DNA of 64,000 nt. It comes from Epinephelus fuscoguttatus (Eukaryota > Chordata > Actinopteri > Perciformes > Serranidae). The stretch spans positions 11,862,428 through 11,926,427 of the forward strand of contig NC_064759.1 of the NCBI RefSeq assembly GCF_011397635.1. The letters run 5' to 3'. Positions 1 through 64,000 of the stretch are shown here, piece by piece. The notes below the pieces were generated by a model. The model made no database searches and was not told the origin of the DNA. It worked only from the letters and a program-made list of their open reading frames with translations. The position numbers were made by a program, and so were the translations under genes. The number at the start of each line of letters is the position of its first letter. The first letter of the stretch is position 1.

Positions 1-460
1 GTAGCTCAAACAATTAAATTGTTTACATATTTTCCGAGTCTTTATAGCTTTGGAGTTTGTGGAGTGCTGAAGCGGTTTCTAAGTATTGCTGCATTTCATT
101 CATAAAAATTGCGTACAAGTTTTTTCTGTTACAAAATTTTCTCTTATGAGTATGGAATTTCACTAAGATAATAAATAGATTAATGATATGGAATTGTGTT
201 TGTTTTGAAATGCTGACATCATAAAATCCAAACGGCACATCTTTGTACAGTAGTGAAAATAGAACATACATGTTGCAACGAATATACTAGGCGCAGCTCC
301 AAAACAAATGTACAGTTACCAAACAATCTTCGACAATGCCGTCTGCAGCTGTGCTGATTTCATATTGAAACAGAATGCTTGATCACTAGGGGAACAGTTG
401 CCATTGTGACTGAGAATTATGTTATGAATATGAACAGTTCACAAGTTACAAATTACTCAC

Positions 461-1239
461 TCCCATAGGTTTTTTTGGAGCCTGCTTGCTTTTTGTAAAC
501 TTGTCTTCATTGGTGGCCCTGAAATGAATGAGGGCTTGTGTTTTGTCTTGTGGCCCTGAAATGGAACAGAGATAACAGCATTACTTTCTTTTCTTTTATA
601 TTTTTTTTTTGGGCTACCTGTCAGGTATTCGTTAAGTTATTAGTTTAGTTTCCTGCAGTATTGCAAGTATTATCACAATGAATGGTTAACATCCAGCAGA
701 ACTGGTGAGGCTGTTTACACAGTCACACAAGTGTTATATGGTGAATTTCATCCACGTTAACATTTCACTCTTTGGGTTTTAAGTTGATATTTAACCAAAT
801 AAGCTGTACCACAACAACCGACGTAACTTATTCAGCGGAAAGTCACCAGATAATACGTTGACTAACGTTAACCTGCAGCTGTAACGTTACCAGCTGCAGA
901 CTCTACGGCTACAGGAGATGACACCGTCCTGTCATCTTACAAAAATGTCGATGCAAACATTTCACGTATATTAAAACAACTTAACAACTACATTATCACT
1001 GAGAAAAATGACTTTCGTAACTGAATGACAGTATACTCGGTTATCAGAGAACCGGGGCAGGCAAGCCATCACCCGCGAGCAAAAATATGTGTGATACGCT
1101 ACAAAGAGGTCTATAGACCATAAAATGACATTAAACTAAGATAATACAATGGTTATCATAATTTTAAAACAACTATTAACAAGGAAAATACTCACATTAA
1201 TAACTCTGCTTCCTTACGCTTGTCACCACCATCTTGCAT
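461..1239 (-). CDS. putative 5' part of an unrecognised gene (two exons)
   Basis: Seen: on the minus strand an ATG at 1239 opens 14 codons (M-Q-D-G-G-D-K-R-K-E-A-E-L-L) and reaches a strong donor (gtgagt) at 1195. A second exon, 518-461, follows a TTTCAG acceptor, joins in the required phase and reads ATNEDKFTKSK then QAPKKPMG before a second gtgagt donor. Exon 1 ends in phase 2 and exon 2 completes the codon. A duplicated acceptor-like block (TGGCCCTGAAATG) lies about 38 bp upstream and would add a few residues. The short peptide vaguely recalls Myb/SANT-like or MADF-type proteins of fish, but this is not firm. Later exons would lie left of 461; nothing convincing was found to the window edge. 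It is divergent from the plus-strand gene that starts before 1646. It could also be a relic or a chance pairing. Confidence 0.33.
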
Positions 1240-1645
1240 TGACTGAATCGTCTGTACTCGGCCGGGTTTGGCTGGGCTCAGTGGATGATACGCAAAGGAT
1301 TCTGGGATAGATCTCACCAGCAAGGGTGGTCCTGGAAAATCTTAAAAGTGAGGGCCATACAGCCCTTATTCTTGACCCTCAATTCAACACTCTGAGAATT
1401 GGGACAGCACTAGCACTTCACGGAGCACGGATTTTTGAGACTGTGGGTTAAGATTGAGGGTTAAGATAGGAATTGGGATTGGGCCTTTGTGTTGTAAACA
1501 CCAGATAGAAAGGGTCATTGAATGGTCTGGGCCCTAAATATATTTCAGAAATGCTCAATGTTTATGACTGTTTTGGAACCAGCTCACTATGGATCAAATC
1601 ATGTGGTCAAAAGATATGTCTGTACTAACATCAGCTGTCTTACAG

Positions 1646-1771
1646 ATGGAGCTCTGCCACATCCGTCCCCCACAAGTTCTCGTCCCCCACAAGTTCTTTT
1701 GCACCGAAAGAAAGCACAAAGACATGATGACGATGGGAGTGATGGTGATGATGAGAGTGATGGTGATGAGG
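1646..1771 (+). CDS. uncharacterised gene, acidic exon copy 1
   Basis: 126 nt, phase 1/1, flanked by CTTACAG and GTAAGT. It encodes Pro/Ser-rich sequence, a basic patch (HRKKAQRH) and an acidic tail (DDDGSDGDDESDGDE). A 17-bp block is doubled inside this copy, making it longer than copy 2. Confidence 0.5.
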
Positions 1772-4700
1772 GTAAGTCCTGGTGTTGTGAACATTAGATA
1801 GAAAAGAGGACATTACATCAGTTGTCAGGTCTTGATGTTGGCATCCAGTCAGATGCACAATTAAATTTAAAGTTTGACTTATTGTCTACAGGTCACTGAA
1901 TGGTCTGGGCCCTAAATATTTTTCAGAAATGCTCAATGTTTATGACTGTTTTGGAACCAGCTCACTATGGATCAAATCATGTGGTCAAAAGATTTCTCTA
2001 TACTAACATCAGCTGTCTTACAGATGGAGCTCTGCCACATCCGTCCCCCACAAGTTCTCATGTTCAGCGCCGAAAGCAAGCACAAAGACATCATGATGAT
2101 GATGGGAGTGATGGTGATGATGAGAGTGATGGTGATGAGGGTAAGTCCTGGTGTTGTGAACATTAGATAGAAAAGAGGACATTACATCAGTTGTCAGGTT
2201 TTGATGCTGACATCCAGTCAGATATACAATTAAATTTAAAGTTTTACTTATTGTCTACAGGTCACTGAATGGTCTGGGCCCAAACATATTTCAGAAATGA
2301 TCTATATTTATGATACTTTTGGAACCAGCTCACTATGGATCAAATCATGTGGTCAAAAGATATCTCTATACTAACATCCACTGTCTTACAGATGGAGCTC
2401 TGCCACATCCATCCCCCACAAGTTCTCGTGTTCATCGCCAAAGCAAGCACAGAGACATGATGATGAGGGTAAGTTCTGGTGTTGCAAAGTCCAACACAAC
2501 CTCAAAATCTGAGATGCAAAACAAGATTTAAGCTTAAAGAAAACATGATTATATGTGTAGCATCTGAGACCTGACAACAGTTTAACTGTTTTGATGTGTC
2601 CTTTGTCAGATGGAAACAAGCAACCCACAAACACCACAAGACAGAAGAGTGTAAAGAAAACTGCAGCTAAACGAAAGTACCATGTTGATGCTGCTGCTGC
2701 TGCTGATGATGGTGAGTCCAGGCAATATACACCTGTGCTCTGAAATTGAATCTTTAACTCTTTCACTGAGCTAATATATATTTCTCAGATGAGAGAGGCA
2801 AAACGTCTCATCCAGAAGACCAACTGTTAAGAGACTTAAGAAGACTGCAAATAAAACACAACACAATGATGACGGTAAGATGAATTTCTATAAGATAGGT
2901 ACATTCTCAGATGAAATTTCAAGTCACTGGGATCAGGTTTTGATCGACTAGGATATTAATCATGTCATTAAATACAAAGATTAAAAGTCACAATTATGAC
3001 ATGAAAATTATACATTTCAGGTAAAAATGCAAAATTTGATAAAATTATGAATTTATGAGGAGATGAGACTTTTATAATTCATGATTAAAAGGTTTAATTA
3101 CATGATTATATTTTGCTGTTTGTCTAGCCATGTACCTACTCTGGTTTGAAAACAAAGCTTCTAACAAGCAGAGAAGAGATTCCCACTCACATAATAACTT
3201 ATCCCTGTATGGATCTGCCATGAGCTTTGTTGAAATCTCAGCTGAGATTCTGTAGCTCTTTGATTTTGATTTAGGCAACACAACTGCAGACTTCAATGAC
3301 ATAGCCACAACAATACTCAATCTCATATTTAAATGATATTGATATTATTCAGCCCTGAACTTAAACTTAAAATGTTTCATGAGGGCATCAGCGCTTACCT
3401 GAGAGTCTACAGCTCAACAGCTGTCGGTGTTGCTAAGGCTGTAGCTGGGAGGATTTTCAAAATAAAACAAAGCCTGGCATTAAACAAAACAGTTGACATG
3501 CTGTGGCCTATTAAACTTTTAAATAACGCATATGTCTCAATAACCCATATGCAGTAACAACTCTGCTCTTGATCCACTCCCCACAGAGGAGGAATAATGA
3601 ATATTATTATTAATATTAATATTATTATCTTATTTCAAAGAGGATCGATTTTGGATTGATTACAGAACCTTATTATCTTAGCTCAGCTATTAGGTTTAAT
3701 TTTTTTTTCTTTAATAGGAGCCTGCTGTCTTTATCTGCTGTTTGCTCAGCAAATAAGCACTTAAACAGTATAATTTTAATGTAATTACTGATATTAATTT
3801 AAAGCATAGATACTTATCATTACTGATTCACCATCAAACTTAACAACCTCCACTGCTGCTACTTCAGGGCTGCAGTTCGTCAACAGGGCTTAATGCAGTT
3901 GGAGGTTATGAGTTGCCAAATCATGGTCAAGAATCCCTTCATCCAAGATGATAACTCTTCATCATCAGAATCAACATTTGGCAGAAAACACTGAATTCAC
4001 TTCAAATGGCTTTATATCCATGTTGTAAACACCGTTTTAAGAAAGACTGAGTTTAACCTCTCTAACTCCGTTCAGACACCGGCGTTCGCCCTCCCGCTCT
4101 CCGCGGTTACATGGTATCTCCTAGGCGCACTATGTCATCACACCCTGTCATGTGTGGTGTAACCGGAAACAGGACGCTCTCTGCTTTCTTAATCCGGCAT
4201 CATTTTTCTATTATTCATTATGGTTTTTGCATCAGAGAAGCCTAAATAAAAGAATTCCAAAAATCGCAGTGAGTGTTGAAAAGTCAAGTAATGACGTTTT
4301 CGAGAGAAAATGTTAAAGGATTACTCGCGATCTCATGTGGGCGGCAAGTGGAGACTTAGATCTTTTATAAAAGGTAAGAGTCTCACTCCTAACCCTATTT
4401 TTGGCTGAGATACACCGTCTAGAAAGTGGGATCATAACTTTCACGTTTCATATGGCTTTATTTGGCGATATTTTATGGTGTTTCTGTCATAAACAACATC
4501 AGCTATCATAATCACACCTGATTTCAATAAGGTACAATGTTTGAAGCTGGCTGAGTGTTGTTTGATCACTGACAGTACTGTTTTGAAGCAGAATGACCAA
4601 CTTGTCATTTGGGGCTCTGCCTGGATCTTTTCATGGAAAAACACTGTAGAATGGTCATACTTTGAGCAATTTTCTTCAAACTTGAAACAAATGTTCACTG

Positions 4701-5278
4701 ATGAATGTTCACTCAGATGAAGCCACAGACAGTTATTCATCCTGAAAATGATTTTTTATTTTATTTTAGGCAAAATCTTCAACTTTTTACTGACTTCAGA
4801 GGCCCATTACTCTGTCTTTGTATCACCTAGAGTGTTTCTGACACTTTCACAAGAAACTTCAGGGAGTTTTCTTTCTGGCAAGACCTCATGCATGCATGTA
4901 GTCAGAGCGGTTCAGAAGCTACACAGTCATTTTAATTTGGGTATGTCATTTTAGGTGTTTTCGCTACAAAATGGGGGTGGAGTCAAGAGGTTAAAATAGT
5001 GAACCTACCCAACAGTTAACCCTGTTTTCTTATTTTTAGGTGTTCCAAAAGTGCGAACAAGCGGCTGGTCTTTTGAGGAGAGGACTGCAGTCCAGCGAAG
5101 GATGGCACGGTTTGTTGCTCTCAGGAAAGTACCAGCAAAGAATGACTGCCTGCTCTGCATCGAGAAAGAGTCTCAGTGCTTAGGAACATGGAAGGATGTT
5201 AAATACTGTGTCTATAATGAAATTCTTAAAGTGGAGAAAATGCTGGGGGTCTATGACTCATGTTTCTCTAGTGTTTAG
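1646..5278 (+). CDS. uncharacterised fish gene with phase-1 exons and a W/C-containing C-terminal domain
   Basis: I do not recognise the product. Seen: exons at 1646-1771, 2024-2140, 2392-2468 (damaged copy), 2610-2711, 2794-2874, possibly 4770-4940, and 5040-5278. Apart from the damaged copy all are phase 1 at both ends and join in frame. The N-terminal part read here is low complexity: Pro/Ser, basic residues, then acidic strings rich in D-G-S-E, suggesting a nuclear protein. The last exon has a compact domain of about 75 residues with conserved-looking W, E-E, K-V-P-x-K-N-D-C-x-x-C-I-E and T-W-K-D-V-K positions. From memory, similar C-terminal segments end many uncharacterised fish proteins. 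No start exon was found. The gene lies on the STX17 strand and seems nested in its last intron. A poly(A) signal at 5429 fits the 3' end. Transcription is untested. Confidence 0.5.
2024..2140 (+). CDS. uncharacterised gene, acidic exon copy 2
   Basis: 117 nt, phase 1/1, with the same acceptor and donor as copy 1. The basic patch reads VQRRKQAQRHH and the acidic tail is the same. Splicing copy 2 directly to the exon at 2610 keeps the frame. Confidence 0.5.
2392..2468 (+). pseudogene. third, frameshifted copy of the acidic exon
   Basis: 77 nt between intact splice sites. Relative to copy 2 one base is missing in the basic patch (CGCCGAAAG has become CGCCAAAG) and most of the acidic GAT/GAG repeat is gone. 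The length is not a multiple of three, so including it would break the phase-1 chain. It is probably skipped or non-functional. Confidence 0.6.
2610..2711 (+). CDS. uncharacterised gene, Lys-rich exon
   Basis: 102 nt, phase 1/1, CTTTGTCAG acceptor and GTGAGT donor. It encodes a basic stretch (QKSVKKTAAKRKYHVD) followed by five Ala and Asp-Asp. Confidence 0.5.
2794..2874 (+). CDS. uncharacterised gene, basic exon with a downstream acceptor
   Basis: 81 nt if the second AG (TCAGATGAG, exon from 2794) is used. This gives phase 1/1 and a basic peptide containing RRPTVKRLKKTANKTQHNDD. Using the first AG (exon from 2789) gives 86 nt and loses the frame. Donor GTAAGA. Confidence 0.4.
4770..4940 (+). 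CDS. uncharacterised gene, doubtful hydrophobic exon
   Basis: 171 nt, open, phase 1/1, between a TTATTTTAG acceptor and a GTATGT donor. The peptide is Phe/Ser/Leu-rich and does not resemble its neighbours. Phase and splice sites fit, but composition makes it less secure than the other exons; the flanking exons also join in frame without it. Confidence 0.3.
5040..5278 (+). CDS. uncharacterised gene, terminal exon with conserved-looking domain
   Basis: The acceptor TTATTTTTAG precedes a phase-1 exon ending in TAG at 5276. It encodes about 79 residues: GWSFEERTAVQRRM, a helix-like stretch, KVPAKNDCLLCIEKE with two Cys three apart, and TWKDVKYCVYNEI. This is the best-supported part of the gene. 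The pattern matches, from memory, a C-terminal module found in many unnamed fish proteins. Confidence 0.6.
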
Positions 5279-5428
5279 AGATTTGATGCAGATATGTTCT
5301 TTAAGATCCAGTCTGCTGGCTACAAGCTGCCAGTGTTCAAATTTTGTATTGAGTTGGCAGTAATAAGTACCATGTTTCTATTGATCAATTTACCAACAGT
5401 TTGTTGAGTTTTTCATTGCAATTTTTGC

Positions 5429-5434
5429 AATAAA
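5429..5434 (+). promoter_or_regulatory. poly(A) signal of the uncharacterised gene
   Basis: AATAAA lies 150 bp after the TAG stop at 5276, a normal distance for a short 3' UTR. Confidence 0.5.
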
Positions 5435-5969
5435 ATTAACAGTTATGTGCTGACACTAGCTGTGTTTCTGTCTTTGACAAATAATCTTCAGTTTTCCTTT
5501 TCATAAATATTCAGCAGTCAAATATCAAAAAGACCCTCTGTTGTATTTGCCTCCTTACATAATAAATTTATGAATAATAAAAATGGCTATTCAGAATTGC
5601 AGAGTCTAAAATTAAACATTTCATTATTGCATATTCAGTATGCAACTTTACTATCACTAAATGAAGTTAAAATGTGTAAAAGAGAGTATCATAGTATGCA
5701 ATTATGCTAAACTTGGCCTCAATAAACCTGTAGTAAGCATATCTCAGTTAATATTCCCAGTGAAATACTTTAAGTTTCCAGTCCTCACTTTGTTGGTTAA
5801 AAACTTTTTCTGAAAACTTTGTGTTTCTCAAAACCTGAAGGGGTGTATAGGGTAAGGGTGCCACCTACTGTCCAGAAATGCTATTTTCATGTTGATAGGT
5901 AAAGCAGAAAGGCCGGTCCTCACTTTGTCAGTCGATTTACTCGGTCCTCACTAAGCAGCAAGTACAAGA

Positions 5970-5970
<1 letters not shown>

Positions 5971-6017
<47 letters not shown>
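5971..6017. repeat. (TG)n microsatellite
   Basis: Uninterrupted TG dinucleotides over 47 bp. Confidence 0.95.
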
Positions 6018-6018
<1 letters not shown>

Positions 6019-6292
6019 ATTAATTGTCATCAGCAAAGAGCACCTTCCACTCTGATGATAACAGCCGTAATAACACACAGGCCGCATCTCTCTGATTTCT
6101 CCTAAATGGAGATAATGAAAACTCTTTGATGCAGCTATGGAAGCGTTGATTTACATTTACACATGCAGGCTTGTTTGTGTCTTTTTCTTCTTCTTCCTCC
6201 TTCCGCGGGTCGATGTGTGATCATGAAAGGATAGACACGTCCAACTCTATCGCAGACTGTCTTGAAGCCACAAAGTAATAATGCCTCCAAAG

Positions 6293-6293
<1 letters not shown>

Positions 6294-6341
<48 letters not shown>
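6294..6341. repeat. (GT)n microsatellite upstream of the STX17 exon
   Basis: Perfect GT repeat of about 48 bp, ending about 48 bp before the STX17 terminal acceptor. Confidence 0.95.
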
Positions 6342-6344
<3 letters not shown>

Positions 6345-6389
6345 ATGTTAAATTAAACTAGAACGTGTCTCTTCGTCCTGTCTCTCTAG

Positions 6390-6644
6390 GCGGTGGGCTA
6401 CAAGTTGGCGGTGTTGCCGGTTGCCGGGGCGCTGCTTGGCGGTGTAATAGCAGGTCCACTGGGCTTGCTGGCTGGCTTCAAAGCGGCAGGGGTGGCTGCT
6501 GCTCTGGGAGGGGGCGCTTTGGGGTTTGCGGGCGGCAACCTGGTCCAGAAACACCGCAAAGCCCGAGTGGATATCCAGATGAAACAACTGACAGCACCGC
6601 CTCCAGAAGCACCACCCGAGCCCGAGTCGAACAAGGACAAATGA
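6390..6644 (+). CDS. stx17: syntaxin-17, terminal coding exon
   Basis: Syntaxin-17 is the Qa-SNARE that moves to closed autophagosomes and, with SNAP29 and VAMP8, drives fusion with lysosomes. Seen: CTCTCTAG acceptor at 6388-6389, then 84 codons and TGA. The exon opens with A-V-G-Y-K-L and encodes two Gly/Ala-rich hydrophobic segments (residues about 5-30 and 33-52 of the exon) joined by GFK, then a basic LVQKHRK stretch and a Pro/Glu-rich tail ending NKDK. The tandem glycine-zipper hairpin is the autophagosome-targeting anchor known for this family and is diagnostic. The SNARE helix and N-terminal exons are not visible upstream and must lie left of the window. Next to ERP44 it matches the vertebrate STX17-ERP44-INVS order. 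Confidence 0.93.
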   Translation, partial: AVGYKLAVLPVAGALLGGVIAGPLGLLAGFKAAGVAAALGGGALGFAGGNLVQKHRKARVDIQMKQLTAPPPEAPPEPESNKDK

Positions 6645-7045
6645 CCCAGCAGTTCTGGTTATTCCTCCGACCTCAGATGCTGACTAATCACCGAGGCTTC
6701 ACGGTTGACTGACCAGTCAGAAGCACAAACCAGGCCTGCAGGCGGTGTCATGTTGCCTTAAAGACACTCGAGACTTCACTGAGCTTTGCTGTTACTGAGC
6801 ACTGTCGTAAAACAATTCTGTCATAACAGCTTTATTTAAGAGTCAGATACTTTGATGTTGGCGTGTGAATGGATTGTCTGTGAGGATACTAATCTCATTT
6901 ATACACACGACTACTGACATTTTATTCTGAACACAACCAAGTAGTTATATACACTACATCTTTACGTGTCCAGTTGGCTCAGTGTGTCTGCTTTGGCACC
7001 AAATAAATCAAGTCGTACACAACCGTTCTGTCAAATACTATCACG
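6645..7045 (+). other. stx17: STX17 3' UTR, approximate
   Basis: Sequence after the STX17 stop shows no other gene. An AATAAA at 7002-7007 is a possible poly(A) signal. The true end is uncertain because repeats begin near 7050. Confidence 0.4.
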
Positions 7046-7049
7046 AATA

Positions 7050-8706
7050 AGAACACTGGGCCTCATTCACAAACAATATGTGCTTAAACCGTGCGTACAA
7101 ATATTTTATGCACAAAGCTGGAATTCATTCAAAATTTCTTACCTGAATTTGCTGGTATTCCGCGAACAAATTTAGAGCTGCTTCAGACCATGCGTACGCT
7201 CAACTGATTAAGGCCCGAGTGTCGTAGAAAACGTAGAATTCAAAGAAATGTTAGTGTCAGTGTTTTGTTGATGTAAATATGCTGCTTTTTATTTTATCTT
7301 CCATAGGCTTTGGTGGCAGACAGGAAGCTAGCTGCGCTAACATGCCCACTGCCCACTCTCCAGGCTCCACTGATCGCTAATGTTAGCCTGGTGCTAACAT
7401 AGTTGACAGTGGTAAGGGGGGTTTGTGACTCTTCCCCCCAGGTAGCCTTGGTGATCAGGTGGCTTCATTTTGAGCTGCCAAACCCCTTTAGCACTGTCAA
7501 CTAAGTTAGCATCGTTAGCTGTACAGCCACTGCTAACGGTGCTAACAGTAGGTAACAAAGCTAAAGGCAGGGTTCCCACATATTTTTGTGGATGAAATTT
7601 CAAAACTTCTCCATGACTTTTAAAGGACATATCAGAGTCAAACATAATTCCTTCTAGCTGGACAGAAAATGGAGAAACGTGCGTGATGGTGAACAAAATG
7701 CTGTCACACATCAGGGGTCATTAGAGCTATGTTAAATTGACGGCTACAGATGATAAATTTGCAGTTGTGTAGCACTATGTGATGGTTATCTAAGCAACAC
7801 AGTTTTATTACTTAACCAAAATTTTCAATGATACTCACTTTTCCAGGCCTGGAAAATGTGATGGTGAAATTCTGTGACTTTTCTAGGTTTTCAGTGACCC
7901 CGGGAATACCATTAAGGGGTTTGTGGCTTAAAATTGAGCCGCTTACTCACCAGGGAGACTTGGGGGACGGCAGACGGTGGGCACCATGTTTCCACAGCAA
8001 CGCTGTTGGGTTGGGACGGCGTTAACAAGGGTAATTGCCAAATAAGCCACCAGACCTGGATGTTGTGCAGCAAACTGATTGAAGAGTAGCAAAATTAACC
8101 TATATATAACATGCATAACGGGTCACGTAGCCCAGTGGTTCCCAACTGGTAGGTCATGGTCCAAAAGTGGGACCACGAGTGACCCAGAGTGGACCCTGTT
8201 GTGAACCACTGGACTAGCCAGTTAGAGTCAACTGTTGTTTTCATTTTTATTGACTTGACGGCTCATTACACCAATTTCTAGTGCCATAAAATTGCACATA
8301 TGTAAAGGGTACATAAAAAAAAATCTGATTTACCTCCGAGCAGGTGTTAGGATATGCAGCCTTTTCAGATGATACTGCAGCCTGTGCCTTCAGGAGAGGG
8401 CACATCTTCAAAACCAACATAACATGTTTGAAGAGAGTGACGAATGGCTTATCAGCTGTTTCTGACTGCTAATAATCAACTTCACCGCTTTCTCTGTGAT
8501 TCACCTTGAGGCAAACAAATTTCCTATGTAAAGAAATGGGGGCGTGGCCGTATGCTGATTGCAAATAGGGCACACGCCTGTCAATTTAGAGTGATTCTGA
8601 TTCACTGACGCATGTATCATGAATCTGATTGTAATTTTGCATACACTTATTTTGTGCGCAAAGTAAGAACATTTCCATGCACATGAGTGAATGAGGCCTG
8701 TTGTTT
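7050..8706. repeat. composite terminal-inverted-repeat region
   Basis: The left end contains GGGCCTCATTCACAAAC and the right end an approximate reverse complement (GTGAATGAGGCC). Inside are further inverted arms, near 7455-7495 versus 7912-7960, and 7568-7625 versus 7840-7905. It looks like foldback/MITE elements inserted into one another. No coding sequence was recognised. Confidence 0.5.
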
Positions 8707-9744
8707 CATAAGCTAGCATCTTTTTTCAGGTTATTCTTTCTCACCAGGGTTTCTGTTTAGCAGTGATCATGCCTCAGTGTTCCTTTATACAGAAAATGTC
8801 CAAATGTGAATGGCTGCACTACTGAGACTGCAATAAGAAAGAGGATATTGAGAAAAGGTTTTTGTGCCCAGCGTCACTATGGTTTTACATTTAATGTAAA
8901 TTAAAGTGGTTCTGCTTCAGTGTCTGTACAAGTTATACTGTGTATAGGTAGAGTTGTTTCTGACAAGTGTGAGAGCAAAATTGCACATAAAGCGCCAAAG
9001 TGCCACATCACTTCAGGGACTGGAGTGGGGGAACCTGCCATGTATTGATGACACTGCTGCTGGTTTTCTGCCAAATAAAATGTTTCTTTTCAACGGTGAT
9101 GTCAGTCATTGGATAAATATCACAGTAAATGACACTGGTAGAGTTCACAGACACGGACGTACAAAGCACCAGGCAACACAACATCCTGTAAAATGGTTTT
9201 TAATTTACTTTTTCATTTTTTTAACTCTTCTTCCCCTCTGAGATGACTGGTTTAGAAATGGCATCACGCTCCCCCCCGTTGCTCTCTTGTATGTGGGCTG
9301 ATATGTCACTATGCAGGCATCTGTTGGCCTCTATGGAAGGGCAGGACACACAGTACAACCTTAGCAATGGGTCCCCGTATTCATAATCTGGATTCATTCA
9401 CACTCAGGGGATCTCAGGGATCTAGACTTGTACCAAAACCTCAAAGACATATAAAGAGACAAAACCAGTTTTAAGAGAACTTGTATAAAGTGGCAGACTG
9501 TAAATTTCCACCGTTCATCACACGGGTTTTCCCCTCTCGTCTCTCGGCTTTTTTTTAAAACACCGGGAAGGCCACCATCTTTTCTCCCCCAGCATGATGA
9601 CACATTTGACAACAGGTAACAGCAAAAACAACAGCCATTTCATAAATTCCTAATCATTTTTAAAGTACATCGTTGCAAAAACATTTTTTTTTTCTCCTCT
9701 ACTTGATCCCCGGGAACACAACTCAAGAAGTGTTATGGCAAATA

Positions 9745-11102
9745 CTGTGCCTTTAAAAAGGTATCCAGCCCCCTTTTACTTTTAATGTTGTGCAGTAGTG
9801 GAGGTAATCAGCATTTTAGAGACTAAACAGAAACATTTCTTGGGTACAAAAATAACAGAACTCCTGATTGCATAAGTATTCATGTCCTTCAAGACAGTAC
9901 TTAATAGAGGCACCTTTGGCAACAGTTACAGCCTTATGGTCTACTTCAAAAGACCTGTAACAGCTTTACACATCTGGACACTAATTCTTTGAAATCCTGT
10001 GTAGATTTGGTTTCATGTTTGGGTTGTCTTGCTGTGAAATATACATCTTTAGTTGCTTTTACCAGGATTTCTCTGCACTTTGCTGCATCAATTCTACACT
10101 GACAAGCCGTCCAGGGCTCGCTGCAGAGAAGCCTCCACACAGCATGATGCTGCCACCACCAGGCTTCATGACAGGGATGGTGTGTTCTTTTCTGGTATTG
10201 TGCAGTTTAAATGGATGGTTCAGATTTTCTGAAGTGGGGTTGTATGGGGTACTTATCCACAGAGTGTACATTACCTACAGTAGATGTCAGTTGGCACACT
10301 CCCAATCTGGAGAATCAAACTGGAGTCCAACATATTTTGGCCACCTAAAATCATCAATCAGTTGAAGTGTGAGCTATATTTAGACTATTTTCTAAGCTTT
10401 ACCTTTGAGTTAGACAGGGATTTCAAATGGGAAAACAAAGCCATTATATCGCTCTCTTATAGGCCAGACTCCATTGACAAAAACTGATTTAATGCTGCTG
10501 AACACAGGAGCTGCTGCTCTACTGCTGGCTCAATCACGTAGTTTGTTTGTGTTATTGTGTGACTTTGGCATTTAAAAGGAGTGGTTCTGATTCACCAAAG
10601 TCACACAATAACACAAACTAACTAACTGACTGAAGCAGCAGTAGAACAGCAGCTCCTGTGTTCAGCAAGTTAAAATCACTGTTTTTTCAATGGAGTCTGA
10701 TGGGGAAGTGACGCCGCTTATGGCTCCCCGATCGAAACATGCTGCGTAATTGAAATGTAAAGCAGTGACTATTTTCTCAATACAGTGTACACAGCAGTAC
10801 ACTGCTTAGCTTCTGTGTCAGACTCCAGTCTGCTTCTCCAAACTGGAGGATGTGCCGACTGATCACTACCATATGGGAAACACAGACCCCATACAACCGC
10901 ACTTCAAAACATCTGAACTATCCCTTTAAGGCTTCTACTAAATTTAGTATGATGGCCAAAAAGGCACATTCACTTTCACATTACAGTATTTTCTCTTGAT
11001 TGTTGACAAAAATAAAATCCTAATTACATCCACTGCAATTCAGTGTTGTGAAACAGCGACACACAAAAAGGTTCGAGGAGGCAATACTTTTTATAAGCAC
11101 TG
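9745..11102. mobile_element. Tc1-like DNA transposon relic with a nested insertion
   Basis: Both ends sit at TA dinucleotides (9743-9744 and 11103-11104). The terminal inverted repeats share the pattern CxGTGCxTxTAAAAAGxTAT. The left part resembles the common fish Tc1 family, including a stretch complementary to a transposase region (around CACAGCATGATGCTGCCACC). The element is interrupted at 10206-10929 by a foldback MITE and carries no intact transposase. Confidence 0.7.
10206..10929. mobile_element. foldback MITE inserted in the Tc1-like element
   Basis: Long palindromic structure. The outer arm begins TTTAAATGGATGGTTCAG and ends with the reverse complement (CTGAACTATCCCTTTAA). An inner pair around GAACACAGGAGCTGCTG and CAGCAGCTCCTGTGTTC flanks a centre near 10590. 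TTTAA occurs at both borders. A second copy lies at 18205-18981. Confidence 0.75.
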
Positions 11103-11928
11103 TAAGAGACATCATAATCTATAACCATTTAGTACCAGGGAGAGAAGGGGTGCATCTCAACAGGCTGGAGTAGCTCCGTCTCTTTATCTTCTGTCATGGT
11201 TTAAAGTATGTTAACCCTACAAAGCATTTCCAAAATACTTTTCTATTCCTTCAGTGTGTGTGGAGAAGATATGGAGATAAAGCTACTTCAAGCAGGCATA
11301 TTGTTATAAGTTGTGCTATACAAATGAATTAGACTAGAGTTGGTCATACTGAGATGCAGCCATGAGGTCAGTGAGACTAAACAAGCGTCTCCTATCAGGC
11401 TGAACTGGACTACCCACAGATAAGAACCGTACAACTGGAGTGAGGGAACTGTTCTGTTTTTTGTTTTTTTTTTCTACAAAAAGCCGGGTGATGTAAAAGA
11501 AAGGAATAAAATAAAGAAAAATCTGCATTTAATTTAGACCAACAATGAGACTCCCATGTAGCACAAACGTATTTACAAGCTCCAAAAAATAAAAGTAAAA
11601 ACACTTCTCTTGATGCCCCTAACCCCTGCCCACACACGATTTCTTCTTTACCCCCCTTCTTTTTGATCCAAAATAAAAACTGTACGTGAAAGAGTTATGA
11701 AAATATAGGTTATTCCAACATGGTTGTGTCGTGGACTGAACTCTCTTTTCCTCCTGTTCTTCTTTTTCTCCTTCTTCCTCTTCATTCTCCTCCTCCTCTC
11801 CATCTCTCTCTCTTCAGTAAGGGTGTTGGGTGTTGCTGTTCTGTCCCGCTGGCCTGTCCCAACCCTAACCCCCTCCCTGACCCTGGGGCGTGGCATTGAG
11901 TCACAGGATCACTGGAAGGCCGGTGAGG
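11103..11928 (-). other. erp44: ERP44 3' UTR region, approximate
   Basis: Sequence downstream of the ERP44 stop (at 11929). There is no other gene. Plus-strand TTTAAT at 11528-11533 is ATTAAA on the minus strand, a variant poly(A) signal. A CT/TTC-rich run lies at about 11735-11815. The transcript end was not fixed. Confidence 0.35.
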
Positions 11929-12039
11929 TCACAGCTCGTCGCGGTCCCGTCTGAGGATGGTGTAGCGAGTCTCGCTGGGCGCCAGCTTCATGAACGAGCT
12001 CTCTGGAGGGCTGCTGGCCACTTCTCCTCCCGTCTCCTC
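11929..12039 (-). CDS. erp44: ERP44 exon 11 (RDEL retrieval signal)
   Basis: 111 nt, phase 0, ending TGA at 11929. It encodes PPESSFMKLAPSETRYTILR and then RDRDEL. The last four residues bind KDEL receptors. Confidence 0.95.
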   Translation of the reverse strand, partial: EETGGEVASSPPESSFMKLAPSETRYTILRRDRDEL

Positions 12040-13769
12040 CTGGGGGAGAAAGTCAGAACAAAGTTTTTACATGATATAGCACAAACTGGCTTTCAGTGAC
12101 TCTGTAGTGCGTGCTGATGCTGCTGTCGGACCTGTCCGGGCGTGCTGTCTGTGGGGTCGGGACCGTGGTGGAACTCTCGGTGTAGCTTTCCAGAGTGAAG
12201 GTCCAACACGAACTGTCTCAGCTTGCCAGGGACGCTGGAAGAAACACACAGAAACACACATTGGGTATTTTAAAGAAAACTTTCTCAGCTCTTAAATCTC
12301 TAACTTTTTTCGGTAAGGCTTGTTCATACAAGTGTTTGTAGAAATAAGTTTGACTCAATAAAACGTTCTCATTTGCACTAACTTGTTATAACAGGATCAT
12401 TTCAGCCTGACAGGTGCCAACTAGGTATGTGTGTGTTTGTGAGATCTAACCCCTCCAAACTGTTTCACAGGGCTCTGTTTAAGGCAAGTGTCATTCACAA
12501 AAATATCAACCAAATGTAAGGAGAAAAACGCCAGGTACTCCTCTCATTGTATAACTTTTAAAAAAATACTCTGGCCTCAGAAAAAAACTTTAGGGGACGT
12601 GGCCCCTAAGGGTTTTTTTTTGTGATAGTGCATGTGTTTGGGAAGTTCTGAGCATGACAGGATAAATGAGACTTGGATTACACTGCACGAATTGTGTGAG
12701 AGTTTTTAAATGGATGCTTTGATACAGTTTTGCTGTTGTTAAATGAGGTCCCTGATCTATCATTAAATCTATATATCCTGTTTTATTTGTTTTTTTATCA
12801 CACCAAAGCAGAAAGCACATTTTGCTGGAGGGGGCGCTGAATGTTGGAGACTGTGTGGGTTTCAGGAAGCCAATCACTGGCATGTATTCTGGGAGTGTCC
12901 AGTTATTAGGCCTTTCTGGACAGAATTTCGTAGAACATTAAAAATGATACTTAAAAGCGTTCTGACAAATATACGTTTGGTATTTTGATATCTGCTTGCA
13001 AGAAAGCCTTGACAAGGCGCTGGCTGCTTCCTGAACCCCCACAATAGAAGAGTGGATATGGAAAGGATTACCTTTTCTCTTTGTCTTCAGAAAAATGTGT
13101 TCATTAAATCCTGGGCCAAGTGGCAAAATATATATGAGTAGTTTTCACATAAGGCCCAATAACTGTGTGTTTCACGAAGGCATTCCGACACAAAGTTCAG
13201 CAACAAAGACATGAGATATGAGTTGATATGAGACAAAACTGCTGGTGGCAGCGACAGAGGACATCAGTCCCTGCGGACGAGTCATGAAGCAGCATTAATC
13301 CATATCAACGCTGACCTCTGAACTGTGCTTATTAACGACAGGTCATGAGCTGTTGTCATATCACAGACGCGGAGCGGGTCCCCAGTCACTTCTAACCCCG
13401 TGTGTCAGAGCAGCATGTGGACACACGCACACATGCAAAGACACACACATGTATATATATAACATACACTGCACTAACGTAATTACAAGCTGTGTGCCAC
13501 ATGCGGTGGTGATGTGATGTAATTAGGTTGTGGAGGGCTGGTCAGTCCTCAGGGCTTCTGTCTATCTGATCAGACTCTGATTGGGGACTGGGGGAGGCCA
13601 AGTGGTGGGGGGCAGAATAAATAAGATTAAATTAGATTAGACTGGATTAGTTTAGCACTTATTGCACGTGCCAAATCATGTCACATTAGCTCCGGTGTCC
13701 TGGCCCATTCATAAAGGACAGATTTTAGGAGGTGTGACATTTCTCTGTTGTTGAGTGCACTGTGGATTA

Positions 13770-13818
<49 letters not shown>

Positions 13819-16800
13819 GAAATTAACTTTATTTAAGGAGATCTCGTTATGAACAATTTCACATACGGTATCAGAATCTGGCAATAATTGCTCAAAAATG
13901 TCTAAAGAACGCTGAATGTATCAGACTGATTTGACATGTGGATGATTCATTTGTTAATTACAGCTGCGTTTGTGTTAAGTTTTCATTTATGTTTGGCTAT
14001 TTCTTTTTGCTTGGAACAATTACCAGCCCCAGTTTTTTGAAAAAAATGTTTTGAAATGTTTACAGGGAGTTATACACATGGTGGTAATATTCCATTTTAA
14101 TTCAGAGTCTGACAGTATTCTAAATTTGTTACAGGTCTTGTAAACGGCATATTTAGTTAGGATGTTCTGAATTAGGCATTATTCTAAATGTAGTATTTTT
14201 TGGTTAAGACATGTGGGATCTGCCGGTATTATTCAGGCTTTTGGAGCATTCTTTAGACATGTATACAGCACATTTTGAATATGCATCTCAGCTGGGGTTC
14301 TGCGACACACGGTCTCTTGCGTTTATTGTCAGCTCTGCCTTGCCAACAGTTGAGATGCCTATATTTCTGGTTGGAAAGCGAAACACACCTACTTTTAAAC
14401 ATTATAAAAGACTCGGATATTAACAGGTTTTTGTATAAGTGCAATGACAACCTTTTCAAGACCGTCGTTCCACTTCTTCATAACTGACATCATAAATTGA
14501 TGACTTTTATTGTATTATTTTATTCGACACTTTGCCATTTTTAGTCACTTTATTCATCTTGATGTAGCAATTTTTTTTTTCATTTTAGCTTTAATTTAAT
14601 CGATCATTATTTTTTATTTATTTTTTTCTTCTATCTTATTCTATTTAATGTCTTTTTGTCTTGTGCTGCTGTGATACTTCAATTTCCCCACTGGGGATCA
14701 ATAAAGTATATCTTACCTTATCTTTAACGATATGTTAGGGCATGTTAATTAGAGTACGCACAGTTGCATGTAATGGGGAACATTAGTGGAATATTCATTT
14801 TCATTAGTCACGTAAACAGCTTAGTAGAAATATTGTCTTTTTTGGAATTAAGGTAAAAATAGGAATCTTTTGTGCATGTTCATGTAGTCATTGAAGGACG
14901 ACAATGCTGCACCAATTGGCAACCTATGAGGCTAAAAATGAAGCCAATGTGGAAGTAACAAAACTGCAGTTCCTCTAATGGCCACTTGAGGCTGGCTCTA
15001 GGAAGTGAGTCAATTTCCATGCGACACCCATGTTAAAATGTCCAACGTTACAGCAGAAATAAACATGTTTACAGCCTGGTACCAAAAACAGTTTTGGTCT
15101 GTATAGCTAATTTCAGTAATTCAGTAATAACTGTGCTGGGGTGAATTGTTTTTACAACTCACGTGTTTACATTTCACTAAGGCTTAAAGTTACACATATT
15201 CAAGGGTGGGGCTGCCTGAGTCACAGGCTGTCTGCAGGGCGTTACTACAGTCTGTGAGTCAGATCCAACCCTTGCTCCTCCACAGCTCTACCCTCCTGTC
15301 CAAATATGGTCACTTCTGGCTCCAAAAAGCCAAGATGGCGAAGACTGAAAAGGCTTCAAAACAGCCCTTGTAAACCGATGGGTGATGTCACAGTAGTTAT
15401 GTCCACCTTTTATACAGTCTATGTGCTGCACACATGCTCACATATCGTCATGCACAACCACATTTTAAAGAGAATGTGAAAGGCGGTACTCACCTGAGGT
15501 CTTTAAAGTCAGGAAAGACATACATGTGTCTGAATGAGTCTATAGCAATGACGGGGCAATCAGCAGGAGTTTTCTGGATATGGAGCAAAGGATGGCGGAA
15601 CTTCTCGCAGTCCGCGTGCAGGAAGTTTATAGACCCTGAGGAGGAGACACCAGGGTCACGAACAATACTTCTGTACACAAGGCTGTTTGGCTCATGAGTA
15701 ACTAATATTCACATGCTGCCAATACACACAAGCTCACCTTTCTCACTGATGAGCTGGCGAGCCACTTCATGTTGAAACTTCTCTAAGCTCTCTCCGTCTT
15801 CTTTAACGTGGAACAAGATGAGAAAAGGAATTCCTTCTTCAGTCAGCTCCTGAAAAACACAAACACACACACAAAGCGTCAAGGACAGATGGAGTGAGGG
15901 CCTTTCCGTGGCTCAGCAGATGGACTACCCACAGACTCCATTAATACCCTCCAGGCTGTTTGTTGTGTAAACATCTCTATGTACATCTACATATCCAGAT
16001 TTAAACATCCATTTTATTAGACCAAAAAAGCAACAGATCAAGCTGACAGTGCTCTATATGAAAAAGCAGCTAACGAACCTCTCCATTTTCAAAGGTGATC
16101 TCCCTGACCAGAGGCACACACTTGTCCTGGGCCCAAGCATAGGTCAGGTCGAAGTTGGTGAGTGAGCCGAGGTAGATCATGTCAGGTACGCCCTCCCCGA
16201 CAGGCTTGTAGATTATATTGTCTCCACTGAAGCGCTCGGCCTCAGATACGGAGCTATAAGAGTAAAGCAGATAAGGGAAGTTCAAAAGACAAACAGAAAT
16301 TAAAGGATTAAAACTAAGCCTAAAATAAAAGGTGGTGTTGTGTCTCACCCAAAAGCAGCCAAGAATGTGCAGTCATCTCGAAGGATGTTGGAAACTTTTT
16401 CATATGTGTGGTAGCTGTCTGTGTCCCTGCTTTCAAAATAGCCTATGATGTGTCTCTTGCTCCTCTGCGAAATAAAAAAAAAAGTGTTAAGAAAAGAAAG
16501 GATACAGTTTTATTTTACAATGACTCTGTTGAAGTTTGTGATAATTTATAGACACGGTGTGTGCGTGTGTTTGCACTCACATCCAGAGTGTTAATCTCCT
16601 CCATTGACTGTATCTCTTTCACAGGGTCGACCTGCTGCTGGCGGATAAAGTCAGCGATGGCCGCCACCGACCTCTGACCCCTGTACTCCCTCTTCATCAT
16701 CATCCCATTGCGGAACAACTTCAATGTCGGATACTTGGTGATGCGATACCGCTGGGCTATGTCCGCTGCACGGAAGCAGAGGAGAAGTTAAGTAAAGAAG

Positions 16801-19800
16801 GACAAATCAATTGATGAAGAGGGAGAGGCTGAGCGAAAAACACATGGGGATGGGTGGATGAGGAGCGGAGAAGTGACAGAGACGGCGGTTAAACCTCGGT
16901 CTGAAAACACTGCCTTCAGTCAGCTCTGAGCTCTGATCTCCCACATGAAAGCTGCCCCCCGCTAAGAGTAAATATTCTCTCTGCACACACTGAATGAGTG
17001 TGTGTGTGTGTGTGCATGTGGCAGGTGTCAATCTCCCTGCGGGGTGTCTCTAAGCCTCCCGTCTTCACAGGAAGCAGCAGTTTTGTCATTAGTCTTCAAA
17101 CAGTTTGCAGGTCATCAATAATTCTCTTTAATTTGCTTTATCTCAAAAGGCTGAGGCTGGCGGTTTATGTGTCTGTGCTTTGGTGTCCTGGGCATCTATG
17201 TGTACATATGTGCATCAAATATAGTAAGAGGGAGTGTGTATGTGTGCCTTTTTGGTGAAGTTTATAAATAAAATGACAGTGTTATGGTAGTTCAGGCACT
17301 TAGATCGCCATAAACAACTAACCCACATATTAATACTAATAATAATTTGGACAATTAACCCTTAAGGTAGGAAAAAATGAAAACCTTTTCCGCTTTCAGT
17401 TTCAAATTATTAAGATTAGTTAAATTTTTTCACATCATTAACAAAATAAATAGTTTCGCTGCTGATCAAATAAATGAATGGTACTGGCTCTGGTAACTTG
17501 TGATGGGCATTTCTCATTATTTTACATGTTACAGGTTAAACTCCTGCATCTGTATGTCGTTTGGCACTTTGCCTGACAATATTAAAGAATGCTAAAAACT
17601 AATAAAACAGTAAAGCTGCATAATTATGGCCAAAATGATTATCAGAATTATTTTGATTAATATTGAGATTATAATTTAATCCCAATAAAAAATATTTTAT
17701 TGCAATTTTATATTTAAAAAAATGTAATAGAGCACTGCCTTCACTTTCACGTCGTGCTACATTCTTGCTAATGTACAAATCTTTGCAAATGAGACTGGCC
17801 CTTTTTTAACAGTGCATTTCCCAGAAGCAAAATATTAATTAAACTGTACCCAATATAAAAGGCAAACGAAAAATAAAAATGCCATCACAGAATGCAACCA
17901 AAGGAAAACAATGTGTATGGGACACACAAATGGAATGTGATTAGTTATGTGATCTCAATCTGTCTTTGTGAGCTGGATGGATACAGTGATGTGCCATACA
18001 GCGTTGCTCTTATGGATGTCTGAGTTAGTGTTGTACAAGGACGGGGGTCTAGTGAGGTAATGTTAGTGACATTATTCTTCTTGGCTTTCATACATTCATT
18101 ATACTGCAGGTTGTGGTGTTTCAAGGTGGTTAAACAACTTGAATGTGTTGCTTTGTGGCAGAGACACAAGTCTCAAGCACCTATTGCATATGACTGGCTC
18201 TTGATTAAAGGACTAGTTCAGATCTTTTCGAGTGGGGTTGTATGGGGTACTCATCCACAGACAGTGTATTATGTAGAGTAGGTGTCAGCACACCCCCAGA
18301 TCTAAGCAACAACATGTGTTTTAGCCACCTAAAAAAGTCTCACATGAAAGAAAATCAGTATCAGTTTAAGTGTACGCTATATTAAGAATATTTTCGCTGC
18401 TTTACCTTTATGTCAGGCAGTGATTTTCAAATGAAAAATTGGGTCGTTATATTGCTCTCTTCATAGCCAGACAACCCTGATTTAAGTGAACACAGGAGCT
18501 GCTGGTCGAACGCTGCCTCGAACAGTTGTTTTGGTTGTGTTACTGTGTGACTTTGGCACTTAAAGGGTTAGTTCAGATTTACCAAAGACACGCAATAACA
18601 CAAACAAAATAACTGTTCAAGGCAGCAGTAGGCCAGCAACTCCAGTTACTGTTTTTCTAAATGGAGTCTGGTGGCTTTGACGAGAGCATAGATGGGGAAC
18701 TGAGGCCTTTAACAGCTTCCCCATCAGAGCGGGCTGTCTGATGTAAAAGTAAAGCAGAGAAAATACTCTCAATACAGCGTACACTTAAACTGACATTAAA
18801 TCTTTTTTAAGTGGGACCTTTTTTAGGTGGCTAAAATACATTTTTTTCCTGAACTCCATCCATCGCAGTGCAATGCTTCTCCAAACTGGGAGTGTGCTGA
18901 CATCTACCGTGTGTAATATACTGACTATGGATATGTACCACATACAACCAAATTTCAAAAAAATGCAAAGTATCCCTTTTAGCGTCACTAGGCCCAAATT
19001 CGAAATACTTTCCAACAACAAATGATATGTTTCGAGGAACTAGCTCTTTACCTTCTGCTCTAGACATTTTCATTTTGCCTGTCTGCTCTCTTTTGTACAT
19101 TACTTTTCTGTTTTGGACTACAGCCACAACACTCAGGGAAGTTTTTCGCAAGCTGCCACTGCAGGGTGCGCACACAGCTGCACGACAGCTCCCTAAAAGT
19201 GGAGGCTGGTATTACTTTAGGAAGCACCTGATTTGAGTGGCAGCAGAATCTTCTGTGAGCAGAGCACGCACTCTATATGTCAATATCCCAGTCGATCATG
19301 TTCAGTAGTTGTAGGAAGTTAAAACCGTGAATGAAATTGATATCTGATTAATTGCGCAGCCCTTTAAAACAGTAATACTCACAGTGTTGGTCACAGTCGA
19401 CACGGGCAAACACCACCTGCTTGGTTTCAGGGAACTCCTCCCTCACTATGTTAGATGCCTCCTCAAAAATTGGATGGAGCATCTGACTGAATCTGCACCT
19501 GTGAGAGGGTTAGGAGAAGTGGTGTGAGGCCAAATGAATTCCCATGATTTGTAAGTAAATTAAATAGATTTTTAGATCCATTGGACTACATTTCGCAGTA
19601 TTTGACAATGTTGACAAATGATTTTTGCCTCCAACAGCTCCATTACACATCCATTAATTAGACCAAATGAGATTAAAACAGACACACTGTGTAAAAATCC
19701 TTTAAAAATAAATCAACAAAATCTCTACTGTGGATGACGGCAATCTAATTACACTTATTGCACCATGTAGCATTCATAGGAAACGTCTGCATCATGAGCA

Positions 19801-22800
19801 AAACTAATTTAAACATCCTCAATATAATATATATACAGAAGGAGAAACAACACACTTACCAGTCTGCATAAAAATTGACTAATGCCACCCCAGCATTATC
19901 TGCAAGGAAACACACACACACAAACAGGAAATAAATGTAAGCCATTACTAAACACACTCGTTAATGTATATTTGCTTGTGAATTAATTAGGCTTATTAAA
20001 GCCCTCAGTTTTCTGTTACTGAAAGACAAAAAAAAAACAAAAAAAAAACAAAAAAAACATGAAAGCACTTACAAAAAAACCCCAAATTTATTACCAGTGA
20101 CTCAAGGCCGTGTACATTTATCTATCACACTACCTATAGTGAGGTAAACACTCTCCCCTTCTGGTGAACCACCATGGCAACTTATTTTTCGGGAAAAATA
20201 TGTATGGTTGTTAATGGCGAGAGAAAAATAACCTTCTGATCCTGATTAAATTGTGCCAAAAAGTACACGTGTGATGTTTGTCGATTTAAAAGATAATTTT
20301 GCAAGTCAGGAAACTCGCAGTTTGTCTGTTGGAGTATAAGATTATAAAAATATGTCTTTAGAAAAACTACACAAGACGCGTAAGTGACGTCATGACTTCC
20401 TCTCTCACTGAAGCTAGGTGCCTGTGTATTAAGTAAGAGGATATACTCACACAAGCAACGGATCTTGCTCGTTCTTTCCCTTCTGAGCTGCTTAAAAGAC
20501 CAGGAGTCACTTGACACACTGGGTAAGATAATGTTACACTTGTGCTGGGAACACAGCTAAGTTACCGAGATAGCTAGCTAGCTGGTGTTGGTTACGTAAA
20601 TCAAGCAAGATAAGAGATGTAGTTCACTGCGTGGTTTCACAGAAAACCTTAAATAAAACTAACTTAAATTAAACTTAAATAAAACTGAATACTGGATAAA
20701 TTTGTGGGAGGAGTGGTGACAAATGCAGCAATGAGTTTAGCCGATATGAACAGACTGTATATGTTGGAAGGAATCCAGGGGGGAAAAAAACTTTTTTTTT
20801 TTTTAAAGATATTTTTGGGCATTTTTTGCCTTTATTTGACAGGACAGTTAAGTGTGAAGGGGGGAGAGAGAGAGAGGGGATGACATGCAGCAAAGGGCCA
20901 CAGGCTGGACTCGAACCCGGGCCGCTGCGGCAACAATCTTGTATATGGGGCGTCTGCTCTACCACTAAGCCACCGACGCCCCGGAAAAAAAACTTTTAAT
21001 GGTGCAATTCACACCAACAGCCAATTGTGTAATGGGCCAAGTTTCTCATTGGCGACCAAATCCCATGATTGATTTGATATGCTGCTAACTAACAGAGAGA
21101 CAAACAGTCTGACAAGGCAGAATGACAACAAAATATCATTGGTGGATGTAACAAAGATGGAAATTTAATATGCGTGTCTTAAAGACAAGTGAGGCAAAAT
21201 GGTAGACGACTTCTGTCTGAATATCTCCTTCCCAAGAGCTAGATGAGACAAAAATTCAAGGATATAAGCTGTTTGCCCCTGTTTCCAGTCTTTATGCCAA
21301 GCTAAGCCAACCAGCTGTAGCTTCATATCGAATGAACAGACATGAGAGTTTTATTGATCTTCTCATCCAGCTTTGAGCAAGAAAGTGAATAAGCGTATTT
21401 TCCAAAATGTCAAACTATTCCTTTAAGAGCCTTTGAAGTGTAAAGTGTGATGCCTTACTTAGGACGTCATCTATGTTGGCTGAATCCAGACTGGTGATTT
21501 CTGCTTGTCCGGGTGTAGAGAGGCCCATCACCTGCAGGCACACACAGGAGGAGATAGATCAGCAATTAAAACACAAAACCACAGACAAGCTGGTTACGAA
21601 GACAACTATGTGGGGGAGCGGAGAAAAGACCCTGAAGACAGTTGACAGATAACATAAGACTTTATTATTCCCCAGGGGGGTAATCCTGAACTAAAAAGAC
21701 TAAAGAGTGAACCAACAAGCCTGTCCGCATACTGCAAACCAGCATTTCCAGAGACTGACTCAACTGAACACCAGCTCTCAGAGTGGTAATACTATGGTAC
21801 TAACCTCATACTTTAGAAGCACACATGAAATGCAATGGAGTTGCTTCATGCAGTGCTATCATTGTCAAACACAGTGAAAACTATATTCTTTAAAACTTTA
21901 TATTTCTAGCTGCATGCTATAATTATGTTTATAATGGAGAGGGTGTACAGAGCAGGCAAGGTGTGGTTTTAACCAGCAAATCTCTCTCTCTAAGTCCTCC
22001 AGTGGGATCCCCAGTATGCCCCAGGAAAAAAGAAGTATAATCTCTCCGGTGTTTCCTGGGTCTGCCCCAGGCTTTTTTCCCGCAGTCAGTTGTTCTGGTC
22101 CTGGGCTAATACAGAAAACAATTATTAATTATAATAAAGTAATTAATGCTCTCATGATTTTCTGCATAACCTGTTTTTTCCTTGTATCCTGTTAAGTGTG
22201 GACTGTACTTCCATACATGTTCACATGGACACGATGGCATGTGTTACAAAACAGCACATATGCAAATATTTTAACATTTGAGTGCTCCTCTCATGATACT
22301 GGCCAATTAGCTAAGGTTATATTGATAAACTAATGGAAAAAATGTATGGTTAGGAGTAGGACGCCCCTGAAAAGTTCTTTTATTTTTTCTCCTTATTACT
22401 TCTTGTTTGTCCAGAACCTGTTGAAGTATATGCGTACCTCTCCCTCCTTTAAGTATCCACACAGTATTTGGAACTCTGATATGCCGCCAAAAAGTCTCAC
22501 AAAACATGCAACAGTGGAGCATCATCCATTTCTTACATCGTGTTGAGCTCACATACCTCCAACAGTGGCCAAACTACATCAGCTGTCAACTTTAAATAAA
22601 TCGCCAGCACTGATTATGAACTCCACCTGTATGATTCAACTCATCACCACATCATAGAGAGTGAGACGCCCTGAGGCTTAATTGAGGCTGCGTGTACTGT
22701 ATTTGCGCTCTTATTCTTTTAGTCACTCTACCTCTTGCTCAAATAAGGTGGCCGTTACACACAATGACGCTGCACATTCTTTTTACATACATCCTGTTTT

Positions 22801-25203
22801 TTTTTTTTTTGTCAGACATTTTCTCTGACATCTTATCTGTTAGAGAACATGAGCTAGATCGATGGTCAGTCTAATTCTAGCATTCTGTGGTAGGAAACTA
22901 ATCTTGCAGCGGTCTAGTTTTCTTTTGTGTATCTCCCTTTCTGGATCACTTTAAAGAATAAGGGTGTAATTATGATGCGAACCAGCTGGGGAGTTCTGAA
23001 TTCCAGCTCTGATCACCAGAATCTTGTATGAAAGAGATCGGCACGGAGAAAATTTAAAGGCTAAAATGACATTCAGTGGAGGGTGAAATGGGAGAAAGAA
23101 CACCGATGTTGGAAAGGTGCTGACTGCCAACTGTAAACACAGAGATGCCGATAAAAAAGGCAATTGTAGCCTGAATTAACTCTTTTTATTTAAGGGCCTG
23201 TGTTTAACAAAGTGGACATCACGACAGGAGACCAAAGAAAACGGCACTGTCAGAACTTTTACTTAACTGTTTAACTGTGGCTGCAAGTGCAATCTGATAG
23301 CCTTTTGCATCATGGTCATGACACACACTGCCCCTTTTTAACATAAGCCACTGTAGTCAACACTTCTATTACATCACAATATTTTAAAAGTATGCACGCA
23401 CTCTCTCTATATCTGCTCTTATCTGTGCTGACTCAAGATCCTCTTCAAACAGGATACATGAAGGCCGCCTTCTTTGAGGCTGTGACAAACAGCAGTGTCA
23501 ATATAGGTTCCAAGGAAGCCACATTTTTTCAGCACAATGAATTAACCAGGCCGTCCACTGCCTCATGCTTTACAGGGGAATCACACATGTAAATTTAGTT
23601 TTGCTCACATGCAAACCAGTAGTTAGAGTTTAACTGCCACTGTCCTTCCCTTGGTTTAGTGTTGTGTAAATGTTTCCTAGTGTAAAATTAAAGCTGAAAC
23701 TAACTGTTATTTCTAATATATGTTAATAACTCGGTCTATGAAATGTCAAAAATGTAAAATAAAATTCCCATCGCAACTTCTCAGAGCCCAGGGTGACGTC
23801 TTGAAATGGCTTCTTTGTACTTACTTTTTTCTTTTTGCTCCTGAAACACTTTATTTCTTGTATAGTTTGAATATTTTGACTGATACTTAACACTCTATTG
23901 TTTTAAAAAACTAGGCCCAGTGTGTGACCCTGACCTGGGGAACCCACTGGTTGTTTTTACTGGTTTGTGAACATGTGTAAACCACAATTGCTGTTACTGT
24001 AATCTGAAGCATTCTCTGACTCAAGAATTTCCTTTGTGATAAAGAAAGTCCTGCTGAACTGAACTGAATTTCATCCAAGCAATAGTCCAAAACATATTTA
24101 ATATACAATTATATATGGGTAAGAAATCAATCCTCACATTTCAAAGGCAGGAGCCAATTCCTGTTTAGTTTCTAAACATGAAAAATGACTTTCTGACTAT
24201 TGACTTATCCTTTAATAGTGTAATCATTTCAGCTCTAGGCTACTGAAAGTATTTCCTGGTTCCTCAACACTGAAAAAACTGTCACTGTGCCTGTTTATCA
24301 GATAAGATAACACAGCTGCATACTCATGAAATGCCACCGTTGCTGTGGTTAGACCGATGACAACACTTCTCTGTAACTTGGAGAGAAGTTTAAAGTTTTC
24401 ATTTCAGGCCCAAACTCTCACAACAGCAGAGCAGCAGCGCTGTGGCTTGTTCCGGGTTGTCAGCCAATGAGAATGAGCCACAACAGAGGAATTCACCAAC
24501 CGGCGAGCATCTTTCAGAGACACATACAGACACACCAAGGGTCTGACAATAAAATCGTGCATCCATATAATAATATATATGAAGCTTGATCAAACACAGC
24601 AGAGAAACATATTCAATACACACAACACTTAAACTAACCATGTTAGCAGTTAGCACTTTTCCCACTACTGTCAGTAGGTGGTATCAGCTAATGCTAGCTC
24701 GAGGCTTCATCCCTCCTCAACAAAGTTAACAGGATCCCAACTTTGTGTCATTTTTTAAAAGTTTGGAATATACGGTGTGTTATGCAAGTAACACCTCGAT
24801 TATATAAGAAGGATTATGGCTTGTTATAACCCTACAGCTAACGTTACTCAACACTACCGGCTAAGTTGACATTGCAGCTGGATAACTTGATTAGTTATGG
24901 GAGTCGGTTGGTGAAACCCGGTCAAAAGGCCTCCTCGGTGAACCTGATAAATAACTGCACACCCAGGAGCGACTGAGCGGGCTCACTAGTCACCTTGGCT
25001 ACTTTAAAAGCCACGTCTCATACCAGCATCGGTTAGCTAGCAGCTAACTGTCCAGCGGCAGGCTAACTAACGTTACTACGCTAACGTTAGCTTGCTGTCG
25101 CAGCTAAAAAAGCATATCCCCAAGCTAAGATATTTATCCTTACCAGCAGTAGAACCGTGACGAAGCGGGTATCGAGAGAGGGAGATATTGCTAACAGTTT
25201 CAT
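11929..25203 (-). CDS. erp44: endoplasmic reticulum resident protein 44, complete coding span
   Basis: ERp44 is a thioredoxin-family chaperone cycling between ERGIC/Golgi and ER. It retrieves ERO1 and unassembled thiol-bearing clients such as IgM or adiponectin. Eleven coding exons on the minus strand join in phase: 25144-25203, 21459-21531, 19860-19899, 19383-19498, 16581-16765, 16349-16464, 16079-16253, 15738-15849, 15494-15635, 12132-12234, 11929-12039. Total is 1233 nt or 410 residues (human about 406). Seen: a hydrophobic N-terminus (VTVLLL), the thioredoxin motif W-C-R-F-S with catalytic Cys at about 59 and Ser replacing the second Cys, as expected, the conserved stretch YPTLKLFRNGMMMKREYRGQ, and the C-terminal retrieval signal RDEL. 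The start ATG at 25203 is the only one giving a signal peptide in phase. ERP44 is head-to-head with INVS. Confidence 0.95.
12132..12234 (-). CDS. erp44: ERP44 exon 10
   Basis: 103 nt, phase 2 to 0. It encodes VPGKLRQFVLDLHSGKLHRE and FHHGPDPTDSTPGQ. This begins the C-terminal tail, which the family uses to gate the active site. Confidence 0.94.
12610..12800. repeat. fragment of the CACCCACAAAAT foldback family
   Basis: Contains the internal block GTGCATGTGTTTGGGAAG and GATAAATGAGACTTGGATTA, also present at 27725-27800 and 57625-57690. The terminal arms are missing here. It lies in ERP44 intron 10. Confidence 0.5.
12828..13140 (+). mobile_element. L1/Tx1-like LINE relic (end of ORF2)
   Basis: The plus-strand frame from 12872 reads NHWHVFWECPVIRPFWTEF and continues to a stop. 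This resembles the C-terminal region of L1-type reverse transcriptase proteins (x-H-x-x-W-x-C-P-x-x-x-x-F-W). Later text needs frame changes and has stops. It is dead and lies in ERP44 intron 10. Confidence 0.5.
13772..13815. repeat. (GT)n microsatellite
   Basis: 44 bp of GT repeat in ERP44 intron 10. Confidence 0.95.
13816..15493. other. ERP44 intron 10 remainder
   Basis: AT-rich intron. A retroelement-like tail (CCCCACTGGGGATCAATAAAG) lies near 14685-14710. No exon is supported. Confidence 0.6.
15494..15635 (-). CDS. erp44: ERP44 exon 9
   Basis: 142 nt, phase 1 to 2. It encodes INFLHADCEKFRHPLLHIQK and TPADCPVIAIDSFRHMYVF. Confidence 0.95.
15738..15849 (-). CDS. erp44: ERP44 exon 8
   Basis: 112 nt, phase 0 to 1. 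It encodes ELTEEGIPFLILFHVKEDGE and continues to VARQLISEK, at the start of the b' domain. Confidence 0.94.
16079..16253 (-). CDS. erp44: ERP44 exon 7
   Basis: 175 nt, phase 2 to 0. It includes RFSGDNIIYKP, PDMIYLGSLTNFDLTYAW and DKCVPLVREITFENGE, all close to the family. Confidence 0.95.
16349..16464 (-). CDS. erp44: ERP44 exon 6
   Basis: 116 nt, phase 0 to 2. It encodes RSKRHIIGYFESRDTDSY to DDCTFLAAFG, in the b domain. Confidence 0.93.
16581..16765 (-). CDS. erp44: ERP44 exon 5
   Basis: 185 nt, phase 1 to 0. It encodes DIAQRYRITKYPTLKLFRNG (with the cis-Pro of the thioredoxin fold) through the start of the b domain. Confidence 0.95.
16766..19382. other. ERP44 intron 4
   Basis: Intron with a short GT run near 16998, AT-rich sequence to 18190 and a foldback element at 18205-18981. 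No exon was found in either strand. Confidence 0.6.
18205..18981. mobile_element. second copy of the foldback MITE
   Basis: The left arm starts TTAAAGGACTAGTTCAG and the right arm ends with an approximate reverse complement (AAAGTATCCCTTTTA). The same central palindrome with ACACAGGAGCTGCTGG as in 10206-10929 is present, but more diverged. Confidence 0.7.
19383..19498 (-). CDS. erp44: ERP44 exon 4 (active site)
   Basis: 116 nt, phase 2 to 1. It begins C-R-F-S, the single-Cys thioredoxin motif that forms mixed disulfides with clients, and continues QMLHPIFEEASNIV to ARVDCDQH. Confidence 0.95.
19860..19899 (-). CDS. erp44: ERP44 exon 3 (40-nt microexon)
   Basis: Only 40 nt, phase 1 to 2. It encodes N-NAGVALVNFYAD-W, the strand leading to the active site. 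Confidence 0.92.
20791..20984 (-). mobile_element. tRNA-derived SINE
   Basis: On the minus strand a tRNA-like head (GGTGGCTTAGTGGTAGAGCA, then GGTTCGAGTCC) is followed by a fixed body (TGCTGCATGTCATCCCC) and a poly(A)-type 3' end. It lies in ERP44 intron 2. Confidence 0.75.
21459..21531 (-). CDS. erp44: ERP44 exon 2
   Basis: 73 nt, phase 0 to 1. It encodes VMGLSTPGQ then AEITSLDSANIDDVL, matching the mature N-terminus of the family (EITSLD). Confidence 0.9.
21532..25143. other. ERP44 intron 1
   Basis: 3.6-kb first intron. No further exon, RNA gene or clear repeat family was recognised; it is generally AT-rich. Confidence 0.5.
25144..25203 (-). CDS. erp44: ERP44 exon 1 (signal peptide)
   Basis: 60 nt, 20 codons from ATG, ending phase 0 at a GTAAGG donor. 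It encodes MKLLAISPSLDTRFVTVLLL, the start of the signal peptide; cleavage probably follows shortly after, in exon 2. Confidence 0.85.
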
Positions 25204-25420
25204 TGTACAGTATAATTATTGGAGGTGGTGGTGTTGAGTCTTCCCAGGTTGTCTCGACGCCGCTCTTCTTACTGCAGCAGGAAACCGACGGCGAACCAAT
25301 CTCACTGTGACCACGGAAACGTCCTGCTACTCGCGTGGCTTTCTGGGTAGTGTAGTCTTCAACATCAACCAAGCGGCTGGCTCGAATGACTGAGAAAACT
25401 ACAACTATGGCGGTTTATTG
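25204..25420. promoter_or_regulatory. ERP44/INVS bidirectional promoter
   Basis: A short, relatively GC/CpG-containing segment lies between the ERP44 ATG (25203) and the first INVS exon. It holds TTCTGGGTAGTGTAGT at 25341-25356 and GGGAGTTGTAGT at 25428-25439. Both resemble the ACTACA(A/C)nTCCCAGAA element bound by ZNF143. An ATGGCGG YY1-like site is at 25406. There is no clear TATA box. These fit divergent housekeeping promoters. Confidence 0.55.
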
Positions 25421-25528
25421 CTTTAACGGGAGTTGTAGTGTTTTGTCACCAAGACTGTGGCGATTCAACGGGACTACTTGGAAGAAAACTTTCTAAGATT
25501 TTCATCTGAGAGGAAAAGAAATCAAACG
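25420..25528 (+). other. invs: putative INVS 5' untranslated exon 1
   Basis: Sequence after the promoter ends at ATCAAACG with a GTAAAT donor at 25529. The 5' limit is a guess. It would splice to the acceptor at 26094. Confidence 0.4.
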
Positions 25529-26094
25529 GTAAATATAACACCGACGAAGGACAAGTGGAAAGGACGCATTATTAAAAGTGTAATGGCATTAGAGTTATAC
25601 GTAATTTGCCCACTGTCACACATTTGTTCTCTGTGTTTCCTTAGTACGCTTATGAATAACTGATTTCTCCTGAGCAGGGGGGAGTTGCATCATTATGCTT
25701 CATTTTTTGCAATACTTTGTTCGACCTGTTTTCCACCATCCAGCAATGCGTTGTAAGCTACTGCGCAAAAACTTGCTTTGTGGTATAAAAAATGTGAGAA
25801 AACCTTTAGATGCCCTGCAAAATATCTACAAATATTATCCATAAATCCAGCAAAATTGTATGTGTAGCTGCTGTTTAATCAAACACAGACTCCTCAACTG
25901 CAAACACACACTTACACAGAGGTTTAATGCATCTCATCAGATTAGAAGAGACTGGTTAACCCAAATAATATGTCACTGAGGCATCCTCCCTCTGCCTGTA
26001 ATCAGTACTGTAGCAGTGTTATGCTGGCAGTTATTTGTGTGAACAGGTGGGCTGGTCTCAGTAGGTGAGTGATCCTCTTTCTCTGCCCCTGCAG

Positions 26095-26201
26095 GAGCCG
26101 GGATCAGGGCAGGTAGGGGACCTGGACGTGCCTCCACACCCACGAAGGATGCTCTGAACTGAGCAACATCTGCTGAAGAGTCCCCCCTCAACACAGCTAT
26201 G
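26095..26201 (+). CDS. invs: INVS exon 2: 5' UTR ending in the start codon
   Basis: The CCCCTGCAG acceptor is followed by 104 nt of leader, then ATG as the last three bases (26199-26201), immediately followed by the GTAAGA donor. The next exon continues in phase 0 (ASATSSPG). A two-codon upstream ORF (ATG CTC TGA) lies in the leader. Confidence 0.75.
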
Positions 26202-29200
26202 GTAAGAATCCAACACACAGAGAGCAGCAATCCACATTTAATTTAGCTTTATAAATCCCACAAGAGTTTTATTTTCTGTAGTTATTGGGTCTATCTGTTG
26301 GTTACTTTGGTCTCTCTCCTGTACTACCAGCTTGTAATTCGCTCTCTGGAGTCAGCACCGTTGAGACTTTGTGGGAACAAACCTAATTGTGTGTGCTGGA
26401 GCAGCCTAATTGTTAAGGAGATTAAGGTGGAATGCTGAATTGAATCCCAGCATTAATATTTGATGGGCTAAAGCTGTCCATAGGGGGTTCACAGTGTGTG
26501 AGCAACTCACAGATGGAGTCAGAGGAAGATTTTTCTCTCCTCCTGTCTGGATATCAGTGATTGAGAGAAAGAGTGGCAGAATGTCTTTCTTAGTGTTGTC
26601 ACGATACTGAAGTTCCTAACTTCAATACAATACTGTAAAATATCAATATTCAGTACTATTTTTGATTAAAAAAATGACATTGCTAGCACCATACAAGTGA
26701 AAATGTTCTATTAAAAGTTAAATATAACAAGGCTATAACATGACAATGACTTCTCTTGGTTAGTAGCAGGGAACAGCAGAATGACTGTAGTAAACATTAA
26801 CAATAACAGAGTGTTAGAAAGTGCAGCTGGCAATGGTGTATTGATGCTGCGTTAAATGGGTATTGAAAATGTTTATTATTCAGAATTGATATGTATCGAT
26901 ATATTTGACAAAACCTCTTACTTATGTTGTTAATGCTGTACAAAGTAATAAGCATCACAATATCTATAAATCTTCTTCAGTATTATGAAAATATGAAAAT
27001 CACATGTTGAGTTATCTGTGTTAGTTGTATTATTCTGTATAGTCGTGCGAGTTTAAACTGGAACACATTTCTCTGGTGTAATCACTTTTATTCAAACATG
27101 CACACCACAATTAACAATTATAATGATAAATGATGGCTGACGTAAATATATGGGCCAGGCCTACACTGCAACTCTACAAGTTAACTGATATTTTAGGTGG
27201 TTAGGTCAGGTGTTACGATTTACTTAAATGAATACCTCACCCACAAAATGACTGTGTATAAATTAGTCATGCTGTGTTACCATAAATTTGTGGATTTATA
27301 TTTTGTTTCCTCGCATGCCTCCATGGAAAACGGCGAACATATTGATTTATCATGCTCAGTTCTTCCCCAACACGTGCATTTTCTTTTTTTTTTTAAATTA
27401 TTTTTGTGGGCTTTTTGCCTTTAATGACAGGACAGTGAGTGAAATGGGGAGACAGAGAGAGGGGGGACTGACATGCAGCAAAGGGCCGTGAACCGGATTC
27501 GAAGCCTCAGACGCTGCAGCGAGGCAATGCCTCTGTACATGAGGCAGTGCCTCTGTACATGAGGCAGTGCCTCTGTACATGAGGCGCCGGCACTATCCAC
27601 TACGCCACCGACGCCTCAACACATGCATTTTCACCAAAATCTTACCTTTTAAAACTGAACTGAGAGTAAAACTCATCTATGCTCTTTTCAAAGACAGATG
27701 CCAGTATTTAGGTTTCTAGCTAAAATGCATGTGTTTGGGAAGTACTGAGCACATGACTGGATAAATGAGACTTGGATCATACTGCACGAATTGTGTGAGA
27801 GTTTGTAAACTGTTTTAATACAGTTTTGCTATTGTTAAGCATGGTCCTCAATCAATCAATAAATAAATACATTTGCTGTTTTTTGGCGGAGGCATGCAAG
27901 AAGAACAAATACCCCTTTTCGACCGTCATGGGCTGGCTTGGCTTGGTTTGGTTTGGGCCATTAGCTCACCCCGGCAGGGATTTGCGTTTCCATTACAACA
28001 GGGCTTCCTGCTTTAAACCTTTTAAAAAAGAGACTTTTAAAAACGCCTTTCTCTCTGGTCTCCTGCAGACAGAGGTGAGGAGAGTCACGCAACACACACG
28101 GCTTGTTTGATAAAGAGAAGCGGAGTTGTCGGGGGTCGGCTGCGGTCAATAAGATGTCACCACTACCCACTTGAGAGCAGGTGGCCCAGCTTTTGGACCT
28201 ACTCTGGAGAGGGTCCATCTCTAGCACAGCTCAGCGTGGCACAGCGCATGTTAACTGATAATGAAAACGCAAATCAACGCTGCATGGCTTGACTTGGCAC
28301 AGCCAAAAGTGACAGTGAAAAAGGATCAATAGTTTGCTTCATGAATTCAAGATTTCAGGACATGACTAACTGATTTACAAATGGTGATTTTGTGGGTGAA
28401 GTTCAGAGTTTGATGATCTAAAGATCTTAAGATGATCTCAAGAAAATCTGTGTTTTTCGAACACCGCTTCTAAGTAAAACATGAATGGCCCTATCTAGAG
28501 CGGTACAACATGGCGATCTCTATAGAGAAGGACCCACTCCCTATGTAGATATAAACGGCTCATTCTAAGGAAACAAAAACACAACAGTTCTTATTTTCAG
28601 GTGATTATACACTAAAGAAAACATACATATTATATCATTTTCCATTTCTACTAATATATCCCCTTAAATCTTACACACTGGACCTTTGAGGAAGATCAAC
28701 TTATCATATTTTACAATGAAAGAAATACAAGCTAATCTATACGGCCGAGAAGCCTTTACCAAAGGCTGGTGCTTGTCTTGTAATAACTTTATTGATTATC
28801 AATAGCCATTTTTGTCTTTGAGGATTGACACATTAAGGCACTGCCTAATAATGTCTTCTGTCAGAGCTCCTGTCAAATCCGGCCTCTTATTGCATGTCAC
28901 AAGAAAATTTTAAACTTGAACTTCTTTAACGTCAGCATGGTGTCATCAGCCACAAGGCAGATGAAGCTACATATGAGTACTGTAAAACTTCAATTAGTAG
29001 CCCAGGCTATTATTTGCTTAAATCACTGAAATCAACAGGTCTATATTACGGACAGGCTTTTAATTCCTTTCACACAAAACTGTTGCTCAGCAAAGATCAG
29101 GACATACAATCAAATTGTTTATTTAAACCAGTATGAATATTACTTATTTAAAAATTAGGCTTTGGATAATATATCAAGCTCCAACAGAGCGTTATGGCAC

Positions 29201-30707
29201 TCGAGAATTACAGCCCCCGGCATACCGACACAACACCACTTTATCCTGTTAAAACAACACTCACAACTTGGATTCATTTTTATGAAAAACCCTTTTGAGT
29301 CTTTTGATCTGAGGACCCTAAAGGAATATGAATAACTTACAGGGTAATTGAGGGAAGGACACGTCATTTTAGGTAGCCAAAAACCTCGTTTTATACATCT
29401 GGAAAACTATATATTAAAAAAAAGAACTGTTTGGTAACCAGAAAAGGCGTCTAATCGAGACAGGCTTTCATCTGTCAAAATGTGTAGCTACACTGGGCTA
29501 GTAAAAAGGACTGGGTGTTTAATTTGGACTAGTTTTACGGTATTTATTTTGCTCTGTAACCATACATGTATAGTTTCTGTACAGATGTAGTGCACAGTGT
29601 CCTATCGCACTACATGCAGCCCACACCCATACCTCTCTCCCTGCAATCTGATTTAATCTGTCTGTCCTCTGCCTATCTTGCCCTCTCCTCCCTTTTCTGT
29701 TTTCTCCATCTTTTTCCATTTCGCATTCTCCCATTGATTTTTTTGTTTGTTTTTCCAGCTGATTATGTCCCTGTACTCTGATTCGCCGGTGGGCACATTG
29801 CTCTCTGCGCTTTAATTGGACATTTAATTAGATCACAGTTTTAGTTCAATTAGACTCAGAGGTGTTGGGAAAAGGATATGGAGGAGAGAAGAGGAAAAAA
29901 GTCCCCGAGCTGGTCTCTGTCTCCCTCCTCTCCTCTCCACTCCTCATCTCACTCTTTTTCTTCATCTGTCTTTTTCTGTCCGCCTTGCTGTCCCCCCCCT
30001 CCCTCCTGAGCATGGCTCATTAGTGATATAATGGGATGACACAAAACACACAGCTCCCCTAACTCTCAGAGTGTCTCAACGAGCACCTGAATCACACACA
30101 CACATACACACACACGTAAGGTGACAGGCACTGTGTGAGCTCACTGTTGCAGATGTTGTTTTTTGGGGTGTTTCTTTATGATCTCTTCCTTTGGTTTGGT
30201 ACTAAAGCCATGACAGGGTAAGCAAAGGTGTTTTGAGACAAAGCCTGTGTGTTATTAGTCCCTCTGATTAATCTCCAGCACTGCCTGACAGTCTGCCAGT
30301 CACAGCAGCATCAACCAGCCCGTACACACACACACACACACCGCAAACATTAACGACATGCTGGGCAGAACCCTATCGACTCAGTGGAGTGCTCCGGTAT
30401 GATATCACTACACCTAATGAGACTAAGATAAGCCTCATTACCAGCAGCGCTCGCTTACATGCCAGTCAAGCGCAGGGCTATTCTGCACCAGTTTTAGCTC
30501 CCCCATGGTTCCGCCCTCTTCCTCCTTTTGTTGTCATAGTTCTCACACAGAGCTCTGACTCAGAGCATAAACAACACGGTGCCCCAGTGGGCCAAAAACA
30601 CATGGGCAAATGTAAACACACACCCAGATGTATGCTGATATGCACACACTTGCGCTCAGGTGTAAGTCCGCAGAGGACACAAGTCAATCTCTGCGTCCCT
30701 CGGGCGG

Positions 30708-30744
<37 letters not shown>

Positions 30745-30822
30745 ACCTCCCTTTTCTGACTCCCTCCTACTCTCCACCCTCAGGAGAAAGATAGAGAACC
30801 TGCCTCCACTGTGTCCCCAACT

Positions 30823-30866
<44 letters not shown>

Positions 30867-31502
30867 CGTATCTGCACCACTGATTTGTGCAGTCCCCTCT
30901 CTATATGTGTATATAAGTGTGCATGTATAGATGGTTTGTGTGTGAGCGACAGGCAGGGGTGTTTTAGCCACAGGCGTCACTACCTGACCCCCGTGGCTGT
31001 GAGATTGACAGCTGTGGTCCCGCCTAATTGCATTACTCTCCCAGGTGATTGGCTCACACCCCGGGGGCTCATTTGTCAGGATGCATTGCGGTAATGATGT
31101 AAATTAGCCGATCTATGTGCCACTCAGCCTTCTTGCCCCCCGCTGATTGGCCCCGCTGTGCCCCAGGGCCCGGCCCCCAGCTGAGGGAGCCAGCTCATTG
31201 GTCCTTAGGGAACCAGGAAGTCCCCTAGAAATAGGGCTTTGCAGATTGGGCATCCCTGTGGGCCGATATTATCCTTCCTCCCACCTCTTTAGCTGTCAGT
31301 CAAAAGCCAGGGACTGATCCCTGCAGCCTCTGTCTCCTGTCTGAGACACAGACACACATACACACACACACACAGTCACACACTGAGACATTTAAGTGGT
31401 ATAGGCACCCATAATAGCCACATGTCGGCTGAGAGCCTAAACACGCTCCGGTATAACTGTATAAACTGTATAAAGATACGACTATATAAAACGTGTGTGA
31501 GT

Positions 31503-31549
<47 letters not shown>

Positions 31550-31688
31550 CCTCCAGGATTGAAATAAAGGCCACAGGCTCAGGCTCTGTTCCCCACTGCT
31601 TACCCAGCATGCCTCAGCTATGTCCTCTATCAAAAGCAGACACCTTCACAGTGACAGACAGTTAGAGAAACAAATAGACAGACACACT

Positions 31689-31752
<64 letters not shown>

Positions 31753-33849
31753 TGACTCCCTGGTTTCTTTGCCTGGTTGTCTCAATAGCATCAATTGAAG
31801 TGTTGGCTACAGTATGTGTAGTGTGTGTGAGGAGGCGGCAGTGTGTATCATGGCACTCCTGTAGTGTTGCTGAAAGGTTTCGCGGGAGTTTCTGGATTCT
31901 TTGTTAAACTCGCCACAGTTATATGAGGCCGAATATGAATAAAGACTAAATAATGTCAGCATCAGCATGAATCGATACTCATACAGATGCACAATCACTA
32001 GGTCTGGACCTCCGCCCGTGATCAATAGTTTACTCTGAGTTATTGTCTTCGTATTAACAAGTGGAGTGCTCCCTGAGGAACGCGTATGAATGGCTAAATG
32101 AGACCACTCCAAACCTCTCAACAGGACCTGGTGTTGTTTTTACACCCTCCTTTGTTTGATGTCAGACGCAGCATCGCAGAAGCCTTTTTAGCCAAATTTG
32201 GATGCACTGTGGGTGTTTCCAAAACACTCAGGTCCTCATGAAACTCTAATTGCCTGCTCTTGGCAATGTGAATGTCCCTCACATAGATTCAGATATCGAC
32301 TTGTGTCCCTCATGTCAGTGTTTGGCCAAATTATTTTTTTCCTGCGTCTAAGATTATTCATCAATCAATTCATATTTTTATTGTGGCAGCCGGGGGCTTT
32401 TCATATTGACTCTGAAAAATGCAGAGAAAGATCAAAATAAGTCAACAAAAGTAAAGGGAAAGTTTGAAATGAGCTCTTGTCAGGAAGCACGATGAATGTC
32501 AGTCATCTGTTTAAGAGATATGGGCAGATTATGAGAGCCTGTGAACCCCTGGGCAAAGATATGCCAAAGGTCCCACCTTCTCTGTGACATAGGAACACAG
32601 ACTCTCTGTGTAATCGTTTTGTGTCTCTTTGAGGTAGTTTTATCAGGTCGTTTTGCGTCTCTTTGAAGTAATTTTGTGTCACTTTGAGGTCATTTTGTGT
32701 CCGTGGTTTTGTGTCTCTTTGTAGATGTGTTGAGCCTCTTTGAAGTAATTTTGTGTCACTTTGAGGTCATTTTGTGTCTTTCTGTAGTCATATTGTGTCT
32801 CTTTGAGGTCCAATCGTGTCTCTTTGAAGTAGTTTTGTGTCTCTTTGTGGTTGTTTTGTGTCTCTTTGTAGACATTTTCTGCCTCTTTGTAATTGTTTTT
32901 TGTCTCTTTGAGGCAGTTTTATCTGGTCGTTTTGTGTCTCTGAAGTAATTTTGTGTCTTTGAGGTAGTTTTGTGTCATTTTGTGTCTTCTTGTGGTTGTT
33001 TTGTGTGTCTTTGTAGATGTGTTGAGCCTCTTTGAAGTCAGTAATCCATCCATGTTTAGAGGACGCTGTCATCATGATATTACTCTTCACAAAAGTGCGG
33101 CCATGTCATCTCTGCCATCTCTGCATGTGGTAGATATTAGTATTTGCAGACTGCGTGTGTGTAAGTCACATACACACGCATTACTGACTGAGTAATCGTT
33201 GTAAATTAGAGATGTTTAGAGATGTTTGTGGTCGATTTCGGTAAAGCCCCTGTAAAAACTCTCTCTCACGGAAAATAACTTCCCATGACGTGGGATGTCA
33301 TGTGCCAAACACACACACGCCGAGGCTCACACACCTTTATGTGCCGCACCTACCATCCTTCTTTACGTGCACATAGACCTACTTCGCAATAAATGTATTA
33401 ACTAACCTGTTTTAAGTCTCCGCCACTACTTGGCAGAGCGTGAGAAAGCAGCGAGCATGATGGGTAATTGCCATGCTGCACGCAGTGTCTACAGGAGCAC
33501 ACTTTATGAGGTGATGGCAGGCGGAGGGAGAGGGGGATGAGAGGGAAGGATGGAGGACACCGGCGTATTCCCTCCTCCCTTTGGATGGTTCAGTTTTCTT
33601 GCCAAGAGTTTAAAAGTTTTCAGGACTGTGATCGCAGTAATCAGCCTGCCTATACCTTATCAATACTTCTTATCAGTTGTCTTGTGTGAAACTGGTGGTA
33701 GTGAATCATTGGTGTGACCAATAATAAAAATGTTTTGGGGAAATCTCAGACTGTGGCATGAGTTTGTGCCTCCAGCGTTTATGTGTTTAGGGGCAATAAT
33801 TGATTTCTGTGTTGTGCCCCGCAGGGCTTGTCCCACATCTCTAAACCCA

Positions 33850-33892
<43 letters not shown>

Positions 33893-36800
33893 ACACCCAC
33901 ACCCACACACACACAGAGCAAGGCATGCTGCAGTATTAATGAGACATGAATAAGACATGAAGAGAGACCCCCCTCTTACATGCTCACACAGGGTCTCCCC
34001 CTCCCCAGCTGCTTCCTGTCTGCAGATTACCCAGCTTTCACTGGGCTCTGGTTAAGTGGGGCCAGGAAGAGATTTAGCCCCCTCAGCAGGAGCAGACACA
34101 CACATACACCACCGCACATATACAAGCGTGCGCACATACACACACACACACACACACACTCCCTACTGTAAGCAAACATCGGAAACTATGTGTTTTATTG
34201 TGTGGTTGACCACTAACTGAGCTTCAGGTCTTTGTTATCTGCCTGGGATATGATCGATGTGTAAAGATAATGTGTTTTTGTTTGCTCATCTTTCACTCTC
34301 ACCTATTAAACTACATTTTAACTACCTGGGTTGACAATACCATGTACTTTTATGATATAAGAAGTGAATATACATAAAATTAAATTGCATATAATTTGTA
34401 TAAAAAGCAAAGATCTCTTTGAGCTCAGCTGAAATCTGGTATTTTACCTTTGACTGTTGAAGCAGGACGGTGTGTTTAATCTAGAGGAAGAAAAGGTGAT
34501 CTGTCTAATGTGCTGTCTCTATCATATAGTAAGTGAGTTGCTTTTTGCTTCCTATTCTCCGTTTTATTGTGAACTGTGCAATGCTTTAGTAGTAGAAAGA
34601 TAAAGACTGAGATGTCTGTTCACATTTGAAACCTATAAATTAGCCAGTTATCTGGAGAAAGCCTGGGAGACAAGAAAGAGGCTTTTATCAAGTTGAATGA
34701 TGGGTAGTTTCTTTTGTGAGGAGTTCATTTGGGATGTTGCTTTTTGTTTTGTTTTTCATTTGTTTGTGGGAGTTTTTGTGTTTCTTTACATTCTGTTTTG
34801 TACATGCAAGACCAGAAGGTGGTTATAAAATAAGTGTCTTGTAATCCCATGTGGGATGGGCCAAAAATGGCATGACATTTCAATAAAAATGAATGAATGT
34901 GGCAATTTTTTTTTAAATTCAAAATCGTTTTTATTGCAGTTTTTTCAGTGTATATCAAAAGTGCAGTGCTGAATGGTCATTGCAGGAGTATGACATAAAC
35001 AAAGGTATATATCAACAGCAGCTGGCATCGATGTATCCAGAAAAACATGGACTGAGTAAACATAAATAAAGGTGAAAAAAAAGAAGAAGAACAGAACAGT
35101 TTGAAAATAATAAACATATAGAAATGTACAAAATAATCCCTCCCCAGTCACTGCCAGTGTACTTGACATAATATGAGCGCACGGTCACACTTAGAGTCTG
35201 CGCTAAGTGAATGAATAATGTGCAGCGTGATTAAGCTGCACGTAGAAGTCGAGCCTTTATAGGGTCTGGATTGCTTTTAGAAAAGGACTCCACGCTTTCT
35301 GGAATTTGAATGTGGCAGATTTTAAATGGTGTCTGTGGATGTGCGACTTAAGAAATATATGTTTTAATTTCAGGGTTGTTGTCCAGACTGAGAGTGATTT
35401 TGAAATTCCCAGCTTAGTCTTTTTTATTAGTGGCAGCCATTTAAACATTACAGTATTCACGAACAACTTTAAGTGCAATTATGTCCAGTTGTGTGGTTTG
35501 TAAAGAGCTAAATGATAAGGAAGCAGTCTGGACGCAGTTTAATGTCATTGTTTTAAAAAGCTGTGTGTATGTTGCTGCAGGTTGAGTTGTGACCTTTTAT
35601 ATGTTTGTGTTGCAGGCCTCAGCGACATCCAGCCCAGGACCTGCGTCTGTGGGCTCCCAGGTTCACGCTGCAGCTGTCAACGGAGACAGGAGCGCCCTCC
35701 TTAAACTCATCACAGGTAGGCAACCAGCTTCTAAACACAATATGTTTATCATTCACTAAAATCAACTCCATCACATGAGGAAAGCACACAGAGTCGTCAA
35801 AACAGACACACAGGGATCAGCTTACATTAATGTGTCGTAATGTGTTAATTTATTGATTTCTATAAGAAGCATTTCTTTGCGTTTGCCCCGTCTGTAGAAA
35901 GGTGGGAGTGCAGGGGCAGCTGCAGCAGCTGGTAGGAGATTTGGGTTTTGCACAGAGAGACTACAGCAGAGCAGGTGCTCGTCAGCATGGAAGCTGGAAC
36001 CAAGGTCCTCCTGCTAAAAGGATGGTCCATCCTTCTGCGAAAGAGCTGTCATTATCTGGACATTCAGCCATGTTGATATCTAATCTTGAATATGAGGATA
36101 ATTGAGTCCGGCTCAGACATGGAGTAAAATTATCCAGCAAAAAATGTAGTAGGGCTTTAGGATAAAAGGAAAATATGCAATGACATTGTTTAATATTGGA
36201 AAACAATATTAAGTCAGATATTATCAGATTTTAAAGGAAGACTTCACCCACAAAATCACCATTTGTGAGGAAATCCTTTCTTTTGTCGCATGCCTCCATG
36301 GAAAACAGCCAACATATTTATTTACTGATTGATTAGGGACCACATTTAACAACAGCAAAACTATATCAAAACATCTGCCACACAATTTATGCAGTATAAT
36401 CCAAGTCTCATATATCCAATCGTATGCTCAGTGCTTCCCAAACTCATTTTCACTGAAAACTTCCTATTTAAAACTGAAGGTGAAACTTACCCATGCTTGC
36501 TTCAAAGCTAGACTCCAATATGCACAAAACTATGAGCTGTGTCAGAGTTTGTTAACGGATGTTTTGATATAGTTTTGCTGTGATTAAACGTGGTCCTCGG
36601 TCAATCAGTAAATCACTTTTCCTTATAAATTCAAAGTAACACAGTATGACTAATACGATTTACAAATGGTCATTTTGTGGGTGAAGTCTTCCTTTAAAGT
36701 GTGCTCAGTCCTGCCTTTCTGCTGCTTTCAGTATGCTGCTAAAATACGACAAATTGCTTGTTAAATTTTTAAAAATTAGGGGAAATTAATATTAACATTC

Positions 36801-37301
36801 TTTTATTGAACAAACGCACGATAAACACCAATAAAAAAGAATGATAGTTGCATTTTAAAGGGCAGTTTTCTACTGTTACTCTCTTTCTACTACCTAAAAA
36901 TCCTCTCCCTTATTGCAATATTGCAATATCTTGTGTGCTGACATGGTGATGACGATGAAAAAATATGTATATATTGTGCAACCCAATCATAAAGAGCATC
37001 GAATGATCTGTGTAAATTCTCTTCGCAAGGAGGCGACATGGTCCTCCAGGTTATCATTGTTAACAGTATTTCCTTATGACTTCCAGCTGCCCCAAATAAA
37101 AGGACTTATTTAGAAAAGTGGAAGTGGGATTCCTATTAAACACAAGCAGTAAAAAGACTGCATTTAAAGTACACAGAGCTGCCTTTTAAAAACAGTTTAT
37201 AACATATTCCATCACAAGCCACAGAATTGTACTGCAGCACATACTGACCCAAATCTTGATCTCTATTAAAGCTCACCCTCTGACTTGAACCATCAAATGT
37301 G

Positions 37302-37341
<40 letters not shown>

Positions 37342-38166
37342 CAGAGCCCTCGCTGCGGGACCGTGAGGACCAGTTTGGCCGGACCCCTTTGATGTACTGT
37401 GTGCTGGCTGACCGCCTGGATTGCGCAGAGATTCTGCTGAAGGCCGGAGCATCGGTCAACAAGACGGACCACAGCCAGCGCACCGCTCTGCACCTCGCTG
37501 CACAGAAGGTACGGGCATCCACCAATACACACACAGACGCACAGGCAAATGTTGCACACGTGTCAACTTCTTTTTGTGGCATAAAGTTAAAGTTAAATCA
37601 CAAGAATTGAGAAGTAGATGAATTTGTAAAGGTGGAATGAATATGAAGACTATAAGGGTTTAACAGCAAGGAGAGACGCTTTGACAGTCCATAAGCTGCA
37701 GTGGGAAGCCAGTGCCCCCTAGTGGATGTTAGTTATGGCTTTAGGGCTTGTGGGGGGAGGGTGGGGGGGGTCAACTAATTTATAATTCTGCCACACTGAC
37801 ACTGTAGCTATGAGTTTCATTTAAACAGAGTCGTATGAATAAAGAATCATTCTGCGTGAACAAAGTCTCGTTTCACAGCATTTTGTACGGTGAAAACTGT
37901 GAAAGAAAGAAGCATGATGTTCTTTTCCCTTCAGTCTAGACTGAGGAACAGTCAGAAGAGACAATATAATAATGAGACGGGGTGGTCGGCTCTCTCTGGA
38001 GGGATGTAGCTGGGGAACAGCGGGATGTGGCACTAATTATATCTCTTTACAACTCATTTATTTATCGGTAGCGTCTTTTATGGGAGAGAGCTGATACAGG
38101 ATCATCATATCACTGAAGAGAGAGGGGAGGTAATAGGTTATTGGGCTCTGTTTCATAGCTGGAGAG

Positions 38167-38203
<37 letters not shown>

Positions 38204-38324
38204 TGGGGGATGCTAGTGATGGGAAGCCCTGTCTCTTTGACATCTGATCAATAAATGGCTGAGACAGGAAGAGAGGCCAGGGATTACCGATCTAATTGGA
38301 CTGAGAATAGGGAGGACGGCAACA

Positions 38325-38368
<44 letters not shown>

Positions 38369-38716
38369 AGATGCATGCTCACACACAAGATAGATCTGTC
38401 AGACTGTGGCGTTGTGGTCACAGAATGGCAAATATACAAAACACATTCATACGTGTACACAGTCGTGTGTACACGTGGACACACACACGCTGCAGTCCGG
38501 CGACAGGTGTTGCACAATGCATTACCGGATGGCACGGCAATGAGAGACCAAAAGTGAGGATGATGATGATGATGATGATGATGTGGAAGGGACAACAGGC
38601 AGAGAGCAGCTGTATACTGTTTAACAGCTCATCACAGACACTGAACAGAGAGGCAGGAGGAGGGAACGAAGATGGATGACCTGCGGATTGAACCAGACAC
38701 AGCTAAAAGCCTGGGG

Positions 38717-38748
<32 letters not shown>

Positions 38749-41700
38749 ACTGCTGCTCGTTCATGACTAATATTGAGGAGAACTGGCGATTTCTGAGCAA
38801 ATTCTGCCCGTGTGTTGCAGGGGAATGGGCGTTTCCTGAAGCTGCTGCTGTCCAGGCGCGCTAACTGGCTGCAGAAAGATTTAGAGGAGATGACCCCGCT
38901 CCACCTGGCCACCCGACACCCCTCCCCGAAAGCCCTCGCCCTGCTCCTCAAACACATCGGACCTGGAGAGGTTGACACACAAGACAAGAACAAGGTACTA
39001 CAGTGCAGTCACACAGAAGTTTGTTTGTCCTCCCAACTGTCCACAGTTTGTCTTGAGTCAGAAACCAGCCAGTCTCAACAATAACCTGCACACAGATAAC
39101 TGACTGACTGAAGATAGTTTGTTAGGGGCAGCAGGAATTTGACGTCATGTACACATAAACATGAAGAGGCACATGAACACAGCCTCCTTTGTCTGTTGGA
39201 GCTGATGTGTATCTGACATCAATAGTTAGTTTTGTAATAATCCAATATGCATCATCGTGTCAGATGACAGTGGTTTCAGCAAATCTCAGAATAGCTCAGT
39301 AGCCGTCATGGCGGCAGTATCTGGGTTACAATCTCAGTCCACTGCTGGATCTTCAATATGAGCTTTGTGTAGCACGTTGCCCTCACATTTCCTGTCCAAG
39401 TGGAGTAATTGTTTTGTTTTGTTTTTAACGTAAATGGAAACTTCAAACCTGGTGTTACAACAGCCCTCTCTGTTTTAAACTCCATTCATCTTTTTATCAT
39501 CTTTGGCACTTCCTTTTCATCTTTCTCTCACTCTCTGTCTGAGCAGCAAACTGCTCTCCACTGGTCTGCGTTTTATAACCGACCGGAACACGTCCGCCTC
39601 CTGATCAAGCACGACTCCAACATCGGCATCCCAGACAGCGAGGGCAAGATCCCTCTGCACTGGGCGGCGCACAGTCAGGAACCCAGTGCTACGCAAACTG
39701 TCCGCTGCATACTGGTACACACTACACTTCACACATGCACACAAGCACTCAAGTGAATCTGTCATCATCATCCTGCATCATCACCACCCGTCAGTCTGCA
39801 TGTCTGTGTCTTTTCTGTGGTGTGTGTGAGAAGGAAGCAGCTCCCACTGAGTCCCTGTTGAACTGGCAGGACTACGAGGGGCGGACGCCGCTGCACTTTG
39901 CGGTTGCTGACGGTAACGAGGCGGTGGTGGAGGTGCTGACGTCTTATGAGGGCTGTAATGTGACAGCTTATGATAACCTCTTCAGGACACCACTGCACTG
40001 GGCGGCTCTGCTCGGTGAGTGAACACACATCCCAGCATGTGACCCACTGCAGCCTGAATGACAGCGACACACTGACATGAAGGATGTCATGTGGAAACAA
40101 TGACCACTGTCCCCTAAACAGAATTCTAATTAGAAACATTTTTACACTGGTCAGCTGAAGCAAAGCCAAAATGGACTAGTTATTACCGGCTTGGTAAGAT
40201 AATGTTTCATTTAATTTTAGCCATGCTAGCAGCATGTCTCAAGGGACGGCAGCATCTGTTGGTCCTCCACTTTGGTCCATACTGAAATATCCCATAAACC
40301 ATCAGATGAACTGTAGCGCTACAACCAACGATTATTTCCATTACTGATGAATCTGCCAGTTATTTTCTTGATTAATTGATTAATTATTTTGTTAATAACC
40401 TGTCAGAAAAAAGTGAAACGTGTCCTGTATAATTTCCCAGAGCCTCAGGTGACATCTTTAAATGTTTTTTGTTTTTTTTATCAGTCCAGTCCAAACAGTC
40501 CAAAAATTCAAAGCTATTCAAATTATTATCATATATGACAAAGAAAAACATCAAATTCTCACATTTAAGAAGCAGAAAATATTTGGCTTTATTACATAAA
40601 AAGTTGCTAAAATGATTATTTGATTATTGAAATTAGTGCCAAAAACAATTCTGCCGATCAATTAATCCACTTATCGTTGCAGCTCTTATGAATTGCCATG
40701 AATTTATGCGCAGACATTCATGGTCCACAGAGGATGAACCATTGTAACTGTTCCTCTTGTGCTAGGTGACACTACTGCTAGCCTCAGCTGTACTTCGTGT
40801 TCAGTACAAAATAGTAAATGTTAGCATGCTAACAGGCTAAACTAACGGTACGTTTCATTTGCAATGAAAAGTCAGAATTTCCGAGTTCTTAGGCGGAAAT
40901 TTAATCTGACACGCCCCCTTAAGAAGAAGAAAATATACTTAATTAATCACCAAGGAGAAGTTCAATTTTTTTCATTCTATTGTCATATACACACAGACCC
41001 GAAATACACACACATGCATAAACAGGACCTATACATGTATTAAATGGAGAGGTGTCAGTGGGGGTTAAATGCCTTGCTCAAGCCAAGTCCCTTTGGACTG
41101 ACCTACTGCCACCCCAAGTCTGAAACAGTCACACACACAGCACTGTCCAACTTCTATCTGTGGACATGTATCTACGATGTTCATGTGTGCAAAATACAGT
41201 GTAATGCATTATTAAGTGGTATTGCTAACAGTGGCTAACCCTAATAAAACTGGTATTGCTAACAACATCATGGCTTACTGGAATGCTGAGCTCCGACCTC
41301 TGGCTTCCGAGGTAAATGTAACACAGCATGTACCGACCTAATATTAACATGCTAGCATTGTAATTGTGGACATGTTAGCATGCTGATATTAGCATTTAGC
41401 TCAAAACACTGCTGTGCCTAAGCATGACTGTAGACTCAGCCTTGTTTCTGTAGGTTCAGGGTTCCCTGATGTTACATAATATGATAGAAAATGGACTTAC
41501 ACAGTGCTTCTCTAGTCTTCCGACCACTCAAAGTGCTTCGACACTACATGTCACATTCACACACTGGTGGTGAGGCAACTGTACTCCTACTCAGTTACAG
41601 TAAAATGTGCATTCACATAAACACACATGGATCAGGAGCAAATTGGGGTTCAATATCCCGCCCAAGAATACTTTGATATGCAGACTGGGGGAGCTGGGGA

Positions 41701-44700
41701 TTGAACCACTAATCTTCTGTTCAGTGGACAACCAACGCATCCTCCTGAACCACAGCTTGCAACCATGATAGTACATTAAAAAAACAAAGAAAGTGAAAAA
41801 GCGGGGAAAGGGAGTTATTTTTTTTTTAATAGCATTATTTGAAACGGCTATTTTTCCTTCTGTATTTGTGCCATTATGTCTTGAAAAACTTTCACAATCC
41901 TGCATTTTTGAGCACCAACAAAGAAAAACACAGTGGTGAGTAATTGTGCAGTGGCAGGAAACGAATGAATGAAAGACACTGGTGTTTGTGTCGTGAAGTG
42001 GTTAGTAACAGTGACAGTTGACTTATGTTGACTTGAAGGGGAGTTTTATTGCTTTTCTGTTCACAGTTTTTTTTTTAAAGTAAACTGAAAAAAAATTCTA
42101 AGTTGCCTTTGTAGGAGAGCATTGTTGCACAGAGCAGCTCCTCACAGCATATCCTTGTCATTATCTGGCACACACACACCGCCCACTAATGTAAACATGT
42201 TTATTTCAGGCCATGCCAGAATCGTCCACCTGCTGTTGGAGAGAAACACATCAGGCACTATTCCTTCAGACAGCCAGGGAGCAACACCCCTGCACTACGG
42301 TGCTCAGAGCAACAATGCTGTGAGTTGTATACACATGTACACAAAGCTGGGAAACTGGCTGAGTCAGCGGCATGCACCTTTATTCAAATACAGTGTTGGA
42401 GATAATGAGATAAAGCTGTCTCACTTTGTATGCTCAGTGTCCTTCTAAAGGCCAATAAACTAGACTACACAAAAAATAATTGTCTTTCTGTGTCTGTAGG
42501 AGACAGTGGGTGTGTTTCTGTCCCACCCGTCTGTGAAGGATGAACCCGATCTGGAGGGGAGGACAGCCTTCATGTGGGCCGCCGGCAAGGGCAGTGATGA
42601 TGTCATCCGCACTATGCTGGCCCTCACCCCTCACATTGACATCAACATGGCCGACAAGTACGGCGGCACCGGTGAGCACCTGAGAAACAAGAGCAAGCGC
42701 TTTGACCCACACTGCCACCTCATTCTTCCATTTGTTATTTCAGAGTGTGGCCCAATGCTTGTTTTAGGCCAGGCATGATGATGTCACAGGGGATTCCCCC
42801 CAAGGTGCTTGAGAGGCTGCGAGACTGAGGGAGAGAGGGAAGTGATACTGTCAGCAAAATTAGTGTGACCCCGCTGAATAGACTCTGACCAACTGCCAGC
42901 ACTGTCCTCTGACACACACACAGCCACATATGCAGACACACATGACTTATTGCCACGCTCTGACCCCGGGGCTGTTTGGACGTATAATCTCCATGGCGAT
43001 AGCCCCTCTGCTCAGCCAGGCGCTCATTGTTTATGCATGCGTAACATGTAACGGTTGAGTCATGCTAATGAGACGGTGTGAAGGGCAGTGGAGCCGACTG
43101 GTGCCCGGATCACTTCCATGCACTTGACTCTAGTCTAGTCTGTCTGCGGGCCGGAGGGAGGGGGGAGGAGGAGGGAGCCACCGAGACACTTAAGTGCGTT
43201 GCTCCTCATTAAATGTCTCTGTCTGTTTAACCCACCATTGACCAGGCTTTAGCCACAGCCCAGAGAGGAGCTGCAGTCAGGGGGATGAATGAACAAAGAG
43301 GCAGATGAGGAGGGAGCAGTTGTCCTGAGGGTGTTTACTGTCCAGTTAGATTCAGTATCTCATAAGTTTTTATCTTTATGTGTCTGTGTTTATGTGGGTG
43401 TTCACGCAGCGCTCCATGCAGCCTCCCTGTCAGGCCATGTGAGCACAGTGAAGCTGCTGTTGGAGAGGGGAGCGATGGTCGACTCTCTGGATGTGATGAA
43501 GCACACGCCGCTGTTTCGGGCTTGTGAGATGGGACACAGAGATGTCATACTCACACTCATCAAAGGTTGGTGTAGTTGGCGCACATGTCCGAGCATCCTA
43601 ACAGAGGTGTGGACTCGAGTCACAAATTTGATGACTGTAGACTCGGCAAAATCAGAGACTTGCAACTCAACTTGGTCTTGAACACCAGTGACTCATGACT
43701 TCACTTGGACTTGAGCCTTTTGACTTGAAAATACCTGATATCTAAGTCCAAAAATGAAAAAGTAAGTACTGTAAGTTAAGGACTTAGGACTTAACTCTGG
43801 ACTTGACTCTGCACTTTCCTGTCTTGACTTGGGACTTGCAAAAAAATGACTTTGTCCTACCCCTGCATCCCAATAACTACACAGTTTCATTTTCTGTACC
43901 ACTGTGTTCTGAGTATTTATCCTTACCATACCATTTTAGAGTCATAGAGGCGATACTGAATCACATGATGTCTAAGATTATTGGAATGTTACACATCATA
44001 AGACTTAAAGTGTGTTCCTTCGACTGAAATGTAAATGTAATGAATAAAGGTTCAGCACGTGTGGACCTGGTAGACGTGGACGGTCACACAGCTCTGCACT
44101 GGGCAGCTCTGGGAGGGAACGCTGAGGTCTGCCAGATACTGATGGAGAATGGAATCAGTCCCAATGTACAGGTATGAATGAGAACACAAAAAAACATATG
44201 CAGAAACTTAAAGTCAAGATGAAATGAAAAATGCATTTTTGACCCCTTTAGATCAGATCCCTGGCCATATTATACACCTATTAAAGGTGCAGTGTGTAGG
44301 ATGTAGGGGGATGTATTGGCAGAAGTGGAATATAATATAATAAGTGTACTTTAGTGTATCACCTAGAAATAAGAATTATGTGTGTTTTCGTTACCTACCT
44401 AGTGAGTGGGTCCTCATCTATGGAGAACGCCATGTTGCCCTGCCATGTTTCTACAGTAGCTCAGAACAGACAAACATTGTAGTTAGCAGCCCCTTCACGA
44501 CAAGAGCGTCAGAAAAACACACTTTTTTTAAAGTGAAACTGCTTTACTCAGTGTTTTTACCAGTGTACATCACCGTGTCTGTTGGTTTTGGAGAGGGGAG
44601 ACATCTGTGGATAATTCGGCTCCTGGTTAAAACCTCCTGAACGTTTTGATCTTTAGTTGATTTGAAGTTATCAGAGAAATGGTGAGCAGACATTAGCAGG

Positions 44701-47700
44701 TGCTAGGCTCAAAGCTGTCTCCGATGAGCCAAGCAGAGTTGGAAAAACACTGATTTGTAACATGAAGCTGCTTTATTCTGTATTTTTAACTGGTTTAAAT
44801 CACCGGGCCTTTGTTTTGGAGAGGAAGAGACCTCTGCAGATAATTTGGCTCTTGATAAAAACCTCCTGAACAATGAACACTGAAGGATTCTAACCAGGAG
44901 AAGTTTCAGCTGGTTGCAGTTTGCAACCCTCGCCACTAGAAGCCACTAATCTCCTTGAATTTTACACACTGCTCCTTTAAATGATATATGTCAAAAAAAA
45001 TTCCCAACCAGGAAAGTCATGGCATCTACCCGTCAATCAATGTGCAACTTTTAGCCGCACAGAGCTAAGATTAAGTTTGCTAGCTAGCAACTGGATGCAT
45101 GCATCCGTGACAGCTTCAGATTATGTGCAAGGCATTTTATAGTGGACTGCTTCAGCAACTATCATTACATGGAACATACAATGGATTATCTCTCTCTATC
45201 TAATATCCAGTTGGTGTCCACTGTTTGGGCCTCACTGTTAAGACACGCCTGCTTTTAAACAATCAAATAAAATTCCTCCCAACATTATATCCCACCCTCC
45301 TGTCCTGTTTCACTCAGAAATATGTCAGGAAACTGAAACTACATACTCTCGAAATGCTGTTTCATCTGGACTTTAAATGAAGTACATCAAAATCTTTAAA
45401 CCCTTGTTTAATACTCTTTATTTACAGTTACATAGTAAATACAGAAGTGCTGCGCAGCTCTACCTTTCTATCCACTATCCTCCTTTAATGCACAAGATCT
45501 CCAGTTTAGCAAAAGCAAACATGATATAACAGCAGTCTGTTGAACCTGAGAGTTCATTTCAAACCAATTTAGTCAGAAATGATATGTTCCCAGCATCCAT
45601 CTGTTGCACTTTTCCATCTGTATACTCCCACAAATGACGACAGTAACACACAGTGGCGGGCTTTCTATCCACCAAAGAAGGAGTGTAGATATGCCTCCCA
45701 TTAATTGCACCAAAAATCACTTGGAAGGCTGAGGTGACATATCCAGTATGAATCACAGGATAAATGTGGAAAATGCATCTTCCTCTGCACTGCTTTATGA
45801 GCAGTTTGTATAAATCCTGAGCACCTGACTGTTACATATTTGGCTCCTACTGGGCAGGACCAGGCAGGACGGACTCCTCTGCAGTGTGCTGCTTATGGAG
45901 GCTACATAACCTGCATGGCTGTTCTCATGGAGAACAATGCTGATCCAAACATACAGGACAAGGAGGTAAAAATCACCCACACGTCTGTCTATGTTATGTT
46001 GAGCTTTTGGACACAGATGTAGTTTGAATAGGTGCTCTTTTGTTGGGTGCACAGGGGCGAACTGCTCTCCACTGGTCATGTAACAACGGCTACCTGGACG
46101 CTGTGAAACTGCTGCTGGGCTACAACGCCTTTCCTAATCACATGGAGCACACTGAGGAGAGGTGAGGACAGAGAGGGGACTGGAGGTGAGGAGAGGGCTT
46201 GGAAATGAATGAATGAATTACACTGTGTTACACTTGGTGTCTGTGTTGTGCAGGTACACCCCTCTGGACTACGCTCTGCTGGGGGGGCACAGCGAGGTGA
46301 CTCAGTTCATGCTGGAGCACGGTGCTCTGTCCATAGCAGCCATCCAGGACATCGCCGCTGCCTCCATCCAGGCTGTCTACAAGGGCTACACCGTCCGCAA
46401 GGCCTTCAGGGAGAGAAAGCAGCTCCTCATGAGGCATGAGCAGCTGCGCAAAGATGCAGCCAAGTGAGAGACGAGCACACACATATACACACTTGTACTA
46501 AAGCTTTAGTTTCTATTGCTACATGATGCTCATAATTGTTCTACGACTCTCATAAACATTCTTCTCTCTGTCACATGATACCTTCTGTGTTTTATGCATC
46601 ACTCACCCCTGTTTCTGTCTTCATTATCTGTCTCTGTCTTCTCCTCGCCTATATAGGAACAGTCACACTCTCTCCATATCTATCTTTCTCTCTGTCATCC
46701 CTGCACACACATACGTCTTCCCCCTGTCTTTCTCTTCTGGCTTGTTCTCCCTTTGTCATTTGCACACCAGTCTCACCTTTATCTGTCTTGCACGATGCGT
46801 TTGAGGGCACACTGACTTCAACTTTTGTTGTTATTTCAAACAGGCAGTTTTGTATCGAGTATTTCATGGGATGTTTTTTCTCCCAAATCTTCCCTTCTTA
46901 TCAGATTTTCCTCCTGATTAAGAACCACGCTGTGACTAATGCTGTGCCGAATAGCCGGCAGCGCTTTGCACGTGTCCTCATTCTATTTAAACTTGGTTTT
47001 ACTGCACGTTTGCAGATAAATATCGGACAGCACTAATATTCTTAGTACGATACTATTTGTAGAATTAGATTCCGGTAGTGGCCAAGAGGGATTGTTTCCG
47101 ATTCATGTGATCCAAACATTTCCAATAACTCCAGAGCGTTTAAAGCCTAAATGTCAAAATTTATTGAGAAAAAAGATAGATCTAATCATGTTTAAAATTC
47201 TCAACAAAGTATTCTAATCCGGTCCATATTTGCTGGGGTTTAGAATTTTAAAAACAAAATTTTCTCCGCGGTCAAAAAACTGTTTGCTGCACACAACGGG
47301 AGGCACGTACCCGAATTAAATTACATGTATTTATTAAGGAAAGTTGATTTAATTAAAAAAGTCTAACTCATTTTATCCAATAAATCACTTTAGTCAAAAA
47401 TGTTAAGGGTGATGACGACAGACACTCGAAGCTTCATTCAAAAACTTCAGCGGAAACTTTAAATGTAAAAGAATGAAATGTCATAGCTGTGACAAATACA
47501 AAACTGTCTTTGTACAGAAATGGAACTTGGTAATGTCTTGACATCAGAGTGCTGCAGTTTTACCTGTGTGAAGTGGTCTGTTTTCATATGTCTGTACTAC
47601 GGGGTGAAATAATGCAGCTAAATTTATGTTAAGGATATGAGGCGAACATGTGTTTTTCTTGCAATCCTCCAGAGTAAACAAAGAATCCAAAAAAGGCTAA

Positions 47701-50700
47701 CCGTCTTGATCAATTGAAGTTATTGAGGAGCACGTTTAACTACAGCTACTGGAGACCTCATACTCGTCGTCGTACTACACCTTGACTTTTCCTGTTCATG
47801 TGTTGCATTTCAGACTAAACTTTAAGCCATGTTTATAATAGATCTGACTGCTTCTTGTGTGTGTTCAGGAAACGAGAGGAGGAACAGCGGAGGAGAGAAG
47901 CTGTGCAGCGAGTCTCGGTGGTCACTGCAGAGAAACGGAGGGCCCCTTTGGTGAGAGCAGAGCAGGAAAAGCTGTCCTTGGTAAACATTATAGAGGACTT
48001 AACCATGAATGACTCAGTGGTGGAAACGAAGAAATCATCCAGAGCTGAACGCACTAAGAGCAAAGAAGAAAGGCTCAAAGGTACACGTGCAGACATTATT
48101 AAAGTTGCTGTGATGGAAGTTGCAGTTTGAGTTGGTGGATTGTGGCTTGGCAGTAATAATACGGTGTCAGTATTAGTGGCTAAGTTAAACTTTAGACTGA
48201 GAAGTTTTATTTTTATGAGTGTCTTGCTCATTTGTATGAGGTGGGATATTTGTTATATAAAAATTACATTACTCAAAACTCCAAGATAAGGGACTGTTTG
48301 TTATCTAGGAGGAAGGGGTGGTGCAAAAAGGAGGAGGCATGTGAAACAATTTTTGAGCATTATATTGGCTTAGAGATGGCTGCATTTAGTATTTATTTTA
48401 CCACCGATTTCTAAAGAAAACGTATCTACTTTAAAATTATACCATTTATCATAATCTGAAACTGAAAAAACTGAAATTATTGTTGGATTTTCAAATTTCC
48501 GACAATCTTTGGACACATAATGTGCAACAAAGGCTTACCTCATAAAAAACATAACCAAATCTGAGTTTAAAATAGTGACATCTCATCAAAATCACTTTAT
48601 TCTATGTCTCATTTAAAATTTGGCCAAAAATAAACCGTTTGCACTAACTATGCAATAACTATGATGCGGGTGTCACGCCAGACTGTCGTGGTGAAGAGGG
48701 AGCTGAGCCAGAAGGCAAAGCTTTCCATTTACTGGTCCATCTACGTCCCGACCCTCACCTATGGTCATGAGCTCTGGGTAGTGACCGAAAGAATGAGATT
48801 GCGGATACAAGCGGCCGAAATGAGTTTCTTCCGTGGCGTATTTGGGCCCAGCCTTAAAAATAGGGTAAGGAGCTCAGACATCCGGAGGGAGCTCGGAGTA
48901 CGGCTGCTGCTGCTTCGCATCAAAAGGGGTCAGTTGAGGTGGTTCAGGCATCTGATCAGGATGCCTCCTGGGCGCCTCCAGTTAAAGGTGTTTCGGGCAC
49001 GTCTCACTGATAGGAGGCCCCGGGCAGACCCAGAACACGCCAGAGGGATTACATATCTCATCTGGTCTGGGAATGCCTTGGGGTCCCCCAGGAGGAGCTG
49101 GAAAGTGTTGCTGGGGAGAGGGACGTCTGGGGGGCTTTGCTTGGCCTGCTGCCCCCGCGACCCAGCCCCAGATAAGCGGATGAAAATGGATGAACGGATG
49201 GATGGATCCATGGATTTTGTCTTCAACTTTTAACTTTTAAACATCAATGGATACGTTCTAAAAATCAAATTACTTATTCATGGCACAAGGGTAAAAAAAG
49301 ACCTCAGCCACCCCCCTCCTCTGATAAATAAAGAACAGTCCCTAAATACTTCCATGAAATACAAGCTGCATTTGCAAAACTAAACTCACAAAAAGCAGAA
49401 ACATTTTGCACAAAATATCTTGTATGCTTTCTTCTTCTCTCACCAGCCCACAAGAGCAGATCCTCCAGAAGAAGTAAGGCAGCTGAACCACATGAGGCTC
49501 ATGATGCTTCAAGCCTCCACAGTCATGTGACAAGTGAAACTGTGCCCGCTGCTCTCCAGACCACCAGGCTGAAGGAACTTCTCTCTCCAGCCTGCTGCAG
49601 CCAGCCACCCAGTCTCAAACCCAGACCGCCCTCAATCCCCAAAGTCAGGGAACGACCTGCCTCAAGCACATGCATTCCTGCAAACATCGCAGCGACAGAC
49701 CAAACTGACACTATTAGCAGAGAATGCATCCTTCAAAAAAAGAGAGACCCTCACATGACAGTACAGACAGCCCCCGGCAAGACTGATGCCCACTGTGCTC
49801 CACAAAAGCACAGAAACCACAAGGAGCAGACTTCAGAAAAGGCCGTCACCAAAGACCAAACTCCCTCATTAAGGAGCAGTTCATCTTCAGACCACAAAAG
49901 CCCCTCGAGAAAGACTCTGTCTGCCACACACGCACCCATCTCGACACGCACACACGGGGAGAACAACAAAGAGCAGCGCAGGAGGAGGAACGATGCTGCA
50001 TGCATCATCCAGCGAGCCTGGCGAAGGTGAGTTTACGCTTGTACCTGAAGAGGTGTTCAGTAGCTGAAGCCTCTCAGGCTGTGGGAGAGTGGCAGTGCCA
50101 TGTGGCGCCCACATGTGCCCTCTCCCACATACATGCCAACTCTGTTCCCAGCCCTCCTGTAACCCTCCCCCCCGTGCTCGGTCTGGATGCCATCAACACT
50201 TGAGCAACGGGGGGGAGAGCGTGGGAGATGGGTGAGATGAGGAGGCAGGGGACAGACGGGCTATAATCTAGAGCTTTCATACTGGTTTAACAAGAGGCTA
50301 AAAGTTCAGCCGTGCTGCTCTAATAGCTACCAGCAGCCTTTCTTTGCTTTTCCCTCCTCTTACACACTCTGCGTTTCTCTTAGAGGCTGCCAGTCCGCCG
50401 CAGGAGGCCCTCTGTTTCCATTCAGCTTCACAATTATATTCTGTATGTGCTGCCTATTAACTGCCTTGAATAAACTCTGTTTACTTTGTTTATGCTTGGT
50501 GAGTATTAGTGTGAGGACTTGCCAGCTTTTAGACCTTTGAACACGGTCTGAATTTTTTTATTGAGCGCCGTGCATGTGTATGTCCTCGCATGGATGTGTG
50601 TCTGCAGGTTCCACGCACACAGACAGAGAGAGGTACGAGCCCGCGAGGAGGCGGCGTCAAGTGATACAAACCACGCCCACATCAGGAAGAAGATGGAAAT

Positions 50701-53700
50701 CCGACCTCAACCCACCAAACTGTCAGCGAGTAAGAGCTCGGTGCTGCAAAGCATCTACGGTGAGATCACTGCTCACACTCAGCACCGAAAAAGGATGTCA
50801 CAGATACAGCATGGGTCACACATACAGTATATAACATGATGTATATTGTTGAAGGGAGCAATTACAGACCCTAAACAGTCCCTGAGAGCAATGCTGTGGT
50901 TTGTATGTCTGGTAGTTTAATGGCGTATTAATCAGGTCGATGGCACGCTGTTTGGAAATGGAAGAAGTCATTATTCTAACACAGTGTGTCACTGTTTCCA
51001 TCAGCTGCAGATTCACAGGTCAGAATTGAACAAAGGTAAACTGTGACATCAGAGCTGGCTGAAGCTGAAACCAACACGGGAAGCACATTCTTGAATTAGT
51101 CAGTCACGTGGGCTTTGATTTAATTTAAGTCAGTGAAAGTAAGCGTGAATGTGCACAGGGACTACAAGTTATAAGATAAGTTTGGTGATATTTGTATTAG
51201 GGACAAACTCTCATGAAAAAAAACAACAGAATTCATTCATCGACTTAGTGCTGCCTGTGTATCTAAATCTTTAAACTCCACTTTACAGCAGAGCGTTGCT
51301 GCGAGAAACACATTAATGAGCCACGCTGGGTGACATACTCCTTCGGTACGATGAAGGAAGGAAGGTATAAGGTATAATGATATCTTGATCTGAATTGGTA
51401 TATTGATTCGTTCATTTTCTGTCACCACATATCCTGTTGGGTGTCACTGGGGGTCTGGAGCCTATCCCAGGGTGAGACGTGGGGTGCACACTGGACAGGT
51501 AACACGGATGCGATTCTAATCCGGACATGTTTCAGCTTAATCTGAAATCCTCACCGCTTAACCCTACTATATCTCCCTAAATCTTACACACTGAACTTTC
51601 AGTCGGTGATAGGCAGTTTCCTTAATACACTGGACATGTTTTTGTTATTTTAGGTGTTTGTTTGTGACCATTAAAGGTTGGATAAATGAATTTCAAGGCC
51701 CTAGTGAGGATCGAACTCACGACCCCTGGTTTACAAGACCAGTGCTCTAACCACTGAGCTATAGAGCCTTTGTTATATGCCTCACATCAAGTATGATTAT
51801 TGAGACTACACCTTGAACAATCATGGGTGTGGGCCCTGATGAGATCAACCAGTTACAGGAGTGTCCTGAGCTTTGTTACGCAGCACCAGCTGATTGAAGG
51901 TGGACACTGTTCAATGATGTGACTGCAGATCTAAATATAGATATCTTCAAACCATTTTCCTTTACCATCTTGAAAGAAACTACGGCGAGACAAGGGCGTT
52001 CATTTCAGGGCTCTCAGTCTCAGCTGCTCCTGGACATGCTTCTTTTAATGACACTCTATAAAGTAAACATTGACACCCTCAGAGGGAACATGACACTGAA
52101 TGTGTTAAACTGTGGGACCTTGAACTAATGACTAAGGAGAAATCTGGACCAGTTGGAAACCACTGCTCTAGACAGTAGTGCAACAGCAGCAGTTTTTAAA
52201 CCCACATGTGTGAAACCGTAGCTCCTACGACGCACTCAACATTGTTAACAGAGGAATCTGGGAATCAGGATGGCTGTCATGCCGGTGTAGAACATGCTGT
52301 AAGTGACTAACTCTGCGAACAGGAACCCGTGTAAATGTCTGAGTGATGCTTCAGTCCACATACCAGGACAGTATCAGTCTGGTGTCCTGTGTGGAACCTC
52401 TGCTCGGGTTTCGCCCCACAGACAGCGCTGACCTTCATCACACATCACCAGGTGATGATGGGAGAATGGGCAGAAACCTTGCAGCGCCAAAACATACAAG
52501 CACACACACCATCACCGCTCACAGACAGACAGATAGACCCCCCCCACCCACCCCCACCCCGCTCTGACGTGGTTCTCCCCTCCCCTTTCTCACCTCACCT
52601 CCATCTCTCTCCCTCTCTCTCCCCTTCCCGCTCTCTGACAGTCCTGGCACTGTGAAAAGTTCAGAGCTGTCAGGGGGAATGTCAGACGACTGCGTAGAGC
52701 TATCAGCTGAACACACACAAACCCCGACACAGTGCTACACACATTCATGAGACTCATTCTCGCACTCCTTTTTTTTTTTTTAACTGAAAGTAGACAGGCA
52801 TTTCACTCTGGACTGGGTGACACTGCTCCGCTAATGATCATAACAGGCAACTTAAAAATGGTTTAGTTTTACCTCAAAATGTATCTGTAGCGACAGGCAT
52901 GGAGAGTGAAATGTGTTTTTACATCCCAGATGCAAAACTACACGTATTTATGTGGCACACAATTAGCACCTTCCATCAGCCAAATGCTATTAAAATAGTG
53001 GCTGGTTGATTCATTCACAAGCCCCCAAAACTCAATGGTCAATTGAGTGGCTGTTAAATTTGAACATTCACTAGCCATTTGGCAGCTGGACAAAAAAAAA
53101 GTTGAAGGTAAACATTCGTGTATTCTAACTCGAACCCTATTTCCCCATGTTTTTGTGTCTGAGTGACAAATGGGAACAATTTTTGAATCTGGTTCAGTAA
53201 GATATCCCTTAAACTGTAGCGGCAAAACTCCTAAGGGTAGGTCGCCCCGCTAATTTATGTCCCTTGGGGGCAGTGGTAGCTCGGTCCATAGGGACCTGGA
53301 CCGGCTCAAGTCCTCGTCTGGAGGAAATAGGGAGTGTGATCTGACAGCTGGAGAGGCGCCAGCTCACCTCCTGGGCACTACCAATGTGCCCTGGAGCAAG
53401 GCACCGTATCCCCAATTGCCCAGGGCGCATGTCCACAGGCAGCCCCCTCACCCATTTAATCCATGTATAGGTCCTGTTTGTACGTGTGTGTGTATTTCAG
53501 AGTGAATTGAATTTCCCCTCAGGGATTAATAAAGTATATCATCTTCTTCTTAAAAGTGCTTTCTTTTTGCTGCAATCATGCTCCACTTGTCATTATGAGT
53601 GTCTGACAACATTATGGAAAGAACCCTACAGTGAAATGAAAGGGTTTTCTTTACCCCTATACTGACCTGGGGTCTCATTTACAAAACAGTGCGTAGGATC

Positions 53701-55891
53701 CATATTAAAAATGTACATATAGAGGCATTGGTGGATAGAGCAGGCGCCCCATGTACAAGGCTGTTGCCACAGCAGCCCGGGTTTGACCCCAGCCTGTGGC
53801 CCTCTGCTGCATGTCACTCCCTCTCTCTCTCCCCCCTTCACACTTGTCTGTCCCATCAATTAAAGGCTAAAATATCTTTAAAAAAAAAAAAGTACGTACA
53901 GACAAAAGCCTTGTTTTGTGTGTACGCAGTGTTTATAAATGAGACCCCAGGTGTGTTCATCATTGTGAGTAACCAAGTCTCGCTTAACGGAGAAGTCTCA
54001 TTCTGATGTTTTTTCCCTTTTTTTATGTTGTCAAAATTAGCAAAATATTCAGCCATGACATTGAAAATCTTTTAGGTAACGATAAGATACACTGTCTGTG
54101 CAGTTACACAACACACTCTTCCTGACACTGCTCTCTCCAGCTCTAACTGACTTTTCCAACAACAACGTTGTGTGTTTTTTTTGTTTGTTTTTTTGGCTTT
54201 TATTAGACAGGACAGATTTTAGTGTGGGGGGTTGAACGACATGCAGTGGGGGCCCATGGCTGCTGTGGCAAGGACGATGCCCCCATATGTGGGATGCCCG
54301 CTCCAACCACCGAGCCACCAGGCGCTCCTTCCAATGTTGTTTTTACTGCAACAAGTCACCTTTTGTAAGATTTCCGAGCGAGACATCTCCTTGAGCGAGA
54401 TGTGGTCACAAAAACAAACAGACCAGATCAAGTGAAAGATACGGAAAAACACTTAATTCCTCTGTAGGGTTCTTTCCATAATGTTGTCAGATACTAACAA
54501 TAATACTAACTAATAATAACAACCTGAGCCTGTCAGTGGCAAAAACAAGCACTTTCAATAGACATAAATTGACGGTTCACAATTGTCTGCAGCCTGTCTC
54601 TCTCAATACTGAACCACTTTCAAAGATTGTTGTTCTCTTTATGTTGTTCTCTTTAGCCACTTAGACACAGAAAAGGGTAAATAGGGTCAAGGTTGAATAA
54701 AAAGTTTCCCTTTAAATTTGGCACCCTGTGTGTCCAATAATTGCCGTGTGCAAGCTTGAATAATTTGCTGATGAAAAAAATACAAGACTTTGTGCAAACA
54801 CGGCACGTTAAAAAACACAATAAAGTTTAATTAGTTATTTCCACTGTGCTCCTCGAACATGAGACAATTACACACTAACTTCCTCCTGTGGAATTTCTGT
54901 GTCTGTAGTTAGGTGGTGATAAGTAGCTCCTGCAATACACAGGGTAGTTTTTTTGATGATGTAAGTATTTGTTTGTTATTGTGAACTATTTTTTCAATAA
55001 TATTAAGTCATGACCCCTGGTTTTTCTTTTTAAAGATATTTTTCTGGGCATTTTAGCCTTTAATTGACAGGACAGGTGAGTGTGAAGGGGGGAGAGAGAG
55101 AGAGGGAGTGACATGCAGCAAGGAGCCACAGGCTGGAGTCGAACCCGGGCTTCTGCGGCAACAGCCTTGTACATGGGGCGCCTGCTCTATCCACTAAGCC
55201 ACCAACACCCCAACCCCTGGTTTTTCAATCGGTGATAGGCAGTTTCCTTAATACACTGGACATGTTTTTGTTATTTTAGGTGTTTGTTTGTGACCATTAA
55301 AGGTTGGATAAATGAATTTCAAGGCCCTAGTGAGGATCGAACTCACGACCCCTGGTTTACAAGACCAGTGCTCTAACCACTGAGCTATAGAGCCTTTGTT
55401 ATGTATGAGGAAATCATCTGTGATTCTTAACGCTACACCTTGAACAATCATGGGTGTGGAGCCTCACTAGATCAACCAGTTACAGGAGTGTCCTGAGCTT
55501 TGTTACACAGCACCAGCTGATTGAAAGCTGAGACTGTTCATATAATCTGACTGTAAATCTAAATGAGGATATCATCTAATATTTGTCTTTACTGTCCTTT
55601 AGGAAACTCTATGGCCAGACGAGGGCGTTCACTCCGGGGCTCTCAATCTCAGCTGCTCCTGGACATGCCCTTACGCACCCAGAGCCAGTGTAAGTGAATG
55701 CACAGACACACAGACACACAGAGTTCTGATAAAGTAAAAGCCTCTACAAGGTCATTTTATGTGCTTATTCTACAGTGAGCGGTATAGACTGCGTGCACCT
55801 GACCGATGCCGTGAATCAAGCCCGGCAGTACTCTTACCACCTGAGACCACATAGTGCTGGACAGGGGACCAGAGGCCGGGGAAAACATTGA
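26095..55891 (+). CDS. invs: inversin (NPHP2), complete coding span plus 5' UTR exon
   Basis: Inversin is an ankyrin-repeat scaffold of the proximal ciliary 'inversin compartment'. It recruits NPHP3, NEK8 and ANKS6, shifts Wnt signalling toward planar polarity and is needed for left-right asymmetry and kidney development. Coding exons: 26199-26201, 35616-35715, 37345-37508 (or from 37342), 38821-38994, 39547-39714, 39834-40014, 42210-42319, 42500-42671, 43410-43565, 44050-44171, 45858-45965, 46055-46161, 46254-46463, 47869-48080, 49447-50026, 50608-50759, 55603-55689, 55776-55891. All phases join: 2922 nt or 973 residues (human about 1065). Seen: ankyrin repeats over about residues 16-550, IQ motif 1 at 559-570, an RKQL D-box-like site at 576-579, a low-complexity linker and IQ motif 2 near 849-860. 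The shorter length is in the linker. Confidence 0.95.
27221..28408. mobile_element. foldback element (CACCCACAAAAT family) with insertions
   Basis: The left arm is CCTCACCCACAAAATGAC and the right arm GATTTTGTGGGTGAAG. Inside are a SINE (27384-27617) and, from about 27915 to 28320, another repeat with TTCGACCGTCATGGGCTGGC at one end. Confidence 0.6.
27384..27617 (-). mobile_element. tRNA-derived SINE with target-site duplication
   Basis: Same SINE family as 20791-20984. It is flanked by 15-bp direct repeats, AACACGTGCATTTTC (27369-27383) and AACACATGCATTTTC (27618-27632), with one mismatch. A 20-bp unit is triplicated at 27521-27580 within its head. Confidence 0.85.
30709..30743. repeat. (CA)n microsatellite
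   Basis: 35 bp of CA repeat in INVS intron 1. Confidence 0.95.
30823..30865. repeat. (CA)n microsatellite
   Basis: About 42 bp of CA repeat. Confidence 0.95.
31505..31547. repeat. (TG)n microsatellite
   Basis: About 43 bp of TG repeat. Confidence 0.95.
31692..31750. repeat. (CA)n microsatellite
   Basis: About 59 bp of CA repeat, the longest in the window. Confidence 0.95.
32614..33040. repeat. 21-bp minisatellite
   Basis: About 20 imperfect units of the type TTTTGTGTCTCTTTGWGGTNG. Because the unit is a multiple of three, it keeps a reading frame open as a (LCLFVVV)-like repeat, which is not a gene. Confidence 0.85.
33857..33890. repeat. (CA)n microsatellite
   Basis: 34 bp of pure CA repeat within a longer impure CA/CCCACA tract (about 33845-33915). 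Confidence 0.9.
33920..35610. other. end of INVS intron 1
   Basis: AT-rich intron with a short CA run at 34137-34159. No gene or clear element was recognised. Confidence 0.5.
35616..35715 (+). CDS. invs: INVS exon (residues 2-34)
   Basis: 100 nt, phase 0 to 1. It encodes ASATSSPGPASVGSQVHAAA then VNGDRSALLKLIT, the start of the first ankyrin repeat. Confidence 0.92.
36230..36698. mobile_element. foldback MITE (CACCCACAAAAT family)
   Basis: Near-symmetric ends: TTTTAAAGGAAGACTTCACC and its reverse complement GTGAAGTCTTCCTTTAAA. It is the best-preserved copy in the window, about 470 bp and without nested insertions. Confidence 0.8.
37305..37339. repeat. (TG)17 at an INVS splice acceptor
   Basis: A perfect TG tract runs directly into the TAGCAG acceptor of the next exon and replaces a normal polypyrimidine tract. 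Confidence 0.95.
37345..37508 (+). CDS. invs: INVS exon (residues 35-89)
   Basis: 164 nt, phase 1 to 0. It encodes EPSLRDREDQFGRTPLMYCV and LADRLDCAEILLKAGASVNK, ankyrin repeat 2, very close to mammalian inversin. Starting at 37342 would insert one Ala. Confidence 0.95.
38170..38201. repeat. (TG)n microsatellite
   Basis: 32 bp of TG repeat. Confidence 0.95.
38325..38365. repeat. (CA)n microsatellite
   Basis: About 40 bp of CA repeat. Confidence 0.95.
38559..38583. repeat. (GAT)8 trinucleotide repeat
   Basis: Perfect GAT units over 25 bp, intronic. Confidence 0.9.
38720..38748. repeat. (TG)n microsatellite
   Basis: 29 bp of TG, about 70 bp upstream of the next INVS exon. Confidence 0.95.
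38821..38994 (+). CDS. invs: INVS exon (residues 90-147)
   Basis: 174 nt, phase 0/0. It encodes GNGRFLKLLLSRRANWLQKD and LEEMTPLHLATRHPSPKALA, ankyrin repeats. Confidence 0.95.
39547..39714 (+). CDS. invs: INVS exon (residues 148-203)
   Basis: 168 nt, phase 0/0. It encodes QTALHWSAFYNRPEHVRLLI and KHDSNIGIPDSEGKIPLHWA, two ankyrin repeats. Confidence 0.95.
39834..40014 (+). CDS. invs: INVS exon (residues 204-263)
   Basis: 181 nt, phase 0 to 1. It encodes EAAPTESLLNWQDYEGRTPL and YDNLFRTPLHWAALLG. The acceptor (GTGTGAGAAG) is weak, lacking pyrimidines next to the AG. Confidence 0.93.
41491..41756 (-). mobile_element. tRNA-related SINE of a second family
   Basis: Resembles a common fish SINE: CCACTCAAAGTGCTTC at the 3' part and GGGGATTGAACCACT (a box-B-like segment read on the minus strand) near the head. 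It lies in an INVS intron. Confidence 0.6.
42210..42319 (+). CDS. invs: INVS exon (residues 264-300)
   Basis: 110 nt, phase 1 to 0. It encodes HARIVHLLLERNTSGTIPSD then SQGATPLHYGAQSNNA. Confidence 0.95.
42500..42671 (+). CDS. invs: INVS exon (residues 301-357)
   Basis: 172 nt, phase 0 to 1. It encodes ETVGVFLSHPSVKDEPDLEG and FMWAAGKGSDDVIRTML to DINMADKYGGT. Confidence 0.95.
42950..43260. promoter_or_regulatory. candidate non-coding regulatory block in an INVS intron
   Basis: Unique-looking sequence with TTTATGCATGCGTAA and GTCATGCTAATGAG (octamer-like) near 43030-43075. Inference from composition only. Confidence 0.22.
43410..43565 (+). CDS. invs: INVS exon (residues 358-409)
   Basis: 156 nt, phase 1/1. 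It encodes LHAASLSGHVSTVKLLLERG and MKHTPLFRACEMGHRDVILT. Confidence 0.95.
44050..44171 (+). CDS. invs: INVS exon (residues 410-450)
   Basis: 122 nt, phase 1 to 0. It encodes SARVDLVDVDGHTALHWAAL and GGNAEVCQILMENGISPNVQ. The acceptor (AATGAATAAAG) is purine-rich and weak. Confidence 0.93.
44281..44980. mobile_element. foldback MITE (GTGCAGTGTGTAGGA family)
   Basis: The left end TTAAAGGTGCAGTGTGTAGG is mirrored by ACACACTGCTCCTTTAA at the right end. Internal direct duplication of the GTGAAACTGCTTTA-type block suggests a composite copy. Confidence 0.7.
45858..45965 (+). CDS. invs: INVS exon (residues 451-486)
   Basis: 108 nt, phase 0/0. It encodes DQAGRTPLQCAAYGGYITCM and AVLMENNADPNIQDKE. 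Confidence 0.96.
46055..46161 (+). CDS. invs: INVS exon (residues 487-521)
   Basis: 107 nt, phase 0 to 2. It encodes GRTALHWSCNNGYLDAVKLL and ends NHMEHTEE. Confidence 0.95.
46254..46463 (+). CDS. invs: INVS exon (residues 522-591, IQ motif 1 and D-box)
   Basis: 210 nt, phase 2/2. It encodes the last ankyrin repeat (YTPLDYALLGGHSEVTQFML), then IQ motif 1 (SIQAVYKGYTVR), which binds calmodulin in the family, followed by RKQLLMRHEQL. RKQL matches the RxxL destruction-box consensus reported for APC2 binding. Confidence 0.95.
47869..48080 (+). CDS. invs: INVS exon (residues 592-662)
   Basis: 212 nt, phase 2 to 1. It begins KREEEQRRREAVQRVS, the charged helix also found after the first IQ motif in mammals, then diverges into the linker. 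Confidence 0.9.
48655..49215 (+). mobile_element. non-LTR retrotransposon 3' fragment (Rex3/RTE-like)
   Basis: Encodes the C-terminal end of a LINE reverse transcriptase, with AKLSIYWSIYVPTLTYGHEL and SSDIRRELGVRLLLLRIKRG. A frameshift near 49020 moves the conserved end (EELESVAGERDVWGALLGLL) to another frame. The 3' tail is GGATG-rich, as in Rex3-type elements. It sits in the INVS intron before the large linker exon. The clade name is from memory. Confidence 0.75.
49447..50026 (+). CDS. invs: INVS large linker exon (residues 663-855)
   Basis: 580 nt, phase 1 to 2. Low-complexity Ser/Pro/Thr/Lys linker with little conservation, ending NDAACIIQRAWR, the beginning of IQ motif 2. A single large exon is also found in other vertebrates for this region. 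Confidence 0.92.
50608..50759 (+). CDS. invs: INVS exon (residues 856-906)
   Basis: 152 nt, phase 2 to 1. It completes IQ motif 2 (AWRRFHAHRQR) and ends SSVLQSIYG, matching the mammalian SVLKQIYG. Confidence 0.92.
51696..51768 (-). tRNA. tRNA-Thr (TGT)
   Basis: 73 nt on the minus strand. Acceptor stem GGCTCTA pairs with TAGGGCC (one G-U), the D arm is AGCTCAGTGGTTAGAGC, the anticodon stem is CTGGT/ACCAG with loop CTTGTAA (anticodon TGT), and the T loop is TTCGATC. No TTTT terminator follows closely at the 3' side, so expression is uncertain. Confidence 0.88.
51976..52050 (+). pseudogene. decayed duplicate of an INVS exon
   Basis: Aligns with the exon at 55603-55689 through the residues RGRS, GSQSQLLLDM. 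The acceptor TTTAG has become TGAAAG, small indels follow AAACT, and the 3' end, including the donor, is replaced after CTGGACATG. It should not splice as an INVS exon. Confidence 0.8.
53264..53548 (+). mobile_element. SINE with GAATTTCCCCTCAGGGATTAAT tail
   Basis: tRNA-like head (GGGGGCAGTGGTAGCTCGGT, then GGCTCAAGTCC) and a 3' end AATTTCCCCTCAGGGATT followed by AATAAAGTAT. It lies in the penultimate INVS intron. Confidence 0.65.
53669..53950. mobile_element. MITE (GGGGTCTCATTTACAAA) interrupted by a SINE
   Basis: Left end TGGGGTCTCATTTACAAAAC and right end TTATAAATGAGACCCCA are inverted repeats. Between them sits a SINE at 53721-53891. Confidence 0.75.
53721..53891 (+). mobile_element. tRNA-derived SINE nested in the MITE
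   Basis: Same family as 20791-20984, plus orientation, ending in a run of 12 A. GTACATA and GTACGTA flank it, possibly a degraded target duplication. Confidence 0.75.
54172..54328 (-). mobile_element. tRNA-derived SINE (diverged)
   Basis: Minus-strand copy of the same family with a degraded head (CACCGAGCCACCAGGCGCTCC on the plus strand) and T-rich 5' border. Confidence 0.6.
55019..55213 (-). mobile_element. tRNA-derived SINE
   Basis: Full-length minus-strand copy, adjacent to the duplicated tRNA-Thr block that begins at 55226. Confidence 0.75.
55226..55680 (+). repeat. duplicated block, copy B (tRNA-Thr plus functional INVS exon)
   Basis: Counterpart of 51600-52050; this copy keeps a working acceptor (CCTTTAG) and donor for the INVS exon at 55603, so it is likely the ancestral location. 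Confidence 0.9.
55322..55394 (-). tRNA. tRNA-Thr (TGT), second copy
   Basis: Identical in all 73 positions read to the copy at 51696-51768: same stems, TGT anticodon and TTCGATC T loop. It lies in the last-but-one INVS intron, antisense to INVS. Confidence 0.88.
55603..55689 (+). CDS. invs: INVS exon (residues 907-935)
   Basis: 87 nt, phase 1/1. It encodes NSMARRGRSLRGSQSQLLLD and MPLRTQSQ. Being symmetric, it could be skipped without a frame change. Confidence 0.88.
55776..55891 (+). CDS. invs: INVS terminal exon
   Basis: 116 nt, phase 1, ending TGA at 55889. It encodes LSGIDCVHLTDAVNQARQYS and YHLRPHS, matching the mammalian end (CIHLLENSGRSKNFSYNL), then a short basic tail. Confidence 0.92.
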
Positions 55892-56437
55892 AGCCACACA
55901 CACGCACACGCGCACACTTTCATATGTTCTTTGATGTTTTCTCAGCTGGCTGGCGGCCTCTCCTCTATAGAAATATTTTACACATTGTTCGCTCAATGTG
56001 GCGAGCGTTCTAAAATTAAGCCATATGACATCAGAGCCATGACCTCACAGGGTGGGGTTAAGTCTACAGAAAATGGTGTGTGTAAAAGATAACCTTTCAT
56101 CCATTGTGGAAGGAACACATACACACGCCATCTCCCTCGTTCTCCGTCGCTCTCGCACACACACTGAGATAACCTTTCCTCCTGTTGTGGAGAATGAGGC
56201 AGTCTATCAACAGCCGGTCATACAGATAGCCCACCTGCAGCCACGGACACACACATACACGCACACACAGTTACTTTCTACACAACAGTCTGGTTTCTAA
56301 GTGCTTTACCTCTCAAGAGAAAGACGTATTTCTCTACTCTGCAGTTTTTTACTTTACTATACATTTGCAAAAAATAATCCATCATGTGTAATTTTAGATG
56401 TACCTCAATTTCTTGTTGTTTTTATTGCATTATATGA

Positions 56438-56448
56438 AATAAAATAAA
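56438..56448 (+). terminator. invs: INVS poly(A) signals
   Basis: Two overlapping AATAAA hexamers (56438 and 56443), about 550 bp after the INVS stop. Confidence 0.65.
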
Positions 56449-56482
56449 AATTGACACAAAACGCAGCGCACTTGGATTTAAC

Positions 56483-56488
56483 TTTATT
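56483..56488 (-). terminator. tex10: TEX10 poly(A) signal
   Basis: Plus-strand TTTATT is AATAAA on the minus strand, about 370 bp after the TEX10 stop. It faces the INVS signals at a distance of about 40 bp. Confidence 0.65.
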
Positions 56489-56859
56489 TTGCTTTTTTTT
56501 TTTTACTGTTTCATTTTTGTAAATCAAAAGTCGCTAGGCTCTTTCAGAAAGCACTGGACAACGTTTGGCAACAACAATCCAAAGAGGCAAAAGGGGGACA
56601 AACAATTACCAGGCCAACAATGAAGCAATGAAGAGGCAGCTTAAGACAGAAAAAACAAACTGGAGTTCATGAAACAAGAATGTGGAGTTTTCACTGTCAC
56701 AATTAAAAAACATGTCACTCCACTGTATTCCTGTCTGAAGGTTTTGTGATATGAACTCATTGTGTTTGTGCTCTGTGAGTGTTTTGTCAAAGTCACTGTG
56801 AGATGTTTGAGAGGGGGAACTGAGCAACACACCAGGTGCCGGTCTGGTGGGTGTGTCGG

Positions 56860-56982
56860 TCAGTACATGTCTCGAAGGCCCATGTTTCCACGGCGAGCTG
56901 AAGAGCCATGGGCCACGGTGACGCTGTAACAGTAGAGTAAGTCTGTCAACCACTGCTCCCTGGTCGCACCCCGGGAATACCT
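56860..56982 (-). CDS. tex10: TEX10 terminal exon
   Basis: 123 nt, phase 0, encoding RYSRGATREQWLTDLLYCYS and VTVAHGSSARRGNMGLRDMY before TGA. A longer open frame overlaps it in another phase but does not join the upstream exon. Confidence 0.78.
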   Translation of the reverse strand, partial: RYSRGATREQWLTDLLYCYSVTVAHGSSARRGNMGLRDMY

Positions 56983-59900
56983 CTGAAACACACAGAGAGA
57001 AATCATGACAAGTTAACATACATTATCTCTACGTAGAGTGACGAAAATGACGATAACAGTACGCTTAAAGGAATTCTTAACCCAGAAAATAACCATTGGT
57101 ATGTGTATTAGTCATACCATGTTACCCTGAAAACGCCGAACATTTTGATTTATTGATTAATTGGGGACCATGTTCCAAACATCCTTTTATGAACCATCTC
57201 ACAGAATTAACTCGCAGTCGTGGAGGGGCTGCAGCCTATCCCAGTTGACATTGATCAAAGGGCAGGGTACACCCCTGGATAGGTTGCCAAATTATCACAG
57301 GGACAGACAACCATTCACACCTATGGGGAATTTAGAGTCACCTAGCCTGCATGTCTTTGGATTGTGGGAGGGAGCTGGAGTATCCAGAGAAGGCCCATGC
57401 TGACATGGTTTGGGAGGCTGACATAGAGAGAACATGCAGACTCTGCACTCCAGACTCCCACTGCCTCTCACGCACAACTGGTGCGGTATAATCCAAGTCT
57501 CATTTATCCAGTCGTATGCTCAGTACTTCCAAAACGGTACTTCAAAAAAACTTAGTGCTGGAGTCTGGCTTTGAAGAGAGCATTGATAAGTTTCATTTTC
57601 AGTTCAGTTTCAAATGATAAGGTTTAGCAAAAATACATGTGTTTGGGAAGTATTGAGTGTATGACTGGATAAATGAGACTTGGATTATACTGCATGAGTT
57701 GCATGAGAGTTTGTTAATGGGTGTTTTGCTGTTATCAAATCATTTGTTGATCTGTTCTGTACGACATCTATTGCACGTCTGTCCGTCCTGGAAGAGGGAT
57801 CCCTCCTCAGTTGCTCTTCCTGAGGTTTCTACCATTTTTTCCCAGTTAAAGGTTTTTTTGGGGGAGTTTTCCCCTCTTGAGGGCCAAAAGGACAGAGGGA
57901 TATCGTATGCTGTAAAGCCCTCTGAGGCAAATTGTGATTTGTGATATTGGGCTTTGTAAATAAAATTGAAAATTGAAATGTGGTCCGTAATCAATCAATA
58001 AATCAGTATGTTCACCATTTTCTGTGGCCGCATGCAAGAAAAACAAAGTTTTATTCCCAAATTCAAGGTAACACAGCATGACTAATTTACAAGTGGTCAT
58101 TTTGTAGGTGAAGGATTACTTTAAGGTGAAACCTATACCAATAGAGTACTTTACTTTGATACCTTTTTTCTACTTAATTAGATACCAATCGTGTGAACAT
58201 GGGCATTCAATTGTGTAAAATGCCAACAGACACCACAGGCACATCATATGACCATACTTTAGACCATGGCCAGGTGGCATCTCAGAGCACTGAACTACCA
58301 ACTCCATTGAACACACCACACTTAACCACAAACTGTATGGGTTGTAGCTGCTGCAGTAGTGGGCCAATCACATGTTGCAGTAAATGGAAGAACACTTGCG
58401 GTGATTGGCGTGTAAAATCATACACATCTTTTTCCAGATCTGGGTACAAAACATTCAAAGGCAGGTATCGTTTGGCTGGAGAAGTTTCGATACTTCGGTC
58501 TTTATCTTAACAAGCTATAATGCACTGATTCCCAGCCCTACCATACTATACAAACTGTAGTGTAGCCTTAAAACCATCCCTGTGAATGTCCTATCTGAGC
58601 TGCGTTTACCGTGAGGTGTTGGATGATCTCTTGCAGCAGAGCAGCGTTGGCCAGCAGCTGGTTGTGGAGCGGCGTGTGCTGCAGCAGCATCGACAGGACC
58701 TGTCCGAGCTGCGGCAGCTCCTCCTCACTCAGATCTCCAACGCGCATTAACTGCAATACCATCCGCAGCAGGCGAGGGACGGTGCTCAACGCTGACACAC
58801 AAGCACCCCATATTGCCTCCCTGCAAATGTGACACAAAAATGTTTTAAACCCAACTGTTCCCAACTCTTCATCGCCTGATAACTGCAAACTGCTCCTATT
58901 GAGGTCAAGATTTCAAACACAGATCAGAGGGTTGTAGTTAAGGATGCACCGATACTAATGTTTAAAATTATAATTTGGCCAATGGGTTAACATAATTTAC
59001 CTTCACCCAATACTCATTTTTACTGAATAAAGCTTGAACGAATCACAGCGTAACTCAATACAACCTCAGTTAGTTGTTTGTTCCGGCCACTAGCTGCTAG
59101 CGTCTAACGTTAACTCATTCTCCTCCTGTTCATGTAAACATGGACTTGTTTTTCACAATGTAGCTTTATCATAGAAAAAATAGGGTGAATCCTGTGACAT
59201 ATCGATAATGAAGTTTACTGCCTTTTTTCTGTCCCGAGGGCTTCCTAGGAAAGATGTGTTTGTCTCAAAATGTTTTCTATTTCTAGCTTGCATAAAATTA
59301 ATGTGACATAACGGAAAAAAATTGGCCTCTGCCGAGCGTCATCTCATTTGCCGACAGGCCGATGGCAGTCGACAAAGCAAGTATCAGCCAACACCAATGT
59401 TTGGCTGATATATCGGTGTATCCCTAGCTGTAGTCATTCAACACACACACCTTTTGTGGTTGGTTTCAGCAGGTAACTCCTGCTGCAGGGTGATGAGCAA
59501 AGACAGCAGGCTGAGGCAGCACTGAGACAAGAAGCGCAGCACAGGCTCAATGGGCAGAACAGACAGGTCCAGTAACCTGGAAACAGCTCTGAGCAGCCCG
59601 GCAGCCATACTGTCAGGCACCACCCCTAAGTTGGTCTGAGACATACACACACAAAACAGATACAGGATGTATATTCAGTATCATGTTTTCAAAGGAAGAC
59701 AACAGCAGTAGAGCTTAGACTGAAACAAGCACTACATGATAGATAAATCATCAACATCATTTCCTGCTTAATGAAAACCGCTTCTTACCAGGTATTTGCA
59801 AATGCCATTTTGTAAGATGTCAAAGCATTGGGACTTTGAACCCAGAGTTTCCAGACAGTGGCAGACTTCCTGTGAATTATACAAGAAACAATTTCATATC

Positions 59901-62724
59901 AAATCAGCTTCTTCCACAGAATTCCTTTACAGACATTCTGCGAACAAGTGTGAAAGAAAGACTCTAATTTTAGTAAGTCAGTGTAACCACAGTACTTCCT
60001 GCTTCCAGTTGTACGATATAAGACAGAGAGAGTGCTCACATTTTTTTTTTACCAAGAAATTTCCATGACTTTCCATGGCTTGGAGGCAAATTTTCATGAC
60101 CGTAAATTCTCTAAAATGTCTGTGTATACACGAAAAATAACAATAAATACCCATGTCAACATTTACCACAGTAGATCCCAACTAAAGTTAATGTCAAGCT
60201 ATGTGGTTTGATACAAAATAAACATTTATTTAAGTAAAGCTGACAAATCACTGAGATGTTTACAGAACTAAATGTGTCAGACCCTGAGTGCTCCATTGTG
60301 TAGCCCTAACTGACACATATGACTGAGAGGCAGTAAAAGGTTTTATAGTCTGATTTTTAGTTTAAATCTTAAACTCTACCGTAGACTATAAAAATTGTTT
60401 CTAAAAATTCGAACTACACTATGTCTTATTTTCTTTGGGCTTCTGAAGTCGGGACTATGTTGTATCAAGTTTGAGTTTCTGTCACAATTCTGGGGATAAC
60501 TTCCAAATACTGTCATGGAGTTACCGATACACCAGCCCAAACCCTGTTGGTCTCCATTTCCATTTACAGATGTGTAATGTCAGGTAATGACAGCTGATCA
60601 GGGTTGCAAGCAATGGTGGCTTTTGGATTCTGAATTGTACCAATCCTAAGGAACACAACAACTAATACACATCTTTCCCATAAAAATGCCACAGCTGGAT
60701 GGCAGGGATGGTTCGTAGATTGATGCATGAGTTTGCCTGGGAACCTCTAGCTGTAGGCTGTTAGCACCATATGCTGAGGTTAGCTCAACAAGCGGAGTGG
60801 CGTGTGAATCATTCACACCATGACGAGCACAAATGAAAAAGACCCGTCCTCGGGTTCCTGGTCAGCTACAACAGCAAAGGAGCAAGAATTGTGTCTAAGA
60901 CTGGGATGGTGTGTTGGCATTGCTCCACTGTTGGAGGGGATGTTGTAAACGTGAACACCAACGTGTTAACGCACATTCAACGACTGCAACACCTAGATGT
61001 GACGATCACCAAGACAAAGAGGAGACAAACTGGAGCCCAACTCCTTGTCCCCGCTGCTTTCATGCAGCCTTTAGACGGAGCAATTCAGTTCTGTTAACCC
61101 TCTGGAGACTGAGGGGCCTCAGAGTACTGCAATCATTGTGGCACTCTCTAATGTTCCAACTCACATGACTTATTGTATTTAGCACAAGTTCAGCTACAAA
61201 AATATTTATGTAGTATGTATTTCATGATAATACTTTTCTTTAAAACGGGGTTAAATGCCCCCTTTGTTTACCCTCCACCATGGTGGGTTGGCCAAATTCA
61301 CCAATTCCATTTTTTTCATTTCCATCCTTCGAGCTGATGCATTGGAAAACTGAGAAATCTTCTCCAACAGAGATTTATGTAGAAAATCAGTGGCAGGATG
61401 GTGAAATGAAACAGCAGTAAAGATATTACAGAGAAACCCTAAAAGAGAACATTAAGTAAAAATTGGTCTCAAACAGCTCTAACCTACTTTCATCAGACAA
61501 ACATTGCTGCTGTAAATAAAAAGAGCCCTACAGCTCATAAAGAACACCAGAGTATTTCTACATTCCTCTCTGGATGGAGTGAGGCCTTCACTTTTTTGTA
61601 ACCACAGGAAAGAGTCGCTAAGCAGCACCTAAATTTCATTCTTGTCGGGGAGACAAGATGGATTTCAAGCCAATAAAGCCGCCACAAACTTTTTAAAAGT
61701 GAAAAATAACCCTCAGCTTTTCCTCATTAACTTCAAATCCAAATCAAATTTCTCATTAGCTTTTATCACATTGAGGTGTGTGTGCGTGCTGAAGTGCAGG
61801 AGTGAGTGGCGAGCCAGTGTGTGTCAGAACGGTGCACCTGTTGGCATTCTCGCCGTCATTAAAAACAATCCCGTCTCATTAGTCGAACCAGAGTTGACAC
61901 AGTCCGTCCCTTAATGCCCCCCCGCCCTCGCCACCGCGTGTCCCCTCCCTCCTCCTTCCCGCCACTTGCCTGTGATTGACTCAGACAGGGAGATGAGAGA
62001 GGCAGGATCTGAGGGCTTAATTGAGGAGCTGAATTAGTGATTATAAGCCCCCCACTTGCTCACACACTCACACACACTTGCCCCGGGGCACAGTAACGTT
62101 AACTGTAATTTCTGTGCAGAAATGTCACACTCCCATCATGCCATGGGCTCTCATTAGCATTTGTGCATATCCACCATGCCCGATAACCACGCATCTCCAA
62201 CCTGCGCAACGCGATAAAGGTTCCCCCTCTCAGCCGTAGTGCCACGATAAAGCTTCCACCCTCTGAGCTCTAAGTGAGAGACAGACAGAGACCAGAGGGG
62301 GACTGAAAGACCACAGCTGTGTCCAGAATATCAACACTTTTCAATTTTCAAAACAATGTCTTTTCTTCCTCTTCGTTCACCAACTCCCTTCTAGATTCAT
62401 TTTCAGTGTCGCGTCCAAGTCTTTCTGATTGGCAGCGGCTTTGGTATGAGTTAGGATGTATGTGAGGTTTAGAGAAACTATGGTAAAAGCGTGTGCAGTG
62501 AACGCACCTCAACAACATCCCAGTGGTGTGTGAACTGCTCCAGCAAGGTGGGGTAGAGGCTGAGAGGTGAGAGAGGGGAGGGAGGCAGGGCGCTCTCGTC
62601 CTCCTGCAGGGTGGCGAGCTTGTCGGACGAGAAGCCCGTCAGGGTGGAGAACAAGAAGCTGAGGTAGTCCGCGTCCTGCACAGCCGCTTCCTGGCTCCCT
62701 ACCGACCAGCCGCTCAGAGATGAC
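56860..62724 (-). CDS. tex10: TEX10, last five coding exons (5' part outside the window)
   Basis: TEX10 (yeast Ipi1 relative) is a HEAT-repeat subunit of the PELP1-TEX10-WDR18 (rixosome/5FMC) complex, acting in the nucleolus and nucleoplasm in ITS2 processing and 60S maturation. Exons on the minus strand: 62508-62724, 59789-59869, 59451-59635, 58610-58820, 56860-56982. All phases join, giving about 272 C-terminal residues and ending GLRDMY-stop. The sequence is Leu-rich and helical, as expected of HEAT-type repeats (for example LPQLGQVLSMLLQHTPLHNQ). Identification rests on position beside INVS, helical composition and recalled similarity; the upstream exons lie beyond 64000. The gene converges with INVS. 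Confidence 0.82.
57063..58124. mobile_element. CACCCACAAAAT-family foldback element with two insertions
   Basis: Outer arms: TTAAAGGAATTCTTAACCC at the left and AAGGATTACTTTAAGG at the right. Inside are a dispersed repeat at about 57200-57470 (minus strand, with TGGGATAGGCTGCAGCCCC) and a LINE/SINE 3' tail at about 57745-57980 (AGGGATATCGTATGCTGTAA, then GGGCTTTGTAAATAAAATTG). It lies in the last TEX10 intron. Confidence 0.65.
58610..58820 (-). CDS. tex10: TEX10 exon (penultimate)
   Basis: 211 nt, phase 2 to 0. It encodes EAIWGACVSALSTVPRLLRM, VGDLSEEELPQLGQVLSMLL and LLANAALLQEIIQHLT. Confidence 0.85.
58939..59426. mobile_element. hAT-like MITE with 8-bp target duplication
   Basis: 488 bp with inverted ends TAAGGATGCACCGATA and TATCGGTGTATCCCTA. 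Flanking octamers GTTGTAGT (58931-58938) and GCTGTAGT (59427-59434) differ at one base; 8 bp is typical of hAT insertion. It fills most of the 630-bp TEX10 intron. Confidence 0.8.
59451..59635 (-). CDS. tex10: TEX10 exon
   Basis: 185 nt, phase 0 to 2. It encodes TNLGVVPDSMAAGLLRAVSR and LLDLSVLPIEPVLRFLSQCC. The donor is embedded in a CA/GT run (gtgtgtgtg). Confidence 0.87.
59789..59869 (-). CDS. tex10: TEX10 exon
   Basis: 81 nt, phase 0/0. It encodes EVCHCLETLGSKSQCFDILQ and NGICKYL. Confidence 0.87.
59870..62507. other. TEX10 intron
   Basis: 2.6 kb. Repeat fragments lie near 60050-60120 (TTTCCATGACTTTCCATGGC). A GC-richer block with TTAATTGAGGAGCTGAATTA at about 62016 and CTCATTAGCATTTGTGC at about 62150 may be regulatory. 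No exon was found. Confidence 0.5.
62508..62724 (-). CDS. tex10: TEX10 exon (most upstream in window)
   Basis: 217 nt, phase 2 to 0. It encodes SLSGWSVGSQEAAVQDADYL, SFLFSTLTGFSSDKLATLQE, a Pro/Ser loop and LEQFTHHWDVVE. Confidence 0.87.
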
Positions 62725-63655
62725 CTGGAGAACACAACAAGTGAACACAACTGTCGACTCAAAATCTGCGTAACACCCAAAGCTGGAAAGCCACAAGCAT
62801 TTTTACAGCTCGTAATTTTTGAATTTTCAGAATTTTACACTTTTATACAACTTATTTCTAAACCATAAAAAATCCTGCTAACGCATTCCTCATCACTTTT
62901 CATGGGACTAATCATGATGCCCTGATTTGTGAAAGCAGCACATTGAGAACAATAGTTCACAGAAACACATTTGTGAAAAATTCTTCCTTGTCCCGAGGGG
63001 AGGAAAGAACTGTAACAGTAGAAAATGTGAGTGAATAACAAGTGTGTTTTGTGAAGCCCGGGAGGCACATGCACACAGAACTGTCTTCTCAATACTTCAT
63101 GACGACTTTGCATTCCAGCCTCCCAAAGAGCTCTTTGTATCATACCCATTACACACACATCCCATCCCATCTGAGCTCAGCACTGCCTCCCCTCAATTTA
63201 TATAACACTGCCTTACTGACACAAACAGACATACAGATGCATGCAGATACACACACAGCACTACAGGGAGAGGTAAGCTGTGTGTAACAGAATATACAAA
63301 TTTAAAAATGGCTTTCATTGTCACCCGTAGGTTGGATATCAAACATACAGGGCATCCACATTAGCACCTGTCAACAGGCAGGAACAATTATATGTCAGGA
63401 GTTCATCTGTGAAAGCGCAATACTGCCATCTGATGGTGCTTCAAGTGTCCAGCTACTCCCTAATTCACTTAACTGACTCCGAAAGTGTGTCAAAAATCTC
63501 TCTCCTCGTGGCTTCATGTAAGGTAAACCCAATCTACTTCCACTAACCCCTTGTGTGCATGCCTTTAACACCTCCAACCTGAAATTAAGTGGGTCTTGGC
63601 ACACCTGCAGGATGGAGCGTGGATCGGTTTCAGCGGACCATGCATATACACCTAT
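62725..63655. other. TEX10 upstream intron, no feature seen
   Basis: Intronic sequence with short CA-rich stretches. No exon with matching phase or protein similarity was recognised. Confidence 0.5.
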
Positions 63656-63659
63656 CAGC

Positions 63660-64000
63660 TGCAACATTAAAACCACTGACAGGTGAAGTGAATAACATCT
63701 ATCATCTTGTTACAATGCGATGTTCTGCTGGGAAACCTCTGGTCCTGACATTCATGAGAGTGCCAGGACAGATCAATTACGCCCCACGGCGGTGGCCCCC
63801 CCAGAAGGACAATGCACCATGCCACACAACGAAAACTGTTGAGGATTGGCCCGAGGAATGTGACAAAGAGCTCAAGGTGCTGACCTGCAGATTCCCCAGA
63901 TCCCAATCTGATCAAGCATCTGTGGGATGTGCTGGTACCCCGCCTCACAACCTACAGGACTCAAAGGATCAGCTGCCAACACCCTGGTGCCAGACACCAC
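63660..64000 (+). mobile_element. Tc1/mariner transposon relic, cut by the window edge
   Basis: Starts with the conserved end TATCAGCTGCAACATTAAAACC followed by ACTGACAGGTGAAGTGAATAAC. It then jumps, by internal deletion, to transposase C-terminal sequence: QKDNAPCHTTKTVE, then after a frame change text equivalent to the SPDLNPIEHLWD region. It is clearly dead and inside TEX10. Confidence 0.8.

Follow-up and report, generated by a model that had tools for sequence, protein, structure and literature searches.

The tandem array of acidic exons at the start of the analysed stretch of the Epinephelus fuscoguttatus genome (64,000 nt, locus C8, hereafter the window) is part of a gene carried by a dispersed mobile element of approximately 25 kb. 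It is probable that the array represents a symmetric exon duplicated in tandem within a mobile-element gene that encodes a recombinase-like protein. The first-pass annotation of this DNA had assigned the array to an uncharacterised gene; its actual host is the dispersed element and not an ordinary gene, and the ordinary host-gene reading was dropped once copies of the region were found throughout the genome.

The array region (1489–2530) contains three tandem units with start-to-start distances of 378 and 368 bp, preceded by the stub of a further unit:

1489–1511, plus strand: stub of the preceding unit, corresponding to the start of that unit's 3' intron
1513–1890, plus strand: unit 1, with approximately 85 nt absent between it and the stub
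1646–1771, plus strand: predicted exon of unit 1 (126 nt), intact, phase 1/1 with AG/GT borders
1891–2259, plus strand: unit 2
2024–2140, plus strand: predicted exon of unit 2 (117 nt), intact, phase 1/1 with AG/GT borders
2260–2484, plus strand: unit 3, 3' part gone
2392–2468, plus strand: unit 3 exon, 77 nt, off-frame through a 1-nt deletion

The spacing and the TRF result (period 369, 2.2 copies, 91% match) bear out the tandem array of approximately 370-bp units described earlier, and the best self-repeat scores 837 bits, far above the maximum of 27.4 in 100 Markov-1 resamples. Three complete symmetric exons had been claimed, which is correct for units 1 and 2, encoding DGALPHPSPTSS...DDDGSDGDDESDGDE, but not for unit 3, the exon of which also lacks most of the acidic tail. 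Among six sister copies, the counterpart of the unit 3 exon measures 78 nt in C22, C5, C18, and C20, 77 nt in C7 via a different deletion, and 74 nt in C19. Likewise, the first two copies do differ by an internal duplication, as had been stated (17 bp at 1664–1697, together with a 3-nt gap), but seven substitutions in their exons add to this difference. An assembly error had been named as a possible refutation of the array. Collapse is ruled out because the units differ by 4–9% in their shared introns and because seven further copies, located on other contigs, have arrays of 3, 4, or 11 units. Among the 5' introns, those of units 1 and 2 are closest (96.2%), with unit 3 at about 91%. Pairwise exon identities (93.9%, 84.4%, and 92.2% for pairs 1–2, 1–3, and 2–3) compare with intron identities of 96.2%, 90.9%, and 91.7%, respectively, without clearly higher conservation of the exons. 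Judging from these sequences, unit 3 is apparently older than units 1 and 2.

Downstream of the array, the gene is predicted to continue with three further exons:

2610–2711, plus strand: next exon, GNKQPTNTTRQKSVKKTAAKRKYHVDAAAAADD, 102 nt, phase 1/1
2789–2874, plus strand: second exon after the array, 86 nt, off-frame through a 1-nt deletion
5040–5278, plus strand: last exon with the stop codon, encoding a C-terminal domain with two conserved tryptophans; private indels in the window copy

The second of these exons measures 87 nt in C22, C5, C18, C7, C19, C20, and C4, and 82 nt in C14, so that the deletion is private to the window copy. The distance between the stop codon of the gene and the right end of the element is 0.7 kb. 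For the last exon, no relevant Pfam match was obtained. A single-sequence AlphaFold model (mean pLDDT 49) predicts low-confidence helices at residues 11–28, 33–43, 50–61, and 67–74; a Myb/SANT-like DNA-binding domain, which has a three-helix fold with conserved tryptophan, is a candidate identity for this part of the protein. Three stretches in viral contigs fit a pattern of the last exon, none of which was confirmed; the plasmid search gave only four weak Leptolyngbya matches (E 0.5), which were disregarded, and the phage search gave no matches.

When the last exon was searched against the genome of origin (1.05 Gb), 44 matches were obtained, nine of which show 77–100% identity and lie on nine contigs, including that of the window. 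Eight other copies were compared together with their flanks (C22, C5, C18, C7, C19, C20, C14, and C4). By blastn, the window matches C22, C5, C18, C7, C19, and C20 at 95.8%–98.5% from position 1 to approximately 5992–6017; the match to C14 starts no earlier than unit 3, and that to C4, at 90%, begins with the array. Homology extends upstream of the window to one common left start in eight copies, which makes window positions 1–5970 the right-hand part of the element:

1–5970, plus strand: right-hand part of the element; the whole spans C8:11843062–11868397 (25,336 bp), the rest lying upstream of the window
1448–1481, minus strand: 34-bp inverted repeat, with its partner 326–359 bp upstream of the window (L025 9570–9603)
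5943–5970, minus strand: terminal inverted repeat of the right end (minus-strand sequence TTCTTGTACTTGCTGCTTAGTGAGGACC), matching the left end at 24/28 positions
5971–6017, no strand assigned: (TG)n tract, the probable insertion target

Paired ends were found at C4, C5, C7, C8, C18, C19, C20, and C22, between 24,587 and 26,700 bp apart, the largest spacing being that of C4. The left end reads TTCTTGCACTTGCTACATACTGAGGACC and the right end is its imperfect inverse over the 28 bp of the terminal inverted repeats; a second inverted block near the ends is perfect over 22 bp. TG-rich tracts abut all eight left and nine right ends examined, although the left tracts are interrupted in five of the eight (C8, C19, C22, C5, and C7), and these flanking tracts form direct repeats. 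Under a criterion that differs from that for the TG-rich end tracts, pure GT/CA tracts of at least eight units make up 0.83% of window positions 6101–64000. Because the flanks consist of (TG)n, a target-site duplication cannot be delimited. Long copies with such high similarity could also be mere segmental or assembly duplications and not a mobile element, but the same two ends recur in eight copies with differing flanks, all at TG-rich tracts and each on a different contig, which leaves this explanation with a close to negligible probability.

A genome-wide pattern search for the end repeat with at most three mismatches gave 138 sites (70 + 68), compared to none for the reversed control. Among the end sites listed, eight loci have both ends and C14 has one. 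The 138 end-like sites outnumber the full elements, and such ends are therefore commoner than the full element. Most of the listed sites are without a listed partner and probably represent shorter derivatives or solo ends. Further repeats occur inside the element: a second tandem array in its middle (L026 6025 to L025 2069) has a unit of approximately 1.18 kb with a 287-bp sub-period and varies in extent between copies, and an inverted repeat of approximately 827 bp (L025 6279–7106 and 8022–8846) has arms that are 97.8% identical.

Outside the element, the window contains two tRNA-Thr (TGT) genes with equal Rfam scores on the minus strand (51695–51769 and 55321–55395), 3.6 kb apart. It also contains an ankyrin-repeat stretch on the plus strand (39409–39756) and a TEX10-like TPR exon on the minus strand (58568–58912), which fit the gene order of the vertebrate INVS-TEX10 neighbourhood.

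The least damaged copy found is the diverged 26.7-kb element C4, from which the structure of the gene was read. Its open stretch starts directly behind the stop codon at L024 9092, encodes an N-terminal part in which an acidic/Ser motif recurs and a CxxC...HxxxxH motif is present, and enters a 488-codon open frame (L023 2–1465) in which a phase-1 GT donor was placed at 1412. This is followed by ten full unit exons of 111, 90, 114, 111, 90, 96, 90, 108, 96, and 90 nt, all of which are multiples of three in phase 1/1 (a degenerate partial first unit was omitted from the ten), and by exons of 102 and 87 nt. The joined frame of the recombinase-like region, the ten unit exons, and the two following exons comprises 1135 aa, counted from just after the upstream stop codon and not from a start codon, and is free of stops. 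The last exon, read separately from this join, has an open frame starting in phase 1 and reads DVSKVQTKRPWSVEERTAVQRRMTKFVALRKVPAKNDCLLCIEKESPVLSTRTWKDVKYFVYNEIVKVKKKLAF. With the gene junctions in phase 1, the predicted protein would thus begin with an acidic/Ser-rich part with zinc-finger motifs, followed by the tyrosine-recombinase-like region, the acidic part from the ten unit exons, the part from the two exons after them, and a basic C-terminal domain with the two tryptophans. The array would then form a linker between the recombinase and the C-terminal domain. Many uncharacterised fish proteins may have such an N-terminus, recombinase block, and C-terminal domain. A 128-aa lysine-rich, exon-like open stretch elsewhere in C4 (L024:2394–2777, minus strand), which has no Pfam match, may belong to a second gene.

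Tyrosine recombinases are characterised by the catalytic residues Arg...Lys...His/Lys-x-x-Arg...His/Trp...Tyr in this order. The C4 frame contains KREGEASRL, GKRGRKVP, STKLRKH, and GHDIRVHCDYY in the corresponding order (fourth motif, MGHDIRVHCDYYR), with a His-to-Tyr spacing of 9, as in lambda. The tyrosine is invariant in all six aligned members, a seventh (C6) having been left out of this count since its stretch ends before this residue; C13 does not have the histidine of the motif block. When seven family members were aligned with eleven phage integrases by hhalign, GKRGRK and GH(x)8Y of the C-terminal half were collinear over K235, H333, and Y342 of lambda Int, with a score of 23.5, where 30 column shuffles reached at most 19.0, at a probability of only 2.2% (P 0.021). 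The full-length comparison gave a different alignment at 0.6% probability, a value that the best of the shuffles equalled or exceeded. Pfam searches with the region up to E = 10 yielded no relevant match and none near the cut-off, the weak matches including DUF1484 (E 0.025) and a MOM1-like domain (E 0.0079 in two of seven members), and searches of PHROGs and PDB sequences found nothing relevant. We regard the region as probably a tyrosine recombinase, an assignment made on the ordered motifs without a significant profile match.

The 464-codon block of the C4 frame has at least 97 matches genome-wide. Twenty-five of the 44 last-exon matches lie at most 10 kb downstream of a recombinase-like match on the same strand; no such match is found near the eight window-type or truncated last-exon copies, nor near 11 others. 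Two relatives without stops, C21 and C15, are 62%–64% identical to the C4 block. The values for C4–C21 (pN 0.22 vs. a saturated pS of 0.79) and for C21–C15 (dN/dS 0.245) speak for purifying selection having probably acted on the recombinase-like frame, and the right flanks of C21 and C15 remain 99.3% alike throughout the 1.3 kb compared. C21, the 64%-identical relative, carries the last exon, and no tandem array was found in the 6.2 kb examined; the recombinase-like family therefore does not need the array.

Unit number differs considerably between copies. Counted by the shared 5' intron, there are three units in C8, C18, C19, and C20, four in C22, C5, and C7, and 11 in C4 including its partial first one, with only a remnant kept in C14. 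The C4 units alternate between sequence types (DGALPH... and DAGLPR...), a sign of multi-unit duplications. We propose that a single symmetric exon was duplicated in tandem together with the introns on either side, and that unequal recombination or slippage between introns of approximately 90% or more identity may then have altered the number of units with the frame kept, each additional exon lengthening an acidic linker. As the exons are symmetric and the introns similar, such changes in number are neutral for the frame, and the gain and loss of acidic modules suggested in the first-pass annotation is thus a sound mechanism for the gene of the element. Counts of 3–11 units and the uniformly symmetric exons of C4 agree with this suggestion, which does not extend to a working product of the window copy.

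In the window copy, the acidic N-terminal stretch joins directly to an apparent unit-type exon tail, RRKAVTTRRHDDGAE (cf. RKKAVTTQRHDDGE in C4), followed by a stretch of approximately 1.84 kb that is bounded by the 34-bp inverted repeats and was not found in C4. The window-type copies are without the recombinase region, none of the at least 97 matches falling in them, and the upstream frames of the window copy contain stops. Across the eight window-type copies including C14, the proportion of variable columns reaches 0.035 for the last exon, 0.029 for exon 2610–2711, and 0.011 for exon 2789–2874, compared to 0.030 for the long intron and 0.019 for the 3' flank; only exon 2789–2874 is set apart by varying less than the long intron. 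On average, pairs of window-type copies diverge by 0.0087 in the last exon, vs. 0.0101 in the long intron. Of 23 unit exons recovered by a pattern search in seven window-type copies, which missed one C22 exon, six are not a multiple of three, vs. none of the ten full exons in C4. These comparisons suggest that the window-type copies are young, with exons under no clear constraint. The loss of the recombinase region and the lack of clear purifying selection make a functional protein from the window copy unlikely, and most likely this copy is non-autonomous and encodes no working protein.

Alternatively, the window copy could be a functional, perhaps domesticated host gene that uses the acidic exons as modules and skips those that are off-frame. 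GT donors and AG acceptors are indeed kept at five internal exons, as is the AG before the last exon, and a chain of the unit 1 and unit 2 exons, exon 2610–2711, and the last exon is open to the stop codon if both off-frame exons are skipped. However, the other five of the six exon chains tried, all of which include at least one of the off-frame exons, reach a stop in a wrong frame, and the 1-nt deletions in the unit 3 exon and in exon 2789–2874 are found in no other copy examined. Together with the absent recombinase region, the upstream stops, and the lack of clear exon constraint across the eight copies, these features make a functional host gene highly improbable, and we retain the reading of a non-autonomous element copy.

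How the element moves is a separate question. On our tentative reading, it would be a fish DNA transposon of 25–27 kb moved by a zinc-finger tyrosine recombinase, excised as a circle and integrated into (TG)n, with joined ends that resemble a core site and an acidic linker the length of which is set by the fast-changing exon array. The recombinase would be active, its gene would move the element, and the window copy would have been moved in trans. If joined on a circle, the ends would give AGCAAGTACAAGAA-(TG)n-TTCTTGCACTTGCT, that is, 14-bp arms (13/14) around a TG core. This is close to the layout of tyrosine-recombinase sites given in PMC3212892, with arms of 11–13 bp and a spacer of 6–8.

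It is also possible, if somewhat doubtful, that the element is a transposon with terminal inverted repeats mobilised by an undetected DDE transposase, possibly acting in trans, with the recombinase-like gene as cargo. The 28-bp imperfect terminal inverted repeats would suit such an enzyme, as would the excess of end-like sites over full elements. In addition, crab nimaviruses are reported to insert into (AT)n microsatellites by a Ginger2-like DDE route that involves inverted ends (PMC10871703). We keep this explanation because the same source reports both recombinase-linked and DDE routes. On the other hand, a scan of 30 C4 ORFs (70 aa or longer), about one-third of the 93 listed, found no DDE domain, although small exons would escape such a scan, and the direct repeats formed by the flanking TG tracts are compatible with a recombinase too.

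Several features of the recombinase-driven transposon proposed here have parallels in known systems. Modular genes contain symmetric exons that were duplicated in tandem. The present array is similar in that a whole phase 1/1 exon was duplicated with its flanking introns, but it sits in the gene of a mobile element, the paralogous copies of which have 3 to 11 units. Cryptons are DNA transposons with a tyrosine recombinase, without terminal inverted repeats, and with short direct repeats at their termini, as described in PMC3212892. The element resembles those described there in its recombinase-like gene, non-autonomous derivatives without it, short direct flank repeats, and fish hosts (medaka), but differs in its 28-bp imperfect terminal inverted repeats and its length of approximately 25 kb. 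The Crypton-type domain DUF3504 is absent from the Pfam matches of the recombinase-like region, and none of the at least 97 family places coincides with the 141 DUF3504 places, the nearest pair being 9.98 kb apart. These 141 genomic matches were obtained at E values up to 1, and many have open frames.

According to PMC10871703, endogenous nimaviruses of crustaceans encode repeat-specific tyrosine recombinases with a C2H2 zinc-binding domain and insert in (TAACC)n. The fish element would share this link between a zinc-binding recombinase and insertion in one simple repeat, but the nimaviruses are large viral genomes at (TAACC)n and the fish element is found at (TG)n, so that we regard this as a parallel only. 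No viral domain above the cut-off was recognised in the element ORFs scanned. A tyrosine-recombinase element of fish that is bounded by terminal inverted repeats and targets (TG)n was not found in the accessible literature (including the available parts of PMC3212892, PMC6431247, PMC7599744, and PMC10871703).

For genome annotation, these results mean that the window array should not be described as a host gene with modular exons. If the proposed recombinase-driven reading is true, the element would combine a very large recombinase-type DNA transposon of a vertebrate, insertion into a dinucleotide microsatellite, and a linker set by an exon array, features that are rarely found together. Microsatellite targeting and the evolution of linker length would then become directly testable.
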